Positions 1-64,000 of a stretch of 64,000 bases of DNA are shown one piece after another. A program made the translations under genes and the position numbers. How positions within the stretch are numbered: the first letter of the stretch is position 1; each line of letters starts with the position of its first letter. The notes below the pieces were generated by a model. It made no database searches. It saw only the letters and a program-made list of their open reading frames with translations, and was not told the origin of the DNA. The stretch lies in NCBI RefSeq assembly GCF_017654315.1, contig NZ_CP072203.1, positions 1,054,001 to 1,118,000 of the forward strand, written 5' to 3'. The DNA is from Gordonia polyisoprenivorans. GTDB taxonomy: Bacteria > Actinomycetota > Actinomycetes > Mycobacteriales > Mycobacteriaceae.

Positions 1-264
1 ACCGAGCAGGCGCGTCTCGAGGTGCTCGAAGCAGCATCGCTGATGGACAACGACGGTGACATCGAGCGCATCTCCGCGGTCACGTCATCGGCCGTGGCCT
101 ACGCCAGCGAGAACGCATCGGAGTCCACCCGCCATGCGGTGCAGGTGCTGGGCGGGCACGGCTTCATCCGTGAGTACCCCGTCGAGCTGTGGTACCGGAC
201 GGCAGCGACCTTGTCGACGCTCGACTTCGATCCCAGCGCCTCGTCCTTCCACGCCGTCGTCTGA
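1..264 (+). CDS. Acyl-CoA dehydrogenase, C-terminal fragment (cut by window edge)
   Basis: The frame is open from the first base and ends with TGA at 262-264. The visible 87 residues carry the acyl-CoA dehydrogenase C-terminal signature QVLGGHGFIREYPVELW followed by a short tail, matching the last helices of the FAD/acyl-CoA binding bundle. The start and the catalytic region lie outside the window. It is followed after 49 bp by another acyl-CoA dehydrogenase on the same strand, so it is probably the upstream member of the same operon. The specific substrate cannot be inferred. Confidence 0.85.
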   Translation, partial: TEQARLEVLEAASLMDNDGDIERISAVTSSAVAYASENASESTRHAVQVLGGHGFIREYPVELWYRTAATLSTLDFDPSASSFHAVV

Positions 265-313
265 CGATGACCGTCACCATCACTTTCACCTTCCCCACCA
301 TCGAGGAGCACGC

Positions 314-1510
314 ATGAGCACCACCACGTTCGAGCTGAGCCCGGAACTGCAGCGCTATGGCCAGGAGTTGCGCGAATGGTCGGCCGCCGCACTTCGCCCG
401 CACGCCCGCGCAGCCGACACCAACAAGAAGGTCCCGGAAAACTGGCAGGACATCATTCACAGCTCGCCCGTGCCGCTGGGCCGCGAGGACTCCGACACCG
501 ACAGGCTCGAGCCCTTCAAAGACGGCTACTGGGCCACGCAGATGTCCTACTACGAGAACCTGAACTACGGCGACGTGTGGGGACTGGGCTTGCCCGGGCG
601 CGGTATCGGCCAGCTCGTCGTCGATGCGATGGGAACTCCCGCGCAGATCAAGCAGTGGTACGACCCGGTCATGGAGGGGAAGTTGGAGACCGGCTTCGCG
701 CTGACCGAGCCGGGCTTCGGTTCCGACACCTCGCAGGTTGCCACCACTGCGGTGCAAGACGGTGACTCCTGGGTGATCAACGGTTCGAAGATGTACTGCA
801 CCAACGGTGCGCGCGCGGACTACATCACCGTGTTCGCCAACGCAGACAAGTCCCTGGGTGCCAAGGGTATCGCCTGCTTCGTCGTGCCCCGCGGGACGCC
901 CGGATTCTCGATCGCCAAGGAGAACGAGGACAAGCTCGGTATCCGCAGCTGGCAGACATCCGAGCTCCTTTTTCAGGGGTGCCGCGTGCCGCTGGAGAAC
1001 CGTCTCGGCTGGAACGCCGCTGGTGCCGTCGACGACGGCCCACAGGTATCGGGCCAGCGCGGTGCCTTGACTGCCCTGGCGAACAATCGACCAAACATGG
1101 CGGGAATAGCGGTCGGCCTGGCTCAGGCCGCGATCGACGTGACCACCAAGCTCCTCAAGGAGCAGCAGGCCGGGTTCTCCGTTCAGCGCTGGGCGGCGGT
1201 GGAGCGGGATCTCGATGCGATGAACATGGCGCAGGAGCGGTCCCGTCGAATCAATTACAAGGCCGCCTTCGTGATGGACAACGGCACCCCCAACAAGTAC
1301 AACCCGGCGATCGCGAAGGGCTTCGCGCCGCAGACGTGCGACCGCATCATCCGACGCTGCATGCAGCTGTTGGGACCGGAAGGCACCAGCAAGGAGCTGC
1401 TGCTTGAGAAGTGGTACCGCGACGTCAAGATCATGGACATCTTCGAGGGCTCGGGCCAGGTCCAGCGCATCATCGTCGCCCGCGAGCTCGTCGGCCGTCT
1501 CGCCGGCTGA
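314..1510 (+). CDS. Acyl-CoA dehydrogenase (398 aa)
   Basis: Flavin-dependent alpha,beta-desaturation of an acyl-CoA is the expected reaction. The protein has the FAD/substrate loop GFALTEPGFGSDTSQ near residues 117-131 and the C-terminal motif FEGSGQVQRIIVARELVG, where the Glu of FEG sits at the usual catalytic-base position. Full family length. I chose ATG 314 because the N-terminus from there (MSTTTFELSPELQRYGQEL) looks like the normal amphipathic first helix and it follows a GAGGAG ribosome site; the longer upstream reading is arginine/proline-rich shadow sequence. It probably forms an operon with the genes on both sides. Substrate is unknown. Confidence 0.92.
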   Translation: MSTTTFELSPELQRYGQELREWSAAALRPHARAADTNKKVPENWQDIIHSSPVPLGREDSDTDRLEPFKDGYWATQMSYYENLNYGDVWGLGLPGRGIGQLVVDAMGTPAQIKQWYDPVMEGKLETGFALTEPGFGSDTSQVATTAVQDGDSWVINGSKMYCTNGARADYITVFANADKSLGAKGIACFVVPRGTPGFSIAKENEDKLGIRSWQTSELLFQGCRVPLENRLGWNAAGAVDDGPQVSGQRGALTALANNRPNMAGIAVGLAQAAIDVTTKLLKEQQAGFSVQRWAAVERDLDAMNMAQERSRRINYKAAFVMDNGTPNKYNPAIAKGFAPQTCDRIIRRCMQLLGPEGTSKELLLEKWYRDVKIMDIFEGSGQVQRIIVARELVGRLAG

Positions 1511-1549
1511 CGGCCGGTCCACCACCGTCACGACGAAAGAAGAAGTTTC

Positions 1550-2071
1550 ATGAGTTTGACGACACAATCCGATCTCCGGTCGACGGTAGCTCGCGATGTC
1601 CTGGTCGACATCGAACAGTTCCTGTTCGAGGAGGCCGAGCTACTCGACCAGTGGCGCCTGCACGAATGGCTCGACCTGTTCGCGCCGGAGGGCTACTACG
1701 AAATACCGACGACCGACCGTCCGGACGGCGATCCATCGAAGGATCTCTTTCTGGTCCACGACGATCGATTTCTACTCGAACAGCGGGTCAACTCGTTGCT
1801 CACACGGGCCGCACACGCCGAGTACCCGCACTCGGCGACCCGGCGGATGATCTCGAACGTCCGGGCGATGGAAGCCGAGGGCGATCGACTGTATGTCCTG
1901 GCAAACTTCGCGGTCTACCGGGTGCACTCGGGGGTGCTGGACACGTACGTCGGCCAGTACCGACACATCGTGGAACGCGACGAGGTCACCGGCTTCCGGT
2001 TCATCAGCCGCAAGTCCGTCATGGTGCTCGACGCACTTCGGCCGCACGGCAAGGTCAGCATCATCCTGTGA
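1550..2071 (+). CDS. Aromatic-ring-hydroxylating dioxygenase beta subunit-like protein (173 aa)
   Basis: The length and sequence fit the small (beta) subunit of Rieske ring-hydroxylating dioxygenases, an NTF2/SnoaL-like cone fold. Typical segments are IEQFLFEEAELLDQWRLHEW, EYPHSATRRMISNV and a C-terminal RKSVMVLDALR. The beta subunit is structural and does not carry the Rieske cluster or the mononuclear iron. No alpha subunit, ferredoxin or reductase gene is visible here, which is unusual: the neighbours are an acyl-CoA dehydrogenase 39 bp upstream and an SDR that overlaps by 4 bp (GTGA) downstream. The alpha subunit may lie left of the window, or the protein may act as a lone SnoaL-fold protein. 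Confidence 0.8.
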   Translation: MSLTTQSDLRSTVARDVLVDIEQFLFEEAELLDQWRLHEWLDLFAPEGYYEIPTTDRPDGDPSKDLFLVHDDRFLLEQRVNSLLTRAAHAEYPHSATRRMISNVRAMEAEGDRLYVLANFAVYRVHSGVLDTYVGQYRHIVERDEVTGFRFISRKSVMVLDALRPHGKVSIIL

Positions 2072-2868
2072 ACCGTCTGGATGGTAGGACGGCGATCGTC
2101 ACGGGGGCCAGCGCCAATATCGGTGGGGCGCTGGCCGCCGGTTTGGCGGCCGAGGGAGCCAGAGTGGTCTGCACCGACCTGGTGCAGTCCGTGGCCGAGG
2201 CGACGGCGGCAAGCATCATCTCGGCCGGTGGCGAGGCGTTCGCTGTCGCCGGAGACGTCACGGACTCCGTGCATGCGGAGGACGTGGTGCGGCAGGCAAC
2301 CGAGCGGTGGGGCCGGGTCGACATCCTGGTGAACAACGCCATGATGTTCAACCACAAGGGCGTCATGACGATGCCCGTCCAGGAGTTCCGGCGCCAGGTG
2401 GACATCTGCCTGACGGGGGCCTTGGTCTTCACCCGGGCGGCAGCCGGGGCGATGATCGAGGGCGGACGGGGCGGCAGTGTCGTCAACGTTCTCTCGACCG
2501 CGGCCTGGCAGGGACAAGCAGGCAACATCGGCTACTCGACGGCCAAGAGTGGGTTGATCAACTTCACTCGGTCGGCTGCGATGGAGTTGGCCACCCACGA
2601 CATTCGCGTGAACGGGTTCACCCCCACCGCCACTCAGCCCGACGACCCCGCGATGGAGGCCATGCTGCGCGGGGCGAAGTCGCCGGACAATCAGTACTCC
2701 AACGACTTCTACGGTCAGATCCCGATGAACCGATTGCCGTCGCCGAGCGACTACGTGCCGTCCGTGGTGTTCCTGGCATCCGATGACTCGGCGATGATCA
2801 CGGGCACCAACATCACCGTGGACGGTGGTGCGACAGCCAAGTACTGGCCGTGGGTGCCGCACCCGTGA
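2068..2868 (+). CDS. Short-chain dehydrogenase/reductase (266 aa)
   Basis: Classical SDR with the NAD(P)-binding glycine motif TGASANIGGA near the N-terminus, the structural NNAM segment, the active-site Ser in NVLSTAAWQG and the catalytic pair in YSTAKSG. It ends in the usual TNITVDGGATAKYW tail. The GTG start at 2068 overlaps the stop of the dioxygenase-beta gene by 4 bp, so the two are likely translationally coupled. If the upstream gene is part of a dioxygenase, this could be a dihydrodiol dehydrogenase; otherwise a 3-hydroxyacyl-CoA dehydrogenase role is as likely. This is inference from context only. Confidence 0.9.
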   Translation: MNRLDGRTAIVTGASANIGGALAAGLAAEGARVVCTDLVQSVAEATAASIISAGGEAFAVAGDVTDSVHAEDVVRQATERWGRVDILVNNAMMFNHKGVMTMPVQEFRRQVDICLTGALVFTRAAAGAMIEGGRGGSVVNVLSTAAWQGQAGNIGYSTAKSGLINFTRSAAMELATHDIRVNGFTPTATQPDDPAMEAMLRGAKSPDNQYSNDFYGQIPMNRLPSPSDYVPSVVFLASDDSAMITGTNITVDGGATAKYWPWVPHP

Positions 2869-3051
2869 GTGGGCCACTTCCAGGATCGGCTCATCGACCG
2901 GACGGGTCGTGATGGAGACGTCCGTCGAGCTGTACGCCGAGTAACCGAGCTCCCACACTCGGTCGGCGATACCGAGCCGTCGCTACATCGCCATCTTCCG
3001 CGTTGGACCGGTCCATCGTCGCATAGTGCTCGGTCGACGGGTCCTTCTCGA

Positions 3052-4236
3052 TCAGCAGGGTTCTGATGCCGCGGCGCAATCGGAGGACCAGATGCGGGCC
3101 AGTTCGGCGGCGCGCTCGACGTCGTCCAGTCCGCGGAGGTCGGCTCGCCCGTGCTCGGTCACGACGATGTCGACGTCGCTGCGCGGGGTCGAGGCCGGGA
3201 AGGTCAGTCGGTCGACCAGCGTTCGACGCCCGCGTCGGGTGCTGGGGGTGGCGATGATGCTGAGTCCGCCGACGGAACGGTGGCCGGCAAGCGCGAAGTC
3301 GGGGTGGCCACCCGGTCCTGCGACTGCGCGCCCCGCGATGCCCTCGATGTTGACGGCGCCGGAGGTGTCGACCTCGAGGGCGGTGTTGATCGTGACGAAC
3401 GGCCGCCCACGGGCCACCGAGAGGTCGTGGGTCTTCTCGAGGCGCGTCGTGACTGCACGCCCATCGGCCCATACGTAGACCTCGGGGCTGCCGACGACGT
3501 AGGTCGAAACGGGAGTGTCGAGCAGTAGTCCGCGGCGTTCGAGGCTCAGCACGGACTGGTTGATCATGCCGGAGCGGATGCGGATCGGCACCGTCAGCGC
3601 GTCGAACACGGCGTCGGCGAGTGGCCCCGGACCGTACTGGACGCAAGCACCCTCCGGCACGAGGTCCGCAATGTGGGCCGCGATCTGCCGAGACGTGTCG
3701 TCGAAGGTGGCCGACGGTACCGCGATGGGGGAGCGCTCGACGTGCGATACGACGGTCACCTGGTCCTGTGGGACAACGGGGTCGCCGGACGTTCGAGGCA
3801 AGGCCTCGTTGTGCTCGGCCAGCACGGGAACGCCCGCGTCGACGACGCTGGCCATCCATGAGACCTCGGTGCCCCAGTGCCAGCCGGCGTTGTCGCGGGT
3901 GAGTCCGGCAATGAGCAGATCGGGCCGCAGCGGACCGGTGAGGAGCGATGGAAGGCCACCCAGTCGCGCCGGAACGCGGCGCACTACGCCGTCGTCGATC
4001 GCAGGCTGTAGGGCGAAACCGCCCATTACGGTGCGGATGTCGGTGAAGGCGTCCCGGTCCAGGCGCACGGGTAGCGCGAGACACCAGCCGAGAACGAGGG
4101 AGATGCCGCCGACGGACCGGGCTGCGTCGGTCAGATCGTCGACGAGGGAGAGCGGTGCGCCGGCACCGTCGGCGATCGCAACCCGCATTCCGGGACGAAG
4201 CTGCGCTGCGATCGTGGCGCTCGTGCTGTTACCCAT
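3052..4236 (-). CDS. Acetyl-CoA hydrolase/4-hydroxybutyrate CoA-transferase family protein (394 aa)
   Basis: Family I CoA transferase fold: an N-terminal half with PDLLIAGLTRDNAGWHWG and a C-terminal half with INTALEVDTSGAVNIEG, where the Glu in ALEVD matches the family's catalytic Glu, plus GGLSIIATPSTRRG and VVTEHGRADLRGL. It would move CoA between carboxylic acids, activating a growth substrate. ATG 4236 is preceded by a GAGAGGATGAA ribosome site. It is transcribed away from the MaoC gene, with a shared AT-rich promoter region between them. The C-terminus is slightly short after RADLRGL; I see no convincing continuation in another frame. Confidence 0.88.
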   Translation of the reverse strand: MGNSTSATIAAQLRPGMRVAIADGAGAPLSLVDDLTDAARSVGGISLVLGWCLALPVRLDRDAFTDIRTVMGGFALQPAIDDGVVRRVPARLGGLPSLLTGPLRPDLLIAGLTRDNAGWHWGTEVSWMASVVDAGVPVLAEHNEALPRTSGDPVVPQDQVTVVSHVERSPIAVPSATFDDTSRQIAAHIADLVPEGACVQYGPGPLADAVFDALTVPIRIRSGMINQSVLSLERRGLLLDTPVSTYVVGSPEVYVWADGRAVTTRLEKTHDLSVARGRPFVTINTALEVDTSGAVNIEGIAGRAVAGPGGHPDFALAGHRSVGGLSIIATPSTRRGRRTLVDRLTFPASTPRSDVDIVVTEHGRADLRGLDDVERAAELARIWSSDCAAASEPC

Positions 4237-4318
4237 TGGTTCATCCTCTCGCGCCGGCCATGTCGGATGCCCCTTGTGTTCCAGCGGACGGGCCATGCGC
4301 CTGCTCGAATCAATCATG

Positions 4319-4340
4319 CAAATGATAAGCATAGATACTG
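4319..4340. promoter_or_regulatory. AT-rich cluster element, copy 1 (divergent CoA transferase/MaoC promoter)
   Basis: The short AT-rich stretch CAAATGATAAGCATAGATAC stands out in GC-rich sequence. Read on the minus strand it contains GTATCTATG..TATCAT, resembling the other copies found upstream of genes in this cluster. It probably combines a -10 hexamer with a regulator site. The match to the best copies is moderate. Confidence 0.45.
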
Positions 4341-4371
4341 AGGGTTGGAGCACGGCGGGCGAGGAGAGCGC

Positions 4372-5262
4372 ATGATCGATGTCGAGGCAGTAGGAAGATC
4401 CGTGGGTCCGGTGGAGGAGTCGTGGACGACCCGTGATTGTCTGCTGTACGCCTTGGGTGTCGGTGCGGGCTCGGTCGATGCGACGGCAGAGCTCGACCTG
4501 ACCACGGAGTGCTCCGAGGGTGCGCCGTTGCAGGTGCTCCCCACGTTCGCTGTGGTGGTGGCCGCGCGGCTGCGTCGGATCTACGCCCAGCTGGGTGAGC
4601 TCGACTTCACCAGAATCGTGCACGGCTCGCAGGAAGTGCAGTTGATGGCGACGCTCCCGCCGGAGGGTTCCGTCCTGCTGACGACCGAGGTGACAGGGCT
4701 GCACGACAAGGGGAGCGATGCCCTGATCGAGTTGGCGACCAGTGGAGTGGACCCGCGGACGGGTGAGCCGGTGTTTCGGTCGGTCTCGACGCTGTTCGTC
4801 AAGGGTGCGGGCGGCTGGGGTGGGGGCCGTGGGCCGGCGGGCCCGGAGGCTGTCCCCGACCGCGAACCCGACGTCGTGGTCCCGATGGAGACTCGCGCTG
4901 ATCAGGCCCTGCTCTACCGGCTGTCGGGCGACCTCAATCCGCTGCACACCGATCCCGTCTTCGCGCGCCGAGCCGGATTCCAGGTGCCGATCCTGCACGG
5001 TCTGTGCACCTATGGGTTCACGGGCCGGGCGCTGATGCACGCGTTCTGTGACTCCGACGCGTCCCGCTTCCACGGCATGAGTGCGCGGTTCTCGCGGCCG
5101 GTGATCCCCGGTGATCGACTCGACGTCCACCTCTGGCGCCAGGGAGCCGGCGTCGCACGGTTCCGGACGGTGAATCAACGCGGTGAGGTTGTCCTCGATC
5201 GCGGTACGTGCACCTATGGCGAACCGTTGCCAACCGGGGCCGGTCGCGGCCATTCGAGTTGA
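4372..5262 (+). CDS. MaoC-like double hot-dog enoyl-CoA hydratase (296 aa)
   Basis: The (R)-specific hydratase signature is clear in the C-terminal half: YRLSGDLNPLHTDPVFA, with the catalytic Asp and His. The length of about 296 residues fits a two-hot-dog (hydratase 2 type) protein in which the N-terminal fold lacks the motif. It would add water to a trans-2-enoyl-CoA. ATG 4372 follows GAGGAGAG; the TTG at 4345 extends the frame but has no better ribosome site. It is divergent from the CoA transferase, and 69 bp upstream of the next acyl-CoA dehydrogenase. Confidence 0.92.
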   Translation: MIDVEAVGRSVGPVEESWTTRDCLLYALGVGAGSVDATAELDLTTECSEGAPLQVLPTFAVVVAARLRRIYAQLGELDFTRIVHGSQEVQLMATLPPEGSVLLTTEVTGLHDKGSDALIELATSGVDPRTGEPVFRSVSTLFVKGAGGWGGGRGPAGPEAVPDREPDVVVPMETRADQALLYRLSGDLNPLHTDPVFARRAGFQVPILHGLCTYGFTGRALMHAFCDSDASRFHGMSARFSRPVIPGDRLDVHLWRQGAGVARFRTVNQRGEVVLDRGTCTYGEPLPTGAGRGHSS

Positions 5263-5284
5263 ACGCGGATTTCTTGCGCATACC

Positions 5285-5310
5285 CAAATCTATTACTATA
5301 GTTATCATCA
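5285..5310. promoter_or_regulatory. AT-rich cluster element, copy 2 (upstream of acyl-CoA dehydrogenase)
   Basis: Contains AATCTATTACTATAGTTATC. The inner 15 bases CTATTACTATAGTTA are identical to those in the copy at 25124-25149, and CTAT/ATAG form an inverted repeat around TACT. It lies 22-47 bp before the GTG start at 5332, in promoter position. It is probably an operator shared across the cluster; the cognate regulator is unknown. Confidence 0.65.
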
Positions 5311-5331
5311 AATACTACGGTAGGAGTGTAT

Positions 5332-6486
5332 GTGACGACATCCATCGAGGATCGGCAAGCGCTGGTCTCCCTCGTTCGCGATTTCGCGCAGCGTGAGGTC
5401 GCCCCGCGTGTGAGGGAGTACGACCTCGCCGAGCAACTGCCCCGCGACATCCTCGACAACATGGGCCGTCTCGGGCTGATGGGCGGGACGGTGCCCGAAG
5501 AATGGGGCGGCGCGGGTCTCGACCACGTCACCTACACCGCGATCATCGAAGAGATCTCACGCGTCGACCATTGCCTGGGCGTCATCATGAGCATGCCGTC
5601 GGCCCTCGTCGGCTGTGGCCTGCAGATGTTCGGCACCGACGATCAGAAGAAGCAGTGGCTCACCCCGCTCGCCCGCGGCGAGATGTTCGGCGGGGCCGGA
5701 GTCACCGAGCCGCAGTCGGGCAGCGACGTCGCCGGCATGCAGACGACCTACAAGCGCGACGGCGACGATTTCATCATCAACGGAGCCAAGACGTGGATCT
5801 CCAACCTCGACCTCGCCTCGTTCTTCGTGACGTTCGCCAGTAGCGACACATCCAAACGCCACGGCGGAATCACGGCCTTCGTGATCCCCAAGGACACACC
5901 CGGCCTGTCGGTCCACCCGTTCAAGAACAAGCTCGGCTTCCGCCCGATCTGTTCGGGCGAGCTGGTGCTCGACAACGTGCGGGTCGGGCCCGAGGCACTG
6001 CTCGGTGAGGAGGGCCACGGGTTCGACGTCGCCATGACCGCCGTCGAACGGGGACGTCTGGGCGTGGCCGCCCGCTCGGTCGGCGCAGCGCAGTTGTGCC
6101 TCGATGCCTCCGTCGAGTACGCCAACGAGCGTTCCGTTGGCGGGAACCCGATCGGGACTTACCAGCAGATCCAGCAGAAGATCGCCGATATGGCGACAGG
6201 AATTCAAGCAGCGCGGCTCCTCGTCGAGGATTGCGCCCGCACCCTCGACTCCGGCGACCGAGGCCGCGTCCAGACGAGTATGGCCAAGATGTACGCAGCC
6301 GACGTGTTCCAGAGGGTCGCCACCGAGGCAGTTCAGATTCACGGTGCCTACGGAGTGTCCGACGAGTTCCCGGTGGCGCGGGCCTATCGCGATTCCAAGG
6401 TGTTCCAGATTGTCGAGGGCACCAACGAGATTCATCACGTGTTGATCGCTCGCGAAATGCTCTCCGGCCGGGGTGCACGCAAGTGA
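5332..6486 (+). CDS. Acyl-CoA dehydrogenase (384 aa)
   Basis: Complete acyl-CoA dehydrogenase with AGVTEPQSGSDVAGMQT (flavin/substrate loop), WISNLDLASFFVTFA (central beta domain) and FQIVEGTNEIHHVLIARE, where the Glu of VEGT is at the catalytic-base position of short/medium-chain enzymes. GTG 5332 is chosen because TAGGAG lies about 6 bp upstream; GTG 5326 is too close to that site. Its stop overlaps the next gene by 4 bp (GTGA), so dehydrogenase, DUF35 fusion, thiolase, SDR and the next dehydrogenase run as one tightly coupled operon from here to 10720. Confidence 0.93.
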   Translation: MTTSIEDRQALVSLVRDFAQREVAPRVREYDLAEQLPRDILDNMGRLGLMGGTVPEEWGGAGLDHVTYTAIIEEISRVDHCLGVIMSMPSALVGCGLQMFGTDDQKKQWLTPLARGEMFGGAGVTEPQSGSDVAGMQTTYKRDGDDFIINGAKTWISNLDLASFFVTFASSDTSKRHGGITAFVIPKDTPGLSVHPFKNKLGFRPICSGELVLDNVRVGPEALLGEEGHGFDVAMTAVERGRLGVAARSVGAAQLCLDASVEYANERSVGGNPIGTYQQIQQKIADMATGIQAARLLVEDCARTLDSGDRGRVQTSMAKMYAADVFQRVATEAVQIHGAYGVSDEFPVARAYRDSKVFQIVEGTNEIHHVLIAREMLSGRGARK

Positions 6487-7679
6487 CCGTTTCACGCATG
6501 GGTACCTACGAGCCCGTCTGGGACACCGGGCGGGGTCGTAGCGCAGGAGCCGACGAAGACGTCGTGACCTTGGCCGTTGCCGCAGCAGAAACGATTCTCG
6601 ACGACTCGGCCGAGATCGGGCGCATCGTGATCGTCACCCGAACCCCGGACGTACTCGACGGAGCCGGGCTACGCGTGGTCTCGCGATCCCTCGGCCTCGT
6701 CGCCGACGTCCCGGTGGAGCTGCGGGTGGGCGGGGCTTCGGCCACGCTCGACGCCTTGCTGTCCAACCCGGCGGGCACCATGGTCATCGGCGTCGACGTC
6801 GACGACCCCAGCACCCTGTCGGCTGCGGCGCTCATCGGCACTGCCGGGGAAGGTCTGGCTCTGCAAGGTGCACAGCGCGTGGTGGGGAGCCTGCCCATGC
6901 GGGTGCGGCACGTGGGCGAGCCCGGCGCTGCGATCTACAACGACGGCAGGGTCGAGCGCGAGCTCGCCACGGCACCGTTGCTCGGCGCTCTCGGATCGTC
7001 CGAGTTCGACTCCTACGTCGCCGGTCTCGCCTCGCGCGACGCCCAGCGGCTCGGTGCTCGACCGACCGACTCTCCGACGGTGGGAGCCGCGTCACCCATC
7101 ACGGTGCTCGCGCAGCTCGCCGATGCCGGGTCCTCGGCCCGTCTGATCGCCCTCGACACCGCCAGCGGTATCGCCGTCGACGTCGCGGCTGGTGGAACGG
7201 TCATCGTGCGCCGCGAGAGTCGAGAGGCCATCGCCGCCGCGAAGCGGCCCGTCATGAAGGTCGACGCGGAGATTCCGTTCTCCATGCCGGCCTACGCCCG
7301 CGCCTTCGATGCCAAGGTCGGTCTCACAGCTGCCCGGTGCGAGTGTGGCGAAATCAGTTATCCGCCCCGGCTCGTCTGCTTGAACTGCGACAGATACGAC
7401 GCCACCCATCCGGTCGAGCTGCCACGCACCGGCGAGGTCTACACCACGGTCACCGTCCACACTCCGGTACCTGGAGTTCCCGGGCCGTACGCCGTGGCGA
7501 TCATCGGTCTCGACGACTCGCCGGTGCGGGTGCTCGCACAGGTGGCAGATGCTGTTGCGCCCGGCACCGCCATCGGAGACAAAGGCCGGTTGGTCCTGCG
7601 CATCGTCGCCAGGCGCGAGGGCGTTCCCGACTACGGCTACTCGTTCCAGGGCGTCGCCCGATCGGAGATCAACGCATGA
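6483..7679 (+). CDS. Fusion of a thiolase-like/lipid-transfer domain with a C-terminal DUF35 zinc-ribbon OB-fold (398 aa)
   Basis: Residues of about 1-270 resemble a degenerate thiolase/HMG-CoA-synthase-type scaffold without an obvious catalytic Cys. The last 130 residues are a typical DUF35 module: a rubredoxin-like zinc ribbon (ARCECGEISYPPRLVCLNC, four Cys) followed by an OB fold with GEVYTTVTVHTP. DUF35 proteins partner with SCP2-type thiolases or aldolases and bind acyl-CoA. The very next gene (4-bp overlap, ATGA) is such a thiolase, so a complex is likely. GTG 6483 overlaps the upstream stop. Fusion of the two domains in one chain is less common than a lone DUF35 protein. Confidence 0.8.
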   Translation: MTVSRMGTYEPVWDTGRGRSAGADEDVVTLAVAAAETILDDSAEIGRIVIVTRTPDVLDGAGLRVVSRSLGLVADVPVELRVGGASATLDALLSNPAGTMVIGVDVDDPSTLSAAALIGTAGEGLALQGAQRVVGSLPMRVRHVGEPGAAIYNDGRVERELATAPLLGALGSSEFDSYVAGLASRDAQRLGARPTDSPTVGAASPITVLAQLADAGSSARLIALDTASGIAVDVAAGGTVIVRRESREAIAAAKRPVMKVDAEIPFSMPAYARAFDAKVGLTAARCECGEISYPPRLVCLNCDRYDATHPVELPRTGEVYTTVTVHTPVPGVPGPYAVAIIGLDDSPVRVLAQVADAVAPGTAIGDKGRLVLRIVARREGVPDYGYSFQGVARSEINA

Positions 7680-8836
7680 GGAAAGTCGCAATCGTCGGAG
7701 CGGGCATGGTCCCCTTCGGTGAGCGTTTCGACCAGGGTATGAAGGAGCTGCTTCCGGCGGCGCTTCAGAACACACTCGCATCGGTCGACAACGGCATGGA
7801 CCGCTCGCAGATCCAGGCCGCCTGGTTCGGTCAGCTGCAGAGTTCGGACGGCCACCCGGCGGGCGTGCTCGCCGACTCGTGCGGCCTGCTCGACATCCCG
7901 ATCACGCGCATCGAGAACCAGTGCGCCACAGGCAATGATGCGGTACGAATCGCTTATCACGCAATCGCCAGCGGTGCGGTCGATATTGCATTGGTGATCG
8001 GTGCCGACAAGATCCGTGAGACGCCCGCGACCTCCACCTTCTGGGACTGGATGGGGCTGGCCCGCGATCGCGCGTGGGACTACCCTCTTGGTCTCATCGC
8101 GCCGGCCAGCTTCGCACTTCATGTCGTGCGATACATGCACGAGTTCGACGTCGAGCCCCAACACCTGGCCCAGGTCGCGGTCAAGAATCACCATAATGCC
8201 GTCACCAACCCCGTCGCCCAACTGCGGTTCGAGGTGACGATCGAGAAAGTTCTCGCCGCACCGCGCGTCGTCGGGCCGTTCGGTGTGCTCGACTGCACCC
8301 CACAGAGCGATGGTGCCGCGGCATTGATTCTCACCAGCGAGGACGTCGCCCGGGATTTCACCGACTCCCCGGTCTGGGTCCGTGGCGTCGGGCTGGGCCT
8401 CGACCGCGTGATGCACGCGCACAAGGCCGATATGACGACTTTCCCCGCCACGGTCCGAGCGGCACGTGCCGCGTACGACATGGCGGGGATCGGCCCTTCG
8501 GACATCGATGTAGCCGAGGTGCACGACTGCTTCTCGGGCATCGAACTGATGAACTACGAGGACCTCGGCTTCTGCGACCGCGGCGAGGCCAAGAAGTTGA
8601 TTTCGTCGGGTGAAACGGAGGTAGGCGGACGCCTGCCGGTCAATCCTAGCGGCGGTCTCAAGGCCAAGGGCCATCCGCCGGGCGCGACCGGAGTTGCCCA
8701 ATGCGTCGAGCTGTTCGAGCAGCTGCGCGGCGAGGCCGTCAACCAGGTCCGGGACCCGCGTTGGGGACTGGCCCACAACATCGGTGGGCCGACCGCAGTC
8801 GGCGCTGTCACGATCCTGGAGTCGTCGAATGTCTGA
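7676..8836 (+). CDS. SCP2-type thiolase / acetyl-CoA acetyltransferase-like (386 aa)
   Basis: Thiolase fold with the nucleophilic Cys in ENQCATGNDA (about Cys83) and the C-terminal His in NPSGGLKAKGHPPGATG. A second conserved His lies in EVHDCFSGIELM. It lacks the long loop of classical FadA thiolases, so it groups with SCP2/nonspecific-lipid-transfer-type thiolases, which cleave beta-keto-acyl-CoAs with branched or cyclic acyl groups, often as a complex with a DUF35 protein such as the one encoded immediately upstream. Its start and stop overlap both neighbours. Confidence 0.92.
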   Translation: MRKVAIVGAGMVPFGERFDQGMKELLPAALQNTLASVDNGMDRSQIQAAWFGQLQSSDGHPAGVLADSCGLLDIPITRIENQCATGNDAVRIAYHAIASGAVDIALVIGADKIRETPATSTFWDWMGLARDRAWDYPLGLIAPASFALHVVRYMHEFDVEPQHLAQVAVKNHHNAVTNPVAQLRFEVTIEKVLAAPRVVGPFGVLDCTPQSDGAAALILTSEDVARDFTDSPVWVRGVGLGLDRVMHAHKADMTTFPATVRAARAAYDMAGIGPSDIDVAEVHDCFSGIELMNYEDLGFCDRGEAKKLISSGETEVGGRLPVNPSGGLKAKGHPPGATGVAQCVELFEQLRGEAVNQVRDPRWGLAHNIGGPTAVGAVTILESSNV

Positions 8837-9581
8837 CATCAAGCGCTGTGTCGTCGTCACCGGTGCGGGACAGGGCCTAGGCCGTTCGGTCGCAATGGCG
8901 TTCGCCGCACAGGGCGATGCGGTCATGGTCTCCGACATCGACGGCGAGCGGGCCGCCTCGGTTGCACAAGAGATCATCGCGGTCGGCGGCACTGCGGTTT
9001 GCGCTGCCGCCGACGTCTCGTCCGAGCCAGATGTCATCGCCTTGGCCGATGCTGCGGTGTTGCAGCTCGGCGTGCCGAGAGTCTGGGTCAACAATGCGGG
9101 CATCACACGGCCGGCCATGCTGCACAAGATGGCGGTCGACGACTTCGACCTGGTACTGCGGGTACACACGCGCGGCACGTTCCTGGGAACCAGTGAGGCG
9201 GCCCGACGCATGATCGAGGCAGATGTCGACGGTTTGATCATCAACGTCACCTCGTCGGCGGGCTTGCAGGGCACGATCGGACAGATCAATTATTCGGCTG
9301 CCAAGGGCGCGATCACCGCCATGACGAAATCCTCGGCCAAGGAGTTGGCGCGTCGGGGGATCAGAGTCAATGCGATCGCGCCGGTCGCGGCGACCCCCAT
9401 GACCGAGAAGCTACGCGTCGACGACAAGTTGGCCGGCCGGTTCCTCGAGTCGATTCCGCTCGGCCGGTTCGGGGAGCCCGACGAGATCGCGGCGGCATTC
9501 ACATTCCTCGCCTCCGATGGAGGGGCCTACGTGACGGGGCAGGTGCTCTGCGTCGACGGCGGCCTCTACATGGCGAGCTGA
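8829..9581 (+). CDS. Short-chain dehydrogenase, FabG/3-hydroxyacyl-CoA dehydrogenase-like (250 aa)
   Basis: Classical SDR: TGAGQGLGRSVA cofactor motif, NNAGITRP, active-site Ser in NVTSSAG, YSAAKGA catalytic pair and C-terminal GQVLCVDGGLYM. It is FabG-like in length and motifs, so oxidation of a 3-hydroxyacyl-CoA to the 3-keto form, feeding the thiolase encoded just upstream, is the most economical role. It overlaps the thiolase stop by 8 bp and shares one base with the next start. Confidence 0.92.
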   Translation: MSDIKRCVVVTGAGQGLGRSVAMAFAAQGDAVMVSDIDGERAASVAQEIIAVGGTAVCAAADVSSEPDVIALADAAVLQLGVPRVWVNNAGITRPAMLHKMAVDDFDLVLRVHTRGTFLGTSEAARRMIEADVDGLIINVTSSAGLQGTIGQINYSAAKGAITAMTKSSAKELARRGIRVNAIAPVAATPMTEKLRVDDKLAGRFLESIPLGRFGEPDEIAAAFTFLASDGGAYVTGQVLCVDGGLYMAS

Positions 9582-10720
9582 TGAACCTCGATCTCGAGCC
9601 CCGCGAGGCACAGTTTCGAGAGCGGCTCACCGAGTGGCTCGACGGGGTCGAGTTGCCCGAGGGGCTTCGTGACTACGGCGCTACGCCGACGGGCGATGAC
9701 ATTCCCGCCGGTCGCGCCTGGCAGCGCGCGCTCGTCGACGGTGGATGGGCGGCTCTGTCGTGGCCCGAACCGTACGGTGCAGGGGCCACGGTGGCCGAGC
9801 AGGCGATTTTCGCCGAGACGCTCGCGCGCCGGCACCTCCCGCGTCAGTTGAGTTTCGTGAGCATGGAGCTTGCGGGTCCGATCCTCATCTCCTTCGGCAC
9901 CGAGCAGCAGAAGAAGGCACTTTTGGAGCCGCTTCGCCGTGGTGACGAGGTGTGGTGTCAACTCTTCTCGGAGCCGGGAGCAGGATCCGACCTCGCGGCC
10001 ATCTCGACCAAGGCCGTCGCCGCCGACGACGGCTGGCGCGTCTCCGGCCAGAAAGTCTGGACCAGCGGGGCGCACTACGCTCAATATGGCCTGCTACTGG
10101 CCCGCACGGATTCCGCTCAGGAGCGGCACCGCGGCCTGAGCTGCTTCGCCGTCCCGATGGACCGGCCGGGCATCGAGGTACGCCCCATCCTGCAGATGGA
10201 CGGGGAGTCCAAGTTCAACGAGGTGTTCCTCGACGACGTCGCAGTAGGACCGGACGACCTGCTCGGAGAGGTGGGCGGCGGCTGGGCCGTCGCGATGTCG
10301 ATCCTTGGTCGCGAGCGGCGCATGCTGGGTTCGCTCGCGATCGGCCTGAGTACCTCCCTGACCGACTTGAGGTCTGCGGCCGAGCAGCGGGGCATCGACG
10401 ACGTCCCGTTCCGTCGGCGTTGGGCCGAGCTGTTCTCGCGCGTGCAGCTGCTGCGCTGGACGTGGTTCCGGTTGCTCTCGTCGGCCACCGACTCGGCCAC
10501 CGATCCGCGTATGTCGGTACTCAAGCTGACCTCGTCCGAACTGCAGCAGGAGGTCGCGGGCTTCGGGGCCGACACACTCGGCCGTGAATTCCTGACCGGC
10601 GCGGACGGCGAACCCTGGCGTCACGCGTTCCTCGCGAGCCATGGGGCAACGCTGGCCGGAGGGACGTCCGAGGTTCAGCGCAACATCCTCGGCGAGCGGG
10701 TGCTGAGGCTCCCGAGATGA
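9581..10720 (+). CDS. Acyl-CoA dehydrogenase (379 aa), possible subunit of a heteromeric enzyme
   Basis: Acyl-CoA dehydrogenase of the actinobacterial FadE type: SWPEPYGAGATVAEQAI, LFSEPGAGSDLAAIST and the tail GGTSEVQRNILGERVLRLP. The residue before GTSE is Gly, not the Glu of short-chain enzymes, so a catalytic base must come from another position. Proteins of this type often pair with a partner like the one at 12549-13673 to form alpha2beta2 enzymes in steroid side-chain degradation; pairing here is inference. It ends the operon that starts at 5332. Confidence 0.9.
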   Translation: MNLDLEPREAQFRERLTEWLDGVELPEGLRDYGATPTGDDIPAGRAWQRALVDGGWAALSWPEPYGAGATVAEQAIFAETLARRHLPRQLSFVSMELAGPILISFGTEQQKKALLEPLRRGDEVWCQLFSEPGAGSDLAAISTKAVAADDGWRVSGQKVWTSGAHYAQYGLLLARTDSAQERHRGLSCFAVPMDRPGIEVRPILQMDGESKFNEVFLDDVAVGPDDLLGEVGGGWAVAMSILGRERRMLGSLAIGLSTSLTDLRSAAEQRGIDDVPFRRRWAELFSRVQLLRWTWFRLLSSATDSATDPRMSVLKLTSSELQQEVAGFGADTLGREFLTGADGEPWRHAFLASHGATLAGGTSEVQRNILGERVLRLPR

Positions 10721-10811
10721 CCACGAATGCCACGTACTGACCCACCATTCCGCCGCACGTCCCCTCTCGACCGCCGCCGACCGGGCCGGCGCAGAACAAG
10801 GAGCAACGACC

Positions 10812-11654
10812 ATGGGTGCTATCGACTACTGGTGCAACATCTTCACGGACGAGGGCATCAAGCAGACCTTCGAGGATCCACGAGAGGTCGCCGACGTTGT
10901 CGAGTGGTGGGGTTTGAAGTTCACCGGCAAGACGGTCGACGAGTTCGTGGCGTACATGGACGCTGCCGACGTCGACGTCGCGATCATCCCGTCGGCCAAG
11001 ATGGGGTCGTTCGACACCGGTCAGCTGGTCTGGGACGTCAAGGAGGAGGCGGTCGTCGAGCTCATCGAGGCTGCTCCCGAGGGACGCCTGAAGGCCATGT
11101 TCGGCATCGACCCCCGTGAGGGCATGTCCGGTGTGCGTCGCCTAGAGGAGTGGCACAAGACGGGGCACTTCGTCGGCGCGCACCTGCATTCCTACGGATT
11201 CAATCTGCCGGTCAATCACCGTAGGTTCTATCCGTTCTACGCCAAGTGCGCCGAGCTCGGTATTCCGGTGACGATGCAGGTCGGCCACTCGGCCGAGCGC
11301 ATGCCGTCGGAAATGGGGCGTCCGATCCTGATCGACGACATCGCGCTCGACTTCCCCGAGCTGACCATCGTCGGAGCGCACACGGGCTGGCCCTGGGTCG
11401 AGGAGCTAATTGCCCTGGCCTGGAAGCACCGCAACGTCTTTATCGGTACCTCCGCCCATCACCCCAAGTACTGGGACCCGTCGCTGGTGGCATTCGCCAA
11501 TACGCGTGGGCGGGGAAAAGTGTTGTGGGGCACCGATTATCCCGTGATGGATTACAGCGATTCGCTGGCCGCCATCGACGGGCTGGGCCTCAAGGACACG
11601 GCCCGCGACCTTCTGAAGAGCGGTGCCGCTCGGCGGGTCTACGGTCTTCAATGA
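10812..11654 (+). CDS. Amidohydrolase_2 (ACMSD-like TIM barrel) family protein (280 aa)
   Basis: The fold assignment rests on GIPVTMQVGHSAERMPSE, LDFPELTIVGAHTGWPWVEE and VLWGTDYPVMDY, which match the later strands of the ACMSD-like amidohydrolase barrel, including the His after strand 6 and the final Asp. The usual HxH metal motif after strand 1 is absent: the protein starts MGAIDYWCNIFTDEG. It may therefore bind metal differently. Members in catabolic clusters act as decarboxylases or hydrolases on ring-cleavage products. ATG 10812 follows CAAGGAGCAACGACC. The 91 bp before it hold no gene. Confidence 0.85.
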   Translation: MGAIDYWCNIFTDEGIKQTFEDPREVADVVEWWGLKFTGKTVDEFVAYMDAADVDVAIIPSAKMGSFDTGQLVWDVKEEAVVELIEAAPEGRLKAMFGIDPREGMSGVRRLEEWHKTGHFVGAHLHSYGFNLPVNHRRFYPFYAKCAELGIPVTMQVGHSAERMPSEMGRPILIDDIALDFPELTIVGAHTGWPWVEELIALAWKHRNVFIGTSAHHPKYWDPSLVAFANTRGRGKVLWGTDYPVMDYSDSLAAIDGLGLKDTARDLLKSGAARRVYGLQ

Positions 11655-11720
11655 CCCTTGTCAGGCGAGCTGCTGGTCGGAGTTGCGTCGTCAGCCGGAC
11701 CGAATCCGGAGTACTACCAT

Positions 11721-11746
11721 GTGCAGGAATAGCTGGTTTCCTGCAC
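11721..11746. promoter_or_regulatory. 9-bp perfect inverted repeat upstream of the GntR regulator
   Basis: GTGCAGGAA (11721-11729) and TTCCTGCAC (11738-11746) are exact reverse complements around an 8-base spacer, 40 bp before the regulator start. There is no following T-run, so an operator (possibly autoregulatory) is more likely than a terminator. The sequence does not match the AT-rich element seen elsewhere in the cluster. Confidence 0.5.
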
Positions 11747-11785
11747 GGGAGCCGATCGAGACAATTTGTACCGAGAGGTTCTGTG

Positions 11786-12544
11786 ATGACCGGATCGACA
11801 CTATCCGCAGGCTCGATGAAGTCCTCACGTTCGATGAAGACATCCGAGCGGGTTGCGCGCGAGCTCGTCAACCACATAGTCGACAACGATCTGGCCGAGG
11901 GCACCAAGCTGCCCAATGAGAAGCAGCTCGTCGAAGTCTTCGAGGTCGGGCGCACCACACTGCGCGAAGCGTTGCGTCTGCTGGAGACGCGCGGGGTGAT
12001 CACGGTGCGTCCCGGGCCCGGCGGAGGACCGATCGTGCGTCGACCACGCGGCGACGACCTGCGTGAGGGCCTGACGTTGATCCTGCAGTTCAGCGGTGGA
12101 TCTCTCAAGGACGTTCTCGATGCGCGCACCGCGCTGGAGCCGATGATGGCCAGGCTGGCGGCAGAACGCATCACCGACGAGCAGTTGGAGGAGTTGAGCG
12201 CCAGCGCCGCGCGTATGCGCGAGGGTTCAGGGGATCACGACATCTTCCTGGCCGAGAACCAGCTCTTCCACGCCAAGATCGCCGAATTCACCGGCAGCGC
12301 CGTACTGAGGGTCTTCAACGACACGCTCAAGTCGATCGCGGATGGTGCCGTGGTGGGCGTGGCGTACACCGCTCGCCGGAGGGTCGCGGTCGCGGCTGCG
12401 CACGAGAAGGTCGTCGAGGCCCTACGCACACGCAACCCGGACGCCGCAGCCGAAGCCATGCATGCCCACGTCTGTGAGGCAGGCGAGTTCTGGAACCGCA
12501 AATATCCCGAGCTGATCTCCCGACCTGTCAGATGGGTGCAATGA
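11786..12544 (+). CDS. GntR-family (FadR/FCD subfamily) transcriptional regulator (252 aa)
   Basis: The N-terminal winged helix is clear: KLPNEKQLVEVFEVGRTTLR, then LRLLETRGVITVRPGPGGG. An all-helical FCD effector domain follows with LDARTALEPMMARLAAERI and the acid/His-rich metal-ligand pattern of the family (FHAKIAEF, AAHEKVVEAL, MHAHV). FCD regulators bind organic acids or acyl-CoAs and usually repress adjacent catabolic genes. ATG 11786 is preceded by GAGAGG; GTG 11783 is possible. Its central place makes it the best local candidate for control of the cluster. The next gene starts 4 bp after its stop. Confidence 0.92.
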   Translation: MTGSTLSAGSMKSSRSMKTSERVARELVNHIVDNDLAEGTKLPNEKQLVEVFEVGRTTLREALRLLETRGVITVRPGPGGGPIVRRPRGDDLREGLTLILQFSGGSLKDVLDARTALEPMMARLAAERITDEQLEELSASAARMREGSGDHDIFLAENQLFHAKIAEFTGSAVLRVFNDTLKSIADGAVVGVAYTARRRVAVAAAHEKVVEALRTRNPDAAAEAMHAHVCEAGEFWNRKYPELISRPVRWVQ

Positions 12545-12548
12545 TCCG

Positions 12549-13673
12549 ATGAAGTTCTCACTTACGTCCGAGCAAGAAGGCCTGACCCAGGTCCTCTCGG
12601 ACTATCTCGATGCGCGCGCGCCGCTGACCGCCACCCGCGCCCTGCTCGAAGCCGGAACCGCCTTCGACCGCGATGTGTGGGCCCGGATGGCCGCGGAGCT
12701 CGGCGTTCAGGGCGTCGACGTCCCCGAATCGCTCGACGGCACCGGTATGTCGACGGTCGAACTGAGCCTCGTGATGCACGAGGCCGGCCGCCGCCTCTAC
12801 TCCGGCCCGCTGCTCGCGTCCACAGGTCTGGCGCTGAGCCTGTTGCTGGCGGTCGACGACCCGGGTGACGAGGTGCGGTCGTCGATCGCCGATCTGTGCG
12901 GCGGTCACATCGTCGTCGCCGCTGTCCCCGACGCCGGCGGTGCATGGGCGGCGTCAGAGGTGGCCACAACAGCCACGGACGGTACGACAGGGTGGACGCT
13001 GACCGGCGTCAAGCGGCTGGTCCTGCAGGCCGATGTCGCCGATACGCTGTTGATCGCTGCGGTGTTGCCGGACGGCACGACCGGCCTGTTCACGGTCGAT
13101 CCCGCGGCGGCCGCGGTGACGGCCGACGACTCGATCGATCCGACCCGTACCCTCTGCACCGTCGAGCTCGCGCACTCGCAGGCACAGCTCATCGTTCGCG
13201 ATGCCGACGATGTCTTTGCCCGTGGTGCGCTGCGGGCCTCGGTCGCGCTGGCCGGGGAGTCGCTCGGTTCCGCTCGTCAGGCGCTGGAATCGGCCGCCGC
13301 CTACGCCACCGATCGTCGTCAGTTCGGTCAGCCGATCGGGGCCTTCCAAGGGGTCAAGCACCGTCTCGCCGACGCGCTGGTCGATATCGAGCTCGCTACG
13401 TCGGCGGTCTACTTGGCTGCGTGCCACGTCGAAGCCGACGACCGTCCGCAGGCTCTCGCATCGGTGCCGATGGCCGTGCGGGCCGCGACCGACGCACTGA
13501 CCCGGGTAGCGCGCGATGCGGTCCAGGTTCACGGCGGCGTCGGGTTCACGTGGGAGTACGACCCACATCTGTTCGTCAAGCGGGGGCGCGTGAGCAGGGA
13601 GCTACTCGGCAGTCCCGCCGAACGCCTCGATGCGCTATACACACACGGACCGAAGTTGGCGCGCAGCTCCTGA
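12549..13673 (+). CDS. Acyl-CoA dehydrogenase, FadE28-like small-subunit type (374 aa)
   Basis: N-terminus MKFSLTSEQEGLTQVLSDYL and C-terminal HGGVGFTWEYDPHLFVKRG are typical of actinobacterial acyl-CoA dehydrogenase subunits that form heterotetramers. The central FAD loop is degenerate: no clear TEPGxGSD is seen, and alanine-rich segments take its place, as in partner subunits with one weakened active site. It lies directly after the GntR gene. The likely partner is the dehydrogenase at 9581-10720 or 15759-16928. Substrate unknown. Confidence 0.88.
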   Translation: MKFSLTSEQEGLTQVLSDYLDARAPLTATRALLEAGTAFDRDVWARMAAELGVQGVDVPESLDGTGMSTVELSLVMHEAGRRLYSGPLLASTGLALSLLLAVDDPGDEVRSSIADLCGGHIVVAAVPDAGGAWAASEVATTATDGTTGWTLTGVKRLVLQADVADTLLIAAVLPDGTTGLFTVDPAAAAVTADDSIDPTRTLCTVELAHSQAQLIVRDADDVFARGALRASVALAGESLGSARQALESAAAYATDRRQFGQPIGAFQGVKHRLADALVDIELATSAVYLAACHVEADDRPQALASVPMAVRAATDALTRVARDAVQVHGGVGFTWEYDPHLFVKRGRVSRELLGSPAERLDALYTHGPKLARSS

Positions 13674-13683
13674 TCTGTCCCTG

Positions 13684-13710
13684 TTCCACCAGGTGATCCA
13701 CCTGGTGGAA
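13684..13710. terminator. Stem-loop after acyl-CoA dehydrogenase gene
   Basis: TTCCACCAGGTG and CACCTGGTGGAA pair perfectly (12 bp) around ATC, 11 bp after the stop at 13673. The downstream sequence is pyrimidine-rich (CTACTTCTTCCT) rather than a clean T-run. A transcription terminator is most likely; a palindromic operator for the gene at 13785 is the alternative. Confidence 0.6.
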
Positions 13711-13784
13711 CTACTTCTTCCTGGCTTCACACCTTGGCTGATACATATGTTCAATAGTCATTAATCAAGGGAGATTGCCGGTCC

Positions 13785-14966
13785 ATGTCGACACCGCTGC
13801 GGGGCGTCCGCGTCCTCGACCTCACTCGCCTCCTTCCCGGTAACTACGCCGCGTACCTGCTCGGAGCGCTCGGTGCCGAGGTCATCAAGATCGAAGACCC
13901 CGGCGCGGGTGATTACATGCGCGAAGTCGGCCTGATCGTCGACGGCCAGAGCGCGTCGCATCACAACGTCAACCGTGCCAAGCGGTCGGTCGTGATCGAT
14001 CTCAAGCGTCCCGAGGGTGTGGAGGTCTTCCTGCGGCTCGTCGATACCGCCGATGTCGTCATCGACTCCTTCCGGTCGGGCGTCTTGGACCGGCTGGGAA
14101 TCGGTGAGTCGGTGTTGCGTGCCAGGCGACCCAGCCTCGTCGTCGCATCGATCAGCGGATACGGAGCCAGCGGCCCGCTCAGCGGCATTGCTGCCCACGA
14201 TATCAACGCGATGGCGTTCGCCGGGGTTCAAGAGCGGCTCGTCGGCCCCGACGGTGGATCGTTTGCCATCGAGGTGCCGTTCGCGGACCAGATCGGAGGC
14301 GGACTCATTCCTGCGATGGGTGTCATGGCCCTGTTGGTGCAGGCGCGCGCAACCGGCGAGGGCGGTTGGCTGGACTGCTCGCTCGCCGAGGGGGTCGCTG
14401 TACTGCCCAGCCCCTTGTCCGCGGACGTGCTCGCAGGTGCGCCGATGCCACCCAAGACGCACACGACCGGCGGCAACCGGGCTCACTACCGGGTCTACGA
14501 GCTTCTCGACGGCCAGGTGGCCGTCGGCGCGTTCGAGTCGCAGTTCTGGGTCGGTGTGTGTGAGGTTTTCGGCCTCGACGATCTGAAGGACGCCCAGTGG
14601 GACGACTCGCGCCGAGTCGAGGCCATCGACCGCTTGACGGCGACGTTCGCTGCCTTGACCCGCGACGAAGTCGCCGAGCTGATCGAGGGCCGAGACTGCT
14701 GCGTCAGCCTGGTCAACAGTTACGAGCAGATGTTCGCCAGTCCCCATGCGCAGGCGCGAGGCCTTGTCCGGCCCGCCGTCGACGTACCGATCAACGTGCT
14801 GGCACCGCCCTTCCGAATCAACGGTTCCATTCCACCCGAGACCATCGGTGCCCCGCGTCAGGGCCAACACACCGTCGAGGTGCTGGCCGAGCGTGGGTTC
14901 ACCGGTGCCGAGATCGAGTCTCTTCTCGACGACAAGGTCGTAGCCGAGCGCGGAGCGAACGCATGA
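13785..14966 (+). CDS. CoA transferase family III (CaiB/BaiF) protein (393 aa)
   Basis: Family III CoA transferase: opening [52 protein letters not shown], and the region [14 protein letters not shown] containing an Asp at the expected catalytic position. The C-terminus ([16 protein letters not shown]) is typical. Enzymes of this family transfer CoA between acids, or epimerise 2-methyl-branched acyl-CoAs in the racemase subgroup; which applies is undecided. An AT-rich tract (13740-13766) precedes it. The stop overlaps the next SDR start (ATGA), beginning an operon that runs to about 17680. Confidence 0.93.
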
Positions 14967-15715
14967 GCTCCCCGGCCGGCCGTCCCCTGGCCTTGGTCAC
15001 CGGAGCCAGCCGTGGTCTTGGGTTGGCGATGGCTGCGGCTCTGGCCCGGTCCGGACACGACCTCGTGCTGGCCGCGCGCGACGAGAGCACGCTGGCCGAC
15101 GCGGTCGGCGCGATCGAGGCCCTGGGCGCAGCCGCCACACCCCATGCACTCGACGTCGGCGAACCCGACCAGGTCGTGGCGATGATTGCTCACGTCGAAG
15201 AATCCGTCGGACCGATCCAGGTTCTCGTCAACAACGCCGGCGCGTTCGAGTTCGGCGGAATCAATGAGGTCGAGGTCGAGGTCTGGGAGCGTTTGGTCCG
15301 GGTCAACACGACGTCTGCACTGGTAGCGACACGTGAGGTGCTCCGCCACATGCGTGAGCGGAAGTCGGGCCGGATCGTCAACGTCGTCTCCACCTCGGCA
15401 GTGCGAGGCGTGCCCGGGTCGACCGCCTATGCGATGTCCAAGGCCGCGTTGATCTCGCTCACACAGTGCACCGCGGTCGAGGTGGCCCGCTCGGGCATCA
15501 CCGTCAACGCCGTGGCCCCCGGCATGTTCCGCACCGATATGACCGACGGTTTCCGCGCCGATCCGGTGAAGGAGAAATGGTCGCTCGGTCAATCACCCAT
15601 GCGGCGATGGGGTGATCCGGACGAGCTCGGTCCGGCCGTGGCGTTCCTGGCATCGCCCGAGGCGAGCTACATCACCGGACAGGTTCTGGCCGTCGACGGC
15701 GGCTGGACCGCATGA
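14963..15715 (+). CDS. Short-chain dehydrogenase/reductase (250 aa)
   Basis: Classical SDR with [22 protein letters not shown], the Ser in [17 protein letters not shown] as catalytic pair and [12 protein letters not shown] at the end. FabG-like; likely NAD(P)-dependent oxidation of a hydroxyacyl-CoA or alcohol intermediate. It overlaps the CoA transferase by 4 bp and is followed 43 bp later by another acyl-CoA dehydrogenase. Confidence 0.92.
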
Positions 15716-15758
15716 GTATCTGCACGTACGCGGCCAGTGGAAGAGAACGGATGTCACT

Positions 15759-16928
15759 GTGGATTTCGGCCTGAACGATCAGCAGTCATCGATCCGTGAC
15801 ATGGTGCGCCGCTTCGGTGCCAAGGAATTGGCACCCGGATATCTGGCGCGCGCCAAAGTGGCCGAATTTCCCTGGAAGGAGCATCGGCGGGTTGCCGAGC
15901 TCGGGCTGCTGGGGATGCTTGCAGGCCCCGAATGGGGCGGTGAAGAGGAACCGGATTTCGAGTCGGTCGGCATCATGATGGAGGAGTTGGCGTACGCGGA
16001 CTTCAACATCTCGAACTGTGTTCTCCCGCCGCTCATCATCACCTCTATCATGAGAGAGCACGCCGTCCGCAGGCTCCAGGAGGAATGGATGCCGGCGATC
16101 GTCAGCGGTGAGCGCATGGTCGCGCTCGGCCTCACCGAGCCCGGATCCGGCTCCGACGCCGCCGCCATGCGTACCAAGGCCGTCAAGACCGAGTCGGGCT
16201 GGCGGCTCAACGGCGAGAAGACTTCGATCACGGCCATCCCGTGGGCGACCGCGGCCATCATCTTCGCCAAAACGCAGAGCGAATCGGGAGCAGCGAAGGT
16301 TTCGGCTTTCTTCGTCGATATGGACCGGCCCGGCGTCACGATGTCGTCGACCCCCGACCCCGGCTGGCTGCCGGTCGGCCGCGGCACCATCTCGATGGTC
16401 GACGTCGACATCCCCGCAGACGCGTTGATCGGCGGGGAGGGGGAGGCCTTCCGTACGGTCATGAACAACTTCGACTTCACCCGCCCGCTGCTGGCTCTCA
16501 CCGGCATCGGATGTGCCCAGGCATCGATCGACGAGGCCGTCGAACATGCTCGTCACCGCGAGGTCTTCGGGTCGACGCTGTCGAAGTTCGAGGGGATCTC
16601 TTTCCCGCTGGCCGAGCACACCGTGCACCTGGAGTCGGCTCGGCTGATCTGCTACAAGGCGCTCTGGAAGCGAACGCAGGGTCTACCGCACACCGCCGAT
16701 GCCGCGATGGCGAAGTGGATCGGCCCGCTGGTGTCGGGCCGCGCGATCCACGATGCGCTGCTGACGTTCGGCAACTACGGCTATGCCAGTGAGTACCCGC
16801 ACGAGCAACGCCTGCGCGACACCTTGGCGGTCGAGATCGCCGACGGTACGGCGCAGGTCCAGAAGATCATCATCGCGCGCGAGCTGTTCGGGCGCGAATT
16901 CGTTCCCTACGACACCAAGAGGCCCTGA
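15759..16928 (+). CDS. Acyl-CoA dehydrogenase (389 aa)
   Basis: Complete acyl-CoA dehydrogenase: VDFGLNDQQSSIRDMVRRFG start, LGLTEPGSGSDAAAMRTKA loop, and EIADGTAQVQKIIIARELFG at the C-terminus, with Asp where short-chain enzymes have the catalytic Glu. GTG 15759 gives the normal N-terminus; ATG 15751 is in another frame. Its stop overlaps the start of the enoyl-CoA hydratase by one base, so desaturation and hydration are probably coupled. Substrate unknown. Confidence 0.9.
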   Translation: MDFGLNDQQSSIRDMVRRFGAKELAPGYLARAKVAEFPWKEHRRVAELGLLGMLAGPEWGGEEEPDFESVGIMMEELAYADFNISNCVLPPLIITSIMREHAVRRLQEEWMPAIVSGERMVALGLTEPGSGSDAAAMRTKAVKTESGWRLNGEKTSITAIPWATAAIIFAKTQSESGAAKVSAFFVDMDRPGVTMSSTPDPGWLPVGRGTISMVDVDIPADALIGGEGEAFRTVMNNFDFTRPLLALTGIGCAQASIDEAVEHARHREVFGSTLSKFEGISFPLAEHTVHLESARLICYKALWKRTQGLPHTADAAMAKWIGPLVSGRAIHDALLTFGNYGYASEYPHEQRLRDTLAVEIADGTAQVQKIIIARELFGREFVPYDTKRP

Positions 16929-17680
16929 TGACCGATGTGCTCCTCGTCGATGAACCGGCGGACGGCGTACGTCGCCTGACGCTCAACCGACCCGATCAAC
17001 TCAACGCGATCTCGCGCGAGCTGATGACCCGGCTGCTCAGTGAGCTGCGGCGTATCGAGGTCGACGAGAGCGTCCGCGCGGTTATCCTGCGTGGCAACGG
17101 TCGGGCGTTCTGCGCGGGAGCCGACCTGTCCGAGCACTTCGGTGCCGAGGACGCCATGGACATCGGGCGCACCGACTTGTGGAGCCTGATCGAAAACTTG
17201 CGGGTCCCGGTCATCGCGGCCGTCCACGGCTGGGCCATCACGGGCGGCTTCTTGCTGTCCTACTGCTGCGATCTGATCGTCGCCAGCGACGATGCGCGGT
17301 TCCGCGACACCCATGCGTCACTCGGGCTGGTTCCGACCGGCGGCGAGAGTCAGCGCATGCCGCGACGGGTGGGTGGTGCGCTGGCCAGGGAGTTGATGCT
17401 CACCTCTCGGCCGCTGCCTGCCCAGGAGGCACGCGAGGCCGGTTTCGTCAGCCGGGTCGTGCCCCGCGCCGAGCTCGACGGGGCGGCGCTCGAACTCGCG
17501 AGCATGATCGCAGCGAACTCGCCCCGTTCTGTCAGGGAGATCAAGATGCTCATCAATGTCGGGCTCACGGGCGACTTCGGCACCGGCATGGCTCTGGAGT
17601 TGCGCAACAACGTGTTTGGAACGGCCAACAATGTCCCGAATGCCGATCGTGATGCGCGGATAGCAGCTATCCGTGGCTGA
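16928..17680 (+). CDS. Enoyl-CoA hydratase/isomerase (crotonase) family (250 aa)
   Basis: Crotonase fold with LNRPDQLNAISRELM, the oxyanion-hole segments GRAFCAGADLSEHF and HGWAITGGFLLSYCCD, and LVPTGGESQRMPRRVG. The canonical catalytic Glu before GG in the second motif is not obvious, so isomerase, hydratase or C-C hydrolase activity are all possible. It closes the operon that starts with the CoA transferase at 13785; the LLM gene follows 48 bp later. Confidence 0.9.
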   Translation: MTDVLLVDEPADGVRRLTLNRPDQLNAISRELMTRLLSELRRIEVDESVRAVILRGNGRAFCAGADLSEHFGAEDAMDIGRTDLWSLIENLRVPVIAAVHGWAITGGFLLSYCCDLIVASDDARFRDTHASLGLVPTGGESQRMPRRVGGALARELMLTSRPLPAQEAREAGFVSRVVPRAELDGAALELASMIAANSPRSVREIKMLINVGLTGDFGTGMALELRNNVFGTANNVPNADRDARIAAIRG

Positions 17681-17728
17681 CCTCGAGCACCGTCGTGCGG
17701 CGGCATCGAGTCTGCGCGGAGGTAGGTC

Positions 17729-18742
17729 ATGGTCCGAGTAGACCCGCTGATCTCGCAGCATCTGCGGCAGGCCGGCACCGGAGCGGTCGAGGCGGAGCAG
17801 CAGGGCTTCGGGTGTGGCTGGGTGTCGGAGACCGTGGCCGATCCGTTCGCCGCATCCGCCACCGCCCTGCTGGCCACCGACGAATTGCGTATCGGTACTG
17901 CAGTGTCGGTCGCTTTCGCCCGTTCGCCCTTCGCCGTTGCGCAGTCGGCGTGGGAGTTGTCGCGGGCCTCCGAGGGCAGGTTCGTCCTGGGTCTCGGAAC
18001 GCAGGTGAAGGCCCACGCCGAGCGCAGGTTCAGCGTGGAATGGTCACTGCCGATCGCGCGCCTACGCGACTACATTCAGGCGCTGCGGGCAATCTGGGGA
18101 GCATTCCAGGGCGACGGTCGCCTGCGCTACGAGGGCGAGTTCTACCAGCACACCCTGCTGACCGACCACTTCGACCCCGGTCCGATCGAACACCCGCACA
18201 TCCCGGTATACGTCTCGGGCGTGAACGTGCGCATTGCCGAGCTGGCCGGGGAGGTGGCCGACGGACTGATCGCGCATCCGCTGCACACTCGCGGCTACCT
18301 CGAGTCGGTCATCTGGCCGTCGATCAGGTGGGGTGCCGAGAAGGTCGGTCGGGATCCCGCCGAGATCTCGCTGGTGGTGCCGGCCTGGGTGGTCACTGGT
18401 TCGGACGACGAATCGCGTGCTGCCTCGTTCCGCGCGATCCGCCAGCAGATCGGTATCTTCGGGTCTACGACCGCGTACAAACAGGTCCTCGAGACCGAGG
18501 GCTGGACCGACCTGCAACCCCTCCTCAACGCTGCGATGAAAGAGGGTGGGCCGCGGGCAGCGGGCGAGTTTGTGCCGGACGAAGTGGTTGAAGCCATCGC
18601 TGTGACCGGCCCTCCCGACGAACTGCGTCAGGTGCTCGACGCGCGCTTCGACGGCGTCGCGGACGCCACGATGATCTACTCGCCGATTCCTGCCCCGCTG
18701 GTGGGCTCGGGTCTGGCCGAGCTCTTGCTGCCACCGCGCTAG
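17729..18742 (+). CDS. LLM-class (luciferase-like, probably F420-dependent) oxidoreductase (337 aa)
   Basis: Bacterial-luciferase-like TIM barrel. Typical segments are EAEQQGFGCGWVSE, RIGTAVSVAFARSPFAVAQ, GRFVLGLGTQVKAHAERRF and a substrate-side helix RLRDYIQALRAIW. In actinobacteria this subgroup usually uses coenzyme F420, though FMN use cannot be excluded from sequence. The stop codon overlaps the stop of the convergent LLM gene (18739-18742). Confidence 0.88.
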   Translation: MVRVDPLISQHLRQAGTGAVEAEQQGFGCGWVSETVADPFAASATALLATDELRIGTAVSVAFARSPFAVAQSAWELSRASEGRFVLGLGTQVKAHAERRFSVEWSLPIARLRDYIQALRAIWGAFQGDGRLRYEGEFYQHTLLTDHFDPGPIEHPHIPVYVSGVNVRIAELAGEVADGLIAHPLHTRGYLESVIWPSIRWGAEKVGRDPAEISLVVPAWVVTGSDDESRAASFRAIRQQIGIFGSTTAYKQVLETEGWTDLQPLLNAAMKEGGPRAAGEFVPDEVVEAIAVTGPPDELRQVLDARFDGVADATMIYSPIPAPLVGSGLAELLLPPR

Positions 18743-19740
18743 CCCAGCGCGCGGGCGACGTCCTCGATCGTGCGCTGGTAGTTCCCGCCCCTGTAGTCGG
18801 GCACCGGCTGGATCATGACGTCGTCCGCACCCGCTGCCACATAGGCGCGCAGCCGGTCGGCGACCTCGTCCCCGCTGGTGCCCGCGATCAGTACGTCGTC
18901 GAGCAGCCGGTCGCTGACGGCCTGTACGGCGCCTGCACGGTCGCGGGCAGTGAATGCAGCGTTCACGGCCTGGACCTCGTCGTCGAAGCCGACCGAACTG
19001 AAGTAGCGACCGTAGGGCGGCGAGATGATGTACTCGACCATTTCCTTGCGCACTTCCTCGCGGGCGAGTTCGGGGGTGTCGGTGACGGCGACGTAGGCGC
19101 GTGCCACGAGCTCGACGTCGCTGTGCCGGCGACCGTGGGAGGTGATGGCCTCGTTGAACGTGGCGCGGAAACCTTCGACCACTCTCGGTGACAACCAGGT
19201 GACGATGAGTCCGTCGGCTTGCTCTGCGGCGAGGTCGACCATGACGGGGCCCATGCCGCCGATGAAGATCTTGACGTTGTCGGTGGGGCCCGAGGCCAGG
19301 GAGAACCCGTTGGAACGACGCATCTTGCCGTCGACGTCGGTGCGTTCGCCGGCCAGTGCCTGGCGCATGATGGCGATGGTGTCGCGCGTCGTGGTGGCGG
19401 GCTTGGTGAAGTCGACGCCGTGCCAGCGTTCGATGATGCGCTGGCCACCCGAGCCGATGCCGATGTTGACTTGCCTGCCGTTGCCGATGTGCGACCAGGA
19501 CGAGGCCATCATGGCGAGCAGGGCCGGGCTCCGACTGTAGACAGGGACGATCGCTGTGCCGACCTGGAGTGAGGTGGTCGCCGCGATGGCACCTCCGATC
19601 GCTCCGGCTTCGATTCCTATCGTCTCGGCAAGCCACACCCGTTCGTAGCCGCTGGACTCGACGGTCGCTGCGAAGCGGAGTAGGTCCCCGGTCTGCGGAA
19701 TGTTGGACAGCAGGATCGAGATCCTGGACAGCTCGCTCAC
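18739..19740 (-). CDS. LLM-class (F420-dependent type) oxidoreductase (333 aa)
   Basis: Second luciferase-like oxidoreductase, with GYERVWLAETIGIEAGAIGG, LQVGTAIVPVYSRSPALLAM, NGRQVNIGIGSGGQRIIERW and IFIGGMGPVMVDLAAEQADG. GTG 19740 is chosen because GGAGGTCCA lies just upstream. It is only distantly similar to the convergent LLM protein at 17729, so they are not a recent duplication. The two stops overlap, leaving no room for a terminator between them. Confidence 0.88.
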   Translation of the reverse strand: MSELSRISILLSNIPQTGDLLRFAATVESSGYERVWLAETIGIEAGAIGGAIAATTSLQVGTAIVPVYSRSPALLAMMASSWSHIGNGRQVNIGIGSGGQRIIERWHGVDFTKPATTTRDTIAIMRQALAGERTDVDGKMRRSNGFSLASGPTDNVKIFIGGMGPVMVDLAAEQADGLIVTWLSPRVVEGFRATFNEAITSHGRRHSDVELVARAYVAVTDTPELAREEVRKEMVEYIISPPYGRYFSSVGFDDEVQAVNAAFTARDRAGAVQAVSDRLLDDVLIAGTSGDEVADRLRAYVAAGADDVMIQPVPDYRGGNYQRTIEDVARALG

Positions 19741-19780
19741 TGGACCTCCGGGAAATTGGGGTCGCGGACCGACCCGTGTG

Positions 19781-19806
19781 GATATGATAATAGTAGTCAC
19801 AGATTT
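19781..19806. promoter_or_regulatory. AT-rich cluster element, copy 3 (upstream of enoyl-CoA hydratase)
   Basis: GATATGATAATAGTAGTCAC plus AGATTT. On the minus strand it reads AAATCTGTGACTACTATTAT, closely resembling the copy at 28755-28780 (AATCTATGACAACTATAGTT). It lies between the divergent LLM gene and the hydratase. Confidence 0.55.
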
Positions 19807-19819
19807 GGAAGGGATGAAT

Positions 19820-20602
19820 ATGTCGAACGTGGTGACGGCGGAGCAGCGGGGCGGGGTCGCCCTGCTGACCCTGAACCGGCCGGATCAGATGAATGCCCTC
19901 AGTGCCGAGCTCGTCGCTGCGTTGGGTCAGGAGCTTGCACGATGCAGCGCCGACACCCAGGTGCGGGTCGTCGTCATCACCGGGGCAGGTCGGGCCTTCT
20001 GCGCGGGAGCCGATCTCATCGAGGCCGCAGAGGTAACCCGAGACTCGGCCGCGTTCCGTCAGCTACTGCTGTCGTGGAAGTCTGCCTTCTCGGCGATGGA
20101 TGCCAGTCCCAAGCCCGTCATCGCGGCTCTGAACGGACTGACCTTGGCCGGCGGCTTGGAGCTCGCTCTCGCCGCGGACTACATGGTGGCCAGTTCGGCC
20201 GCCAAGATCGGCGATGTGCACGCCAACTTCGGCCTCGTTCCCGGCGGCGGTGGTTCGCAACGCCTCACCGACGCAGTCGGATCGCGGGCCGCCCGATGGC
20301 TGATGTTCACCGGCGAGACGCTCGACGCCGAGCAGGCCAGGTCGATCGGGCTCGTGCAAGACGTCTTCTCCGCCGATACGTTCCTCGACGACGTCTGGGC
20401 CTTCGGCACGAAGATGGCGTCCCGCAGTGCCACCGGTATGGCGTTCATGAAGCGCATGTCGAGGCCGCGGGCCATCACCGACGACGGACTCGACCTCGAG
20501 ATCGACGCAGCGGCGCATCTTGTCGTCGGGCCCGACGCCCGGGAGGGGTTGGCTGCTTTCGCCGAGAAGAGGCCGCCGCACTTCACTGCCGCGGCGCAGT
20601 GA
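19820..20602 (+). CDS. Enoyl-CoA hydratase/isomerase family (260 aa)
   Basis: Crotonase with LLTLNRPDQMNALSAELV, GAGRAFCAGADLIEA, LNGLTLAGGLELALAADY and FGLVPGGGGSQRLTDAVG. The Glu in GGLELA is at a catalytic position of true hydratases. ATG 19820 gives a good spacing from GGAAGGG; ATG 19814 is too close. Its stop overlaps the following hot-dog gene (GTGA). Confidence 0.92.
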   Translation: MSNVVTAEQRGGVALLTLNRPDQMNALSAELVAALGQELARCSADTQVRVVVITGAGRAFCAGADLIEAAEVTRDSAAFRQLLLSWKSAFSAMDASPKPVIAALNGLTLAGGLELALAADYMVASSAAKIGDVHANFGLVPGGGGSQRLTDAVGSRAARWLMFTGETLDAEQARSIGLVQDVFSADTFLDDVWAFGTKMASRSATGMAFMKRMSRPRAITDDGLDLEIDAAAHLVVGPDAREGLAAFAEKRPPHFTAAAQ

Positions 20603-20994
20603 TCGGCGACCGACGTCCGGCAAGCCTCCTGGTGGAACGCGGCAAGGTTTCGGAGTTTCGGGCCGCGGTAGGTCTTCCGTACTGCTCTGACGTGCAGTTC
20701 GCGCCGCCGACGTTTCCGGCAGCGATCGAGGTCTTCGGCCCTGCCGTCGCGAGCATCCTGTCCGACCGCGGCATCGACCTCGGCTCGGTGCTGCACGGAA
20801 CCGAGGACATAACCTACCCCGGCGGCCCCCTGCGGGTCGGTGACGAGCTGACCGGCGAGGTCGTGCTCACCGGTGTCGAAGAGCGAACGGGCCGTTCCGG
20901 CCCCTTGCGTATCGCGATGTTCGCCATCGACCTGGCCCGACCGGACGGCACACTCGCCGTCAGTGTTCGGCGGTCGCTCGTCATCGTCGGCTAG
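20599..20994 (+). CDS. MaoC N-terminal-like (FAS1-type) hot-dog protein (131 aa)
   Basis: Single hot-dog domain of the dehydratase N-terminal type: RGKVSEFRAAVG helix, FAPPTFPAAIEVFG, then DITYPGGPLRVGDELTGEVVL. It lacks the catalytic D-x4-H motif, like the non-catalytic subunit of HadAB-type heterodimers. A catalytic partner of matching size is the hot-dog protein at 24589-24975. GTG 20599 overlaps the hydratase stop by 4 bp. Confidence 0.78.
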   Translation: MIGDRRPASLLVERGKVSEFRAAVGLPYCSDVQFAPPTFPAAIEVFGPAVASILSDRGIDLGSVLHGTEDITYPGGPLRVGDELTGEVVLTGVEERTGRSGPLRIAMFAIDLARPDGTLAVSVRRSLVIVG

Positions 20995-21032
20995 GCCGGC
21001 CTTTCACCGACCACACAGCAGAGGAAAATGAC

Positions 21033-22646
21033 ATGCGCCGCTACCTCACCACCGTCACACCGTCGATGGCCCGTGGTTTTCACGCGTCGGGGGAGTGGCA
21101 GGACGACACTCTGTTCGGCCTCGTCCTGCGCCATGCCGAGGCACGTCCTCTGGCTCCGGCGCTGGTCGACGAGCGCGGCTCCGTGACGCGCGCCGAGATG
21201 GTCCTCGCGGTCGAAACCGTGGCGGGCATGCTGGCGGACCGTGGAGTCGTCGCGGGCACTCCGGTGCTGATCCAGCTGCCGAACTCGTCGATCTTCGGTG
21301 TCGCAAACATCGCAATCAATGCACTGGGTGCGGTGATCGTCCCGCTCAACCTGAGCATGCGTGCGGCCGAGGTGGTTGCGGTTGCCCAGCGAGTTGGGGC
21401 GCGCACCATGATCGCGGCGGGTCTCGATCCGCGGCGGGTCGAGGAGCTCGTTGCTGCGGGCATCGACATCGTCACAGACGATGTGCTGTGGCACGACATC
21501 GTCAGCGGTCGACGCCCGGAATGGAACCGGTCCGATGCCGTCGGTGATGCCGACGACGTTCTCGATCTGATGTTCACCTCGGGCACCACCGGTCTGCCCA
21601 AGGGAATCATCAACACCACCAATACCAAGCTCGCGGCGCTGCGCCCCGTAGTCGAGGCGCTCGGCCACGGCATGGACGACGCGTGGCTGGTCGTGCCGCC
21701 GATGGCCCACAACGCAGGCTGGCTCTACAGCTTCCTCCCAGCACTGCTCTCGGGAGGAATGGTTGTGTTCTTGGAACGGTTCAGCGCCACACGGACGCTC
21801 GAGCTGATGCGTGAGCACAACATCCGCGGCGTTTTTCTCACCCCGACGCACGCCAACGACGTCCTCGAAGCGTATGCCGCAGACCCACGTCCTGTGCCGC
21901 TGCAGTACGTGCTGATCGGCGGTGCGGCGACCAAACCCTCGGTGCGGCAAGCGATCCGCGAGCTGCTCGGTGCCGAGGTAATCTCGATGTACGGGTGCAC
22001 CGAGAACCAGGCCGCTACCTTCACCCGCCCGGGTACACCGGTCGAGTTGGCCGACGTCTCCGCCGGTCAGGCGTGCCCCGGCACCGAGCTGGCGGTGTTC
22101 GACGAAGCCCGGCGGGTGCGTCTCGAAGCCGGTCGGGTCGGACACATCGGCACTCGCAGTTCGGCTACGTTCGCCGGGTACTTCGACGACCAGGCAGCCA
22201 CCGACGCCGCCTTCAACGCCGACGGGTTCTTCTTCGCCGGTGATCTCGGCTTCGTCGACGAGCATGGTCTGCTGCACCCGACCGGCCGCGACAAGGAACT
22301 CATCATCCGCGGCGGCCACAATATCGTCCCGGACGATGTGGAGCGGGCGATTGAAGGGCTTTCCGGAATCGAACGAGTGGCAGCGGTCGGAATTCCCGAC
22401 GATCGCCTGGGCGAGCGGGTCTGCGTCGTCGTGGTGGGTGACCCGTCGATCGACCTGGAGACGATCACCGCTCACTTGAGGTCAGGGGGTGTCGGGACTC
22501 ATCTCTGGCCCGAGGCGCTGCTGCTCGTACAAAAGTTCCCGCTGACCGACATCGGCAAGGTGCGACGAGGCGAGCTGCGAAAGATGGCGACCGCTGCGCT
22601 CGAGGCCGGCACCCTCGTGACGGTCCGAGGGGCCGGTCGCGCTTAG
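21033..22646 (+). CDS. AMP-forming acyl-CoA synthetase/ligase (537 aa)
   Basis: ANL-superfamily ligase: P-loop MFTSGTTGLPKG (about residues 179-190), YGCTENQAA (A5 region), the hinge and FFFAGDLGFVDEHG and GRDKELIIRGGHNI motifs, and the C-terminal catalytic Lys in TDIGKVRRGELR. It activates a carboxylic acid to its CoA thioester via an acyl-adenylate. With 38 bp to the hot-dog gene it may be in that operon. It is one of two such ligases in the cluster, the other being at 30943. Confidence 0.92.
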   Translation: MRRYLTTVTPSMARGFHASGEWQDDTLFGLVLRHAEARPLAPALVDERGSVTRAEMVLAVETVAGMLADRGVVAGTPVLIQLPNSSIFGVANIAINALGAVIVPLNLSMRAAEVVAVAQRVGARTMIAAGLDPRRVEELVAAGIDIVTDDVLWHDIVSGRRPEWNRSDAVGDADDVLDLMFTSGTTGLPKGIINTTNTKLAALRPVVEALGHGMDDAWLVVPPMAHNAGWLYSFLPALLSGGMVVFLERFSATRTLELMREHNIRGVFLTPTHANDVLEAYAADPRPVPLQYVLIGGAATKPSVRQAIRELLGAEVISMYGCTENQAATFTRPGTPVELADVSAGQACPGTELAVFDEARRVRLEAGRVGHIGTRSSATFAGYFDDQAATDAAFNADGFFFAGDLGFVDEHGLLHPTGRDKELIIRGGHNIVPDDVERAIEGLSGIERVAAVGIPDDRLGERVCVVVVGDPSIDLETITAHLRSGGVGTHLWPEALLLVQKFPLTDIGKVRRGELRKMATAALEAGTLVTVRGAGRA

Positions 22647-22694
22647 TTCGCAAGGGGAGGGTCGACCCTCGATCACGACCTGCGGGCTGAACTG

Positions 22695-23486
22695 TCACGA
22701 CTCGGTCCGCCGCTCCAGGTTGCGCTCGTAGCGAGACCACATGCTTGAGACATGGCCCTTGTCGACGTACGCCATCAGACCGCCGCCGCCGTCGACCGTC
22801 ACGTCTTCGCCGGTGAGGAACGACGCGCCGGAGCCGAGGAGGAACGACATCACCTCGGCCACTTCGGCGGGGTCGGAGACGCGCCCGAGCGGGATGCTCG
22901 CCTCGACGTCAGCGCGGATCTCGTTGCGGCTGAGTACCTTTGCGGTCATGCCGGTCTGCATATAGCCCGGAGAAACCGAGCAGGCGCGCACGCCGTGCAT
23001 GGCGTACTCGAGGGCGATCGAGCGAGCCAGTGCTCGCACGCCGGCCTTCGACGCGGCGTAGGCGGCGCCACCGGGCTGCGAGTGCTCGGCTGCGGTGCTC
23101 GAGACCAGGACGATGGCTCCCTTGCTCTCGATGAGGTGAGGGAGGGTTGCTTTGGCCAGATTGAAGGATCCGGTCAGGTTGACCCCGAGAGTCGTGGTCC
23201 AAGTCTCGTGCGTGAGCGCATGGACCGGCGAGAGGGAGTTGACGAAAACGCCTGCGCAGGTGGCTACGGCGTCGATGCGGCCGAACTCGGCAGCCGCGGC
23301 AGCCACGGCCTGATCGATCGCCGAGACGTCGGTGACGTCGGCGTCGAAGGTCAGGTCACCGGTGGCTCCGGCCCGGTCGAGACCAGTGACGCGCCAGCCG
23401 TTGTCGTGGAGACGATCGACCAATGCGTGGCCGAGGCCCGATGCGGTTCCGGTGATGATGGCATGGCGTTCGGAAGTGGAAGACAT
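22695..23486 (-). CDS. Short-chain dehydrogenase/reductase (263 aa)
   Basis: SDR with TGTASGLGHALV, the Ser in VLVSSTAAEHS, YAASKAG catalytic pair and GEDVTVDGGGGLMAY near the end; the last 25 residues form a basic tail. No Shine-Dalgarno precedes ATG 23486, and a TATAGAT hexamer ends about 10 bp upstream, so the transcript may be leaderless. Convergent with the acyl-CoA synthetase. The substrate is probably a hydroxy intermediate of the same pathway. Confidence 0.9.
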   Translation of the reverse strand: MSSTSERHAIITGTASGLGHALVDRLHDNGWRVTGLDRAGATGDLTFDADVTDVSAIDQAVAAAAAEFGRIDAVATCAGVFVNSLSPVHALTHETWTTTLGVNLTGSFNLAKATLPHLIESKGAIVLVSSTAAEHSQPGGAAYAASKAGVRALARSIALEYAMHGVRACSVSPGYMQTGMTAKVLSRNEIRADVEASIPLGRVSDPAEVAEVMSFLLGSGASFLTGEDVTVDGGGGLMAYVDKGHVSSMWSRYERNLERRTES

Positions 23487-23490
23487 AGGA

Positions 23491-23520
23491 GTAATCTATA
23501 CCTATCGTATGCATAATTAT
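23491..23520. promoter_or_regulatory. AT-rich cluster element, copy 4 (upstream of SDR)
   Basis: GTAATCTATACCTATCGTAT followed by GCATAATTAT. It shares GTAATCTAT with the copy at 28755-28780. On the minus strand TATAGAT could serve as the -10 box of the SDR gene at 22695-23486. The region also lies just downstream of the alcohol dehydrogenase stop at 23534. Confidence 0.5.
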
Positions 23521-23533
23521 GGTGTCCTTGAGA

Positions 23534-24592
23534 TCAGTTGCCGGTCGTCAGCACCATGCGAACCAGGCCGGGTGGGCGCCGCTCGAGCAGAGCGAACGCT
23601 TCGGCGGCATCCCCGAGATCGGCGACGTGGCTGACGCTGTGGGACAGGTCGAGTCGTCCGCTCCTGGCCAGCGCGACCACCTGGCGGAGGTCGTCCATTG
23701 TCGCCGAATAGACGCCCTTGACGGTGAGCTCGCGCACCTGCACGGTCGTGGCATTTCCGGTGTTCAGGTCTCCGATGAGTACCGATCCGAACAGCAATGT
23801 TCCGCCGGGCCTGAGTAGTCGGATTCCCTGTGTCGGGGCCGCGTCCTGGCCCGAGAAGTCGACGACGACGTCGAACGGATCGAACCGCTCACGGAGGCGT
23901 CGCACGATGCCGTCGAGCCCCTGCAAGGCCGGAAATCCCAGGGCTTCCAAGCGTGCCGTGCTGGCCGAGGAGTTGGCCACGGCGACCAGCGTTGCCGTCG
24001 GGTCGGCGATTCGAAGCAGCTCGAGCACGTGGGTGCCGACGCCGCCCGCACCCAGCACGCAGAGGCTTCCACCTGCTGGGAGTCGAGCAAGGGTCACGGC
24101 GCGCTGCGCCGTGGCGACGGCGTCGGCGAGGATGGCTGCCTGCGTCGGCTCGATGCCGTTGGCCACCACCATGCGCGACGTGGGCCAACAGATCCGGTCC
24201 GATAGCCCGCCCGGGGAATGGATGCCGAGCATACGAGTCCGGGTGCAGTAGTGCTCGCGCCCGGACGTGCATTCCGCGCACGTCTCGCACGGTGCCAGTG
24301 GGTGCAGCACCACGCGGTCACCGACGGAGACCTCGTTGCTGGGGCCTTCGATGGCCACGATCTCGCCCGCGACCTCGTGGCCCGGACGTAGGGGGTAGTC
24401 GGCTCCGCGGGGCAGGGGCATTCCATGCAGTAGCGACACGTCGGTGCCGCAGATGCCGCAGGCCAGCACCCTGACGAGTGCCTCGCCGGGTGCAGGCTCC
24501 GTGGGTGCGTCGGCGCGGCGCACGGTGACCGAGCCGGGGGAGATCTCGACGAACCGGTGCTGCAGGACTGTCGGTGTGTCGCGCGTGGTCAC
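23534..24592 (-). CDS. Zinc-dependent medium-chain alcohol dehydrogenase (352 aa)
   Basis: MDR-family enzyme: catalytic zinc Cys in LACGICGTDVSL, PGHEVAGEI with the second ligand, a structural-zinc Cys cluster in APCETCAECTSGREHYC (four Cys), and the NAD-binding motif LGAGGVGTHVLELL. It oxidises an alcohol or reduces an aldehyde/ketone. GTG 24592 overlaps the upstream MaoC stop by 4 bp, so the two genes form a coupled operon transcribed leftward. Confidence 0.92.
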   Translation of the reverse strand: MTTRDTPTVLQHRFVEISPGSVTVRRADAPTEPAPGEALVRVLACGICGTDVSLLHGMPLPRGADYPLRPGHEVAGEIVAIEGPSNEVSVGDRVVLHPLAPCETCAECTSGREHYCTRTRMLGIHSPGGLSDRICWPTSRMVVANGIEPTQAAILADAVATAQRAVTLARLPAGGSLCVLGAGGVGTHVLELLRIADPTATLVAVANSSASTARLEALGFPALQGLDGIVRRLRERFDPFDVVVDFSGQDAAPTQGIRLLRPGGTLLFGSVLIGDLNTGNATTVQVRELTVKGVYSATMDDLRQVVALARSGRLDLSHSVSHVADLGDAAEAFALLERRPPGLVRMVLTTGN

Positions 24593-24975
24593 GCGGGTGT
24601 CTGTTCGGTAGCCAGGACTCGGGCGTCGCCGTCGGCGATGACGGTGCCACTGTCGTCGAGCGCTTCGAGACGAACGTTCATGCACCCGTCGTCGTCGATC
24701 GATCCACTCGGATGGAGTCGGAGAGTGACAGTGGTGCCGACATTGGAGCGGTGACGGAAGCGGGTGTGCAGCGAGCGCACGCTGTCGTCACCGTAGGTCG
24801 TTGCGACCAGACCGCCGAGTCTGCCGGCAGCAAGCATGCCCATCGCGAAGAACGTGTCGTAGCCGGCCGCCGTCAGTGCCTCGGTGTCGTAGTGCACCGG
24901 GGTGAAGTCTCCGCTCGCCCCCGCGTAACGAACGATTGCCTGCATCGTCACGTCGTAGTTCGCCTCGATGGTCAT
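24589..24975 (-). CDS. Single-domain MaoC-like hot-dog hydratase (128 aa)
   Basis: Carries the catalytic hydratase motif YAGASGDFTPVHYDTEA (Asp and His present) and GYDTFFAMGMLAAG. The size fits a HadB-like catalytic subunit; the non-catalytic hot-dog protein at 20599-20994 could complete the dimer. ATG 24975 is preceded by GGAGAAGG. The 200 bp between it and the dehydrogenase at 25180 form a divergent promoter region. Confidence 0.85.
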   Translation of the reverse strand: MTIEANYDVTMQAIVRYAGASGDFTPVHYDTEALTAAGYDTFFAMGMLAAGRLGGLVATTYGDDSVRSLHTRFRHRSNVGTTVTLRLHPSGSIDDDGCMNVRLEALDDSGTVIADGDARVLATEQTPA

Positions 24976-25123
24976 GGCCTTCTCCGTTCGGAATGTTCCA
25001 CCTGCCGCAACGGCAGGTGACGTGGAGTACGACGAGTGTCGAACATGGTATGGACTGCCTGTGTCGAGGGCACCGTCCGGCCGACCATCCTTGGTCGGTA
25101 AAAGAATTTGCTGCAACTCCTAG

Positions 25124-25149
25124 ACGTAACTATTACTATAGTTACACTA
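25124..25149. promoter_or_regulatory. AT-rich cluster element, copy 5 (best inverted repeat)
   Basis: Contains TAACTAT-TACT-ATAGTTA, a perfect 7-bp inverted repeat with a 4-base spacer (25127-25144). Fifteen of these bases (CTATTACTATAGTTA) also occur upstream of the dehydrogenase at 5332. The site is 31-56 bp before ATG 25180. A dimeric repressor operator overlapping the promoter is the simplest reading. Confidence 0.7.
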
Positions 25150-25179
25150 GTTTTACCTAGTTATCACGAGGAGATTTTC

Positions 25180-26292
25180 ATGATTCAGCCGACAGTCCAA
25201 GACTTCACCGACTTCTTTCTCAATGAATACGAGCCTGCTTCGGGTCCGATCGAGGAGACCGACGTCATCCCTGAGGACCTGCTGAAGAGGGCGGCCGATG
25301 CGGGCGCTTACCGGATGACGATTCCGACCGAGTACGGCGGCTGGGGCATGACGGTGCGCGAGTACCTCCCGTACCTCGAGGGCGCAGCGCAGGGTCACGG
25401 CTCGGGCCGCATGTTGGTGCACCTGACCAACGGCGTGTGGCGCCCATTGGTGCGTTTCGGAAACGAGCAGCAGCGGTCGATCGTGCGCGACATCGCCGCC
25501 GGAGAGGCCGTAGTGGCCTTCTGCCTCACCGAAGCCGCAGGCGGCACGGGGAGGGACCTGAAGTCCGAAGCCCGCCGCGACGGCAATGGCTGGCGGATGT
25601 CGGGCGAGAAGCATCTGATCACCTTCGCCGACAGAGCCGACCACTTCATCCTGGTGGTCGCTACGGACGATCGTGGTGCCAAGGATTCGCTCACGGCGTT
25701 CCTGGTTCCTCGAAACACCGAGGGTTTCGAGATCGATGCGACTCAGCACACCATGGGTCTGCACGGCACCGGTCACGCCTGGTTGCGCTACAACGACATG
25801 TTCGTCGACGACAGTATGCGGCTCGGAGAGCTGGGCGAGGGTCTCGACGTGGCGCTCACCTTCCTCGACTACAGCCGTGTCTCACTGTCGAACTGCATGG
25901 TCGGCCTCGCGCAGCGCGCGCTCGACGAGGCTAAGGAGTTCGCCAAGCGGCGCGTCACTTTCGGTAAGCCGATCTCCGAGCGCCAGGCCATCCAAACGCA
26001 CCTCGCCGACATGTACGCCGACGTGAACGCCGGTCGCGGCCTCGTCCGCACCGCCGCCGAGCTGTGTGACGCGGGTGCCGACTTCACTGCGGCAGCGGCG
26101 ACGGCAAAGCTGTTCAACCTGAACATGGTCGGCCGCGTGACCGATCTGTCGCTTCGCGTGCACGGTGGGTACGGCTACACCAAGGAGGCACCCATCGAGC
26201 GCATCTACCGTGATGCTCGCGGATTCTGGTTCGAGGAGGGCACCGCCGAGATTCAGCGGCTCGTCATCGCTCGGCACGTGCTCGAATCCTGA
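25180..26292 (+). CDS. Acyl-CoA dehydrogenase (370 aa)
   Basis: Acyl-CoA dehydrogenase with VAFCLTEAAGGTGRDLKSEA in place of the usual TEPGSGSD loop, HGGYGYTKEAPIERIYRDARG and FEEGTAEIQRLVIARHVLE, which retains a Glu at the catalytic-base position. ATG 25180 follows CGAGGAG. A monocistronic unit, with its own AT-rich element upstream and a strong terminator after it. Confidence 0.92.
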   Translation: MIQPTVQDFTDFFLNEYEPASGPIEETDVIPEDLLKRAADAGAYRMTIPTEYGGWGMTVREYLPYLEGAAQGHGSGRMLVHLTNGVWRPLVRFGNEQQRSIVRDIAAGEAVVAFCLTEAAGGTGRDLKSEARRDGNGWRMSGEKHLITFADRADHFILVVATDDRGAKDSLTAFLVPRNTEGFEIDATQHTMGLHGTGHAWLRYNDMFVDDSMRLGELGEGLDVALTFLDYSRVSLSNCMVGLAQRALDEAKEFAKRRVTFGKPISERQAIQTHLADMYADVNAGRGLVRTAAELCDAGADFTAAAATAKLFNLNMVGRVTDLSLRVHGGYGYTKEAPIERIYRDARGFWFEEGTAEIQRLVIARHVLES

Positions 26293-26310
26293 CACCTGCC
26301 ACATCCATTC

Positions 26311-26361
26311 ACGACGAGAACCGTGGCCCGGCAACACTTGCCGGGCCACGGTTCTCGTCGT
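26311..26361. terminator. Bidirectional stem-loop terminator between convergent genes
   Basis: A 24-bp perfect inverted repeat (26311-26334 with 26338-26361) around the loop CAC, located 18 bp after the dehydrogenase stop and 7 bp before the MFS stop on the opposite strand. Its position between convergent genes indicates a shared intrinsic-type terminator, although the T-run is missing, as is usual in actinobacteria. Confidence 0.85.
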
Positions 26362-26368
26362 AGGAGAG

Positions 26369-27817
26369 TCACGGCGTGAGTGCGTCGTCGACGGTAGGAG
26401 TGGGTGTGACGGCCAGCTCGTCGACCAGGCGCTTCTGGCTCGTCGACGGGATGGCCAGTGCGGCGATGGACACCAGGGCCATTGTCGCGGACATCGTCCC
26501 GAACGCCCAGGTGAAGCCCGACTCGGCTGGGACACCATCGGTGCTCACATGCGCGGTGATGATCATCGACGACACAGCCGCACCGATCGATCCGCCCACG
26601 TTACGGATGTTGGCGTTCATGCCACTGGCGACGCCGGTCTGGTCCGGCGGCACCGCAGCGACGACGAGACCCGCCATGCACGAGATGACCATGCCTTGTC
26701 CTATACCCAGGATGCCGTTGGCGATGTAGAAGTGCGCCAACGTGCCGTGTGCGAACGTCAGCACGGCCATGGCACCCGACATCGTCAGGCATCCGACGAA
26801 CACGACCGTCCGGGCACCGACCTTGCGGGCGAGCCAGGGCGAGAACAAGCCCATCAGCACCATGGCCACGGCCGCGGGCAGGACGAGTAGGCCCGACGTC
26901 GTGACCGAGGCGCTGAAGCCGTACCCGTTCGAGCTGTCGACCTGGGCGAACTGTGGCAGGAAGGCGAACGCCGAGAACAGTGTCCATCCCAGCACCAGCG
27001 CTACGACGTTGCAGGTCCACACCGCGCGCTTGCTCATCATCGCCATGTCGATGAGAGGGGCCTTGCTGTGTAGCTCGACATACACCCACGCCCAGCACAG
27101 CAGCGCGGACAGCAGGATCAGTCCGATCACCAGTGGCGACGCCCAGCCCCAGCGCGATCCCTGGCTGAGCGGCACCAGGAAGGCGACGAGCCAGCTCGAC
27201 AGCAGCACCGCGGGCAGCACACTGATGGGCGCAGGTGTTCGTACGGGAGAGTCCGGGACGAGCAGATAGGCCGCGATCGCAGCCGCCGAGGTGACAACGA
27301 ACGGCACCCAGAACAGGCCTGTGTAGGCGAACACGTCGAGGATCGGGCCCGCGACGACGACGCCGACCCCGCCCCCGACAGCCACCACGGAAGCCGTGAA
27401 CCCCACGGCTCCGGCGATGTTCTGTTCGGGGAACTCGTCACGGATGATGCCGAAGCACAGTGGCACGGCACCGCCGCCCACACCCTGCAGGATTCGCGCG
27501 GCGATCAGCCAGCCGATGGTCGGGGCGAAGACCCCCGCGAGGCAGCCGAGCGCCAGTGCACACATCGACACGACGAGCATGCGTTCCTTGCCGACGCGAT
27601 CGCCCATCCGTCCGATGATCGGCGTGCAGACGGCCGCCGAGATCAGGTAGGCGGTCAACACCCAGGTGACCGTGTTGCGGTCGGTGCCGAGGTGCTCGCT
27701 GATCAGGCCCAGCACCGGCGAGGTCAACGACTGCAGCAAGGAGAAGCCGATCGCGGCAGCGATCAGCACCACGTAGGTCAGCCGATAGTGGGACCTCCGA
27801 CGAGATGCTCTTGGCAC
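26369..27817 (-). CDS. MFS transporter, DHA2-like with 14 predicted TM segments (482 aa)
   Basis: Polytopic membrane protein. The signature GRMGDRVGKERMLV lies in the loop between TM2 and TM3, followed by ARILQGVGGGAVP (motif C-like region), and many Ala/Val/Leu helices. The length and arrangement fit 14-TM drug:H+ antiporter (DHA2) proteins. In a catabolic cluster it may take up the substrate or export toxic intermediates; direction cannot be told. GTG 27817 is preceded by GGAAGG. It lies 61 bp downstream of the mycofactocin-type SDR gene on the same strand. Confidence 0.88.
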   Translation of the reverse strand: MPRASRRRSHYRLTYVVLIAAAIGFSLLQSLTSPVLGLISEHLGTDRNTVTWVLTAYLISAAVCTPIIGRMGDRVGKERMLVVSMCALALGCLAGVFAPTIGWLIAARILQGVGGGAVPLCFGIIRDEFPEQNIAGAVGFTASVVAVGGGVGVVVAGPILDVFAYTGLFWVPFVVTSAAAIAAYLLVPDSPVRTPAPISVLPAVLLSSWLVAFLVPLSQGSRWGWASPLVIGLILLSALLCWAWVYVELHSKAPLIDMAMMSKRAVWTCNVVALVLGWTLFSAFAFLPQFAQVDSSNGYGFSASVTTSGLLVLPAAVAMVLMGLFSPWLARKVGARTVVFVGCLTMSGAMAVLTFAHGTLAHFYIANGILGIGQGMVISCMAGLVVAAVPPDQTGVASGMNANIRNVGGSIGAAVSSMIITAHVSTDGVPAESGFTWAFGTMSATMALVSIAALAIPSTSQKRLVDELAVTPTPTVDDALTP

Positions 27818-27878
27818 GGCTGACCTTCCGGTGGCTGATGGTGCGGAACGGGAACGTCGCCACCCCGTGGACCGGTGA

Positions 27879-28727
27879 TCAGGGAGTGGCGGTGCCACCG
27901 TCGACGGGCAACATCGCACCGGAGATCAGCCGGCCGAGCGGGGAGACGAGGAAAGCAATCGCCTCCGAGACGTCCTCGGGCTCGACGTAGGGGTTGCGCA
28001 TCGGCGACATCGCCGCGGCTCGCTGCAGGAACAGGTCCTCGTCGGGAGCGTCGGTGCCGGGCACGTAGAGGCGGCGGATGCCGTCGTTGTCGAACATGGG
28101 GGTATTGCAGTTGCCGGGCGTGACGGCGTTGACGCGAATCTTGTAGCGGCCCAGTTCCTTGGCCAGAGTGCGAACCAAGCCGAGAACTGCATGCTTGGAG
28201 GCGACGTAGGGGGCAAGGTTCGGGATACCTGAGGCCGAGGCCGTCGAACCGGTCAGCACGATGGCTCCGCCCTCGCCCTGCTCGATCATCTGGGGAATCG
28301 CAGCCTTGACGGTGTGCCACACGCCGATGATGTTGACATCGATGACATTGCGGAAGTCCTCGTCGTCGAGCTCCCATGTCTTCTTGTAGTTGTTGATGAT
28401 GCCGGCGTTGCCGAGGACGATGTCCACTCTGCCGAAGGCGTCGAGTCCGCTCCTGAGGGCGGCGTCGACCTCCTCCTGCGAGCGGGCGTCTGCCTCGATG
28501 GCGACCATCTCCCCGCCGGCTTCCTTGACGAGTCGTTCGGTTTCCACGAGGTCTTCCGGCGTCGCCCCGTCGAACGGAACGGTGTCGATCTGACGGCACA
28601 GGTCGAAGCCGATGATCTTCGCGCCGGATTTGGCGAGCCGGACCGCATGTGATCGCCCTTGACCACGGGCCGCGCCCGAGATGAATGCGACGGATCGCTG
28701 AAGATCGGGCTGTGTCGGTGTGCTCAT
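27879..28727 (-). CDS. Mycofactocin-coupled short-chain dehydrogenase (282 aa)
   Basis: SDR with SGAARGQGRSHAVRLA and the insertion diagnostic of the mycofactocin-coupled family: FDLCRQIDTVPFDGATPEDL directly after strand 2. Active-site segments are TGSTASASG and YVASKHA. Enzymes of this family hold NAD(H) tightly and need mycofactocin as the external electron carrier. Its presence 4.5 kb from an mft locus is meaningful, but that locus is broken here, so function depends on mycofactocin made elsewhere. AAGGAACGAG precedes ATG 28727. It probably forms an operon with the MFS gene. Confidence 0.93.
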   Translation of the reverse strand: MSTPTQPDLQRSVAFISGAARGQGRSHAVRLAKSGAKIIGFDLCRQIDTVPFDGATPEDLVETERLVKEAGGEMVAIEADARSQEEVDAALRSGLDAFGRVDIVLGNAGIINNYKKTWELDDEDFRNVIDVNIIGVWHTVKAAIPQMIEQGEGGAIVLTGSTASASGIPNLAPYVASKHAVLGLVRTLAKELGRYKIRVNAVTPGNCNTPMFDNDGIRRLYVPGTDAPDEDLFLQRAAAMSPMRNPYVEPEDVSEAIAFLVSPLGRLISGAMLPVDGGTATP

Positions 28728-28754
28728 GTCTCGTTCCTTCGGTCGGAATGTTCA

Positions 28755-28780
28755 GTAATCTATGACAACTATAGTTAGAG
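28755..28780. promoter_or_regulatory. AT-rich cluster element, copy 6 (upstream of mycofactocin-coupled SDR)
   Basis: GTAATCTATGACAACTATAG plus TTAGAG; contains the perfect palindrome AACTATAGTT. On the minus strand CATAGAT lies in -10 position for the SDR gene. It shares AATCTAT and CTATAGTTA with the copies at 5285 and 25124. Confidence 0.62.
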
Positions 28781-28876
28781 AAAGCGGAAAGGTCGCGATG
28801 TTGGCCGTTTCGTAGTATCAGTCACTTCTGCTCGGGGGCGCGATGGAAATTCCTCTGGCCGGAACGGTCGGCGAGC

Positions 28877-29518
28877 TTGTGTGATGTCGTCAATCTCATC
28901 TCCTGCCTCGTTCGGCCGTCGACCGGCGAGGTGTGTCTCGATGACGAGACCCTGGTCGGGTTGCAGCCCTACGAGGTTGCCCGGCGGGGCGTCGTGCGGA
29001 CGTTGCAGAGCGCTCGCCTGATTCCGACCTTCGACCTGGTAACCAACGTGATGTTGGGTCGAGCGGCGTACTCGAGGGCGAACCTACTCGGGGAGTTCTT
29101 CCACTCTCCGCGCAGCCGCACCGACGATGACGAAGCGTATGCATTCGCCCTCGGCTTGCTCGAGCTGATGGGTGTGCACGAGCATGCCTTCACGCGGGCC
29201 GCCGATCTCCCGTACGGCGTGCTCAGGCGCGCCGAGATCGCCCGTGCCTTGGCCCTGGAGCCGGCATTTCTGCTGCTCGACGAGCCGGGGGCCGGACTGA
29301 GCGGCGGAGAGCGTGACGAGATCGCCGCCGCGATCCGTGCCGTCGCGGCACGGGGTGTCGGTGTCGTCCTGATCGACCACAACGTCCAGTTCGTCGCCTC
29401 GGTGTGCAGGCGGTTGATCGTGCTGTCCGGCGGGTGAATCCTCGCCGAGGGCGAGACCGAGGAAGTTCTTGCGCGCCGTGACGTCGTCACTGCCTACCTG
29501 GGAGGAGCTGCACTGTGA
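28877..29518 (+). pseudogene. Branched-chain-type ABC transporter ATPase (LivG-like), degraded
   Basis: The frame carries LivG features: LISCLVRPSTGEV, VARRGVVRTLQSARLIPTFD (Q-loop region), ALALEPAFLLLDEPGAGLS (Walker B, D-loop) and VVLIDHNVQFVASVC (H-loop region). The Walker A (GPNGAGKT) that should come just before VVNLIS is gone, and the N-terminus is missing. An in-frame TGA at 29435-29437 replaces an expected codon in SGG-x-ILAEGE; the frame then continues through ILAEGETEEVLA to 29518. Both defects would abolish ATP binding or truncate the protein. No permease or binding-protein genes are nearby. Confidence 0.82.
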
Positions 29519-30234
29519 GCACTCTGTCGATCGACGATGTGACGGCCGGTTACGGTCACGGCGACGTGCTGCACGGTGTATGTCTAGAGGTGCCGGAGGG
29601 ATCGGCGGTCGGAGTGCTCGGTGCCAATGGTGCAGGAAAGACCACGTTGATGAGGGTCCTGTCCGGTCAGCTCCGGCCTCGCAGTGGCACGGTCACCCTC
29701 GACGGCAAGAGCTTCACCGACTGACGCCGTCCACCGCGGTGCGTCGGGGGATCGTCCTGGTGGCCGAAGGTCACGAGATCGTGGGATTCTTGTCGGTCGC
29801 CGAGAACATCGAGTTGGGTGCCTACCGGTTCTGGCCGCGATCGTCGCGAGCCGTCATCCATGACAACCGCGACCGCATCTACGACCTGTTCCCCATATTG
29901 GCCGACAAGCGCAACCAGCTGGCGTCCTTGCTTTCGGGTGGGCAGCAGCAGATGGTCGCAATCGGCCGGGCGTTGATGTCGCAGCCGCGGCTGATCTTGC
30001 TCGACGAACCGTCGTTCGGTCTGGCCCCTGTCGTCGTCGAACAGATCTACGAGCGCCTGGCACTGCTGCGGCGCGAGACGCAGCTCTCCATGGTGATCGT
30101 CGAGCAGAACAGCGATCTCGCTCTGGAATTCTGTGACACCACCAGCGTCATGCGTCTGGGTGAATTCGTTGCGCGCTCTGCCGGGGGAGCGACTGACCGA
30201 AGACGAGCTCAAAGCAGCATATTTCGGTGCCTGA
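29515..30234 (+). pseudogene. Branched-chain-type ABC transporter ATPase (LivF-like), two frameshifts
   Basis: GTG 29515 overlaps the LivG-like stop. The first 70 residues include an intact Walker A (GANGAGKTTLMRVLSG) and then stop at 29722-29724. The protein resumes in another frame with RRGIVLVAEGHEIVGFLSV, LLSGGQQQMVAIGRALMSQP (signature), LILLDEPSFGLAP (Walker B) and VIVEQNSDLAL. A second shift near 30175 is needed to reach the normal end (LTEDELKAAYFGA, TGA at 30232-30234). The two shifts compensate overall, but the product between them is lost in a single reading. Confidence 0.85.
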
Positions 30235-30272
30235 CGGTTCGGCAGGGGCGCGAGACTGCCCCTGCCGAACCG

Positions 30273-30832
30273 TCAGGTGTCCGAACCGAGCATTCTGGTG
30301 GCGAGCTCGCCGTCCCGACGCCAGATTGCGCACGAGTCGATAACCCGCGGTTCTTTCTCGACGACGCGAAGCATCCACCGTTCGTGGGGGAGCGCCTGGG
30401 CCTCGATGTCGTTCTCAACCACGCGCGCCGCGAACGACAGCGAGACGACGGTCCCGATGTGTTGAGCCATCGTGTGCAGGTGGTTGCATCCGCGATTGCC
30501 ACCGAAGCGCTCGCGGAGCTCGCGAAAATATCCCGGGCCAATCGTCAGGCCGATCAGTTGGTCCATGGCTCGCAGGGTGCTGGGGCACGTGCGATGGGGA
30601 TGTCCCACCATGTCGGCCTCGACCGTATCGATCCTCATGCTGGCTTCGTCGACGTCGACCGTCAGCTTCATGTCGTGGACGGTTGCGAAACCGCCCGGCC
30701 CGAAGGAGTCGTCCTGCAGGGTCGCCACCGCTCGGATCGTCTGCGGGTCCTGCCGGTAGAGCCGGGTCCGGACGTCTCGGTCGTAGAGGGTATCGGGGGT
30801 TCTCGGTATTGCCGGGCTGGCTCGTCCGGCAT
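30273..30832 (-). pseudogene. DUF2889 family protein with probable N-terminal frameshift
   Basis: The body matches DUF2889: FGPGGFATVHDMKLTVDV, HPHRTCPSTLRAMDQLIG and RFGGNRGCNHLHTMAQHIG. Members often sit in steroid and aromatic-acid catabolic clusters; biochemical role unknown. The main frame has no plausible start near its N-terminus. ATG 30832 in another frame gives MPDEPARQYRE, and switching frame in the G5 run at 30795-30799 continues as RTPDTLYDRDVRTRLYR, a sensible family N-terminus. A one-base indel in this homopolymer is therefore likely, either real or a sequencing error. Confidence 0.68.
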
Positions 30833-30874
30833 CTGGTGATTGGTCGATGATGTATTCCTTTCGGAGGGAAACAT

Positions 30875-30896
30875 GGCTATTGTGATCATAGATAAG
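30875..30896. promoter_or_regulatory. AT-rich cluster element, copy 7 (upstream of acyl-CoA synthetase)
   Basis: GGCTATTGTGATCATAGATA then AG; on the minus strand TTATCTATGATCACAATAG, resembling ATCTATGA-ACTATAG of the other copies. It lies between the DUF2889 gene and the synthetase, 47-68 bp before GTG 30943. Confidence 0.5.
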
Positions 30897-30942
30897 GTCT
30901 GGTCGACATTCCAGAGCTGTGCAATACAAGGAGGAATTACTC

Positions 30943-32553
30943 GTGGCGCTGCGTCCGCTGACTCTCGACATGATCGAGGCCAACTATGCGAAGGGCATCT
31001 GGCAGGACCGTCCGCTCCACTCGGTCATCGACGACTACGCCTGCCGCCGACCCGACGCGCCTGCCGTCGCCGACCAGCACGAGCGGTTGACATACGCCGA
31101 ACTCGTCCGCCGCAGCCATTCGGTGGCGACGTGGCTACTTAAGCAGGGATTGGAGCCGGGTGCGTGCGTCGCCCTCCAAACGCCCAACAGTGTTTCGCTG
31201 GCCATCACCCACCTTGCCTGCGATCGCGCCGACCTCATGTTCCTCCCGCTGTCTAACGCGTGGCGGGGTGCCGAGGTAATTCATCTTCTGAAGACGTCCC
31301 AGGCTCGGATCGTGATGGTGCCGCCTACGACTCCCGAGTTCGACTACCTGCAGTTGATCGAGAAGATTCGGCCCCAGCTACCACATCTGCAATCAGTAGG
31401 GACCAGCCGCGGCGATCGCAGTGGCAGCGACTTCGCCTTCGAGGAAATCTCGGTTGCCGATACCCCGCAGGTCTCGATCGAGCGAGATCCGAATGTCCCC
31501 CGCTTCGTCATGGTCACCTCGGGCACCACGGCGCTGCCCAAGATGTCGCAGTGGACCGACAACAACCTGTGGAACTTCATGCAGCGGTTCATCCGTAGCT
31601 GCAACGTGACAGCGGACGACGTTGCAGTCGGACTGGCACCCGCCAACACTGGAGCCACCGGGTATGTCTTCGCCGTCCTGGGGCCCCTTCTCGCAGGGGC
31701 AAGCTCGGTCCTGCTCGAGCACTGGGATGTCGAGGAGGCGCTCGACCTCCTCGAATCGGAGAGGGCCACACTGGCCACCGCCATTCCAACGCAGGTCGTC
31801 AAGCTCCTGCAGGATTCTCGCCTCGACTCGCGAGACTTCACGCCCCTGCGCGCATTCACGAACGCGGGTGCCGCGATGCCTCCGGAGGCGGCCGAGATGA
31901 TGGAGAAGGTGTTCGGCTGCGTCGGGCACGTCTGCTACGGCACGTCCGACGGCGGTGTCCCCACAATGACCGCCATCACCGACCCGCCGGAAAAGCGTCA
32001 CTTCACCGTCGGTAAGCCGGATGTCGACAGCGATGTGCGGTTGGTCGATGCGCTCGGCGAGGACGTGCTTCCCGGGCAGTCCGGCGAGATCCTCTGGCGC
32101 GGGCCGACGAAGAGCTTCGGTTACTTCAACGAGCCACACCACACCGAGGCCGCTTTCGGTGATGACGGGTGGTACTCGTCCGGTGATCTGGGGCGTATCG
32201 ACGCGGAGGGCTACCTGAGCATCGTCGGACGCGCCAAGGACCTGATCATCCGTGGTGGCCAGAACATCAGCCCCCAGGAACTAGAGCTTCACCTCTACCG
32301 GCACCCCGCTATCGCGGAGGTCTCCGTCATCGGGATCCCCGACGCGGTGTACGGCGAGCGAACGTGTGCGTGCGTAGTGCTCAAGGCCGGTAAGCACCTG
32401 ACGTTGTCGGAATTGACGGACTTTCTCGAGGATCAGGAGGTTGCAAAGTTCAAATTTCCCGAGCGTCTCGAAATTTTCGACGACCTACCCAAGAGCGCGG
32501 GGGGCAAGATCACCAAGGTCGAGCTTCGCGCGGCGGTTGCAGCGCGAAGCTGA
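30943..32553 (+). CDS. AMP-forming acyl-CoA synthetase (536 aa)
   Basis: ANL-superfamily ligase, complete: [15 protein letters not shown] (P-loop variant, ALPKM in place of GxPKG), [42 protein letters not shown] and the C-terminal Lys in [16 protein letters not shown] 30943 is preceded by AAGGAGGA; the earlier GTG at 30919 lies upstream of that site. It is the only intact gene between 28.8 and 36.9 kb. Its 3' end overlaps the damaged C-terminal end of mftR (convergent), marking a rearrangement junction. Confidence 0.92.
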
Positions 32554-33081
32554 GACTGTTCGGCGCTCCCACGCAACGGCGTAGGGACGGCGCTTCGGTC
32601 CGACCCGACCTGCGCGTAGCCGTTCGACCGGTCGCGACGCCGCATGATCTTCAGTGCGGAGTCCGGTGTAGAGCGGGTGGGTGCCCTCGTACATGACCAT
32701 CGAATAGCTTTGCAGTGCAGGATTGCTCAGTATCAACGCCATACGTTGCCGGTGCACCGCGGCTTCTTCGGGGAAAGTGTTGAACTGCAACAACGCGGAA
32801 CGTAGTCCATCGGCGAGCTCTATGTCCGCGGGTAGGCCGTTCAGATGTGCCCTCAGCGCTGCGAGTTGAGTGTCGAAATCTCCCCAAGGAACCGCATTCT
32901 TGGAGGGGAAGTAACGGAAGAACGTGCGTCGAGCGATGCCTGCCGCGTCGGCTATGTCGTCGACGCTGGTCTCCTCGAATCCCTTCGAGGAGAGCAGTTC
33001 TATGCCCACATCGCTCAACTCACTCCTCGTGGTCGACGGACGTCGACCCACCCGGGGTGCAGACTTTCTGCTTTTCGCCAT
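32485..33081 (-). CDS. mftR: TetR-family mycofactocin regulator MftR, degraded C-terminus
   Basis: The N-terminal 125 residues match MftR closely: [20 protein letters not shown] helix-turn-helix, then [20 protein letters not shown] and [19 protein letters not shown]. MftR senses acyl-CoAs and represses mft genes. After SYSMVMYEG the sequence no longer resembles the family and becomes Arg-rich, and the frame runs 69 bp into the convergent synthetase gene. I infer that most of the ligand-domain C-terminus has been deleted and replaced by junction sequence. ATG 33081 is chosen over upstream starts because MAKSRKS is the normal beginning. Confidence 0.72.
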
Positions 33082-33187
33082 CTTTCTTCTCCGAACTCTG
33101 TCTTTATGCACCGGGTGTCATTGCTGTAGTGATTCAAGCCGCTGTTCGTTCCGAGTGTGGCCTACCCACTACCACTGGAGGTTTCAG

Positions 33188-33307
33188 ATGTCGAAGAGCA
33201 ACGAGAATGCCGTGGTCGGTACCGCTGTCGTCGAGTCCGATCTGGTCGAAGAGTCGTTGGTGGAGGAAGTATCCATCGACGGCATGTGCGGCGTGTACCG
33301 ATCATGA
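33188..33307 (+). CDS. mftA: Mycofactocin precursor peptide MftA with a two-residue C-terminal extension (39 aa)
   Basis: The peptide ends in EESLVEEVSIDGMCGVY-RS. The core IDGMCGVY identifies MftA. In characterised MftA peptides the Val-Tyr pair is the C-terminus, because MftC decarboxylates the terminal Tyr. Here the codon after Tyr is CGA instead of a stop, adding Arg-Ser before TGA at 33305-33307; a TGA-to-CGA change would explain it exactly. Such a peptide should be a poor MftC substrate. ATG 33188 follows TGGAGG. The stop overlaps the mftB start (ATGA). Confidence 0.92.
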   Translation: MSKSNENAVVGTAVVESDLVEESLVEEVSIDGMCGVYRS

Positions 33308-33590
33308 CTACCGCAGTGCAGGATTCCTTCGATCTGGATCTGCCGTGGGCATTGCATCCGCATGTGGCGCTGCGTCCCGAGTCGTTCGGGGCGCTGCTGT
33401 ACCACTTCGGGACTCGCAAGCTCTCGTTTCCTGAAGAACCGCACGATTGTGGCGATCATCACCTCACCTTCCTGATCATCCGAACATGCGCGCCGCGATC
33501 GCGGCCGCAGGTATTTCGGAATCGGGGATGGCCCCGTACACCAAAGCGTTTGCAACGCTGGCCGATTCGCGGATGATCACCGAGCTTTGA
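33304..33590 (+). pseudogene. mftB: mftB (RiPP recognition protein), two frameshifts
   Basis: MftB is the small PqqD-like protein that presents MftA to MftC. The start is normal (FDLDLPWALHPHVALRPESF, then GALLYHFGTRKLSF). At about 33430 the family sequence moves to the +1 frame (LKNRTIVAIITS), and at 33467-33473 it moves again (DHPNMRAAIAAAGISESG, ending SRMITEL, TGA 33588-33590). With two single-base insertions removed, the product would be about 94 residues, the normal family length. The unshifted frame yields an unrelated Arg-rich tail. Confidence 0.88.
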
Positions 33591-33688
33591 CTTTCCCGGT
33601 CACGTCGAGCCCCACGAGGGTTCGACCGCGCCCTGTCCGTCGCAGCCTCGCCGGACACCACTCCTGAAATCTCAGACGAGGATCTCCC

Positions 33689-34869
33689 ATGACTTCTACT
33701 CTCGAAAGGCCCGCTCCGGTAGGCAAATTGGTCGACCAGTTCGAACTCGGACTCGACGCGCCCATCTGCTTGACGTGGGAGCTGACCTACGCCTGCAATC
33801 TGTCGTGTGTGCACTGTCTGAGCTCGTCGGGTCGCCGTGATGCGCGCGAACTGAGCACCGAGCAGTGCAAGTCGATCATCGACGAGCTGCAGAAGATGCA
33901 GGTGTTCTACGTCAATATCGGTGGTGGGGAGCCGACGGTGCGCTCGGACTTCTGGGAGCTCGTCGATTATGCGACCGCGCATCAGGTAGGTGTGAAGTTC
34001 TCCACCAACGGGGTCAAGATTGACAAGAAGGTGGCCGCGCGGTTGGCCGCGTCGGATTACGTCGATATCCAGATCTCCATCGACGGCGCAACCGCCGAGG
34101 TCAACGATGCGGTCCGCGGACCCGGTTCGTTCGACATGGCGTGCCGGGCGTTGGAGAACTTGAAGGAGGCCGGCTTTCGGGACGCGAGGATCTCGGTCGT
34201 CGTCACCCGACACAACGTGAGTCAGCTCGACGACTTCAAAGCGTCAGCAGCGCGAGCTGTACAACTCAACTGGCTCGTCGCCAACGGTGAGGGTGTGTTG
34301 ACCGGGGATTCGTTCTTCCATCTCTCGGCGTTCGGTGACGCTCTGCCCGGGCTCAACCTCTGTGGTGCCGGGCGGGTGGTGTGTCTGATCGATCCGATCG
34401 GCGACGTGTACGCGTGCCCGTTCGCCATTCACGAGAACTTCCTCGCCGGCAACATCGTCCGCGACGCGCGTCCTGCGACAGCGACATCACCCGGAATGGG
34501 CGGGTTCCAGTCGGTGTGGCAGACATCGGAGTTGTTCCAGGATCTGCGCTCGCCGCAGACTTCGGGCGCGCGCACCAAGTGCGCCCACTTCGACGCGTGC
34601 CGTGGCGGATGTATGGCGCGAAATTCTTCACGGGCCTGCCGATGGACGGGCCGGATCCCGAATGTGTCATCGGGAACGGTGAATTGGCGTTGGTGGCGGC
34701 GGGGGAGATCCCCAAGTCCAGTGTCGACCATTCCCGTACCGGTCAGCGCAAGACCCCACGAAAGTCGGTGCCGCTCACGTTGATGATGCGTCCGCCGGCG
34801 AAGATCTGTGACGAGAATCCGCTCGCAGGAATGGAAGCAGAAACAGTCATGAAACAGAAGGCACAGTAA
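33689..34869 (+). pseudogene. mftC: mftC (radical SAM mycofactocin maturase), deletion plus frameshift
   Basis: Radical SAM motif intact (TYACNLSCVHCLSSSG), as is VNIGGGEPTVRSDF. Three defects follow. First, after SQLDDFKA about 30 residues of the family are missing; the frame passes through a remnant that in another frame reads QQRELYN, then regains WLVANGE thanks to a short duplication near 34263-34272. Second, codon 34571-34573 is CGC (Arg) where a SPASM-domain Fe-S Cys is expected in GA-x-TKC. Third, a one-base deletion near 34619 shifts the frame; the true C-terminus continues as KFFTGLPMDGPDPECV and ends at 34869. An active enzyme is not plausible. Confidence 0.88.
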
Positions 34870-34871
34870 CG

Positions 34872-35818
34872 GCCAAGAGTGCGTGGTTCGAGACCGTTGC
34901 CGAAGCGCAACGGCGTGCGAAGAAGCGTCTACCGAGTCCGTGTACGCCGCTCTGGTGGCAGGCTCGGAGCGCGGACTGACGATCGACGACAACATGGCGG
35001 CGTTCGGTGAACTCGACTTCGCCCCGCACGTGGCCGGGCTGTCGGACAAGCGTGATCTGTCGACGACGGTGATGGGGCAGACGCTGTCGTTCCCGGTGAT
35101 GATCTCTCCGACGGGCGTGCAGGCGGTGCACCCGGACGGTGAGGTCGCCGTCGCGAGAGCTACTGCAGCGCGGGGTATTCCGATCGGGATCTCCTCGTTC
35201 GCCAGCAAGTCCGTCGAGGAGGTCGCGGCGGCGAATCCGCAGACCTTCTTTCAGATGTACTGGGTCGGATCGCGTGAGATCTTGTTGCAGCGGATGGAGC
35301 GCGCACGCGCAGCCGGGGCGGTCGGGCTGATCATGACCCTGGACTGGTCGTTCTCCAACGGCCGAGATTGGGGTGGCCCGTCGATCCCGGAGAAGATGGA
35401 CCTCAGGGCGATGGTCCAGTTCGCGCCGGAAGGCGTCGTACGCCCGAAGTGGTTGTGGGAGTTCGCCAAGACCGGAAAGATTCCCGATCTGACGACCCCG
35501 AACCTGACGCCGCCCACGGGCGGTCCGGCCCCGGCATTCTTCGGGGCGTACGGCGAATGGATGGGCACCCCGTTGCCGACGTGGGAGGACGTGGCATGGC
35601 TGCGTGAGCAGTGGGATGGGCCGTTCATGCTCAAGGGCGTGATGCGCGTCGACGATGCGGTGGGTGATCAGGTCGAGATCACCCTCGACGGCGGGATTCG
35701 GCGCGGCAGCGACGTGGTGAAGGCGCTGGCGTTGGGTGCGCGAGCGGTGCTGATCGGGCGGGCATATCTGTGGGGCCTGTCGGCGAACGGTCAGGCGGGC
35801 GTGGAGAACGTACTCGAC
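34872..35818 (+). pseudogene. mftD: mftD (FMN-dependent mycofactocin oxidase), frameshift, internal deletion and IS truncation
   Basis: Family sequence begins AKSAWFETVAEAQRRAKKRL without a start codon in that frame, then a missing base near 34934 moves it to the frame of SVYAALVAGSERGLT. The body is good (VMGQTLSFPVMISPTGVQAV, LDWSFSNGRDWGGP, EWMGTPLPTWEDVAWL). At about 35657 MRVDDA joins directly to VGDQVEITLDGGIRRG: roughly 38 residues are lost in frame, including the SNHGG loop with the catalytic His. The gene ends at GVENVLD, where the insertion element begins and supplies the stop. MftD would normally oxidise AHDP to form the redox-active core. Confidence 0.87.
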
Positions 35819-35886
35819 TGAGGTTCCCCAGTTTGAGTGGACACCCGAGATAGTGGGGCTATGGGCCCTGCTGGAAGGATGTCACT

Positions 35887-36213
35887 ATGTCGAGGACGCG
35901 TCGGTCGTTTACGCCTGAGTTCAAGGCGGAGGCTGCTCGTCGGGTGATTGATGGCGGCCGCCCGATCTCTGAGGTCGCTCGTGAGTTGAACGTGCATGAG
36001 AATCTGCTGGGCAAATGGGTTCGCGCCGAACGCATTCGCGACGGAGTGATCACCGAGGGGCGGGCAGCTCCGCCCCTCGGTGAGCTCAGTGCCGGTGAGC
36101 GCGCGGAGTTGGTGCGGTTACGTGCCGAGGCCGCCGAGAAGGACCGCGACATTGCGTTCCTGAAAAAGTCTCGGCGTACTTTGCGGCACAGCAACACCGG
36201 TGAGCTGTTATGA
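35887..36213 (+). pseudogene. IS3-family transposase OrfA (helix-turn-helix), altered C-terminus
   Basis: MSRTRRSFTPEFKAEAARRV followed by ISEVARELNVHENLLGKWV is the typical OrfA helix-turn-helix, then a leucine-zipper-like segment RLRAEAAEKDRDIAFLKK. The expected ending (KASAYFAAQQHR) appears only in another frame (SAYFAAQQHR), so a one-base deletion near 36169 has changed the tail. OrfA binds the element ends; the DNA-binding part is intact. Confidence 0.8.
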
Positions 36214-36828
36214 ACTCATCGCCGCGGAGTGCGCCGGCCATGACATCACTGCTCTTGTTGAACTGCTGGGGGTTTCACGCTCGGGATACTATGCGTGGGC
36301 GGGTCGTCAGCAGCGTGGCGAACTCACCGCGCGACAGCAGCGTCGCCGTGATCTCGAAGTCAAGGTTGTGGCTCACTGGAAGAGATCGCAACGCACCTAC
36401 GGCTCCCCGCGGATCACCGCCGACTTGCACGACGAGGGCGTGTCGGTCTCGGAGAATACCGTCGCCAAGATCATGGCCGAGATGGGTATCGAGGGCATCA
36501 GCCCCCGCACGTTCACGGTCACGACGACCGTGGTCGATCCGACGGCGTCGTTCCCACCCGACCGGGTGGGGCGGGTCTTTGATCGGGGCCGTCTTGATGC
36601 TGTCTGGACCTCGGATATCACTGGGATAACGCCGGCGCTGAGTCGTTGTGGTCGACGGTCAAGCACGAATATTACAAGCGACACGCGTTCACCACTCGCG
36701 CGAATCTTACTGCAGGACTTGACAATTATATCCGCTTCTACAATCATGACAGGAGGCACAGTTCGTTAGGGATGATCTCACCCATCTACTTCGAGATCAG
36801 CTCACACGCAAGTCAGCAATCAAGCTGA
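36200..36828 (+). pseudogene. IS3-family transposase OrfB (DDE integrase), catalytic core deleted
   Basis: The N-terminal part is normal (ELLGVSRSGYYAWAGRQQRG, TYGSPRITADLHDEG), up to RLDAVWTSDIT with the first catalytic Asp. About 90-100 residues are then missing, including the second Asp. The end of the gene follows in another frame: DNAGAESLWSTVKHEYYKRH (third catalytic Glu) and FYNHDRRHSSLGMISP, stop 36826-36828. The element therefore cannot transpose itself. Confidence 0.85.
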
Positions 36829-36856
36829 CCGTGTCCATCTTTTCGCGGGAGCCCCA

Positions 36857-37366
36857 GGCATCAAGGTGTCCGATGACGTGCTCGACGTCCATTGGCGACG
36901 CAGTCACATTGGACCACGTAGAGCACTCTCAGCTGCATTTGCCTGCCGGCCTCAACCGCTCGAGAAGTACTGGGGGTCAGAGATGACGACTATTACTACC
37001 TGTGGTCCTGCTTGGTCGACGTTCGCAATAGGCGGTCTGCCCACTCGTCACGGGACATTGGGAAGTGCCCAGGCTGATCCATCCCGGCGTTTCTGGAGAG
37101 CTCAGGTTGTGAGCGCACCGGCGCGGCAGCTGGAGCGTGTTGCCGACGACCTCGTCGAGCACCGCTTCGACGACAGTGGCCACCTCGTTCCGATCGACGA
37201 TCCCGCCCACGTTGCTGCCGTCATCGCCTGCACAGCGGGTGACGGCCCATCGGTGCAGGACCCCCCATGAGGAGAGCCCGGACGCCCATGGTGTGCTTGG
37301 CGGCGCCCGGCGTGGATCGACGGTGGCTCCCGATGCCCAATCACTCCAGCCGTCAACGGCCTCGGC
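36857..37366. other. Gene-free stretch right of the IS element
   Basis: No supported gene was found. A 134-codon open frame (36866-37270, plus) has no recognisable family, no good ribosome site and an unusual composition. mftE and mftF, which normally follow mftD, are not present in any frame, so the right flank of the element is not the continuation of the mft locus. The stretch may be a remnant of a deleted gene. Confidence 0.5.
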
Positions 37367-38167
37367 TCAGCCCTTCGTCAACGCAATCGCCGCCTCGCCG
37401 GTGTAGGTGAGGTAGGTGAAGGACTCCTGGAAGTAGAGGTTGACCGTGTCGCCGTCGTGCGAGTCGTAGCCGATGGAGACATCCTGACCGATGGTCAGCT
37501 CGAAATCGCCACCACGGGTGGACAATACAAATGCGCCGGAGATTGCAGGCGCCCACACGATGTCGCCGTCGATCAACCGTTGGATGTGCTGGCGGATCGG
37601 GTAGCCGTGGTTGGAGGTCTCATTGATCAGGTTGTAGACCTCGGCGGAGACGGCGATCGAATACGGGCCGTCGATGGAGGCGAGCTTGAGGGTCGAGAGG
37701 GCCTGGCTGAAGGCCTCCGGGTAGTCGCGGACATCCTCCGGCAACGCGATGGGTGCTGCGCTGGTCTCGGCGCGAATGCCGGAGATCCCCGCGGCCGCAT
37801 AGCCTTCGAAGATCGCTTGATCTTCGGCAAGCGCGAGTTGGCGCGCGGCGTCGACGACCGGATCCCAGTCGGAGTCCTCGGCGCCGCGGTCGACGTCGTC
37901 GATGGCCTCGCGGGTGACGGTGAACGGAACCTTCAGTTCGACGAGCGGCTGCACATGGCGCTGAAAGGCGAGAATGCCGTCGGCGGGGGAATCGATCTTG
38001 GATCGATGCCCGCGGGTGACCGACGACGCCTCGAGTCCGAGGGGGCCCTTGACGTCGACGATCCGACGTCCGGCGCTGTTGCGCTTGAACGAGCGGGTCG
38101 CCTCTTCTTCGATCGCCTCCCACGCCGAGGTGGAGATGGGCGCGAGTTCGCGATGCAGGTTGTTCAT
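37367..38167 (-). CDS. Family 1 encapsulin shell protein (266 aa)
   Basis: Encapsulin nanocompartment shell protein with the HK97 phage-capsid fold: MNNLHRELAPISTSAWEAIE opening, RRIVDVKGPLGLEASSVTRG (E-loop region), and DIVWAPAISGAFVLSTRGGD and LTIGQDVSIGYDSHDG (A- and P-domain strands). Typical length 265-270. Sixty or more copies self-assemble into a shell of about 24 nm or larger that packages cargo bearing a short C-terminal peptide. It follows the DyP peroxidase by 48 bp on the same strand, which is the cargo gene. Role: oxidative-stress protection inferred from the cargo. Confidence 0.96.
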   Translation of the reverse strand: MNNLHRELAPISTSAWEAIEEEATRSFKRNSAGRRIVDVKGPLGLEASSVTRGHRSKIDSPADGILAFQRHVQPLVELKVPFTVTREAIDDVDRGAEDSDWDPVVDAARQLALAEDQAIFEGYAAAGISGIRAETSAAPIALPEDVRDYPEAFSQALSTLKLASIDGPYSIAVSAEVYNLINETSNHGYPIRQHIQRLIDGDIVWAPAISGAFVLSTRGGDFELTIGQDVSIGYDSHDGDTVNLYFQESFTYLTYTGEAAIALTKG

Positions 38168-38215
38168 GAGGCGTCTCCTTGGTGGTGGGTCGGATCGATC
38201 GGGTGGCAGTGCGCG

Positions 38216-39268
38216 TCAGTGCAGTGAACCGATGCCCAACGACCCGTCGCTCGGACGCGACGGCGGGGTGGGTGTCGGTTCGGCGGTTGCGGTCGGGGCG
38301 TCGTCGGAGTCGGTGCCGACGGCCGGAGCCGGGGGCAAGGCGTCGAGGAAGTCGACTGTCGGGGTGAAGAATTGGGCGCCGGTTACCGCAGTGGTGAAGT
38401 CCAGGAGCCGGTCGTAGTTGCCCGGCGGGTCGCCGATGAACATCTTGCGCAGCATCTCCTCGGTGACATCGGGGCCCGAGGAGTACGCGATGTAGAAGGT
38501 GCCGGCCTCCCCAGTGCCGAGTTCGCCGGTGCCGGAGACGTTTCCGTAGGGCATGTTGTCACGGACGACGTCGATCTCCTCGCCGTCGGCGTTCTCGACG
38601 ACGTTGAGCGCGATGTGCGAGTTGGCGGGTTTGACGTCGTCGGACATCTCGACGTTGTCCAATTTGGTTCTGCCGATCGCGTTTTCCTGTTCGGTGACGC
38701 CGATCGCGTTCCAGGCGGCGAAGTCGGTGAGGTAGCGCTGAATGGCGACGTAACTGCCACCGGCGAATGCCGGGTCCTCGTCGCCGACGGTGATCGCGTC
38801 GATCGCCGCCTGCCCCACCGGGTTCTCGCTGCCATCGACGAAGCCGGTCAGGTCACGCAGGTCGAAGTAGCGGAAGCCGTGGACCTCGTCGACGACGGTG
38901 ACCGCGTCGCCGAGATCATTCATGGCCAGTCTGCCGAGTTCGTAACAGAGGTCGGCCTGATCGGCCTTGATGTGCAGGAGTAGATCGGCCGGGGTGGCCG
39001 GTGCGGTATGCGCCGGCCCTTCGTAGACGACGAACGGCCGCAGTGATCGCGGGCGCGGGCCGTCGAAGAGGCGATCCCAGGCGGCCGAGCCGATCGAGAT
39101 TATTCCGGCGAGCGCCTGGTCGGGCGCCCGAGAAGAGACCGAGTTGATACGGGAGCCCAGCTCGGCGAGGAAATCGCGGACGCCGGACTCTCCGCCCTCG
39201 TTGATCGTCATGACCAGGAACAGGGCGTGTTTGGTCTTGCGTGTCAGGATCGTCTGCGGTACCGGCAC
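38216..39268 (-). CDS. DyP-type haem peroxidase with encapsulin cargo-loading peptide (350 aa)
   Basis: Dye-decolourising peroxidase: LTGFVDGSENP (GxxDG motif with distal Asp), SHIALNVVENADGEE with the region of the proximal His, VVRDNMPYGNV with the catalytic Arg, and FYIAYSSGPDVTEEML. After a Pro/Thr-rich linker (APAVGTDSDDAPTATAEPTP) the chain ends SDGSLGIGSLH, the known encapsulin targeting motif (LGIGSL). GTG 39268 gives the usual MPVPQ-type start. First gene of a two-gene operon with encapsulin. It reduces H2O2 with small phenolic or dye-like donors inside the shell. Confidence 0.96.
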   Translation of the reverse strand: MPVPQTILTRKTKHALFLVMTINEGGESGVRDFLAELGSRINSVSSRAPDQALAGIISIGSAAWDRLFDGPRPRSLRPFVVYEGPAHTAPATPADLLLHIKADQADLCYELGRLAMNDLGDAVTVVDEVHGFRYFDLRDLTGFVDGSENPVGQAAIDAITVGDEDPAFAGGSYVAIQRYLTDFAAWNAIGVTEQENAIGRTKLDNVEMSDDVKPANSHIALNVVENADGEEIDVVRDNMPYGNVSGTGELGTGEAGTFYIAYSSGPDVTEEMLRKMFIGDPPGNYDRLLDFTTAVTGAQFFTPTVDFLDALPPAPAVGTDSDDAPTATAEPTPTPPSRPSDGSLGIGSLH

Positions 39269-39361
39269 GTCGTCTACCCTATCCGACTGCCCGGATGGTC
39301 GTGGGTACTGAGGCAACCCTGCGAAAGATGAGATCAGGCAAGCCTTTTCAGGATATGTGGA

Positions 39362-39862
39362 TCAAGTTCCCTCGATGTTGACGTAGAGATGGGCGGAGAC
39401 CCCGTCGCCGAGGATCAGGGCAGTCACCGACTGGAGGTCGCCGGGGGTGCCTCGATGTGATTCGAACAGGCGCAGGCCGGGGACGCAAGAGAACCCGAGG
39501 TTCTTGTGCCGGACACTCTCGGCGGCCACGCTGTCGCAGGTGGTCGGTGAGAACGCCGAGTAGGTGGGCCCCGGCGGATGATTTCTCGTGGTCTCGATGG
39601 TGTCGGGTGCCCCGTCGTAGCGGGCATAGACATTCGGTTTGCCGACGAAGGCGTTGTCCTGCTGGAATGCCTGGCCGAAAGCCCAGCCATCGACGAGTCG
39701 GAGTTCTTCGTCGTCGAGCGCCGCCGTCATCTCGTCGGCGTCGATCGACTTCAGTCGAGGCACACCCGCGTCGAAGTCACAGGCAGTGATGCCGATGAGG
39801 ACGAGTAGCGCACCGGTCGTACCGATGAGGCGCGTCCGCGTCCGCGATCCGCGCCTGCTCAT
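39362..39862 (-). CDS. Putative secreted lipoprotein of unknown function (166 aa)
   Basis: A basic N-terminus (MSRRGSRTRTR) is followed by a hydrophobic stretch and the lipobox LIGITAC, so Cys28 should be lipidated and the protein anchored outside the membrane. Two further Cys (TTCDS, GFSCVPG) could form a disulphide. I recognise no domain with certainty; the size and Cys pattern recall DUF3558-type actinobacterial lipoproteins. The ATG overlaps the stop of the upstream FAD dehydrogenase by 4 bp, so the two are co-translated. Confidence 0.85.
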   Translation of the reverse strand: MSRRGSRTRTRLIGTTGALLVLIGITACDFDAGVPRLKSIDADEMTAALDDEELRLVDGWAFGQAFQQDNAFVGKPNVYARYDGAPDTIETTRNHPPGPTYSAFSPTTCDSVAAESVRHKNLGFSCVPGLRLFESHRGTPGDLQSVTALILGDGVSAHLYVNIEGT

Positions 39863-41520
39863 TTCCGCGCAATCGCCCGCCCCGCAACCCGGCCGGAGAA
39901 GATGCAGCCACCGAGGAAGGTGCCCTCGAGAGCGTTGTAGCCGTGGACACCGCCGCCACCGAAACCGGCGACCTCTCCGGCGGCGTAGAGGCCGTCGAAG
40001 ACCGACCCGTCGGGACGCATGACCGCCGAATCGAGGTTGGTCTCTAGTCCACCGAGGGTCTTGCGGGTCAAGATGTTCAGCCGCACCGCGATCAGTGGGC
40101 CGTGCTCGGGGTCGAGGATCCTGTGCGGCTTGGCCACTCGGGCCACCTTGTCGCCGAGATACTGCCGCGCATTGGTGATGGCCATCAGCTGCGCGTCCTT
40201 GGAGAACTTGTTGTCGACGTCGGCGTCGCGCGCGGAGATGATGCGTTCGACCTTCTGCAGATCCAGGTGGGGTCCGCGGGTGATCGTGTTCATCCCGTTC
40301 ACGAGTTCGGCGAGGTTGTCGGCGACGACGAAGTCCTCACCGTGTTCGACGAACGCGGCCACCGGTCCGGGCGCACCCTTGGCCAGGCGACTCTTGGCGG
40401 CAAACTTGAGATCCTTGCGCGTCAGATCCGGGTTCTGCTCGGAACCCGAGAGCATGAACTCCTTCTCGATGATCGATTGCGTGAGGATGAACCACGAGTA
40501 GTCGTGACCGGTCGCGAGGATTGCCTTCATCGTCGAGTTGGTGTCGAAGCCGGGGAAGTTCGGCGGGGCCAGCCGGTCGCCGTTGGCGTCGAGCCAGATC
40601 GACGAGGGCCCGGGGATGATCCGGATGGCGTGGTTGGGCCAGATCGGGTCCCAGTTGATAATGCCCTCGGTGTAATGCCACATCCGATCGCGATTCACCA
40701 GACTCGCGCCCGCGCCCTCGGCGATGCCGAGCATCCGGCCGTCCACGTGGGCGGGTACGCCGGCGATCATCGTCTTCGGCGCCGGACCCAGGCGCTCGAC
40801 CGGCCAGTTCTCGCGGATCAGATCGTGGTTGTGGCCGATCCCGCCGGTGGTGAGGACGACGGCGCCGGCGCGGATCTCGAAGTCGCCGACCACTTCGCGG
40901 CTCGACGCCTTCCCGCGCTCGAGGTCGGTGGGCTCGAGCACGGCGCCGCGCACCCCGACCGCCGCGCCGTCCTCGACGACGATGTCGTCTACGCGATGGC
41001 GGAAACGGAACTCGACCAGGCCGCGCCGCTCGGCGTCGAGCACCGGCTCGGAGAAGATCCGCACCACCTCGGGGCCGGTACCCCAGGTCAGGTGGAATCG
41101 CGGAACCGAGTTGCCGTGGCCGTCGGCGAATCCGCCGCCGCGCTCGGCCCAGCCCACCAGTGGTGCCCGCAGGCCCAGGTCGTGCAGGTATTGCCGCTTC
41201 TCGGTCGCCGCGAAGTCGACGTAGGCCCGCGCCCACTGCCGCGGCCAGTAGTCCTCGTCGTCGCGGTCGAAGCCGGCCGAGCCCATCCAGTCCTGCAGCG
41301 CCAGTTCAGCGGAGTCGTGGATGCCGAGACGTCGTTGCTCGGGGGTGTCGACGAGGAACAGCCCACCCAACGACCAGAACGCCTGTCCGCCGAGATTGTT
41401 GCGATTCTCCTGATCGACGACGATCACCTTGCGCCCGGCGCGGGTGAGCTCGTAGGTGGCGACAAGTCCGGCCAAACCGGCCCCGACGACAATCGCATCG
41501 GCCTGCTGCTGCTGAGTCAC
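39859..41520 (-). CDS. FAD-binding dehydrogenase, KstD/fumarate reductase-like flavoprotein (553 aa)
   Basis: N-terminal dinucleotide-binding motif IVVGAGLAGLVATYEL with the following Asp-rich strand VIVVDQENRNNLGGQAFWS, an internal substrate/cap domain (about residues 130-420) and C-terminal FAD signature GLYAAGEVAGFGGGGVHGYN. It resembles the conserved actinobacterial FAD-binding dehydrogenase group near 3-ketosteroid dehydrogenase; the natural substrate is not established. GTG 41520 is preceded by AGGAGGTCCA. First gene of an operon with the lipoprotein. Confidence 0.9.
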   Translation of the reverse strand: MTQQQQADAIVVGAGLAGLVATYELTRAGRKVIVVDQENRNNLGGQAFWSLGGLFLVDTPEQRRLGIHDSAELALQDWMGSAGFDRDDEDYWPRQWARAYVDFAATEKRQYLHDLGLRAPLVGWAERGGGFADGHGNSVPRFHLTWGTGPEVVRIFSEPVLDAERRGLVEFRFRHRVDDIVVEDGAAVGVRGAVLEPTDLERGKASSREVVGDFEIRAGAVVLTTGGIGHNHDLIRENWPVERLGPAPKTMIAGVPAHVDGRMLGIAEGAGASLVNRDRMWHYTEGIINWDPIWPNHAIRIIPGPSSIWLDANGDRLAPPNFPGFDTNSTMKAILATGHDYSWFILTQSIIEKEFMLSGSEQNPDLTRKDLKFAAKSRLAKGAPGPVAAFVEHGEDFVVADNLAELVNGMNTITRGPHLDLQKVERIISARDADVDNKFSKDAQLMAITNARQYLGDKVARVAKPHRILDPEHGPLIAVRLNILTRKTLGGLETNLDSAVMRPDGSVFDGLYAAGEVAGFGGGGVHGYNALEGTFLGGCIFSGRVAGRAIARK

Positions 41521-41887
41521 TGGACCTCCTAGAGAGTCGACACCGACAGTAGTGCGCCCGACACCTGATCGGCACCGCTGCGGCGTGGCGCACATTCACG
41601 CGCAACTCTTTAAGGACTCTCAGGACATTTCGGACCGCATCTCAGAATTCTTTTTCCGATGTGATCAAGTCGACGTCCAACCGTGATTGGCGCAGGTGAC
41701 GGCAGTCACCCGAGCCTGGCAGGATCTGTCGCAGTGGGTGGTGGCCCCGCGAACGCCTTTGCCGCGGTGTTATGGGGCCGTTACTATCGGCCGCGACGGG
41801 GATCGCCCCGGGCGGAGAGCCGCCACCACCCCGCACCACCCATGTGAACGAGCCCGCTCGGGTCACGATCGTAAGGATTGACAACTG
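41521..41887. other. Divergent promoter region, FAD dehydrogenase / mycolyltransferase
   Basis: Gene-free. AT-richer DNA at about 41605-41665 (TCTTTAAGGACTCTC, AGAATTCTTTTTCC) likely holds the leftward promoter. GTTATGGGGCCGTTACTATC near 41769-41790 could hold the rightward -10 region (TTACTAT) for the mycolyltransferase, leaving a leader of about 100 bases. No convincing operator or RNA structure was recognised. Confidence 0.45.
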
Positions 41888-42847
41888 ATGCTGACTCGCG
41901 CCCGTAAGCGCCTGGTGGCGGGAATGGTGGCCTTGGCCGCCGTTGCCGGCGTCACCACGGTTGCCGCGCCAGCCGCCCATGCTGCCAACGGCTGCGGAGT
42001 GGAGAACGTCTACTCCGCCGCCATGCACCGCTCCGTTCCGGTGTGCATCGTCGACGGAGGGGCGGGTGCCAACAAGCCCACGCTGTACCTCCTCGACGGC
42101 CTGCGTGCCCCGAACAACAGCAGTGGTTGGCTGATCAACACCAACGTCGCGAACTGGATGGCCGGCAAGGGCACCAACGTCGTGATCCCGTTCGGTGGTG
42201 GCGGCAGCTTCTACACCGACTGGGAGCGCCCCGACCCCAAGCTGGGCATCAACAAGTGGGAGACCTTCCTGACCCGCGAACTGCCCGCCTACATGGCTGC
42301 CAAGCACGGCAGTGACAACAAGCGCAACGGCATCGCCGGACTGTCGATGTCGGGCACCTCGGCGCTGAACCTGGCCTCGCGTCACCCGGGCTTCTACAAG
42401 GCCGTCGCGTCCTACAGCGGCTACCCGACGGTGACCATGCCCGGGTTCACCCAGGGCATCCAGGCCTCGGTCTCGACCATGGGCGGCGACCCCAACAACA
42501 TGTGGGGCTTCTACCCGGCCGGTGAGTGGTTCCAGAACGACCCGTTCCTCTCGGCGGGCAACCTCTCGGGTCACTACGTCTACGTCTCGGCCGGCACCGG
42601 CATGGGCAGCAAGTACGACTCGTCGATCACCCCGGGCAGCGCGAACTTCAATCCGGTGCACTTTGCCCAGATGGTCCCGCTCGAGGTCGCCGCGTCGACC
42701 AGCAGCCAGATCTACATCGCCCGCCTGCGCACCCTGCCGTTGCACCTGACGACCCGGATCACCCCCGATGGTGACCACTGGTGGACCTACTGGCAGGACG
42801 ATTTCAAGCAGTCCTGGCGTACGACCTTCGCCCCGGCGTTCTTCTGA
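41888..42847 (+). CDS. Secreted mycolyltransferase, antigen 85 / esterase D type (319 aa)
   Basis: Sec signal peptide: basic start, hydrophobic core and cleavage after PAAHA (about residue 32). The mature domain is an alpha/beta-hydrolase with the nucleophile in GLSMSGTSAL (Ser155), the helper TLYLLDGLRAPNNSSGW, and the final His in GDHWWTYWQDDF. It would transfer mycolic acids between trehalose mycolates and arabinogalactan outside the membrane, an essential envelope function in this order. Single gene, followed by a strong terminator. Start ATG 41888. Confidence 0.94.
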   Translation: MLTRARKRLVAGMVALAAVAGVTTVAAPAAHAANGCGVENVYSAAMHRSVPVCIVDGGAGANKPTLYLLDGLRAPNNSSGWLINTNVANWMAGKGTNVVIPFGGGGSFYTDWERPDPKLGINKWETFLTRELPAYMAAKHGSDNKRNGIAGLSMSGTSALNLASRHPGFYKAVASYSGYPTVTMPGFTQGIQASVSTMGGDPNNMWGFYPAGEWFQNDPFLSAGNLSGHYVYVSAGTGMGSKYDSSITPGSANFNPVHFAQMVPLEVAASTSSQIYIARLRTLPLHLTTRITPDGDHWWTYWQDDFKQSWRTTFAPAFF

Positions 42848-42891
42848 TCGACTGATCGGAGTCCGGACGCCCGCGAGCGCCTGAACGAACA

Positions 42892-42932
42892 CGAATGAGG
42901 GCCGGTGATCATTGATCACCGGCCCTCATTCG
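42892..42932. terminator. Strong stem-loop terminator after mycolyltransferase gene
   Basis: Perfect 20-bp inverted repeat (42892-42911 with 42913-42932) with a one-base centre, GC-rich in the middle; it starts 45 bp after the stop. It also lies 16 bp beyond the stop of the small leftward gene, so it may serve both directions. Confidence 0.85.
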
Positions 42933-42947
42933 TTGTGTAACGAGACC

Positions 42948-43127
42948 TCACAAGGGTCGGCGGACGGCATCCGCTCGGCCACTCGGCTGCTCCGGGACGG
43001 CGCTGGGGCGCGCGGCCCGCGTCGGGAAGAGCACCTGTGCCGCCTGCCGCGCCGCGACGGACGTCGAGATCAGCACACCGGCGACCGCGCCGCCCAGCGC
43101 GCAGCCAAGAGCACCGAAACGCCACAT
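42948..43127 (-). CDS. Possible small membrane protein (59 aa)
   Basis: A short frame not previously obvious: ATG 43127 preceded by GAGGTGAGC at good spacing. It encodes a peptide starting MWRFGALGCALGGAVAGVLI, a Gly/Ala-rich transmembrane or signal-like segment, then a hydrophilic tail rich in Arg and Pro, ending at TGA 42948-42950. A promoter-like TTGTGTAAG...TTATAC lies about 60 bp upstream (minus strand). No homologue recognised; a spurious frame cannot be excluded. Confidence 0.5.
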   Translation of the reverse strand: MWRFGALGCALGGAVAGVLISTSVAARQAAQVLFPTRAARPSAVPEQPSGRADAVRRPL

Positions 43128-43322
43128 ATGCTCACCTCGTTCACCTCGCCGGACGCTCAGTCAGCCACGGTATAAGCCGACTTACACAATTGCGAGGTGG
43201 GAGCCACGGGCGTGGGGGACCCGACAATCCCCACGGGCCCGTGCGCTGGGCCTCGATCTGCAGGCCCCCGATCCACCGCGGGCGATCATCACCGCCCGCG
43301 ACGACCGGCCGCCCGCGATCGG

Positions 43323-44900
43323 CTACTCCGCCGGCGGCCGCCGGAAGGCTGATGTCTCGTCGTCGGGGTCACTCTTCTCGTGGGCGCCGCCGTCATGGGC
43401 GATCTCATCGGAACCCGTTGACGCCGACGGTGAATCGTCGATCGACCGGAAGTCCCGATCGCCGTCGATCTTCGGTGCCGGTCCCTCGACGCGGGGGATG
43501 CGTTGGGTGGGCCGATCCCACAGATAGGCGCTGTCGTCGTCCTCGGGATTGGGGGACTGCGGTGCACTGTGGCGGGAGCGCTGGGAGGCGATGACCGCCG
43601 TCGGTGCCGCCGCCGCAGCGGCACCGCGCGGCTCGACGACGGTCGGCTCCTCCGAACCGGGCTCGTCCCAACCGGCCTCGTCACCGTCGGGCACCTCGGC
43701 GCCACCTTCGCCGGCCGCGAGATCTCCGCGGTCCAGGTCGTCGTCGGGATCGGTCGGGCGGTTGCGGCGGGCGCGCAGCAGCAACAGCAGCCACGCGAGC
43801 AGCAGGAGCACACCGACGATGCCGAGAATCAACGGCAACCAGAGATTGCCGAGTTTGAGCAATCCCATGTAGTGCTTGGCTTTCGACGCCTGCTCGGAGA
43901 CGGTGCCATCGGTCCAGGCGAAAGTGCCCTTCAGTGCGTCGAGTTGATAGTTGCGCACCGCGGCGGGGGTGGAGTCGTCGTCCTTGTACGGCGACCGGAA
44001 GTACTGATGCTGATCCTCGCGGCCGTCGACGATGGTGCCGGTCTCCGGTTCGACCCACAGGTCACGGGTCGCCGTCGCGTAGCGGTGCATGTTGACCTGG
44101 TCGTTGGGTCGCACGCCGGCACCGGAGATGCCCCACCACTTGGCCGGCATCGTCAGCATGGTGCCGAGCGCGGCCTCGTTCTGCGGGTTGGGCAGTGTCG
44201 ACAGATCGGTCTCGGGGACCTGGGTCCGGAAGTGGTAGGTCTTGACGCCGTCGATGGTCTGTTCGCCGACGAACTTGGCGTCGGTGTCCTGGCGGGTGTT
44301 GAGGTCGTAGACCAGGTACGAGCGCTTCTTGGTGTCGAACGGGAACTTGTACTGGAAGCCCTTGCGGTTGGTGAGCTGGACCGACACGTCCTTGGCGTCG
44401 ACGCCCTTGGGGGCGGCCTCGACCTGCAGGGAGCTGACCGTGCCGTTCGGCACCGACGTCTTGCGGCTCACCGAAACCCGGTCGATGCTCGCGGTCAGCA
44501 GGCCGTCATTGCACTCCAGATCGCCGTTGGCGTTGGGTGCCGGTGGCTGCGCCTCGTCACCGCCCGCGGTGCGCGTGCGGTCGACCTGCACGGTCTGTGC
44601 GGACTGGACGGTGGCCTGCCGACGATCCGACGGGTCGACGATCACCGACCGGCGCTGCTGGGTCAGGTGCGCCTGCAGGGTTTCGGCCTTGGCCTGACCG
44701 ATCGAGCAGCGATCGAAGATCACCGCCGGGAAGCGTTCACCGGGAGAACCGTCGGCCGGCACGGTGGTCGCATTGGACGTGATGTCGAGATCGAGTGGAA
44801 CCACCCGGAGTTGCGGGACCAGGGCCAGCGGAATGGCGATCGCGGCGGTGATGCAGGCCACGCCGAAGAACGCCAGCAGCGCCGGCAACACTCGTTTCAT
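43323..44900 (-). CDS. DUF3068 (PorA-like) membrane protein (525 aa)
   Basis: N-terminal TM anchor (LPALLAFFGVACITAAIAIP), a large extracytoplasmic domain of about 330 residues with GERFPAVIFDRCS, FPFDTKKRSYLVYDLN and AKWWGISGAG, a second TM (LWLPLILGIVGVLLLLAWLL) near residue 360, and an acidic, Ser/Pro-rich cytoplasmic tail of about 150 residues. This layout is that of DUF3068 proteins found in mycolic-acid bacteria, whose function is unclear. ATG 44900 is preceded by GGGAGA. Confidence 0.9.
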   Translation of the reverse strand: MKRVLPALLAFFGVACITAAIAIPLALVPQLRVVPLDLDITSNATTVPADGSPGERFPAVIFDRCSIGQAKAETLQAHLTQQRRSVIVDPSDRRQATVQSAQTVQVDRTRTAGGDEAQPPAPNANGDLECNDGLLTASIDRVSVSRKTSVPNGTVSSLQVEAAPKGVDAKDVSVQLTNRKGFQYKFPFDTKKRSYLVYDLNTRQDTDAKFVGEQTIDGVKTYHFRTQVPETDLSTLPNPQNEAALGTMLTMPAKWWGISGAGVRPNDQVNMHRYATATRDLWVEPETGTIVDGREDQHQYFRSPYKDDDSTPAAVRNYQLDALKGTFAWTDGTVSEQASKAKHYMGLLKLGNLWLPLILGIVGVLLLLAWLLLLLRARRNRPTDPDDDLDRGDLAAGEGGAEVPDGDEAGWDEPGSEEPTVVEPRGAAAAAAPTAVIASQRSRHSAPQSPNPEDDDSAYLWDRPTQRIPRVEGPAPKIDGDRDFRSIDDSPSASTGSDEIAHDGGAHEKSDPDDETSAFRRPPAE

Positions 44901-45008
44901 CAATCGTCTCCCTAGGGTTGGCGACGTCGAGCCATCGTCGGGCGCTCGCGACTGCGTTCCACCCTAATGGCGGGTGCCCGCGGCGCGGCCCAACGCCTCG
45001 CCATCGGC

Positions 45009-46439
45009 TCAGCGGCCTGCGGATCCCGTCGATCGACGATCACGCTCGGCCTCTTTCATGATCCCGGCCATGTACCCGTAGATCTCGCGGTCGCTCATCG
45101 CCTTCCACCGCGGGGCCAGCAACTTCATGTACTTCTCGACGTAGAGGAGTTGCTTGCCCACCAGCACCAGCTCGCGCGGCAGCCGGGCGTCGTGGGCGCG
45201 CGCGACGGCAGCGAGCTGACGTCCCAGATCGGTGTAGCTCATCGAGCCGAGGTCGGTGTTCGACAACGGCTTGGCAACCTTCTCGATGTCGGCGCCGCCC
45301 GCGGTGGTCGAGCCGGGATTGCGCACCGCGCCGAGCAGGAAGATCGCGCGCCCCGCCGATTCGTAGTCGTTGCGCACGATCAGATCCACGACGAGCTGAC
45401 GCAGGATGCGTCGCGTGCGTGGGGTGAATCGTCCGACGATGCCGAAGTCGAGCAGCACGAGCTGGCCCGCGTCGTCGACGAGCACGTTGCCCGCATGCAG
45501 GTCGCCGTGGAACAGGCCACCGTGGAACGCCGACTCCAGAAGGGACAGAAGGAGATTGCGGCACAGTGCAACACCGTCGTGCCCGGCGGCGCGGACTGCC
45601 GCGGCATCGTCGATGCGGGTGGCGTAGATGCGTTCCATCGTCAGCACGCGGGCGGTGGTGAACTCGTCGTAGACCGCGGGCACACGTACCCGGTCGCCGA
45701 ACGGGCCCGGGCGCAGGCATTCGTACCACTCGCGCATCGTCGACGCCTCATTGCGGAAATCCAGCTCCGCGTCGAGGCCGGTCGCGAAGTCCTCGACGAC
45801 GTGCCGGGCGCTGAGCATGCGGCCGTACTCCGACAGTTCGGCCAGCGCGGCGAGGCGATCGAGGATGGCGACGTCGGGTGCCAGCCGTTCACCGATGCCC
45901 GGCCGTTGGATCTTCACGACGACCTCGGTGCCGTCGGCGAGTGTGGCCGTGTGGACCTGGGCGATCGACGCCGACGCGATCGGCTCGGTGTCGAAGGTCG
46001 CGAACACGTCCTCCGGCGGCCGGCCGAACTCCTCGATGAACAGAGCACGGATGTCGGCATCGTCGGCCGGGGAGACCCGGTCGAGTAGCGACTCGAACTC
46101 CGACGCCAGTGTCTCGGTGAACACTCCCGGGCTCGATGCGACCAGCTGACCGAGCTTCACATAGGTGGGTCCGAGGTGCTCGAAGGTGGTGCGGACCTCA
46201 TGTGCCGCGCGTCGGGCCGTGCGCTGTGCGGTCGGCGGGCGTAGCCGCAGCGCGTCGGTGGCGGTGCCGAGCGCGAACCGGGCCACGCCGGCCGTGGCGT
46301 GCACGGCCGTCGAACCGAATCGGTAGGCCTCCGACAGCGGCGAGACCGGTCGCAACTGCGTGCGCACCGATCCCTGCTCATGCGGATCGAGAAGACCGGA
46401 GGGTTCCGTGCGGGGGGTGTTGACAAGGGGTTTGTTCAT
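45009..46439 (-). CDS. ABC1/UbiB-family atypical protein kinase-like protein (476 aa)
   Basis: ABC1 family: LGPTYVKLGQLVASSPGVF (the KxGQ motif), ASIAQVHTATLADGTEVVVK (Ala-rich loop and Lys), HGDLHAGNVLVDDAGQLVLLD (catalytic-loop and DFG-like motifs HGDLHAGN...LLDFG). Members influence quinone or lipid biosynthesis; actinobacterial substrates are unknown. It has no UbiB-type C-terminal double TM. ATG 46439 is chosen as the start. Confidence 0.9.
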   Translation of the reverse strand: MNKPLVNTPRTEPSGLLDPHEQGSVRTQLRPVSPLSEAYRFGSTAVHATAGVARFALGTATDALRLRPPTAQRTARRAAHEVRTTFEHLGPTYVKLGQLVASSPGVFTETLASEFESLLDRVSPADDADIRALFIEEFGRPPEDVFATFDTEPIASASIAQVHTATLADGTEVVVKIQRPGIGERLAPDVAILDRLAALAELSEYGRMLSARHVVEDFATGLDAELDFRNEASTMREWYECLRPGPFGDRVRVPAVYDEFTTARVLTMERIYATRIDDAAAVRAAGHDGVALCRNLLLSLLESAFHGGLFHGDLHAGNVLVDDAGQLVLLDFGIVGRFTPRTRRILRQLVVDLIVRNDYESAGRAIFLLGAVRNPGSTTAGGADIEKVAKPLSNTDLGSMSYTDLGRQLAAVARAHDARLPRELVLVGKQLLYVEKYMKLLAPRWKAMSDREIYGYMAGIMKEAERDRRSTGSAGR

Positions 46440-46523
46440 GATCGTCACCGCCGGCCAGTGTACCGAGCGCCACCTCGTCCACCCTGCTCCCAGGGACATC
46501 GGGGCTCCCAGGGCGAACGGGAG

Positions 46524-46883
46524 CTACTCGTGGGCGGGTTCCCCGGTGACGCGATGGTCGGCATGATTGATGGCCTCGGCGACGAGACGGCTCACGTGGC
46601 CGTCGCGGATGCGATAGATCATCCGCCGGCCGTCCCTGCGGGTGTCGACGAGTCCGGTGAAACGCAGTTTGGCCAGGTGCTGGCTGACCGCGGTGCGTGA
46701 CGCGCCGACCGCGGTGGTGAGCGCGGAGACGTCGGATTCGCCCTCGCTGAGCAGCCACAGCAGGTGCAGGCGCGTCGGGTCGGCGAGCATCGCGAAGGTC
46801 GATGCCGCGGTGCCGAACAGCTCGGGGTCGGCGTGTACGCGATGGTGCAGACTCGGCGCCGGTGAGTCGTCCTCGACCTTCAT
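46524..46883 (-). CDS. ArsR-family winged-helix regulator (119 aa)
   Basis: ArsR/SmtB fold: FAMLADPTRLHLLWLLSEGE, then the recognition helix ASRTAVSQHLAKLRFTGLV and the wing TRRDGRRMIYRIRDGHV. C-terminal His residues (HVSRLVAEAINHADH) suggest alpha5-type metal binding. ATG 46883 follows GAGGTCAG; an alternative ATG at 46943 overlaps the MFS stop (ATGA) and would add 20 residues. It probably represses the MFS-arsR operon through the palindrome at 48211-48226. Confidence 0.9.
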   Translation of the reverse strand: MKVEDDSPAPSLHHRVHADPELFGTAASTFAMLADPTRLHLLWLLSEGESDVSALTTAVGASRTAVSQHLAKLRFTGLVDTRRDGRRMIYRIRDGHVSRLVAEAINHADHRVTGEPAHE

Positions 46884-46939
46884 CTGACCTCGTCCACCTG
46901 ACCTCGCTTGCGGTGCGGCGGCTCGGGCGCGCCGTGAGG

Positions 46940-48190
46940 TCATCGTAGGGGAGAGATCGCGAGCCGCGCGGGCGACGACGCGGACTCGTCGGCGGTGTCA
47001 ACGCGCCCGGTCCACGCCGCGAATCCGGTGGCCACCGCGGCCAGCGCGGCCAACGCGCCGACCGTTCCTGCCGAACCGACGAGTGCCGGGCCCCACCCGG
47101 CGATCGAGTAGGCGAGCAGGAATCCGGCGTGCGACAGCGAGAACTGCGCGGCGAAGACGTCGTCGCGCACCGCGGTCGGGGTGCGGTCGCGGATCAGCCG
47201 GGGCACGGTGGTGTTGACCAGTGAGGTGGCCGCGCCGAGCACCACCCAGGTCAGCAGCAGGGCCGCGGTACTGGGCCGCGCGGCCAACCACCAGGCGGCA
47301 CCGGCCAACCCGACGACGCACCCGCCCGCGCCGACGAACAGCACCGCCGAGACCCCCGCACGACGGGACAGCACGGGTACGAGCAGCGTCGCCACCAGTG
47401 ATCCGCCGCCGAAAGCCGCCAGCGCGACGGCGACGGTCGAGTCGCTGCCGTGCAGATCGGCGCGGACGTAGACGACGGTGCCGACGAATACCACCGCGGT
47501 GGCCGCCGCGACGGCGAGGTTGGCCCACAGGATACGACGGAACACTCGGTGGCCGAACATGATTCGCGCACCCGAGCCGAGCCTGTCCACAAAGGTGGCC
47601 ATCGTCGGAGAGGTGAGGTGGGTGCGGTGTAGCCCCGAGGAGCGCACGAGCAGCGCCGAGCACACGAAACCGACTGCGGTGCAGGCGAAGAGTGTCGAGT
47701 AGGACCACACGGTCAACAATGCGGCCGCGAGCAGCGGGCTGAGCAGCGCCTCGAGATCGTAGGCGGCTCGCGACGCCGAGACCGCGGCGATGTAGTCGTC
47801 CTCGTCGGCGACGACGTGGGCCAGCGTCGCGGAGAACGTCGGCGTGAACGTCGCCGACGCCGTCTGCAGGGCGAAGATGAGCAGGTAGATCTGCCAAGTG
47901 TGCTCCACCCACGGCAGGCACGCCGCCATGGCCGTGCGGGTCAGATCCGCGCCGATGAGCACCCGGGCCGGGGAGAACCGTGCGAGCAGGGCGCGCATGA
48001 CCGGCGCCATCACCACGTACGCCACCATCTTGACCGCCAGCGCCGCACCGAGGACCTGTGCCGCGTCGTCGCCGGCCAGGCGGTAGGCGAGTAGTCCGAG
48101 CGCGACCGTCATCAGCCCGGTCCCGGCCAGCGACACGATCTGCGCCAGATAGAGCCGGCCGAACGTCGGGTTGGTGAGCAGGGTTCGCAC
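46940..48190 (-). CDS. MFS efflux-type transporter (416 aa)
   Basis: Twelve-TM-like major facilitator: LAQIVSLAGTGLMTVALGLL, RYLPFSPA-type loop ARFSPARVLIGADLTR, then ASATFTPTFSATLAHVV and a long Ala/Val-rich second half. It resembles the MFS proteins paired with ArsR regulators (NMT-like metal or drug exporters). GTG 48190 is taken as the start, 20 bp downstream (in its direction) of the palindromic operator. First gene of the operon with the ArsR gene. Confidence 0.86.
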   Translation of the reverse strand: MRTLLTNPTFGRLYLAQIVSLAGTGLMTVALGLLAYRLAGDDAAQVLGAALAVKMVAYVVMAPVMRALLARFSPARVLIGADLTRTAMAACLPWVEHTWQIYLLIFALQTASATFTPTFSATLAHVVADEDDYIAAVSASRAAYDLEALLSPLLAAALLTVWSYSTLFACTAVGFVCSALLVRSSGLHRTHLTSPTMATFVDRLGSGARIMFGHRVFRRILWANLAVAAATAVVFVGTVVYVRADLHGSDSTVAVALAAFGGGSLVATLLVPVLSRRAGVSAVLFVGAGGCVVGLAGAAWWLAARPSTAALLLTWVVLGAATSLVNTTVPRLIRDRTPTAVRDDVFAAQFSLSHAGFLLAYSIAGWGPALVGSAGTVGALAALAAVATGFAAWTGRVDTADESASSPARLAISPLR

Positions 48191-48210
48191 AGGACGAACC
48201 GTACCAACAT

Positions 48211-48226
48211 GTGCGCATCTGCGCAC
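48211..48226. promoter_or_regulatory. ArsR-type palindromic operator
   Basis: GTGCGCA-TC-TGCGCAC, a perfect 7-bp inverted repeat, 20 bp upstream of the MFS start and on the other side of nadB. The pattern resembles ArsR/SmtB 12-2-12 operators (TGCGCA half-sites). Likely target of the regulator encoded at 46524-46883. Confidence 0.65.
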
Positions 48227-48374
48227 CTAATGGGTATGTCGGGCGGACGCGGTGGCGTAGAGTCCGCCGGGAGAGGTTTTCGACTGGGAATCGAAAACGT
48301 GCTCCGCGGGTTGTTCGCAGGAGAGAGTCACGTCGCCGCAGCCGCCGTGACGGGAGCAAGGAAAGAGGTGGACC

Positions 48375-50033
48375 ATGGCCGTGTCACGATCCGCCGACCT
48401 CGTCGTGGTCGGCGCCGGAGTGGCGGGTATCGCCGCGGCACTCACCGCGCGGGCAGCCGGACTCCGCGTCGTACTGGTGCACAAGGGTCCGCGATGGCAG
48501 ACCGACCGCACCGAGCAGCCGACCGCCACCTTCTACGCCCAGGGTGGTGTCGCGGTGGTCATGCCCGACAACCCCGCCGACTCCGTCGACTCGCACCTCG
48601 CCGACACCCTGGCTGCCGGCGCAGGCCTGAGCGATCCCGTCGCGAGCCGCCCCATCCTCGACGCAGGCTGGGCCGCGGTCTCCGAATTGATCTCGTGGGG
48701 AACACAATTCGACCGTGATCACACCGGTGCGCTGGCTCGGACCCGAGAGGGTGGCCACCGGGTACGGCGCATCCTGCACGCCGGTGGCGACGCGACCGGC
48801 GCGGCCGTGCAACGCGCATTGTGGTCGGCGCTGCGCGAGGCGCAGGCCGCGGGCGGCATCGAATGCCTCGACGAATCGGTGGTGACTCGGGTGCTCACCG
48901 ACGTCGTCGGCCGTGTCGTCGGCATCTCCTACCTACGCAGCGGCGTCGACGGAGTGGTCGGCGAGCCCGGCGTCGTGTCGGCACCGACGGTTCTGTTGGC
49001 CACCGGCGGTGCGGGGCATCTGTATGCGGCCACGACCAACCCGTCCGGGGCCACCGGCGACGGAATCGCGCTGGCACTGCGCGCCGGAGCCCGCGTCGCC
49101 GACCTCGAGTTCATCCAGTTCCATCCGACGATGCTGTACACGCCGGGCGAGCGCGGGCGGCGCACCCTGGTGACCGAGGCGATCCGCGGCGAGGGCGGCC
49201 GGCTCGTCGACGTCAACGGAGCGTCGGTGACCGCGGGCGTGCATCCGCTGGGCGATCTCGCTCCCCGCGACGTCGTCGCCAACGCCGCGATGGCTGCCCT
49301 CGACCGCACCGGTCATCCGTGCGTCTACCTCGATGTTTCGGGTATTGATCGTTTCGCCGACCGGTTCCCTACGGTCACCGCGGGTGTGCGGGCGGCCGGG
49401 CTGTCCGTCGAATCCGGTCTGATCCCGGTGGTGCCCGGGGCGCACTACCAGTGCGGTGGCGTGGTCACCGACACCGTCGCCCGCACCGGGGTGCCCGGTC
49501 TGCTCGCGGCCGGCGAGGTGGCCCGCACCGGTCTGCACGGAGCGAATCGCCTCGCCTCCAACAGCCTTCTGGAGGGCGTGGTCATGGGCATCCGCGCGGC
49601 CGGCGTCGCGGTGGCCGATCGCGACGCGATCAGGGGAGCCGCAGTCGACGAGGTGCACGGTGACGAGGTGCACGGTGACGGGGTGCACGGTGACGGGGAT
49701 CTGCCCGCGCTCGACCGCAGGACCCTCCAGGATGCGATGAGCCGACACGTCGCGCTGCGCCGCGACGCCTCCGGCCTCGCCGAGGTTGCAACGCTGCTGG
49801 CGTCGGCGCCGAGGCGCCGGATCGTCGGGGTCGCCGACGCCGAAGACGCGTCACTGACCCTGGCTGCCGGTGTGGTCGTGGCCGCGGCCGCCGCGCGCCG
49901 CGAGTCACGCGGCTGCCACGTGCGATCGGACTTCCCGCGGTCCGACGTCGACGTGAGGTCGAGGTATTTCGGTCTGGAGCGCGGTGTGATTGCCGAGGTC
50001 GCCGACGCCGCGCCGGTGAGCCTCCCGGGGTAG
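48375..50033 (+). CDS. nadB: L-aspartate oxidase (552 aa)
   Basis: Oxidises L-aspartate to iminoaspartate in de novo NAD synthesis. FAD motif VVVGAGVAGIAAALTA, TFYAQGGVAVVMPDNPADSV, EFIQFHPTMLYTPG, TEAIRGEGGRLVDV, and HYQCGGVVTDTVARTGVPGL plus GANRLASNSLLEGVV identify NadB. nadA and nadC, usually adjacent in actinobacteria, are not in the window. A 15-base unit repeated three times (49647-49691) inserts DEVHG-type repeats into the linker before the C-terminal helical domain. Confidence 0.92.
   Translation: MAVSRSADLVVVGAGVAGIAAALTARAAGLRVVLVHKGPRWQTDRTEQPTATFYAQGGVAVVMPDNPADSVDSHLADTLAAGAGLSDPVASRPILDAGWAAVSELISWGTQFDRDHTGALARTREGGHRVRRILHAGGDATGAAVQRALWSALREAQAAGGIECLDESVVTRVLTDVVGRVVGISYLRSGVDGVVGEPGVVSAPTVLLATGGAGHLYAATTNPSGATGDGIALALRAGARVADLEFIQFHPTMLYTPGERGRRTLVTEAIRGEGGRLVDVNGASVTAGVHPLGDLAPRDVVANAAMAALDRTGHPCVYLDVSGIDRFADRFPTVTAGVRAAGLSVESGLIPVVPGAHYQCGGVVTDTVARTGVPGLLAAGEVARTGLHGANRLASNSLLEGVVMGIRAAGVAVADRDAIRGAAVDEVHGDEVHGDGVHGDGDLPALDRRTLQDAMSRHVALRRDASGLAEVATLLASAPRRRIVGVADAEDASLTLAAGVVVAAAAARRESRGCHVRSDFPRSDVDVRSRYFGLERGVIAEVADAAPVSLPG
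49647..49691 (+). repeat. Three tandem 15-bp units inside nadB
   Basis: GACGAGGTGCACGGT twice, then GACGGGGTGCACGGT, giving DEVHG DEVHG DGVHG in the protein. In frame, so copy-number change would not disrupt the gene. It lies in a surface linker. Confidence 0.85.
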
Positions 50034-50191
50034 CCCCGACGGGTCTTCCTTCGTACACTGACCGGCGGGGGTCGCGTTTCATAACCGCACACGGTGACGA
50101 GCAGGCTGTCGGTGCGGCAGGTCCGCCCTCGGTGGACGTCGCGTGGACCCACCGGGCACAGCGCGGTCGGACCGCGCGAATGGGAGGTTCG

Positions 50192-51070
50192 ATGGACAGC
50201 GAGGGTTGCTGGTCGACGGTGGTCAGTACGGCCGCCGAACGCCGCGCGCTGGGACTCCCCGAGTCGGCCGGGTGGATGCTCGAATGTCGTCTGCCGATCG
50301 GTCACCGCGGCAATCACGCGACCGACGGCAGCATCACGCCGCGCAATGATCGCCGATTCTGGCTGGAGTGGAACGATTTCGACCCCCACGCGCAGTCGCT
50401 GATCGAACGCAATCCGTGCCCGGTGCGCTCGTTGGAGAACGCCCCGTGCCTCTACTTTCACGGTCACCCCGGGCCGCACCGCTACGTCCGGTCCAATGGC
50501 CATGCGCCGACAGCGATGTCCGGGATGGCCGCGGGTGGCCACGGACATGCCGGGGTGCACTCCTCGGCCCCCGGGCCGGAGTACTCGACGCAGGGCCCGA
50601 CGACACCGGGTGCGAGCGGATCCCACGGTCCGTCCACCGGTGACCTGCCGGTCGCCGGGGTAGGTGCCCGCGGGTCGCATCGGATGCCGGAGCCGCCCAG
50701 GCCCGAACCCTCTCGTCCCGAGCTCTCCATGCCCGAACCGCCGACGGCCGAGGAGTCGGACTATCGGGGCGGCCGTCGGTCCACCGACTCGGCGCCCCCG
50801 CACGATCAGACCCCGTATCACGGCCGACGCCACAGTTTCGACATTCCCGCGTCGCGCCCGGAGCCCGCCTTCGCGCCGGACGAGCCGTACGCGGCTGCCA
50901 CATCGGCCTCGCGACCTGTGGCGCCGGCGCCCTCGGAGTACTCGGCCCGGGAATCGGCCGGGGCATCAGATGATCCGCAGCCGACTCTGGGCTTGACCGA
51001 GGTCGGCGACGCTCTTGACGACGTCGCGACGGCTCTGTCTCGACTGGCCGCCGCGCTGCGTCGCGACTGA
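50192..51070 (+). CDS. Hypothetical protein with Cys/His N-terminal domain and Pro-rich disordered region (292 aa)
   Basis: The first 110 residues contain two related motifs, ECRLPIGHRGNH and CLYFHGHPGPH, each a Cys followed by GH-x-G-x-H, which may bind metal or be structural. The middle 160 residues are Pro/Ser/Gly-rich and probably disordered. The last 30 residues (VGDALDDVATALSRLAAALR) form a predicted amphipathic helix. ATG 50192 is preceded by GGGAGG; the frame extends upstream without a better start. No family recognised. Confidence 0.8.
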   Translation: MDSEGCWSTVVSTAAERRALGLPESAGWMLECRLPIGHRGNHATDGSITPRNDRRFWLEWNDFDPHAQSLIERNPCPVRSLENAPCLYFHGHPGPHRYVRSNGHAPTAMSGMAAGGHGHAGVHSSAPGPEYSTQGPTTPGASGSHGPSTGDLPVAGVGARGSHRMPEPPRPEPSRPELSMPEPPTAEESDYRGGRRSTDSAPPHDQTPYHGRRHSFDIPASRPEPAFAPDEPYAAATSASRPVAPAPSEYSARESAGASDDPQPTLGLTEVGDALDDVATALSRLAAALRRD

Positions 51071-51072
51071 CC

Positions 51073-51135
51073 GCCGACAGCGCCCTCCACCCCGTCGACA
51101 GCGCTCTCCACCGCGCCGACAGCGCTGTCTCCGTC
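51073..51135. repeat. Three imperfect 21-bp direct repeats before csoR
   Basis: Units at 51073-51093, 51094-51114 and 51115-51135 share (G)(C/T)CGACAGCGC...CTCCACC. They lie just after the preceding stop codon and before the CsoR boxes. No function evident. Confidence 0.6.
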
Positions 51136-51145
51136 ACACACACCC

Positions 51146-51162
51146 ATACCCTAGGGGGGTAG
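51146..51162. promoter_or_regulatory. CsoR operator 1
   Basis: ATACCCTAGGGGGGTAG closely matches the CsoR box pattern (TAnnCnnnnnGGGGTA-like, GC-rich pseudo-palindrome). In the apo state CsoR binds here and is released by Cu(I). Confidence 0.75.
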
Positions 51163-51183
51163 TGTTTACCGACGCGGCGGCGT

Positions 51184-51200
51184 ATACCTGTAGGGGGTAT
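51184..51200. promoter_or_regulatory. CsoR operator 2
   Basis: ATACCTGTAGGGGGTAT, a pseudo-palindrome of the CsoR type with matching ATAC/GTAT ends. It lies 27 bp upstream of the csoR start; the two boxes are 38 bp apart (centre to centre). Confidence 0.8.
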
Positions 51201-51227
51201 CAAGGCTCGGTGCCCGAGGAGGACATC

Positions 51228-51521
51228 ATGGATCACGCCGAACATGGCTACATGGGCAACAAGGATGACTATCTGCGCCGCCTTCGGCGGATCGAGGGCC
51301 AGGCTCGCGGTCTGCAGCGGATGGTCGAAGAAGAGAAGTACTGCATCGACATCCTGACCCAGGTCTCGGCGATGACCAAGGCCCTGCAGGCGGTCAGTCT
51401 CGGCCTGCTCGAGGAGCACATGAATCACTGTGTGGTCCGGGCGGCCCAGGAGGGCGACGCCGAGGGCAAGGCCAAGGTCGACGAGGCCGTGCAGGCCATC
51501 GCGCGTCTGGTTAAATCCTGA
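51228..51521 (+). CDS. csoR: Copper-sensing repressor CsoR (97 aa)
   Basis: DUF156/CsoR fold: all-helical, DYLRRLRRIEGQARGLQRMV, then EEEKYCIDILTQVSAMTKAL and MNHCVVRAAQEGD. The Cu(I) ligands Cys-His-Cys are present (Cys in KYCID, His and Cys in NHCVV). It represses the cop operon until copper binds. ATG 51228 follows GAGGAGG. First gene of csoR-copZ-small peptide-copA. Confidence 0.95.
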   Translation: MDHAEHGYMGNKDDYLRRLRRIEGQARGLQRMVEEEKYCIDILTQVSAMTKALQAVSLGLLEEHMNHCVVRAAQEGDAEGKAKVDEAVQAIARLVKS

Positions 51522-51568
51522 AATATGCTGTCCCACAAGTGATTATCCACTGACAAGGAGTTGTGCTC

Positions 51569-51772
51569 ATGGCGAGCGAGATCTACACTGTCACCGGCAT
51601 GACCTGCGGTCACTGCGCCGCGTCGGTTCGCGAGGAGATCGAGGAGATCCCCGGTGTCCGCAGCGTCGACGTGACCGTCGATTCGGGACGGGTGGAGGTG
51701 ACCAGCGATACGCCCCTCGATCGCGAGGCGGTCGCCCGCGCCGTCACCGAAGCCGGCTACCAATTGGTGTGA
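51569..51772 (+). CDS. copZ: Copper chaperone CopZ-like HMA protein (67 aa)
   Basis: Single heavy-metal-associated domain: YTVTGMTCGHCAASVREEIE with the MxCxxC Cu(I) site, ferredoxin-like fold. It delivers Cu(I) to CopA or CsoR. ATG 51569 is preceded by AAGGAG. Followed after 7 bp by the small membrane peptide gene. Confidence 0.95.
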   Translation: MASEIYTVTGMTCGHCAASVREEIEEIPGVRSVDVTVDSGRVEVTSDTPLDREAVARAVTEAGYQLV

Positions 51773-51779
51773 CCCGCAC

Positions 51780-51956
51780 ATGACCCCGAACACCGTCGCG
51801 TCGAGCACCGTCGTGCGGGTCGCCGCCTTCCTGGTGGCGCTCGCGGCGGTGTTCGCCATCGCGTTCGCCGTCGGGCATGCGGTCGCGCCCGACACGGGAG
51901 TGGCAGTGCCCGAACATCACTCGACCACCACCGATCTCCACGGAGGTCACCGATGA
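51780..51956 (+). CDS. Small single-TM, His-rich C-terminal protein in copper operon (58 aa)
   Basis: ATG 51780 starts 7 bp after copZ, and its stop overlaps the copA start (ATGA). The peptide has one hydrophobic segment ([20 protein letters not shown]) and a short tail with [12 protein letters not shown]. The His residues facing the exterior could bind metal. The close coupling to copA suggests a role in copper export; no function is established. Confidence 0.82.
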
Positions 51957-54196
51957 CCGCACCCACCACCGAACGCCTCGACCTCGACGTCGAGGGGATG
52001 ACCTGTGCGTCGTGCGCCAACCGCATCGAGCGCAAGCTCAACAAACTCGACGGCGTGCACGCCACCGTCAACTTCGCGACCGAACGCGCCCACGTCGAGC
52101 ATCCCTCCGATGTGGATACCGCCGCGCTCATCGAGGCCATCCGATCCGCGGGGTACGACGCCGCACCTGTCGACGACGGCCCGTCGGCGCCCGACGACGC
52201 CGACGCCGACCCGGATCTCGACGCGCTGCGCACCCGAGTGCTGATCAGCGCGGCCCTGACCATCCCGGTCGTCGTGCTCGCGATGGTCCCGGCGTGGCAG
52301 TTCACCTACTGGCAGTGGCTGTCGTTGACGCTCGCCGCACCCGTGGTGGTGTGGGGTGCGTGGCCATTCCACCGCGCCGCCTGGGTGAACCTGCGTCACG
52401 GCGCCACCACCATGGACACCCTGGTGTCGATGGGGACGCTCGCCGCCTTCGGGTGGTCGCTCTACGCATTGTTCCTCGGCACCGCAGGCGAACCCGGCAT
52501 GACTCATGGCTTCGACCTGATCCCACAACGCGGCGACGGCGGCGCCAATATCTACCTCGAGGCCGCGGCGGGCGTCACGACCTTCCTGCTCCTCGGTAGA
52601 TACCTGGAGAAGCGCGCGACGCGCACCGCCGGTGACGCACTGCGCGCGCTGATGCGCCTGGGCGCCAAGGATGTTGCCGTCGTACGCGACGGTGTCGAAC
52701 AGCGGATTCCGATCGCGCAGCTGGCGGTCGGCGACGAATTCGTCGTGCGGCCCGGTGAGAAGATCGCCACCGACGGCGTCGTCGTCGGCGGCGCCTCGGC
52801 GGTCGACGCGTCGATGGTGACCGGGGAGTCGATGCCGACCGAGGTCGGCCCCGGCGACGCGGTGGTCGGCGCGACGATCAACACCAGCGGCCGACTGCTG
52901 GTGCGGGCGACCCACGTCGGCGCCGACACCGCGCTGGCCCAGATGACCCGGATGGTCGCCGACGCCCAGGCCGGCAAGGCCGGGGCGCAGCGCCTCGCCG
53001 ACCGGATCTCCGCCTGGTTCGTTCCCGTGGTGATCGCAATTGCCGTTGCCGCACTGGGATTCTGGCTGGGAGCGGCGGTCGCGTCGGATTCGCCGGTGGG
53101 CTTCGCGTTCACCGCGGCGGTCTCCGTGCTGATCATCGCCTGCCCGTGTGCGCTGGGGTTGGCGACACCGACCGCGCTGATGGTGGGCACCGGTCGAGGT
53201 GCGCAGCTGGGAATTCTGTTGACCGGCCCCGAGGTTCTCGAACAGACACGGCGGATCGACACCGTACTGCTGGACAAGACCGGTACCGTCACCACCGGTG
53301 TCATGCAGGTCGAGAAGGTCCAGCCCGCCGACGGGGTCGACGCCGATCGCCTCCTGACGGCTGCTGCGGCCGTCGAGTCTGCATCCGAACATCCTCTCGC
53401 CAAGGCCATTGTCGCTGCCGCCCAGCATCTTCCGATCGACGACGTCGCCGACTTCACCAGCACCGAGGGAGTCGGCGTCAGCGGGATCGTGGGCGGCGAG
53501 AAGGTGCGCGTCGGCAGCCCCCGGGAACTCGGTGAGCGGCTACCCACGACGCTGCGCCGGGCACTCGACGCCGCCCACGAACGGGGAGCGACCGCGGTGA
53601 TCATCGCCATCGACGGTGATGGCAGCACCGAGTACGGGGTGATCGTCGTCGCCGACACGGTGAAAGAGTCGTCACGAGAAGCGATCTCGGAACTCAAACG
53701 CATGGGCCTGACACCCGTGCTGCTGACCGGTGACAACGCCGGCGCGGCCCGTTTCGTGGCCGGCGTGGTCGGCATCGACCAGGTGATCGCCGAGGTGCGG
53801 CCCGAGGAAAAGGTGAACGCGGTCAAGGACTTCCAGCGTCAGGGTAAGACGGTGGCGATGGTCGGGGACGGCATCAACGACGCCGCCGCGCTCGCCCAGG
53901 CCGATCTCGGTGTGTCGATGGGTACCGGAACCGACGTCGCGATCGCGGCCGCCGACCTCACCATCGTCGACGGTGATCTGCGCAAGGTGGTCGACGCCAT
54001 CGCGCTCTCGCGGCGCACGCTGCGTACCATCAAGGGAAACCTGTTCTGGGCCTTCGGATACAACGTCGCCGCGTTGCCGATCGCGGCGGCGGGACTGCTG
54101 AACCCGATGATCGCCGGAGCGGCGATGGCCTTCTCATCGGTGTTCGTGGTCGCCAACAGCCTGCGGCTGCGGGGTTTTCGGCCGTACGCGCGCTGA
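51953..54196 (+). CDS. copA: Cu(I)-translocating P1B-type ATPase CopA (747 aa)
   Basis: N-terminal HMA domain with GMTCASC (about residues 15-21); TGES actuator motif (about 290); the metal-passage motif [10 protein letters not shown] in a TM helix (about 397); phosphorylation site DKTGT (Asp near 441); the HP motif [10 protein letters not shown]; and [16 protein letters not shown] (about 638). Cu(I) specificity follows from CPC and the neighbouring copZ and csoR. ATG 51953 overlaps the upstream stop. It exports Cu(I) from the cytoplasm. Confidence 0.96.
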
Positions 54197-54249
54197 GTGG
54201 ACGCTCGACCGATCACACCCGTGGACCGTCGCAACGGACGCGCCCGTGG

Positions 54250-55725
54250 TTACCCTGCCGCCCGCCCCGCGGCATGCCGCCCGGCCCGCCGGCCGAAGTA
54301 GGAGCCCTCGCCCAACTGGGTGCCGCTGGCGTAACCCTTGCTGTCCTGCGCGATGTTGGCCGCGCACGCCCCGGCCGCGTAGAGGCCCGCGATGGGGGAG
54401 CCGTCGGCGCCGAGGACCTCGCCGTCGACCGATGTGGCCATCCCGCCCATCGTGAAGCCCGCGTACATCGCCTTGCCCAGACTCATGTCGAACACAGCCC
54501 ACGGCCCGTGATCCTGTGGCGCAAGGAATTCCGCGGACTTGTGGAAATCGGGGTCTTCACCCTCGGCCGCGTGGGTGTTGTAGCGGTCCAGGGTCTTCTG
54601 CAGGTTGCCCGACGGAATGTCCAGGGCCTGTTCCATTTCCGCGACCGTCTCGTACCCGTCGATCAGTGGCACCAGCGGCATCCGCGGCCGTTGCATGTGT
54701 GCTTCGTCGACGACGAGGTACGCCGTCGAATCCGGTTGTTCGAGAACGAAAGCCGACGTCCGCGAGTGATAGGAGTCCTCGGCGACGAATCGGTCGCCGT
54801 TCGTGTTCACCGCGATCCCGGTCAGCAGGATCGACGGCGGATACACCGGCGCGGTGCAGAACGCCTGATCCATGTGCTTGAGGACGGCCCCCGCCGACAC
54901 CCCCATCCGCAGGCCGAGCCCGTCGTCGTAGGTGTTGCCCAACACGAACGGCTTCTCGGTCAGCCACGGCACGTGCTCGGCGACCATCGCCGGGTTCATC
55001 ACGAAGCCACCCGCGGCGATGATCACCCCACGGGCGCCGATGACCCCGTGCTCGCCGGAGATCGAGCGCCATGCCACGCCGGCCACCGAGCCCTCGTCGT
55101 CGACGACGAGATTGCGTGCACCGGTCTCGTACCGGACCTCGACGCCGAGTTCGGCGAGCCGCTTCACCAGCAGTTCGACGACCATCGCCGCTCCGCCGGT
55201 GTCACCGGGGACGGGCACCTTGTGGCCACGCGGCGCAGGCTTGGCCATGTCCTTGAACGGCCAGACCTTCTCGTTGCCGGTGTACATCAACCCCTGCGTC
55301 TCGGGCTGGACCACCGCCTTCTCCGGGTAGTAGCTGCGCTCGAAGGCGAAGCCGAGATTCTCCAGCCACTCGAAGTGATCGACGCTGTCGACGCAGTAGG
55401 CGTGGATCTTCTCCGGCTCGGGATCGCGCGACACCGCGGTGATGTAGCGCTCCATCTCCTCCGCTGAGTCCTCGAAGCCGGTCGCCTGCTGGACTGCCGT
55501 GCCGCCACCGAGGTAGAAGTGGCCGCCGGCGAGCGCCGTCGTCCCGCCGGCCTGAGCTGCGCGTTCGAGAACCAGCACGCGTGCGCCTGCGGTGGCCGCC
55601 TCCACCGCGGCACATCCGCCCGCGATGCCGAGGCCGACGACCACCACGTCGACCTCGTCGCTGAATTCGTCGACCGATCCGAGTGCGACGGTCTCGGGAA
55701 TCGCTGTGTCCGCTGCCATGGTCAT
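54250..55725 (-). CDS. 3-Ketosteroid-dehydrogenase-like FAD flavoprotein (491 aa)
   Basis: FAD-binding 2 family: VVVVGLGIAGGCAAVEAATA, ERAAQAGGTTALAGGHFYLG, cap domain, and GLYAAGACAANIAQDSKGYA near the C-terminus. It resembles KstD-type delta-1 dehydrogenases and related fumarate-reductase-like oxidoreductases. A perfect KstR-type box lies directly upstream, linking it to sterol catabolism. ATG 55725 or 55719 may be the start; neither has a strong ribosome site, so a short leader is possible. Exact substrate not known. Confidence 0.88.
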   Translation of the reverse strand: MTMAADTAIPETVALGSVDEFSDEVDVVVVGLGIAGGCAAVEAATAGARVLVLERAAQAGGTTALAGGHFYLGGGTAVQQATGFEDSAEEMERYITAVSRDPEPEKIHAYCVDSVDHFEWLENLGFAFERSYYPEKAVVQPETQGLMYTGNEKVWPFKDMAKPAPRGHKVPVPGDTGGAAMVVELLVKRLAELGVEVRYETGARNLVVDDEGSVAGVAWRSISGEHGVIGARGVIIAAGGFVMNPAMVAEHVPWLTEKPFVLGNTYDDGLGLRMGVSAGAVLKHMDQAFCTAPVYPPSILLTGIAVNTNGDRFVAEDSYHSRTSAFVLEQPDSTAYLVVDEAHMQRPRMPLVPLIDGYETVAEMEQALDIPSGNLQKTLDRYNTHAAEGEDPDFHKSAEFLAPQDHGPWAVFDMSLGKAMYAGFTMGGMATSVDGEVLGADGSPIAGLYAAGACAANIAQDSKGYASGTQLGEGSYFGRRAGRHAAGRAAG

Positions 55726-55742
55726 CAGCCTAACCCACGAAA

Positions 55743-55756
55743 TAGAACACGTTCTA
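55743..55756. promoter_or_regulatory. KstR-type operator
   Basis: TAGAACACGTTCTA matches the published KstR consensus TnnAACnnGTTnnA at every fixed position and is an inverted repeat (TAGAAC-AC-GTTCTA). KstR is the TetR repressor of cholesterol catabolic genes in mycobacteria and relatives. The site is 18 bp upstream of the flavoprotein start. Confidence 0.8.
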
Positions 55757-55848
55757 GTATTGTCGGGTCGTTCGGTCACGGCCGGGTCCGGCATCCGACC
55801 GACCCGGCGCCGCCTTTCGACGACACATCCGCCGCTCTCGGCGTATCA

Positions 55849-57471
55849 ATGGGTGTGGCCTCCGGACTCGACCCCGACCCCGACACCGTCCGGCACGCAC
55901 CCGAGCGGCGCGTGCCGATACCGGTGAACGCGCTCACCGGCATCATCGCCGTCGCCGCCGCCCTCGGGGTCGGCGAACTGGTGGCCGCGTTCATCTCACC
56001 GGAATCCTCGCCGTACTTCGCCGTCGGATCGAGCGTCGTCGACCACTCGCCGCTGTGGATGCGGGAGTGGGCGATCAGCACCTTCGGCACCTCCGACAAG
56101 CTCGCGCTGTTCGTGGTGATGGGTGTGGTCATCGCGATCCTCGCCGGGGTGTGCGGGGTGACTGAACGCCGCCGACCGCCGATCGGATCGATCGTCATCG
56201 TGGTGTTCGCGATCGTCGGGGTCGTCGCATCCCTCGGGCGCCCCGGAGCCTCGGCGATGTACATGCTGCCCTCGCTGTTCGCGGGCGCGGCCGGGGTGAT
56301 CGCCCTGCGGGTCCTCGTCGGCATCCTCGACGCCGACGCGGAAGCGACCCGGGCCCAGACGGCCCCGACCGCGGACCCCGACGACGGCACCGGAATGCTG
56401 CACGCGCCCGCCTCACGCCGCTTCGTGCTGACCGCCGCCGGGATCGCCGCGGCCGCCGTCGCCGTCGGCGCGCTCGGACGGACGCTGCTCGCCGGTGCCG
56501 CCAAGACCATCGCCGACCGCAACTCGCTGCGATTGCCCGCCCCGGCCTCTCCGGCACCGCCGGTACCGGCGTCGGCCGACATCGGGGTACCGGGCGCGAC
56601 CCCGTTCGTCACGGGCAACGCCGACTTCTACCGGATCGACACCGCCCTACAGGTGCCACAGTTGACCACCGGCGACTGGCAATTGCGGGTGCACGGCATG
56701 GTCGACAACGAGTTCACCCTCTCCTGGGACGACCTGCTGGCGATGCCGATGACCGAACGGCTGGTCACCCTGACGTGTGTGTCCAACGAGGTCGGCGGCG
56801 ACCTGATCGGCAACGCCCGCTGGCTCGGGGTCCGGATGAAAGACCTCCTCGACCGCGCAGGCGTGCGCCCCGGCGCGAACATGCTGTACTCCACCAGCTC
56901 CGACGGATGGACCTGCGGCACACCGGTATCGGCGATCACCGACAACCGGGACGCATTGCTGGCGATCGGGATGAACGGCCAGCCGCTACCGGTCGAGCAC
57001 GGCTACCCGGTGCGGCAGGTGATCCCGGGTCTCTACGGATACGTCTCGGCCACCAAGTGGGTCGTCGACTGGGAGCTCACCACCTTCGACAAGGCGCAGG
57101 CGTACTGGACCTCGCGCGGGTGGTCACAGCTGGGACCGATCAAGATCTCCTCACGTATCGACCGGCCGTCGAGCTCGGATCTGCCTGCCGGACAAGTGGT
57201 CCTGGCCGGCACCTCCTGGCACCAACACACCGGGATCGCCGGCGTCGAGGTCCGCATCGACGACGGCCCGTGGGAGCAGGCAACGCTGGCCACCGACTAC
57301 AGCGACGACACCTGGCGGCCGTGGAAGTACGTGTGGCAGGCCGGCGCCGGGCAGCACACCGTCACGTGTCGGGCGATCGGCAAGGACGGACAGGTGCAGA
57401 CCTCGGCGACCGCCGACCCGGTGCCCGACGGCGCGACCGGCCTGGATTCACGGACCTACACCATCTCCTGA
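55849..57471 (+). CDS. Membrane-anchored molybdopterin oxidoreductase, sulfite oxidase/YedY-like (540 aa)
   Basis: Four to five N-terminal TM segments (residues about 25-190), an extra hydrophobic segment near 195-215, then an oxidoreductase molybdopterin domain with the Mo-ligating Cys in VTLTCVSNEVGGDLIG and GYPVRQVIPGLYGYVSATKW, and a C-terminal immunoglobulin-like dimerisation domain (GIAGVEVRIDDGPW). It would act outside the membrane on an oxo-anion or sulphoxide-like substrate. ATG 55849 is the first with a full TM1. Confidence 0.88.
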   Translation: MGVASGLDPDPDTVRHAPERRVPIPVNALTGIIAVAAALGVGELVAAFISPESSPYFAVGSSVVDHSPLWMREWAISTFGTSDKLALFVVMGVVIAILAGVCGVTERRRPPIGSIVIVVFAIVGVVASLGRPGASAMYMLPSLFAGAAGVIALRVLVGILDADAEATRAQTAPTADPDDGTGMLHAPASRRFVLTAAGIAAAAVAVGALGRTLLAGAAKTIADRNSLRLPAPASPAPPVPASADIGVPGATPFVTGNADFYRIDTALQVPQLTTGDWQLRVHGMVDNEFTLSWDDLLAMPMTERLVTLTCVSNEVGGDLIGNARWLGVRMKDLLDRAGVRPGANMLYSTSSDGWTCGTPVSAITDNRDALLAIGMNGQPLPVEHGYPVRQVIPGLYGYVSATKWVVDWELTTFDKAQAYWTSRGWSQLGPIKISSRIDRPSSSDLPAGQVVLAGTSWHQHTGIAGVEVRIDDGPWEQATLATDYSDDTWRPWKYVWQAGAGQHTVTCRAIGKDGQVQTSATADPVPDGATGLDSRTYTIS

Positions 57472-57627
57472 GTGCCGTGCCGCGGCGGGACGGTCACAGA
57501 ACCGCGCAAACGCGGCCATCCCGGCGACCTCCCGTTACACTCACCTCTCGACGCGGGCGGGGCGCTGTCGCGGGCCGGCGAGGTGTCGGTTCCGCCGGGT
57601 TGGACGACGGATCTCTCAGGGAGACAC

Positions 57628-59178
57628 ATGCGCGTGCGGCGCTCGATGCTGACGGTCGCGGTGGCGTTCGCCACCGCGATCATGTTCGTACAACCGGGCT
57701 TTCAGCCGGGGATGGCGCATGCGCTGCAGATCGGGCCGATCGTCTTCCCCGATCTCAACCCGCCGGCGACGATCGATCAGGCCAAGCCGACCATCATCGA
57801 GACACCCTCGTGGGCGCCGCACCTCGACAACGGCGACGTGGTGGTCCTGATCCCCGGCACCACCGACTATGACGGCAGCGACCAGGTCGCCCGCACCCTC
57901 GGTATCGGACTGTTCGGCGGCGTCACGACCGACGCCGACGGCAAGACGATCGTCGACCCGCACGCCGCGCCGTCGATCGACACCGTCTCCTACCCGGCGG
58001 CGTTCGGCATCGACCCGTTCGGTTTCCCGATCTATCTCGCCGGCTCGGACACCTTCACCCATTCGGTGGAGGTCGGGTCGATCAACGGGGTGCGCGACGC
58101 CGAAACCGCACACGCCCAGAAACCGGCGGGCACCGTCGTCATCAACGGCTACTCGCAGAGCGCGCCGATCGCCATGAATGTCGCATACCTGTTGCACCAG
58201 AAGAACCTTCAGGGGATCGGCGACATCCCCGACGATCAGCTCGCCGTCATCGTCGGCGCCGACTCGCGCTTCCCGCACACCGGGGTCGAGAACGTCGTTC
58301 CGAGCTTTCTGCCCGGCATGTACACCAACGGTGACCGCAACCCCGCCGACACCGGCGACATCGCCGTCTACACCTACTGCGTGCGCGGCGATGCCACCTG
58401 CGGCGTCGGCAACCCGCTGATCAATCCCGTCTCGACGTTCTTCTACCTGCTCCCCGGCTTCTATGTGCACGCTTTTCTCACCTACCGGATCAACGAGTAC
58501 TCCATCGCCAAGGAATGGACGAGCGACAGTGGCAACACCACCTACATCGTCTACGACGGTGGAAATCCCTGGGGAATGATGTTGCGCGACCTCGGGATTC
58601 CGGTCCCCAAGGAAGTGGACGACGTCCTGAGCACCCTCGTTCCGGTGCCCATGCCCGGTCACCGGTCGACCCTCGCCGACCTGCGCATCCCGATGCCCGA
58701 CGCACTCCGCCAACAGTTGAGCGCCTACGAGGTGCCGACGCCGCGAGAACTGCAGGAACTCCTCTACGCGCGGCTCGGCCTCGACGTCCCCGTGCACGAC
58801 CCCGACGCCTGCGCCGCCACCCCATCCGCGTGCCAAGCCGACTACCGCTCGGTGCTGCCCGCGCCGACGGCATCGAACAAGTCGGCATCGAGGGCGTCGG
58901 CGAGCACCGCCGCGACCACCTCGGCGGCATCGACCCAGGCTGCGTCACCCCAACCTGCGACCACCTCGGCCGAAACGACTGTCGCACAACCATCTACCAC
59001 TGCGCCGACCACCACCGCCACGTCGACAGCAGCGACTCCGACGACAACGACAAGTGTCACGGCAACGACGTCCCAGCCGGTGTCGTCCCAGACCGTGTCG
59101 TCCCAGCCAGAGTTATCCCAGACCCGGTCGCCCCAGTCGAATTCGGACGACACGCCCACGACGGCCTCGGCCCGATAG
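57628..59178 (+). CDS. Secreted PE-PPE-type serine hydrolase (516 aa)
   Basis: Signal peptide (MRVRRSMLTVAVAFATAIMF..., cleavage likely near GMAHA), then a PE-PPE alpha/beta-hydrolase domain: VVLIPGTTDYDGSDQ, nucleophile in NGYSQSAPIAM, GVENVVPSFLPGMYTNGDRN and YDGGNPWGMMLRDLG. The C-terminal 100 residues are Thr/Ser/Ala-rich and probably cell-wall spanning. Such proteins act as lipases or mycolyl-ester hydrolases. ATG 57628 is preceded by AGGGAG. Related to the next gene. Confidence 0.9.
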   Translation: MRVRRSMLTVAVAFATAIMFVQPGFQPGMAHALQIGPIVFPDLNPPATIDQAKPTIIETPSWAPHLDNGDVVVLIPGTTDYDGSDQVARTLGIGLFGGVTTDADGKTIVDPHAAPSIDTVSYPAAFGIDPFGFPIYLAGSDTFTHSVEVGSINGVRDAETAHAQKPAGTVVINGYSQSAPIAMNVAYLLHQKNLQGIGDIPDDQLAVIVGADSRFPHTGVENVVPSFLPGMYTNGDRNPADTGDIAVYTYCVRGDATCGVGNPLINPVSTFFYLLPGFYVHAFLTYRINEYSIAKEWTSDSGNTTYIVYDGGNPWGMMLRDLGIPVPKEVDDVLSTLVPVPMPGHRSTLADLRIPMPDALRQQLSAYEVPTPRELQELLYARLGLDVPVHDPDACAATPSACQADYRSVLPAPTASNKSASRASASTAATTSAASTQAASPQPATTSAETTVAQPSTTAPTTTATSTAATPTTTTSVTATTSQPVSSQTVSSQPELSQTRSPQSNSDDTPTTASAR

Positions 59179-59236
59179 CGCCGACCCGCCGACCCCGCTA
59201 GGGTCGGCCGCGGGGGCCGGTTGAAAGGTGGGTCGC

Positions 59237-60475
59237 GTGCGTCGGGTCTTCGTGGGTGTCACCGCGGTATGTGCCGCGGCCGTGTGTGCGGTCATCCCGA
59301 TGGCCGCAGGAGCCGCGAACGCCGCGACCGACGATGGTCTGCCCACGATCCGACAGCAACCGAGTTGGCTGCCACCCGATCTCGGCCGTGACTCGACGGT
59401 CGTTCTCGCGCCCGGTACCACCGACTTCGATCCGATCAGCGCCCACGACATCGTCGGAGGCTCCGCACCGGCGGGCGCCGATCAGTACGAGCGCACCGTC
59501 GGACTCGGATTCTTCGACCCTTATCGGCCGAACGTGCAGATCGTCGACTATCCCGAGGCGTTCGGCTTCACCGTCGCCGGACGACCGGTGGGCATCGTCG
59601 GGCATGACGCGTACAACACCTCGGTCGACGAGGGCACCGCCACCGGACTTGCCGACGCGCGGCGCGCGTGGATTGCCCAGGGACGCAAGGGAACCATCGT
59701 CCTCAGTGGATATTCACAGGGGTCCGCGGTAGCGATGAACGTCGCCTACCTGCTCCATCAGCAGTACGCCGCCGGGGTGCCCGGCGCGATCCCCGACGGC
59801 AACGTCGTCGTGGTGACCGGCGCCGACACCCGCTTCCCCGGCACCGGAGCCGAAAACGTCTTCCCGAGCGTGCTGCCCGGCGCCTACACCAACGGCCCGC
59901 GCGACCCGGCCGCCACCGGCACCACCCGCGTCATCTCCTACTGCATCAAGGGGGATCTGGTGTGCGACATGGCCAATCCGATCGCCGATCCACTCGGCTG
60001 GGCGTTCTACCTCGCACCCGGTGCCACCATCCACGGCAAGTTCGGCGATCAGGTCAACAAGTTCCCTGTCGAGCGCACCTGGTCGTCGGGCAACACCACC
60101 TACGTCGTTCTCGACGGCGGCAACCCCTGGGGCATGTGGCTGCGCAAGGAAGGCGTGCCACTCCCGGCGAACTTCGACGAGACACTCGACCGCCTGATCC
60201 CGGTGCCCGAACCGGGACAGCCGTCGGCCGACGCCGCGGGCAACCGTGTGCCGACCCCGCGGGAGGTGCAGCAGTCGCTGTTCGCGCGCCTTGGCTGGGA
60301 CGTCCCGGTGACCGATCCCGATGCCCGGGCGGCCCAGCGGCGCGCGCACCCGGCCCCGGCCGTGCAGCCGCGGTTCGGCTCGACCCGCCCGGCCGCCCGG
60401 ACGCAGCCGCCGCGGCTGCCGACGCCCGCCGAGCTCGCGGCACTGCTCGCCTCGCTCGGCCATCCCGCTCACTAA
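59237..60475 (+). CDS. Secreted PE-PPE-type serine hydrolase, paralogue (412 aa)
   Basis: Signal peptide (VRRVFVGVTAVCAAAVCAVI, cleavage near ANAAT) and PE-PPE hydrolase domain: VVLAPGTTDFDPISAHD, nucleophile in SGYSQGSAVAM, GAENVFPSVLPGAYTNGPRD and LDGGNPWGMWLRKEG. Same order of motifs as the upstream gene and 58 bp away, so a tandem duplication is likely. The C-terminus is Pro/Arg-rich and shorter. GTG 59237 has GAAAGG at good spacing. Confidence 0.9.
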   Translation: MRRVFVGVTAVCAAAVCAVIPMAAGAANAATDDGLPTIRQQPSWLPPDLGRDSTVVLAPGTTDFDPISAHDIVGGSAPAGADQYERTVGLGFFDPYRPNVQIVDYPEAFGFTVAGRPVGIVGHDAYNTSVDEGTATGLADARRAWIAQGRKGTIVLSGYSQGSAVAMNVAYLLHQQYAAGVPGAIPDGNVVVVTGADTRFPGTGAENVFPSVLPGAYTNGPRDPAATGTTRVISYCIKGDLVCDMANPIADPLGWAFYLAPGATIHGKFGDQVNKFPVERTWSSGNTTYVVLDGGNPWGMWLRKEGVPLPANFDETLDRLIPVPEPGQPSADAAGNRVPTPREVQQSLFARLGWDVPVTDPDARAAQRRAHPAPAVQPRFGSTRPAARTQPPRLPTPAELAALLASLGHPAH

Positions 60476-60550
60476 CCGTTTCGAGGCCGTCGACGACCGG
60501 GATGCGCCGAGTCAAGCAAAAGTGAGCAATTCAACGCCCACGATCAGCGT

Positions 60551-60593
60551 CACCTGAGGTCATGCTATGTTCGTCGCACGTTTTTCTCAGGTG
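60551..60593. promoter_or_regulatory. Spaced inverted repeat upstream of pntAA
   Basis: CACCTGAG (60551-60558) and CTCAGGTG (60586-60593) are exact reverse complements 27 bases apart, with a TATGTT-like -10 between them. It might be a two-site operator or a leader hairpin. No regulator can be named. Confidence 0.35.
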
Positions 60594-60753
60594 GCGACGC
60601 AATCCGTTGCCCCACCCCGACCGCATCGCTGCGGCACGGCCGATCAGCGCACCGACCGGGCCGATCGTTCGTCGTCGTCGTCGATGCACACCTGACAAGT
60701 CGCAACGTGATGAGTCGCTGACAACCGACGACAACGAAAGACAACGAATAGCA

Positions 60754-61839
60754 ATGAGTGTGGGTGTCGTGCGCGAAACGGCCTCCGGAGAGCGTCGTGT
60801 GGCGCTGGTCCCGAAGGTCGTCGCGTCGCTGGTGGGCAAGAAAGTCCCCGTGATCGTGGAAGAGGGGGCCGGTCTCGGGGCGCTGATCCCGGATTCGGAA
60901 TACGTCGACGCGGGGGCGACGATCGGCGATCCGTATTCGGCCGATGTGGTGCTGCGGGTATCGCCGCCCTCCGATGCCGAGATCGGCAAGTTGCGCAGTG
61001 GTCAGAAACTGATCGGTTTCCTGGCTCCACGCAACGCCGACAACAAGATCGGTGCACTGCGCGACGCGGGAGTGGAGGCCTACGCCGTCGAGGCCATTCC
61101 GCGTATCTCGCGCGCACAGGTGATGGACGCGCTGAGCTCGCAGGCCAACGTCTCGGGCTACAAGTCGGTCATCGTCGCCGCAGATCTGTCGACGCGGTTC
61201 TTCCCGATGCTGACCACCGCCGCTGGCACGGTGAAGCCGGCGACCGCGCTGATCCTCGGAGTGGGTGTGGCCGGATTGCAGGCGCTGGCCACGGCCAAGC
61301 GTCTGGGCGCGCGAACCACCGGCTACGACGTGCGGCCCGAGGTCGCCGAGCAGGTGCGTTCGGTCGGTGCCCAGTGGCTCGATCTCGGTATCGACGCCGC
61401 CGGTGAGGGCGGATACGCCCGAGAGCTGACCGAGGACGAACGGGCCCAGCAGCAGCAGGCGCTCGAGGACGCGATCAAGGGTTTCGACGTGGTGATCACC
61501 ACCGCGTTGGTGCCGGGTCGGCCGGCTCCGCGCCTGGTCACCGCCGCTGCGGTGGAGGGCATGAAGCCGGGCAGCGTGATCGTCGACCTGGCCGGGGAGA
61601 CCGGCGGCAACTGCGAGCTCACCGAGCCGGGACAGACCGTCGTCAAACACGACGTCACCATCACCTCGCCGCTGAACCTGCCGGCCACCATGCCCGAGCA
61701 CGCCAGCGAGCTCTACGCCAAGAACGTGTTCGCCCTGATCGATCTGATGCTCGATGAATCCGGGACGCTGGCACCGGATTTCGAGGACGAGGTCATTGCC
61801 GCCGCGTGCGTGACACGCGACAAGGAGGTGTCGGCCTGA
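60754..61839 (+). CDS. pntAA: NAD(P) transhydrogenase subunit alpha part 1 (PntAA, 361 aa)
   Basis: NAD(H)-binding soluble domain (dI): VVRETASGERRVALVPKVV opening, LGVGVAGLQALATAKRLGA Rossmann motif with the AGLQA glycine pattern, and GYDVRPEVAEQVRSVGAQW. With PntAB and PntB it forms the proton-translocating transhydrogenase that couples NADH-to-NADPH hydride transfer to the proton gradient. ATG 60754; its stop overlaps the next start by one base. Confidence 0.95.
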   Translation: MSVGVVRETASGERRVALVPKVVASLVGKKVPVIVEEGAGLGALIPDSEYVDAGATIGDPYSADVVLRVSPPSDAEIGKLRSGQKLIGFLAPRNADNKIGALRDAGVEAYAVEAIPRISRAQVMDALSSQANVSGYKSVIVAADLSTRFFPMLTTAAGTVKPATALILGVGVAGLQALATAKRLGARTTGYDVRPEVAEQVRSVGAQWLDLGIDAAGEGGYARELTEDERAQQQQALEDAIKGFDVVITTALVPGRPAPRLVTAAAVEGMKPGSVIVDLAGETGGNCELTEPGQTVVKHDVTITSPLNLPATMPEHASELYAKNVFALIDLMLDESGTLAPDFEDEVIAAACVTRDKEVSA

Positions 61840-62144
61840 TGTACACCGAACTATTGGCCAACATCGCGATTCTCGTTCTGGCGGGATTCGTGGGTTTCGC
61901 CGTCATCTCGAAGGTCCCCAACACCCTGCACACCCCGCTGATGTCGGGAACCAACGCCATCCACGGCATCGTCGTGCTCGGTGCGCTGGTGGTGCTGGGA
62001 TCGCTGCCCGCCGACGCCAACTGGGGCGTGCGCATCATCGCGTTCGTCGCGCTGGTGTTCGGAACGCTCAACGTGGTCGGCGGGTTCGCCGTCACCGACC
62101 GCATGCTGGGCATGTTCAAGGGTAAGAAGGAGACCACCAAGTGA
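61839..62144 (+). CDS. pntAB: NAD(P) transhydrogenase subunit alpha part 2 (PntAB, 101 aa)
   Basis: Small subunit with three to four TM helices: LLANIAILVLAGFVGFAVIS, then IHGIVVLGALVVLGSL and VRIIAFVALVFGTLNVVGGF. Matches the membrane part of the alpha chain encoded separately in actinobacteria. The stop overlaps the pntB GTG start (4 bp). Confidence 0.95.
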   Translation: MYTELLANIAILVLAGFVGFAVISKVPNTLHTPLMSGTNAIHGIVVLGALVVLGSLPADANWGVRIIAFVALVFGTLNVVGGFAVTDRMLGMFKGKKETTK

Positions 62145-63685
62145 GCACCACCGTCGTTGCTTCTACCTACGTTCCCTACATTCCGGCGGTTGCCAACTTC
62201 AGCGGTGACTCCGGGCAGGTCTCCGAGGCCCTCGGGTACGGCGTCACCGCCCTCTACATCGTCGCGTTCTCCCTGTTCATCTACGGTCTGATGGGCTTGA
62301 CCGGCCCGAAGACTGCGGTGCGCGGCAACTGGATCGCCGCGGTCGGCATGGGAATCGCCATCGTCGCGACCCTCCTCGGTGTCTACAACAACGCCGGCGA
62401 CGCCGGGGTGCCGGGAATCAACTGGATTCTGATCGTCGTCGGCCTCGCGGTCGGTGTGGCGCTGGGCATTCCGCCGGCGCTCAAGACCAAGATGACCGCG
62501 ATGCCGCAGCTGGTGGCGCTGTTCAACGGCGTCGGCGGTGGCACCGTCGCGTTGATTGCATGGTCGGAGTACATCGAGTCCGATGGCTTCACCCAGCTGC
62601 ACGAGACACCCGACGTGCACGTCATCGTCGGGTCGCTGTTCGCGGCGATCATCGGTTCGATCTCGTTCTGGGGCTCGCTGGTGGCGTTCGCGAAGCTGCA
62701 GGAGCTGCTGAACAAGAACTTCGAGAAGAAGCTGGTCAAGGCCGCCAAGGCCTTCCAGTTCGCCAACATCGTGCTGGCCATCGCGGCCATCGCGATCGCC
62801 GTCTTCATCGGTGTCTCGGCCGACTCGACGTCGGCCACGCCGTGGTACTGGATCGTGGCGCTGCTCGTGGTCGCCGGCGTGATGGGCCTGTTCGTGGTGT
62901 TCCCGATCGGCGGCGCCGACATGCCGGTGGTCATCTCGCTGCTCAACGCGATGACGGGTCTGTCGGCAGCGGCCGCGGGTCTCGCGCTCAACAACCAGGC
63001 GATGATCGTGGCCGGCATGATCGTCGGTGCCTCGGGTTCGATTCTCACCAACCTGATGGCCAAGGCGATGAACCGGTCGATTCCGGCCATCATCTTCGGC
63101 GCCTTCGGCGGCGGTGACGACGCCGGAGTCGGTGGCAGTGGAGCCGAGGGCGGCACGGTCAAGGCGACCTCGGCCGCCGACGCCGCGATCCAGATGGCCT
63201 ACGCCAACCAGGTGATCGTGGTGCCGGGCTACGGTCTCGCGGTCGCGCAGGCCCAGCACACCGTCAAGGAGATGGCGACCCTGCTCGAGGCCAAGGGCGT
63301 CGAGGTCAAATACGCCATCCACCCGGTCGCCGGCCGTATGCCCGGACACATGAACGTGCTTCTGGCAGAAGCGGATGTGCCCTACGACGCGATGAAGGAG
63401 ATGGACGACATCAACGGCGAGTTCGCTCGCACCGATGTCGCGATCGTGATCGGCGCCAACGACGTCACCAACCCGGCGGCGCGCAACGATCCGGGCTCGC
63501 CGATCCACGGCATGCCGATCCTCAACGTCGACCAGGCGCGATCGGTGATCGTGCTCAAGCGCGGCATGAGTTCCGGCTACGCCGGCATCGAGAACCCGCT
63601 GTTCTATCTCGATCACACCTCCATGCTGTTCGGCGACGCCAAGAAGTCCGTCGACTCGGTCATCGAGGAGCTCAAGGCTCTGTAA
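62141..63685 (+). CDS. pntB: NAD(P) transhydrogenase subunit beta (PntB, 514 aa)
   Basis: N-terminal eight-to-nine-TM domain (up to about residue 295) with GGADMPVVISLLNAMTGLSA and AMIVAGMIVGASGSILTNLM, then the NADP(H)-binding dIII: VPGYGLAVAQAQHTVKEMA (GYGxAVAxAQ motif), HPVAGRMPGHMNVLLAEADV and GANDVTNPAARNDPGSPIHG with KRGMSSGYAG. Complete. GTG 62141. Last gene of the pnt operon. Confidence 0.95.
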   Translation: MSTTVVASTYVPYIPAVANFSGDSGQVSEALGYGVTALYIVAFSLFIYGLMGLTGPKTAVRGNWIAAVGMGIAIVATLLGVYNNAGDAGVPGINWILIVVGLAVGVALGIPPALKTKMTAMPQLVALFNGVGGGTVALIAWSEYIESDGFTQLHETPDVHVIVGSLFAAIIGSISFWGSLVAFAKLQELLNKNFEKKLVKAAKAFQFANIVLAIAAIAIAVFIGVSADSTSATPWYWIVALLVVAGVMGLFVVFPIGGADMPVVISLLNAMTGLSAAAAGLALNNQAMIVAGMIVGASGSILTNLMAKAMNRSIPAIIFGAFGGGDDAGVGGSGAEGGTVKATSAADAAIQMAYANQVIVVPGYGLAVAQAQHTVKEMATLLEAKGVEVKYAIHPVAGRMPGHMNVLLAEADVPYDAMKEMDDINGEFARTDVAIVIGANDVTNPAARNDPGSPIHGMPILNVDQARSVIVLKRGMSSGYAGIENPLFYLDHTSMLFGDAKKSVDSVIEELKAL

Positions 63686-63889
63686 GGAGCCCTGACCGCC
63701 ACACCCCGACGCCCCGCCTGCGGAGCGACCACCGTGAATCCTGTGCGACGCGGTGTTCGCCACCCGGGCGGGGCGCCGTCGTGTGTCGGGGCTGTCGTGT
63801 TCCGGTGTTGTCGAACCGAGACCGACGGTTATCGAGATGAGACCGGCTCTGGCTGGCAGCCGCACCCACCTCGCCCTACTGTTACTCCA

Positions 63890-64000
63890 GTGACTGGTGT
63901 GACCAGAGTGAAAAGAAGGTTTCGTCGAACCACGGGCGTCGTCCTCGCGGCGTCGGCGATCACCGGTGTCGTCGTCGGAACCCTGCCGTCGTCATCGGAG
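63890..64000 (+). CDS. Start of a probable exported or membrane protein (cut by window edge)
   Basis: An open frame from GTG 63890 (alternatives 63899 or 63908) runs to the edge. A basic segment (KRRFRRT) is followed by a hydrophobic stretch (TGVVLAASAITGVVVGTL), typical of a signal peptide or TM anchor. Only 37 codons are visible. The 204 bp between pntB and this gene hold no other gene; a weak GC-rich inverted repeat (63710-63718 with 63767-63775) may help terminate pnt transcription. Confidence 0.6.
   Translation, partial: MTGVTRVKRRFRRTTGVVLAASAITGVVVGTLPSSSE

Follow-up and report, generated by a model that had tools for sequence, protein, structure and literature searches.

A decaying mycofactocin gene block of probable Rhodococcus origin in a Gordonia genome with a complete native cluster

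Introduction

In the mycofactocin pathway, MftC acts on the C-terminal Val-Tyr of MftA. Among the reports on this pathway listed by full-text searches, none describes a decayed mft cluster in its title or opening abstract lines. The SPASM motif of MftC is given as C-x2-C-x5-C-x3-C (PMC3023750).

Two intact loci serve here as the main points of comparison. The native cluster of the same genome (L014) has the same gene families as the block described below, in the complete order mftR-A-B-C-D-E-F-G, and its MftG belongs to the Gordonia-type family TIGR04542. The locus of Rhodococcus sp. 14-1411-2a (L027, L148), which is the nearest by DNA among the eight genomes searched, shares with the block the order mftR-A-B-C-D and, unlike the block, is intact; it also has a second tandem mftD, with mftE/F/G located further on. 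The tandem pair of mftD genes occupies positions 10301-12636 of L148.

Within the genus Gordonia, mftC scores over its cut-off in 58 of 59 genomes, the exception (G010) having none, and additional mft material is found in three of the 59: the genome analyzed here, G016, and G015. In G016 the second copy, which is located on a 118-kb contig, has an mftC frame open over 461 aa; that in G015 consists of native-like mftD and mftC pieces in scrambled order. At L146:9767-10331 of the latter genome, mftD residues 11-80 are joined to mftC residues 256-384, reversed with respect to the normal operon. Two of the three extra copies are broken, which suggests that second mft copies are acquired occasionally but seldom retained. 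The block described here would provide a clean and datable case of an acquired cofactor pathway that was not retained since the host already made the cofactor.

Results

The analyzed DNA (the window, 64,000 nucleotides) covers chromosome positions 1054001-1118000 of a 6.03-Mb single-contig genome of Gordonia polyisoprenivorans. At window positions 32485-36856 it contains an mftR-A-B-C-D pseudogene block followed by an IS3-family element; by gene order and sequence, the block is a homolog by descent of the mycofactocin cluster. Lesions were called from an alignment of the block with 14 intact loci, in detail against that of Rhodococcus sp. 14-1411-2a (L027), and the lesion junctions were additionally compared with three Rhodococcus loci. 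The features, in window coordinates, are the following.

32485..33111, minus strand: mftR remnant, MftR-like N-terminal two thirds (to 32683) plus an unrelated C-terminus; TIGR03968
33188..33307, plus strand: mftA remnant, stop lost (TGA to CGA), product ending in VYRS
33304..33590, plus strand: mftB remnant, +1 at 33427 and +1 at 33467; first 45 codons match TIGR03967
33689..34869, plus strand: mftC remnant with -95, +5, Cys to Arg, and -1; open ORF 33689-34783, TIGR03962
34869..35818, plus strand: mftD remnant with start codon ACG, -1, -111, and 3' end lost at the IS
35816..36856, plus strand: IS3-family element standing in place of the mftD 3' end, about 265 bp missing internally
37366..38167, minus strand: encapsulin gene, right edge of a variable region of about 71 kb

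At the left end of the block, the 208-aa ORF of mftR matches MftR at residues 20-144 only (profile positions 2-127 of 190) and scores 182.6 bits with TIGR03968, under the cut-off of 224.9; nucleotide homology to the Rhodococcus locus ends at 32683, and the last third of the gene is lost. The MftA stop codon TGA reads CGA, and the product ends in VYRS instead of the required Val-Tyr, which is directly followed by a stop in all 80 relatives. Neither of the two single-base insertions in mftB occurs in any of the 14 relatives, and the gene has no single reading frame.

The mftC remnant has lost 95 bp after 34242 and gained 5 bp (CAACT) at 34262-34266, two changes that restore the frame in combination, and it lacks one further base after 34617; each of the three is found in 0 of 14 relatives. 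In addition, the codon at 34571-34573 encodes Arg at a position where all 14 aligned relatives have Cys. This residue is the first Cys of C-x2-C-x5-C-x3-C, so that the motif is incomplete in the block; a script found it in 79 of 80 relatives, and L029, the only row left unparsed, carries the codon for this Cys. Another candidate lesion in mftC, an insert of 18 bp at 34471-34488, was dropped, being common to L028, L030, L031, and L033.

In mftD, the start codon ATG reads ACG at 34869, a lesion absent from the preliminary description, and no in-frame ATG, GTG, or TTG is found back to the stop at 34809. Further downstream, one base is missing after 34934, and an in-frame deletion of 111 bp after 35659 removes the SNHGG motif; both deletions are found in none of the 14 relatives, and SNHGG is present in 72 of 73 relatives, the exception being cut by a contig end. 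The gene breaks off at the junction with the IS at about 35818, and no complete MftD, having a start codon, an uninterrupted frame, and SNHGG, is present in the block. Three apparent control failures among the relatives proved to be artefacts: L032 lies at a contig end, and in L064 and L068 the start is displaced downstream by a few codons. The IS3-family copy is itself a remnant, the missing internal stretch of about 265 bp being seen in comparison with a sister copy at chromosome positions 2959390-2960696, to which its two parts are 97.5% and 94% identical.

These comparisons bear out the lesions that had been read from the sequence alone in the preliminary description, namely the unrelated C-terminus of mftR, the lost stop of mftA, the two frameshifts of mftB, the internal deletion, Cys loss, and frameshift of mftC, and the frameshift, internal deletion, and IS truncation of mftD. 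Its further statement that mftE and mftF are missing holds in one respect: a tblastn search with the native proteins (E<=1) finds no MftE, MftF, or MftG in the window, and mftE is over its cut-off genome-wide in the native cluster only. As separate lesions, however, the two losses do not stand. In the donor-type locus L148, mftE/F are located about 8 kb beyond mftD, after the second tandem mftD, and therefore one truncation at the right end removes both.

The MftC ORF scores 482.6 against the TIGR03962 cut-off of 265, and the MftD ORF 509.2 against the NCBIfam cut-off of 470.85. Because both exceed their cut-offs, automatic annotation would name them intact, and annotators should be warned that MftC and MftD ORFs of this kind can belong to a dead cluster.

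The single-base lesions could in principle be errors of sequencing or assembly, some of the genes being really intact. Indeed, four indels involve one base each and were judged from the assembly alone. However, these changes lie in runs of at most three identical bases, and other types of lesion are present as well: the indels of 95, 111, and 5 bp, the loss of a start codon, of a stop codon, and of a cysteine, and the IS. Moreover, the collinear flanks comprise 33 ORFs of G. polyisoprenivorans NBRC 16320, of which 32 are intact in the host (the match to the remaining one begins only at residue 72); the native mft genes are likewise intact (8/8), and error is for this reason very unlikely.

Selection was assessed at 1229 codon positions that are invariant in eight relatives, with only mftC and mftD counted. 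Of the changes in the window copy at these positions, 15 are replacements and 9 are silent; for three sisters, L027, L029, and L033, the replacement:silent counts are 1:9, 0:18, and 3:5, respectively. The replacement excess is supported against the three sisters pooled (4 to 32, p 4.5e-5) and singly against L027 (p 0.008) and L029 (p 1.4e-5), whereas it is not significant against L033 alone, the nearest sister (p 0.25). The neutral expectation at invariant sites is 90% replacement, and the observed 15:9 therefore indicates that constraint still acted over most of the branch. Nei-Gojobori branch values of dN and dS are 0.0146 and 0.19 for the window copy, 0.0056 and 0.14 for L033, and 0.0091 and 0.39 for L027. 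A rough two-phase estimate made by hand, with a constrained ratio of about 0.03 assumed before the decay, suggests that constraint ended about 0.01 neutral substitutions per site ago, that is, a fairly recent loss. A GC-to-AT mutation bias was not seen in the window copy (11 against 9). Thus the decay of the locus, which had been called advanced, is so with regard to function but not to age, as it corresponds to an estimated neutral divergence of about 1%. The MftC and MftD ORFs, still over their cut-offs, also speak against the term.

It is hardly probable that the shortened genes were repurposed, for example as a truncated MftD or as a chimeric MftR with some remaining regulatory role. The MftR remnant does keep its DNA-binding part, mftC is open for 364 codons, and mftD is open for 312 codons from 34883; on the other hand, mftD is devoid of an in-frame start codon, and the copy shows an excess rather than a deficit of replacement changes. 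The occurrence of these altered proteins in relatives, under purifying selection, had been named as evidence that would speak against decay. Among the best 120 of 7997 and 8000 scored candidates for MftC and MftD (from 5.8 billion proteins), the altered forms occur in one contig only, presumably that of this genome. Genuine pseudogenisation, as originally proposed, is supported by the several types of lesions, their uniqueness among 14 relatives, the replacement excess, and the intact core genes nearby. The block combines several inactivating lesions with relaxed selection compared to intact relatives, the latter being not significant against L033 alone.

The suggested search of the genome for a second, complete mft cluster was successful: the native cluster at about 5.0 Mb has MftA, B, C, D, E, F, G, and R (8/8) over NCBIfam cut-offs, and the window copy is therefore redundant. 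The native MftC has an identical counterpart in NBRC 16320, and the other native mft proteins are 93-99% identical. A quick maximum-likelihood tree was built for 83 MftC rows (80 loci kept of 591 found and three others), using the in-frame part of the window mftC and SH-aLRT support without bootstrap. In this tree the window MftC groups with three Rhodococcus loci (support 96), and this group is included in a clade of 14 rows (98), in which all named members belong to Rhodococcus/Rhodococcoides except for one Antrihabitans; the native MftC falls with Gordonia. Nucleotide identity of the window copy with Rhodococcus sp. 14-1411-2a is 86-88% for mftC-D and 79% for mftR-B. Each of the three Rhodococcus genomes grouping with it in the tree has one mftC over the cut-off, and hence the donor type is their ordinary cluster. 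A near-identity search of plasmids yielded one short mftA-B match only; a plasmid origin was set aside, as a distant search found mft clusters on actinobacterial plasmids at about 70-73%, none of them close. A duplication of the native cluster inside this genome, an event that may happen in the genus given the scrambled native-looking second piece in G015, has a negligible chance of accounting for the block, which by segment is about 70-81% identical to the native copy versus 86-88% to Rhodococcus over mftC-D, and which the tree separates from the native copy.

Discussion

We conclude that the block is almost certainly a redundant mycofactocin cluster from the Rhodococcus fascians clade, on which selection was lost owing to the native cluster. 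Such an explanation is ordinary, and the block is a well-documented case of a redundant xenolog that is decaying. The cluster probably passed horizontally from the R. fascians clade into Gordonia, either G. polyisoprenivorans itself or a close relative; the complete native cluster would have made the acquired copy redundant, and selection would have lapsed. The block is truncated at both ends, in the mftR tail on the left and in mftD at the IS on the right, and the right-hand part of the cluster may have been removed by the IS or by an adjacent deletion. To judge from the sequence, no mft product is likely to be made from the block, since any one of three defects would be sufficient to block the pathway: an MftA without the Val-Tyr end; an MftC in which the SPASM cluster motif and the C-terminus are incomplete; and an MftD whose start codon, frame, and SNHGG are all lost.

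Several observations run against the decay of a Rhodococcus-derived cluster. The MftC and MftD ORFs pass the family cut-offs, and the -95/+5 pair and the -111 deletion keep the frame. The replacement excess is not significant against L033 alone (3:5, p 0.25). Finally, none of the three Rhodococcus genomes has a long match to the region 25000-32600.

The host chromosome is collinear with that of NBRC 16320 at 96-98% up to position 1,020,279, one 16-kb insertion apart, and collinearity resumes at 92-94% from 1,091,366, which is window position 37366. In between, about 71 kb in the host replaces 10.5 kb in NBRC 16320, as defined by comparison with one close relative, on one contig, using matches longer than 150 bp. 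Both the mft block and the IS are located at the right edge of this region, transposase genes are found near its left edge, and NBRC 16320 has no copy of the block. NBRC 16320 likewise lacks a long match to the adjoining 7.6 kb on the left side (25000-32600).

The same 71-kb region contains a gene for a mycofactocin-coupled SDR (27879-28727) that scores over its family cut-off. One could imagine that the mft block travelled in a catabolic package comprising the cofactor and the enzymes needing it, and that the cofactor half, dispensable in a host that already had mft genes, decays first, the client enzymes persisting. We consider this scenario unlikely; if true, it would offer a direct snapshot of a client being kept and its cofactor shed after transfer.

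Some minor observations concern the surroundings of the block. The strain-variable part of the window at positions 1-28727 encodes a catabolic set comprising acyl-CoA dehydrogenases, a thiolase, a CoA ligase, F420-dependent LLM oxidoreductases, and the mycofactocin-coupled SDR. At 28877-29724, the match of a LivG-like ATPase ORF to its model begins only at position 47 of 255. As judged by eye on the translations, the LivF-like gene that continues to about 30200 seems to be split across two frames; decay may thus reach beyond the mft block. The stretch of about 500 bp between the IS and the encapsulin gene (36857-37365) contains an ORF without a Pfam match. The segment 37071-37119 is repeated at two other sites in the genome, one of which (1026830) adjoins the transposase genes of the left edge. 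The insertion of about 16 kb seen in comparison with NBRC 16320, which is separate from the 71-kb region and located at chromosome positions 984843-1000767, starts exactly at a tRNA-Ser gene, as integrative elements do.
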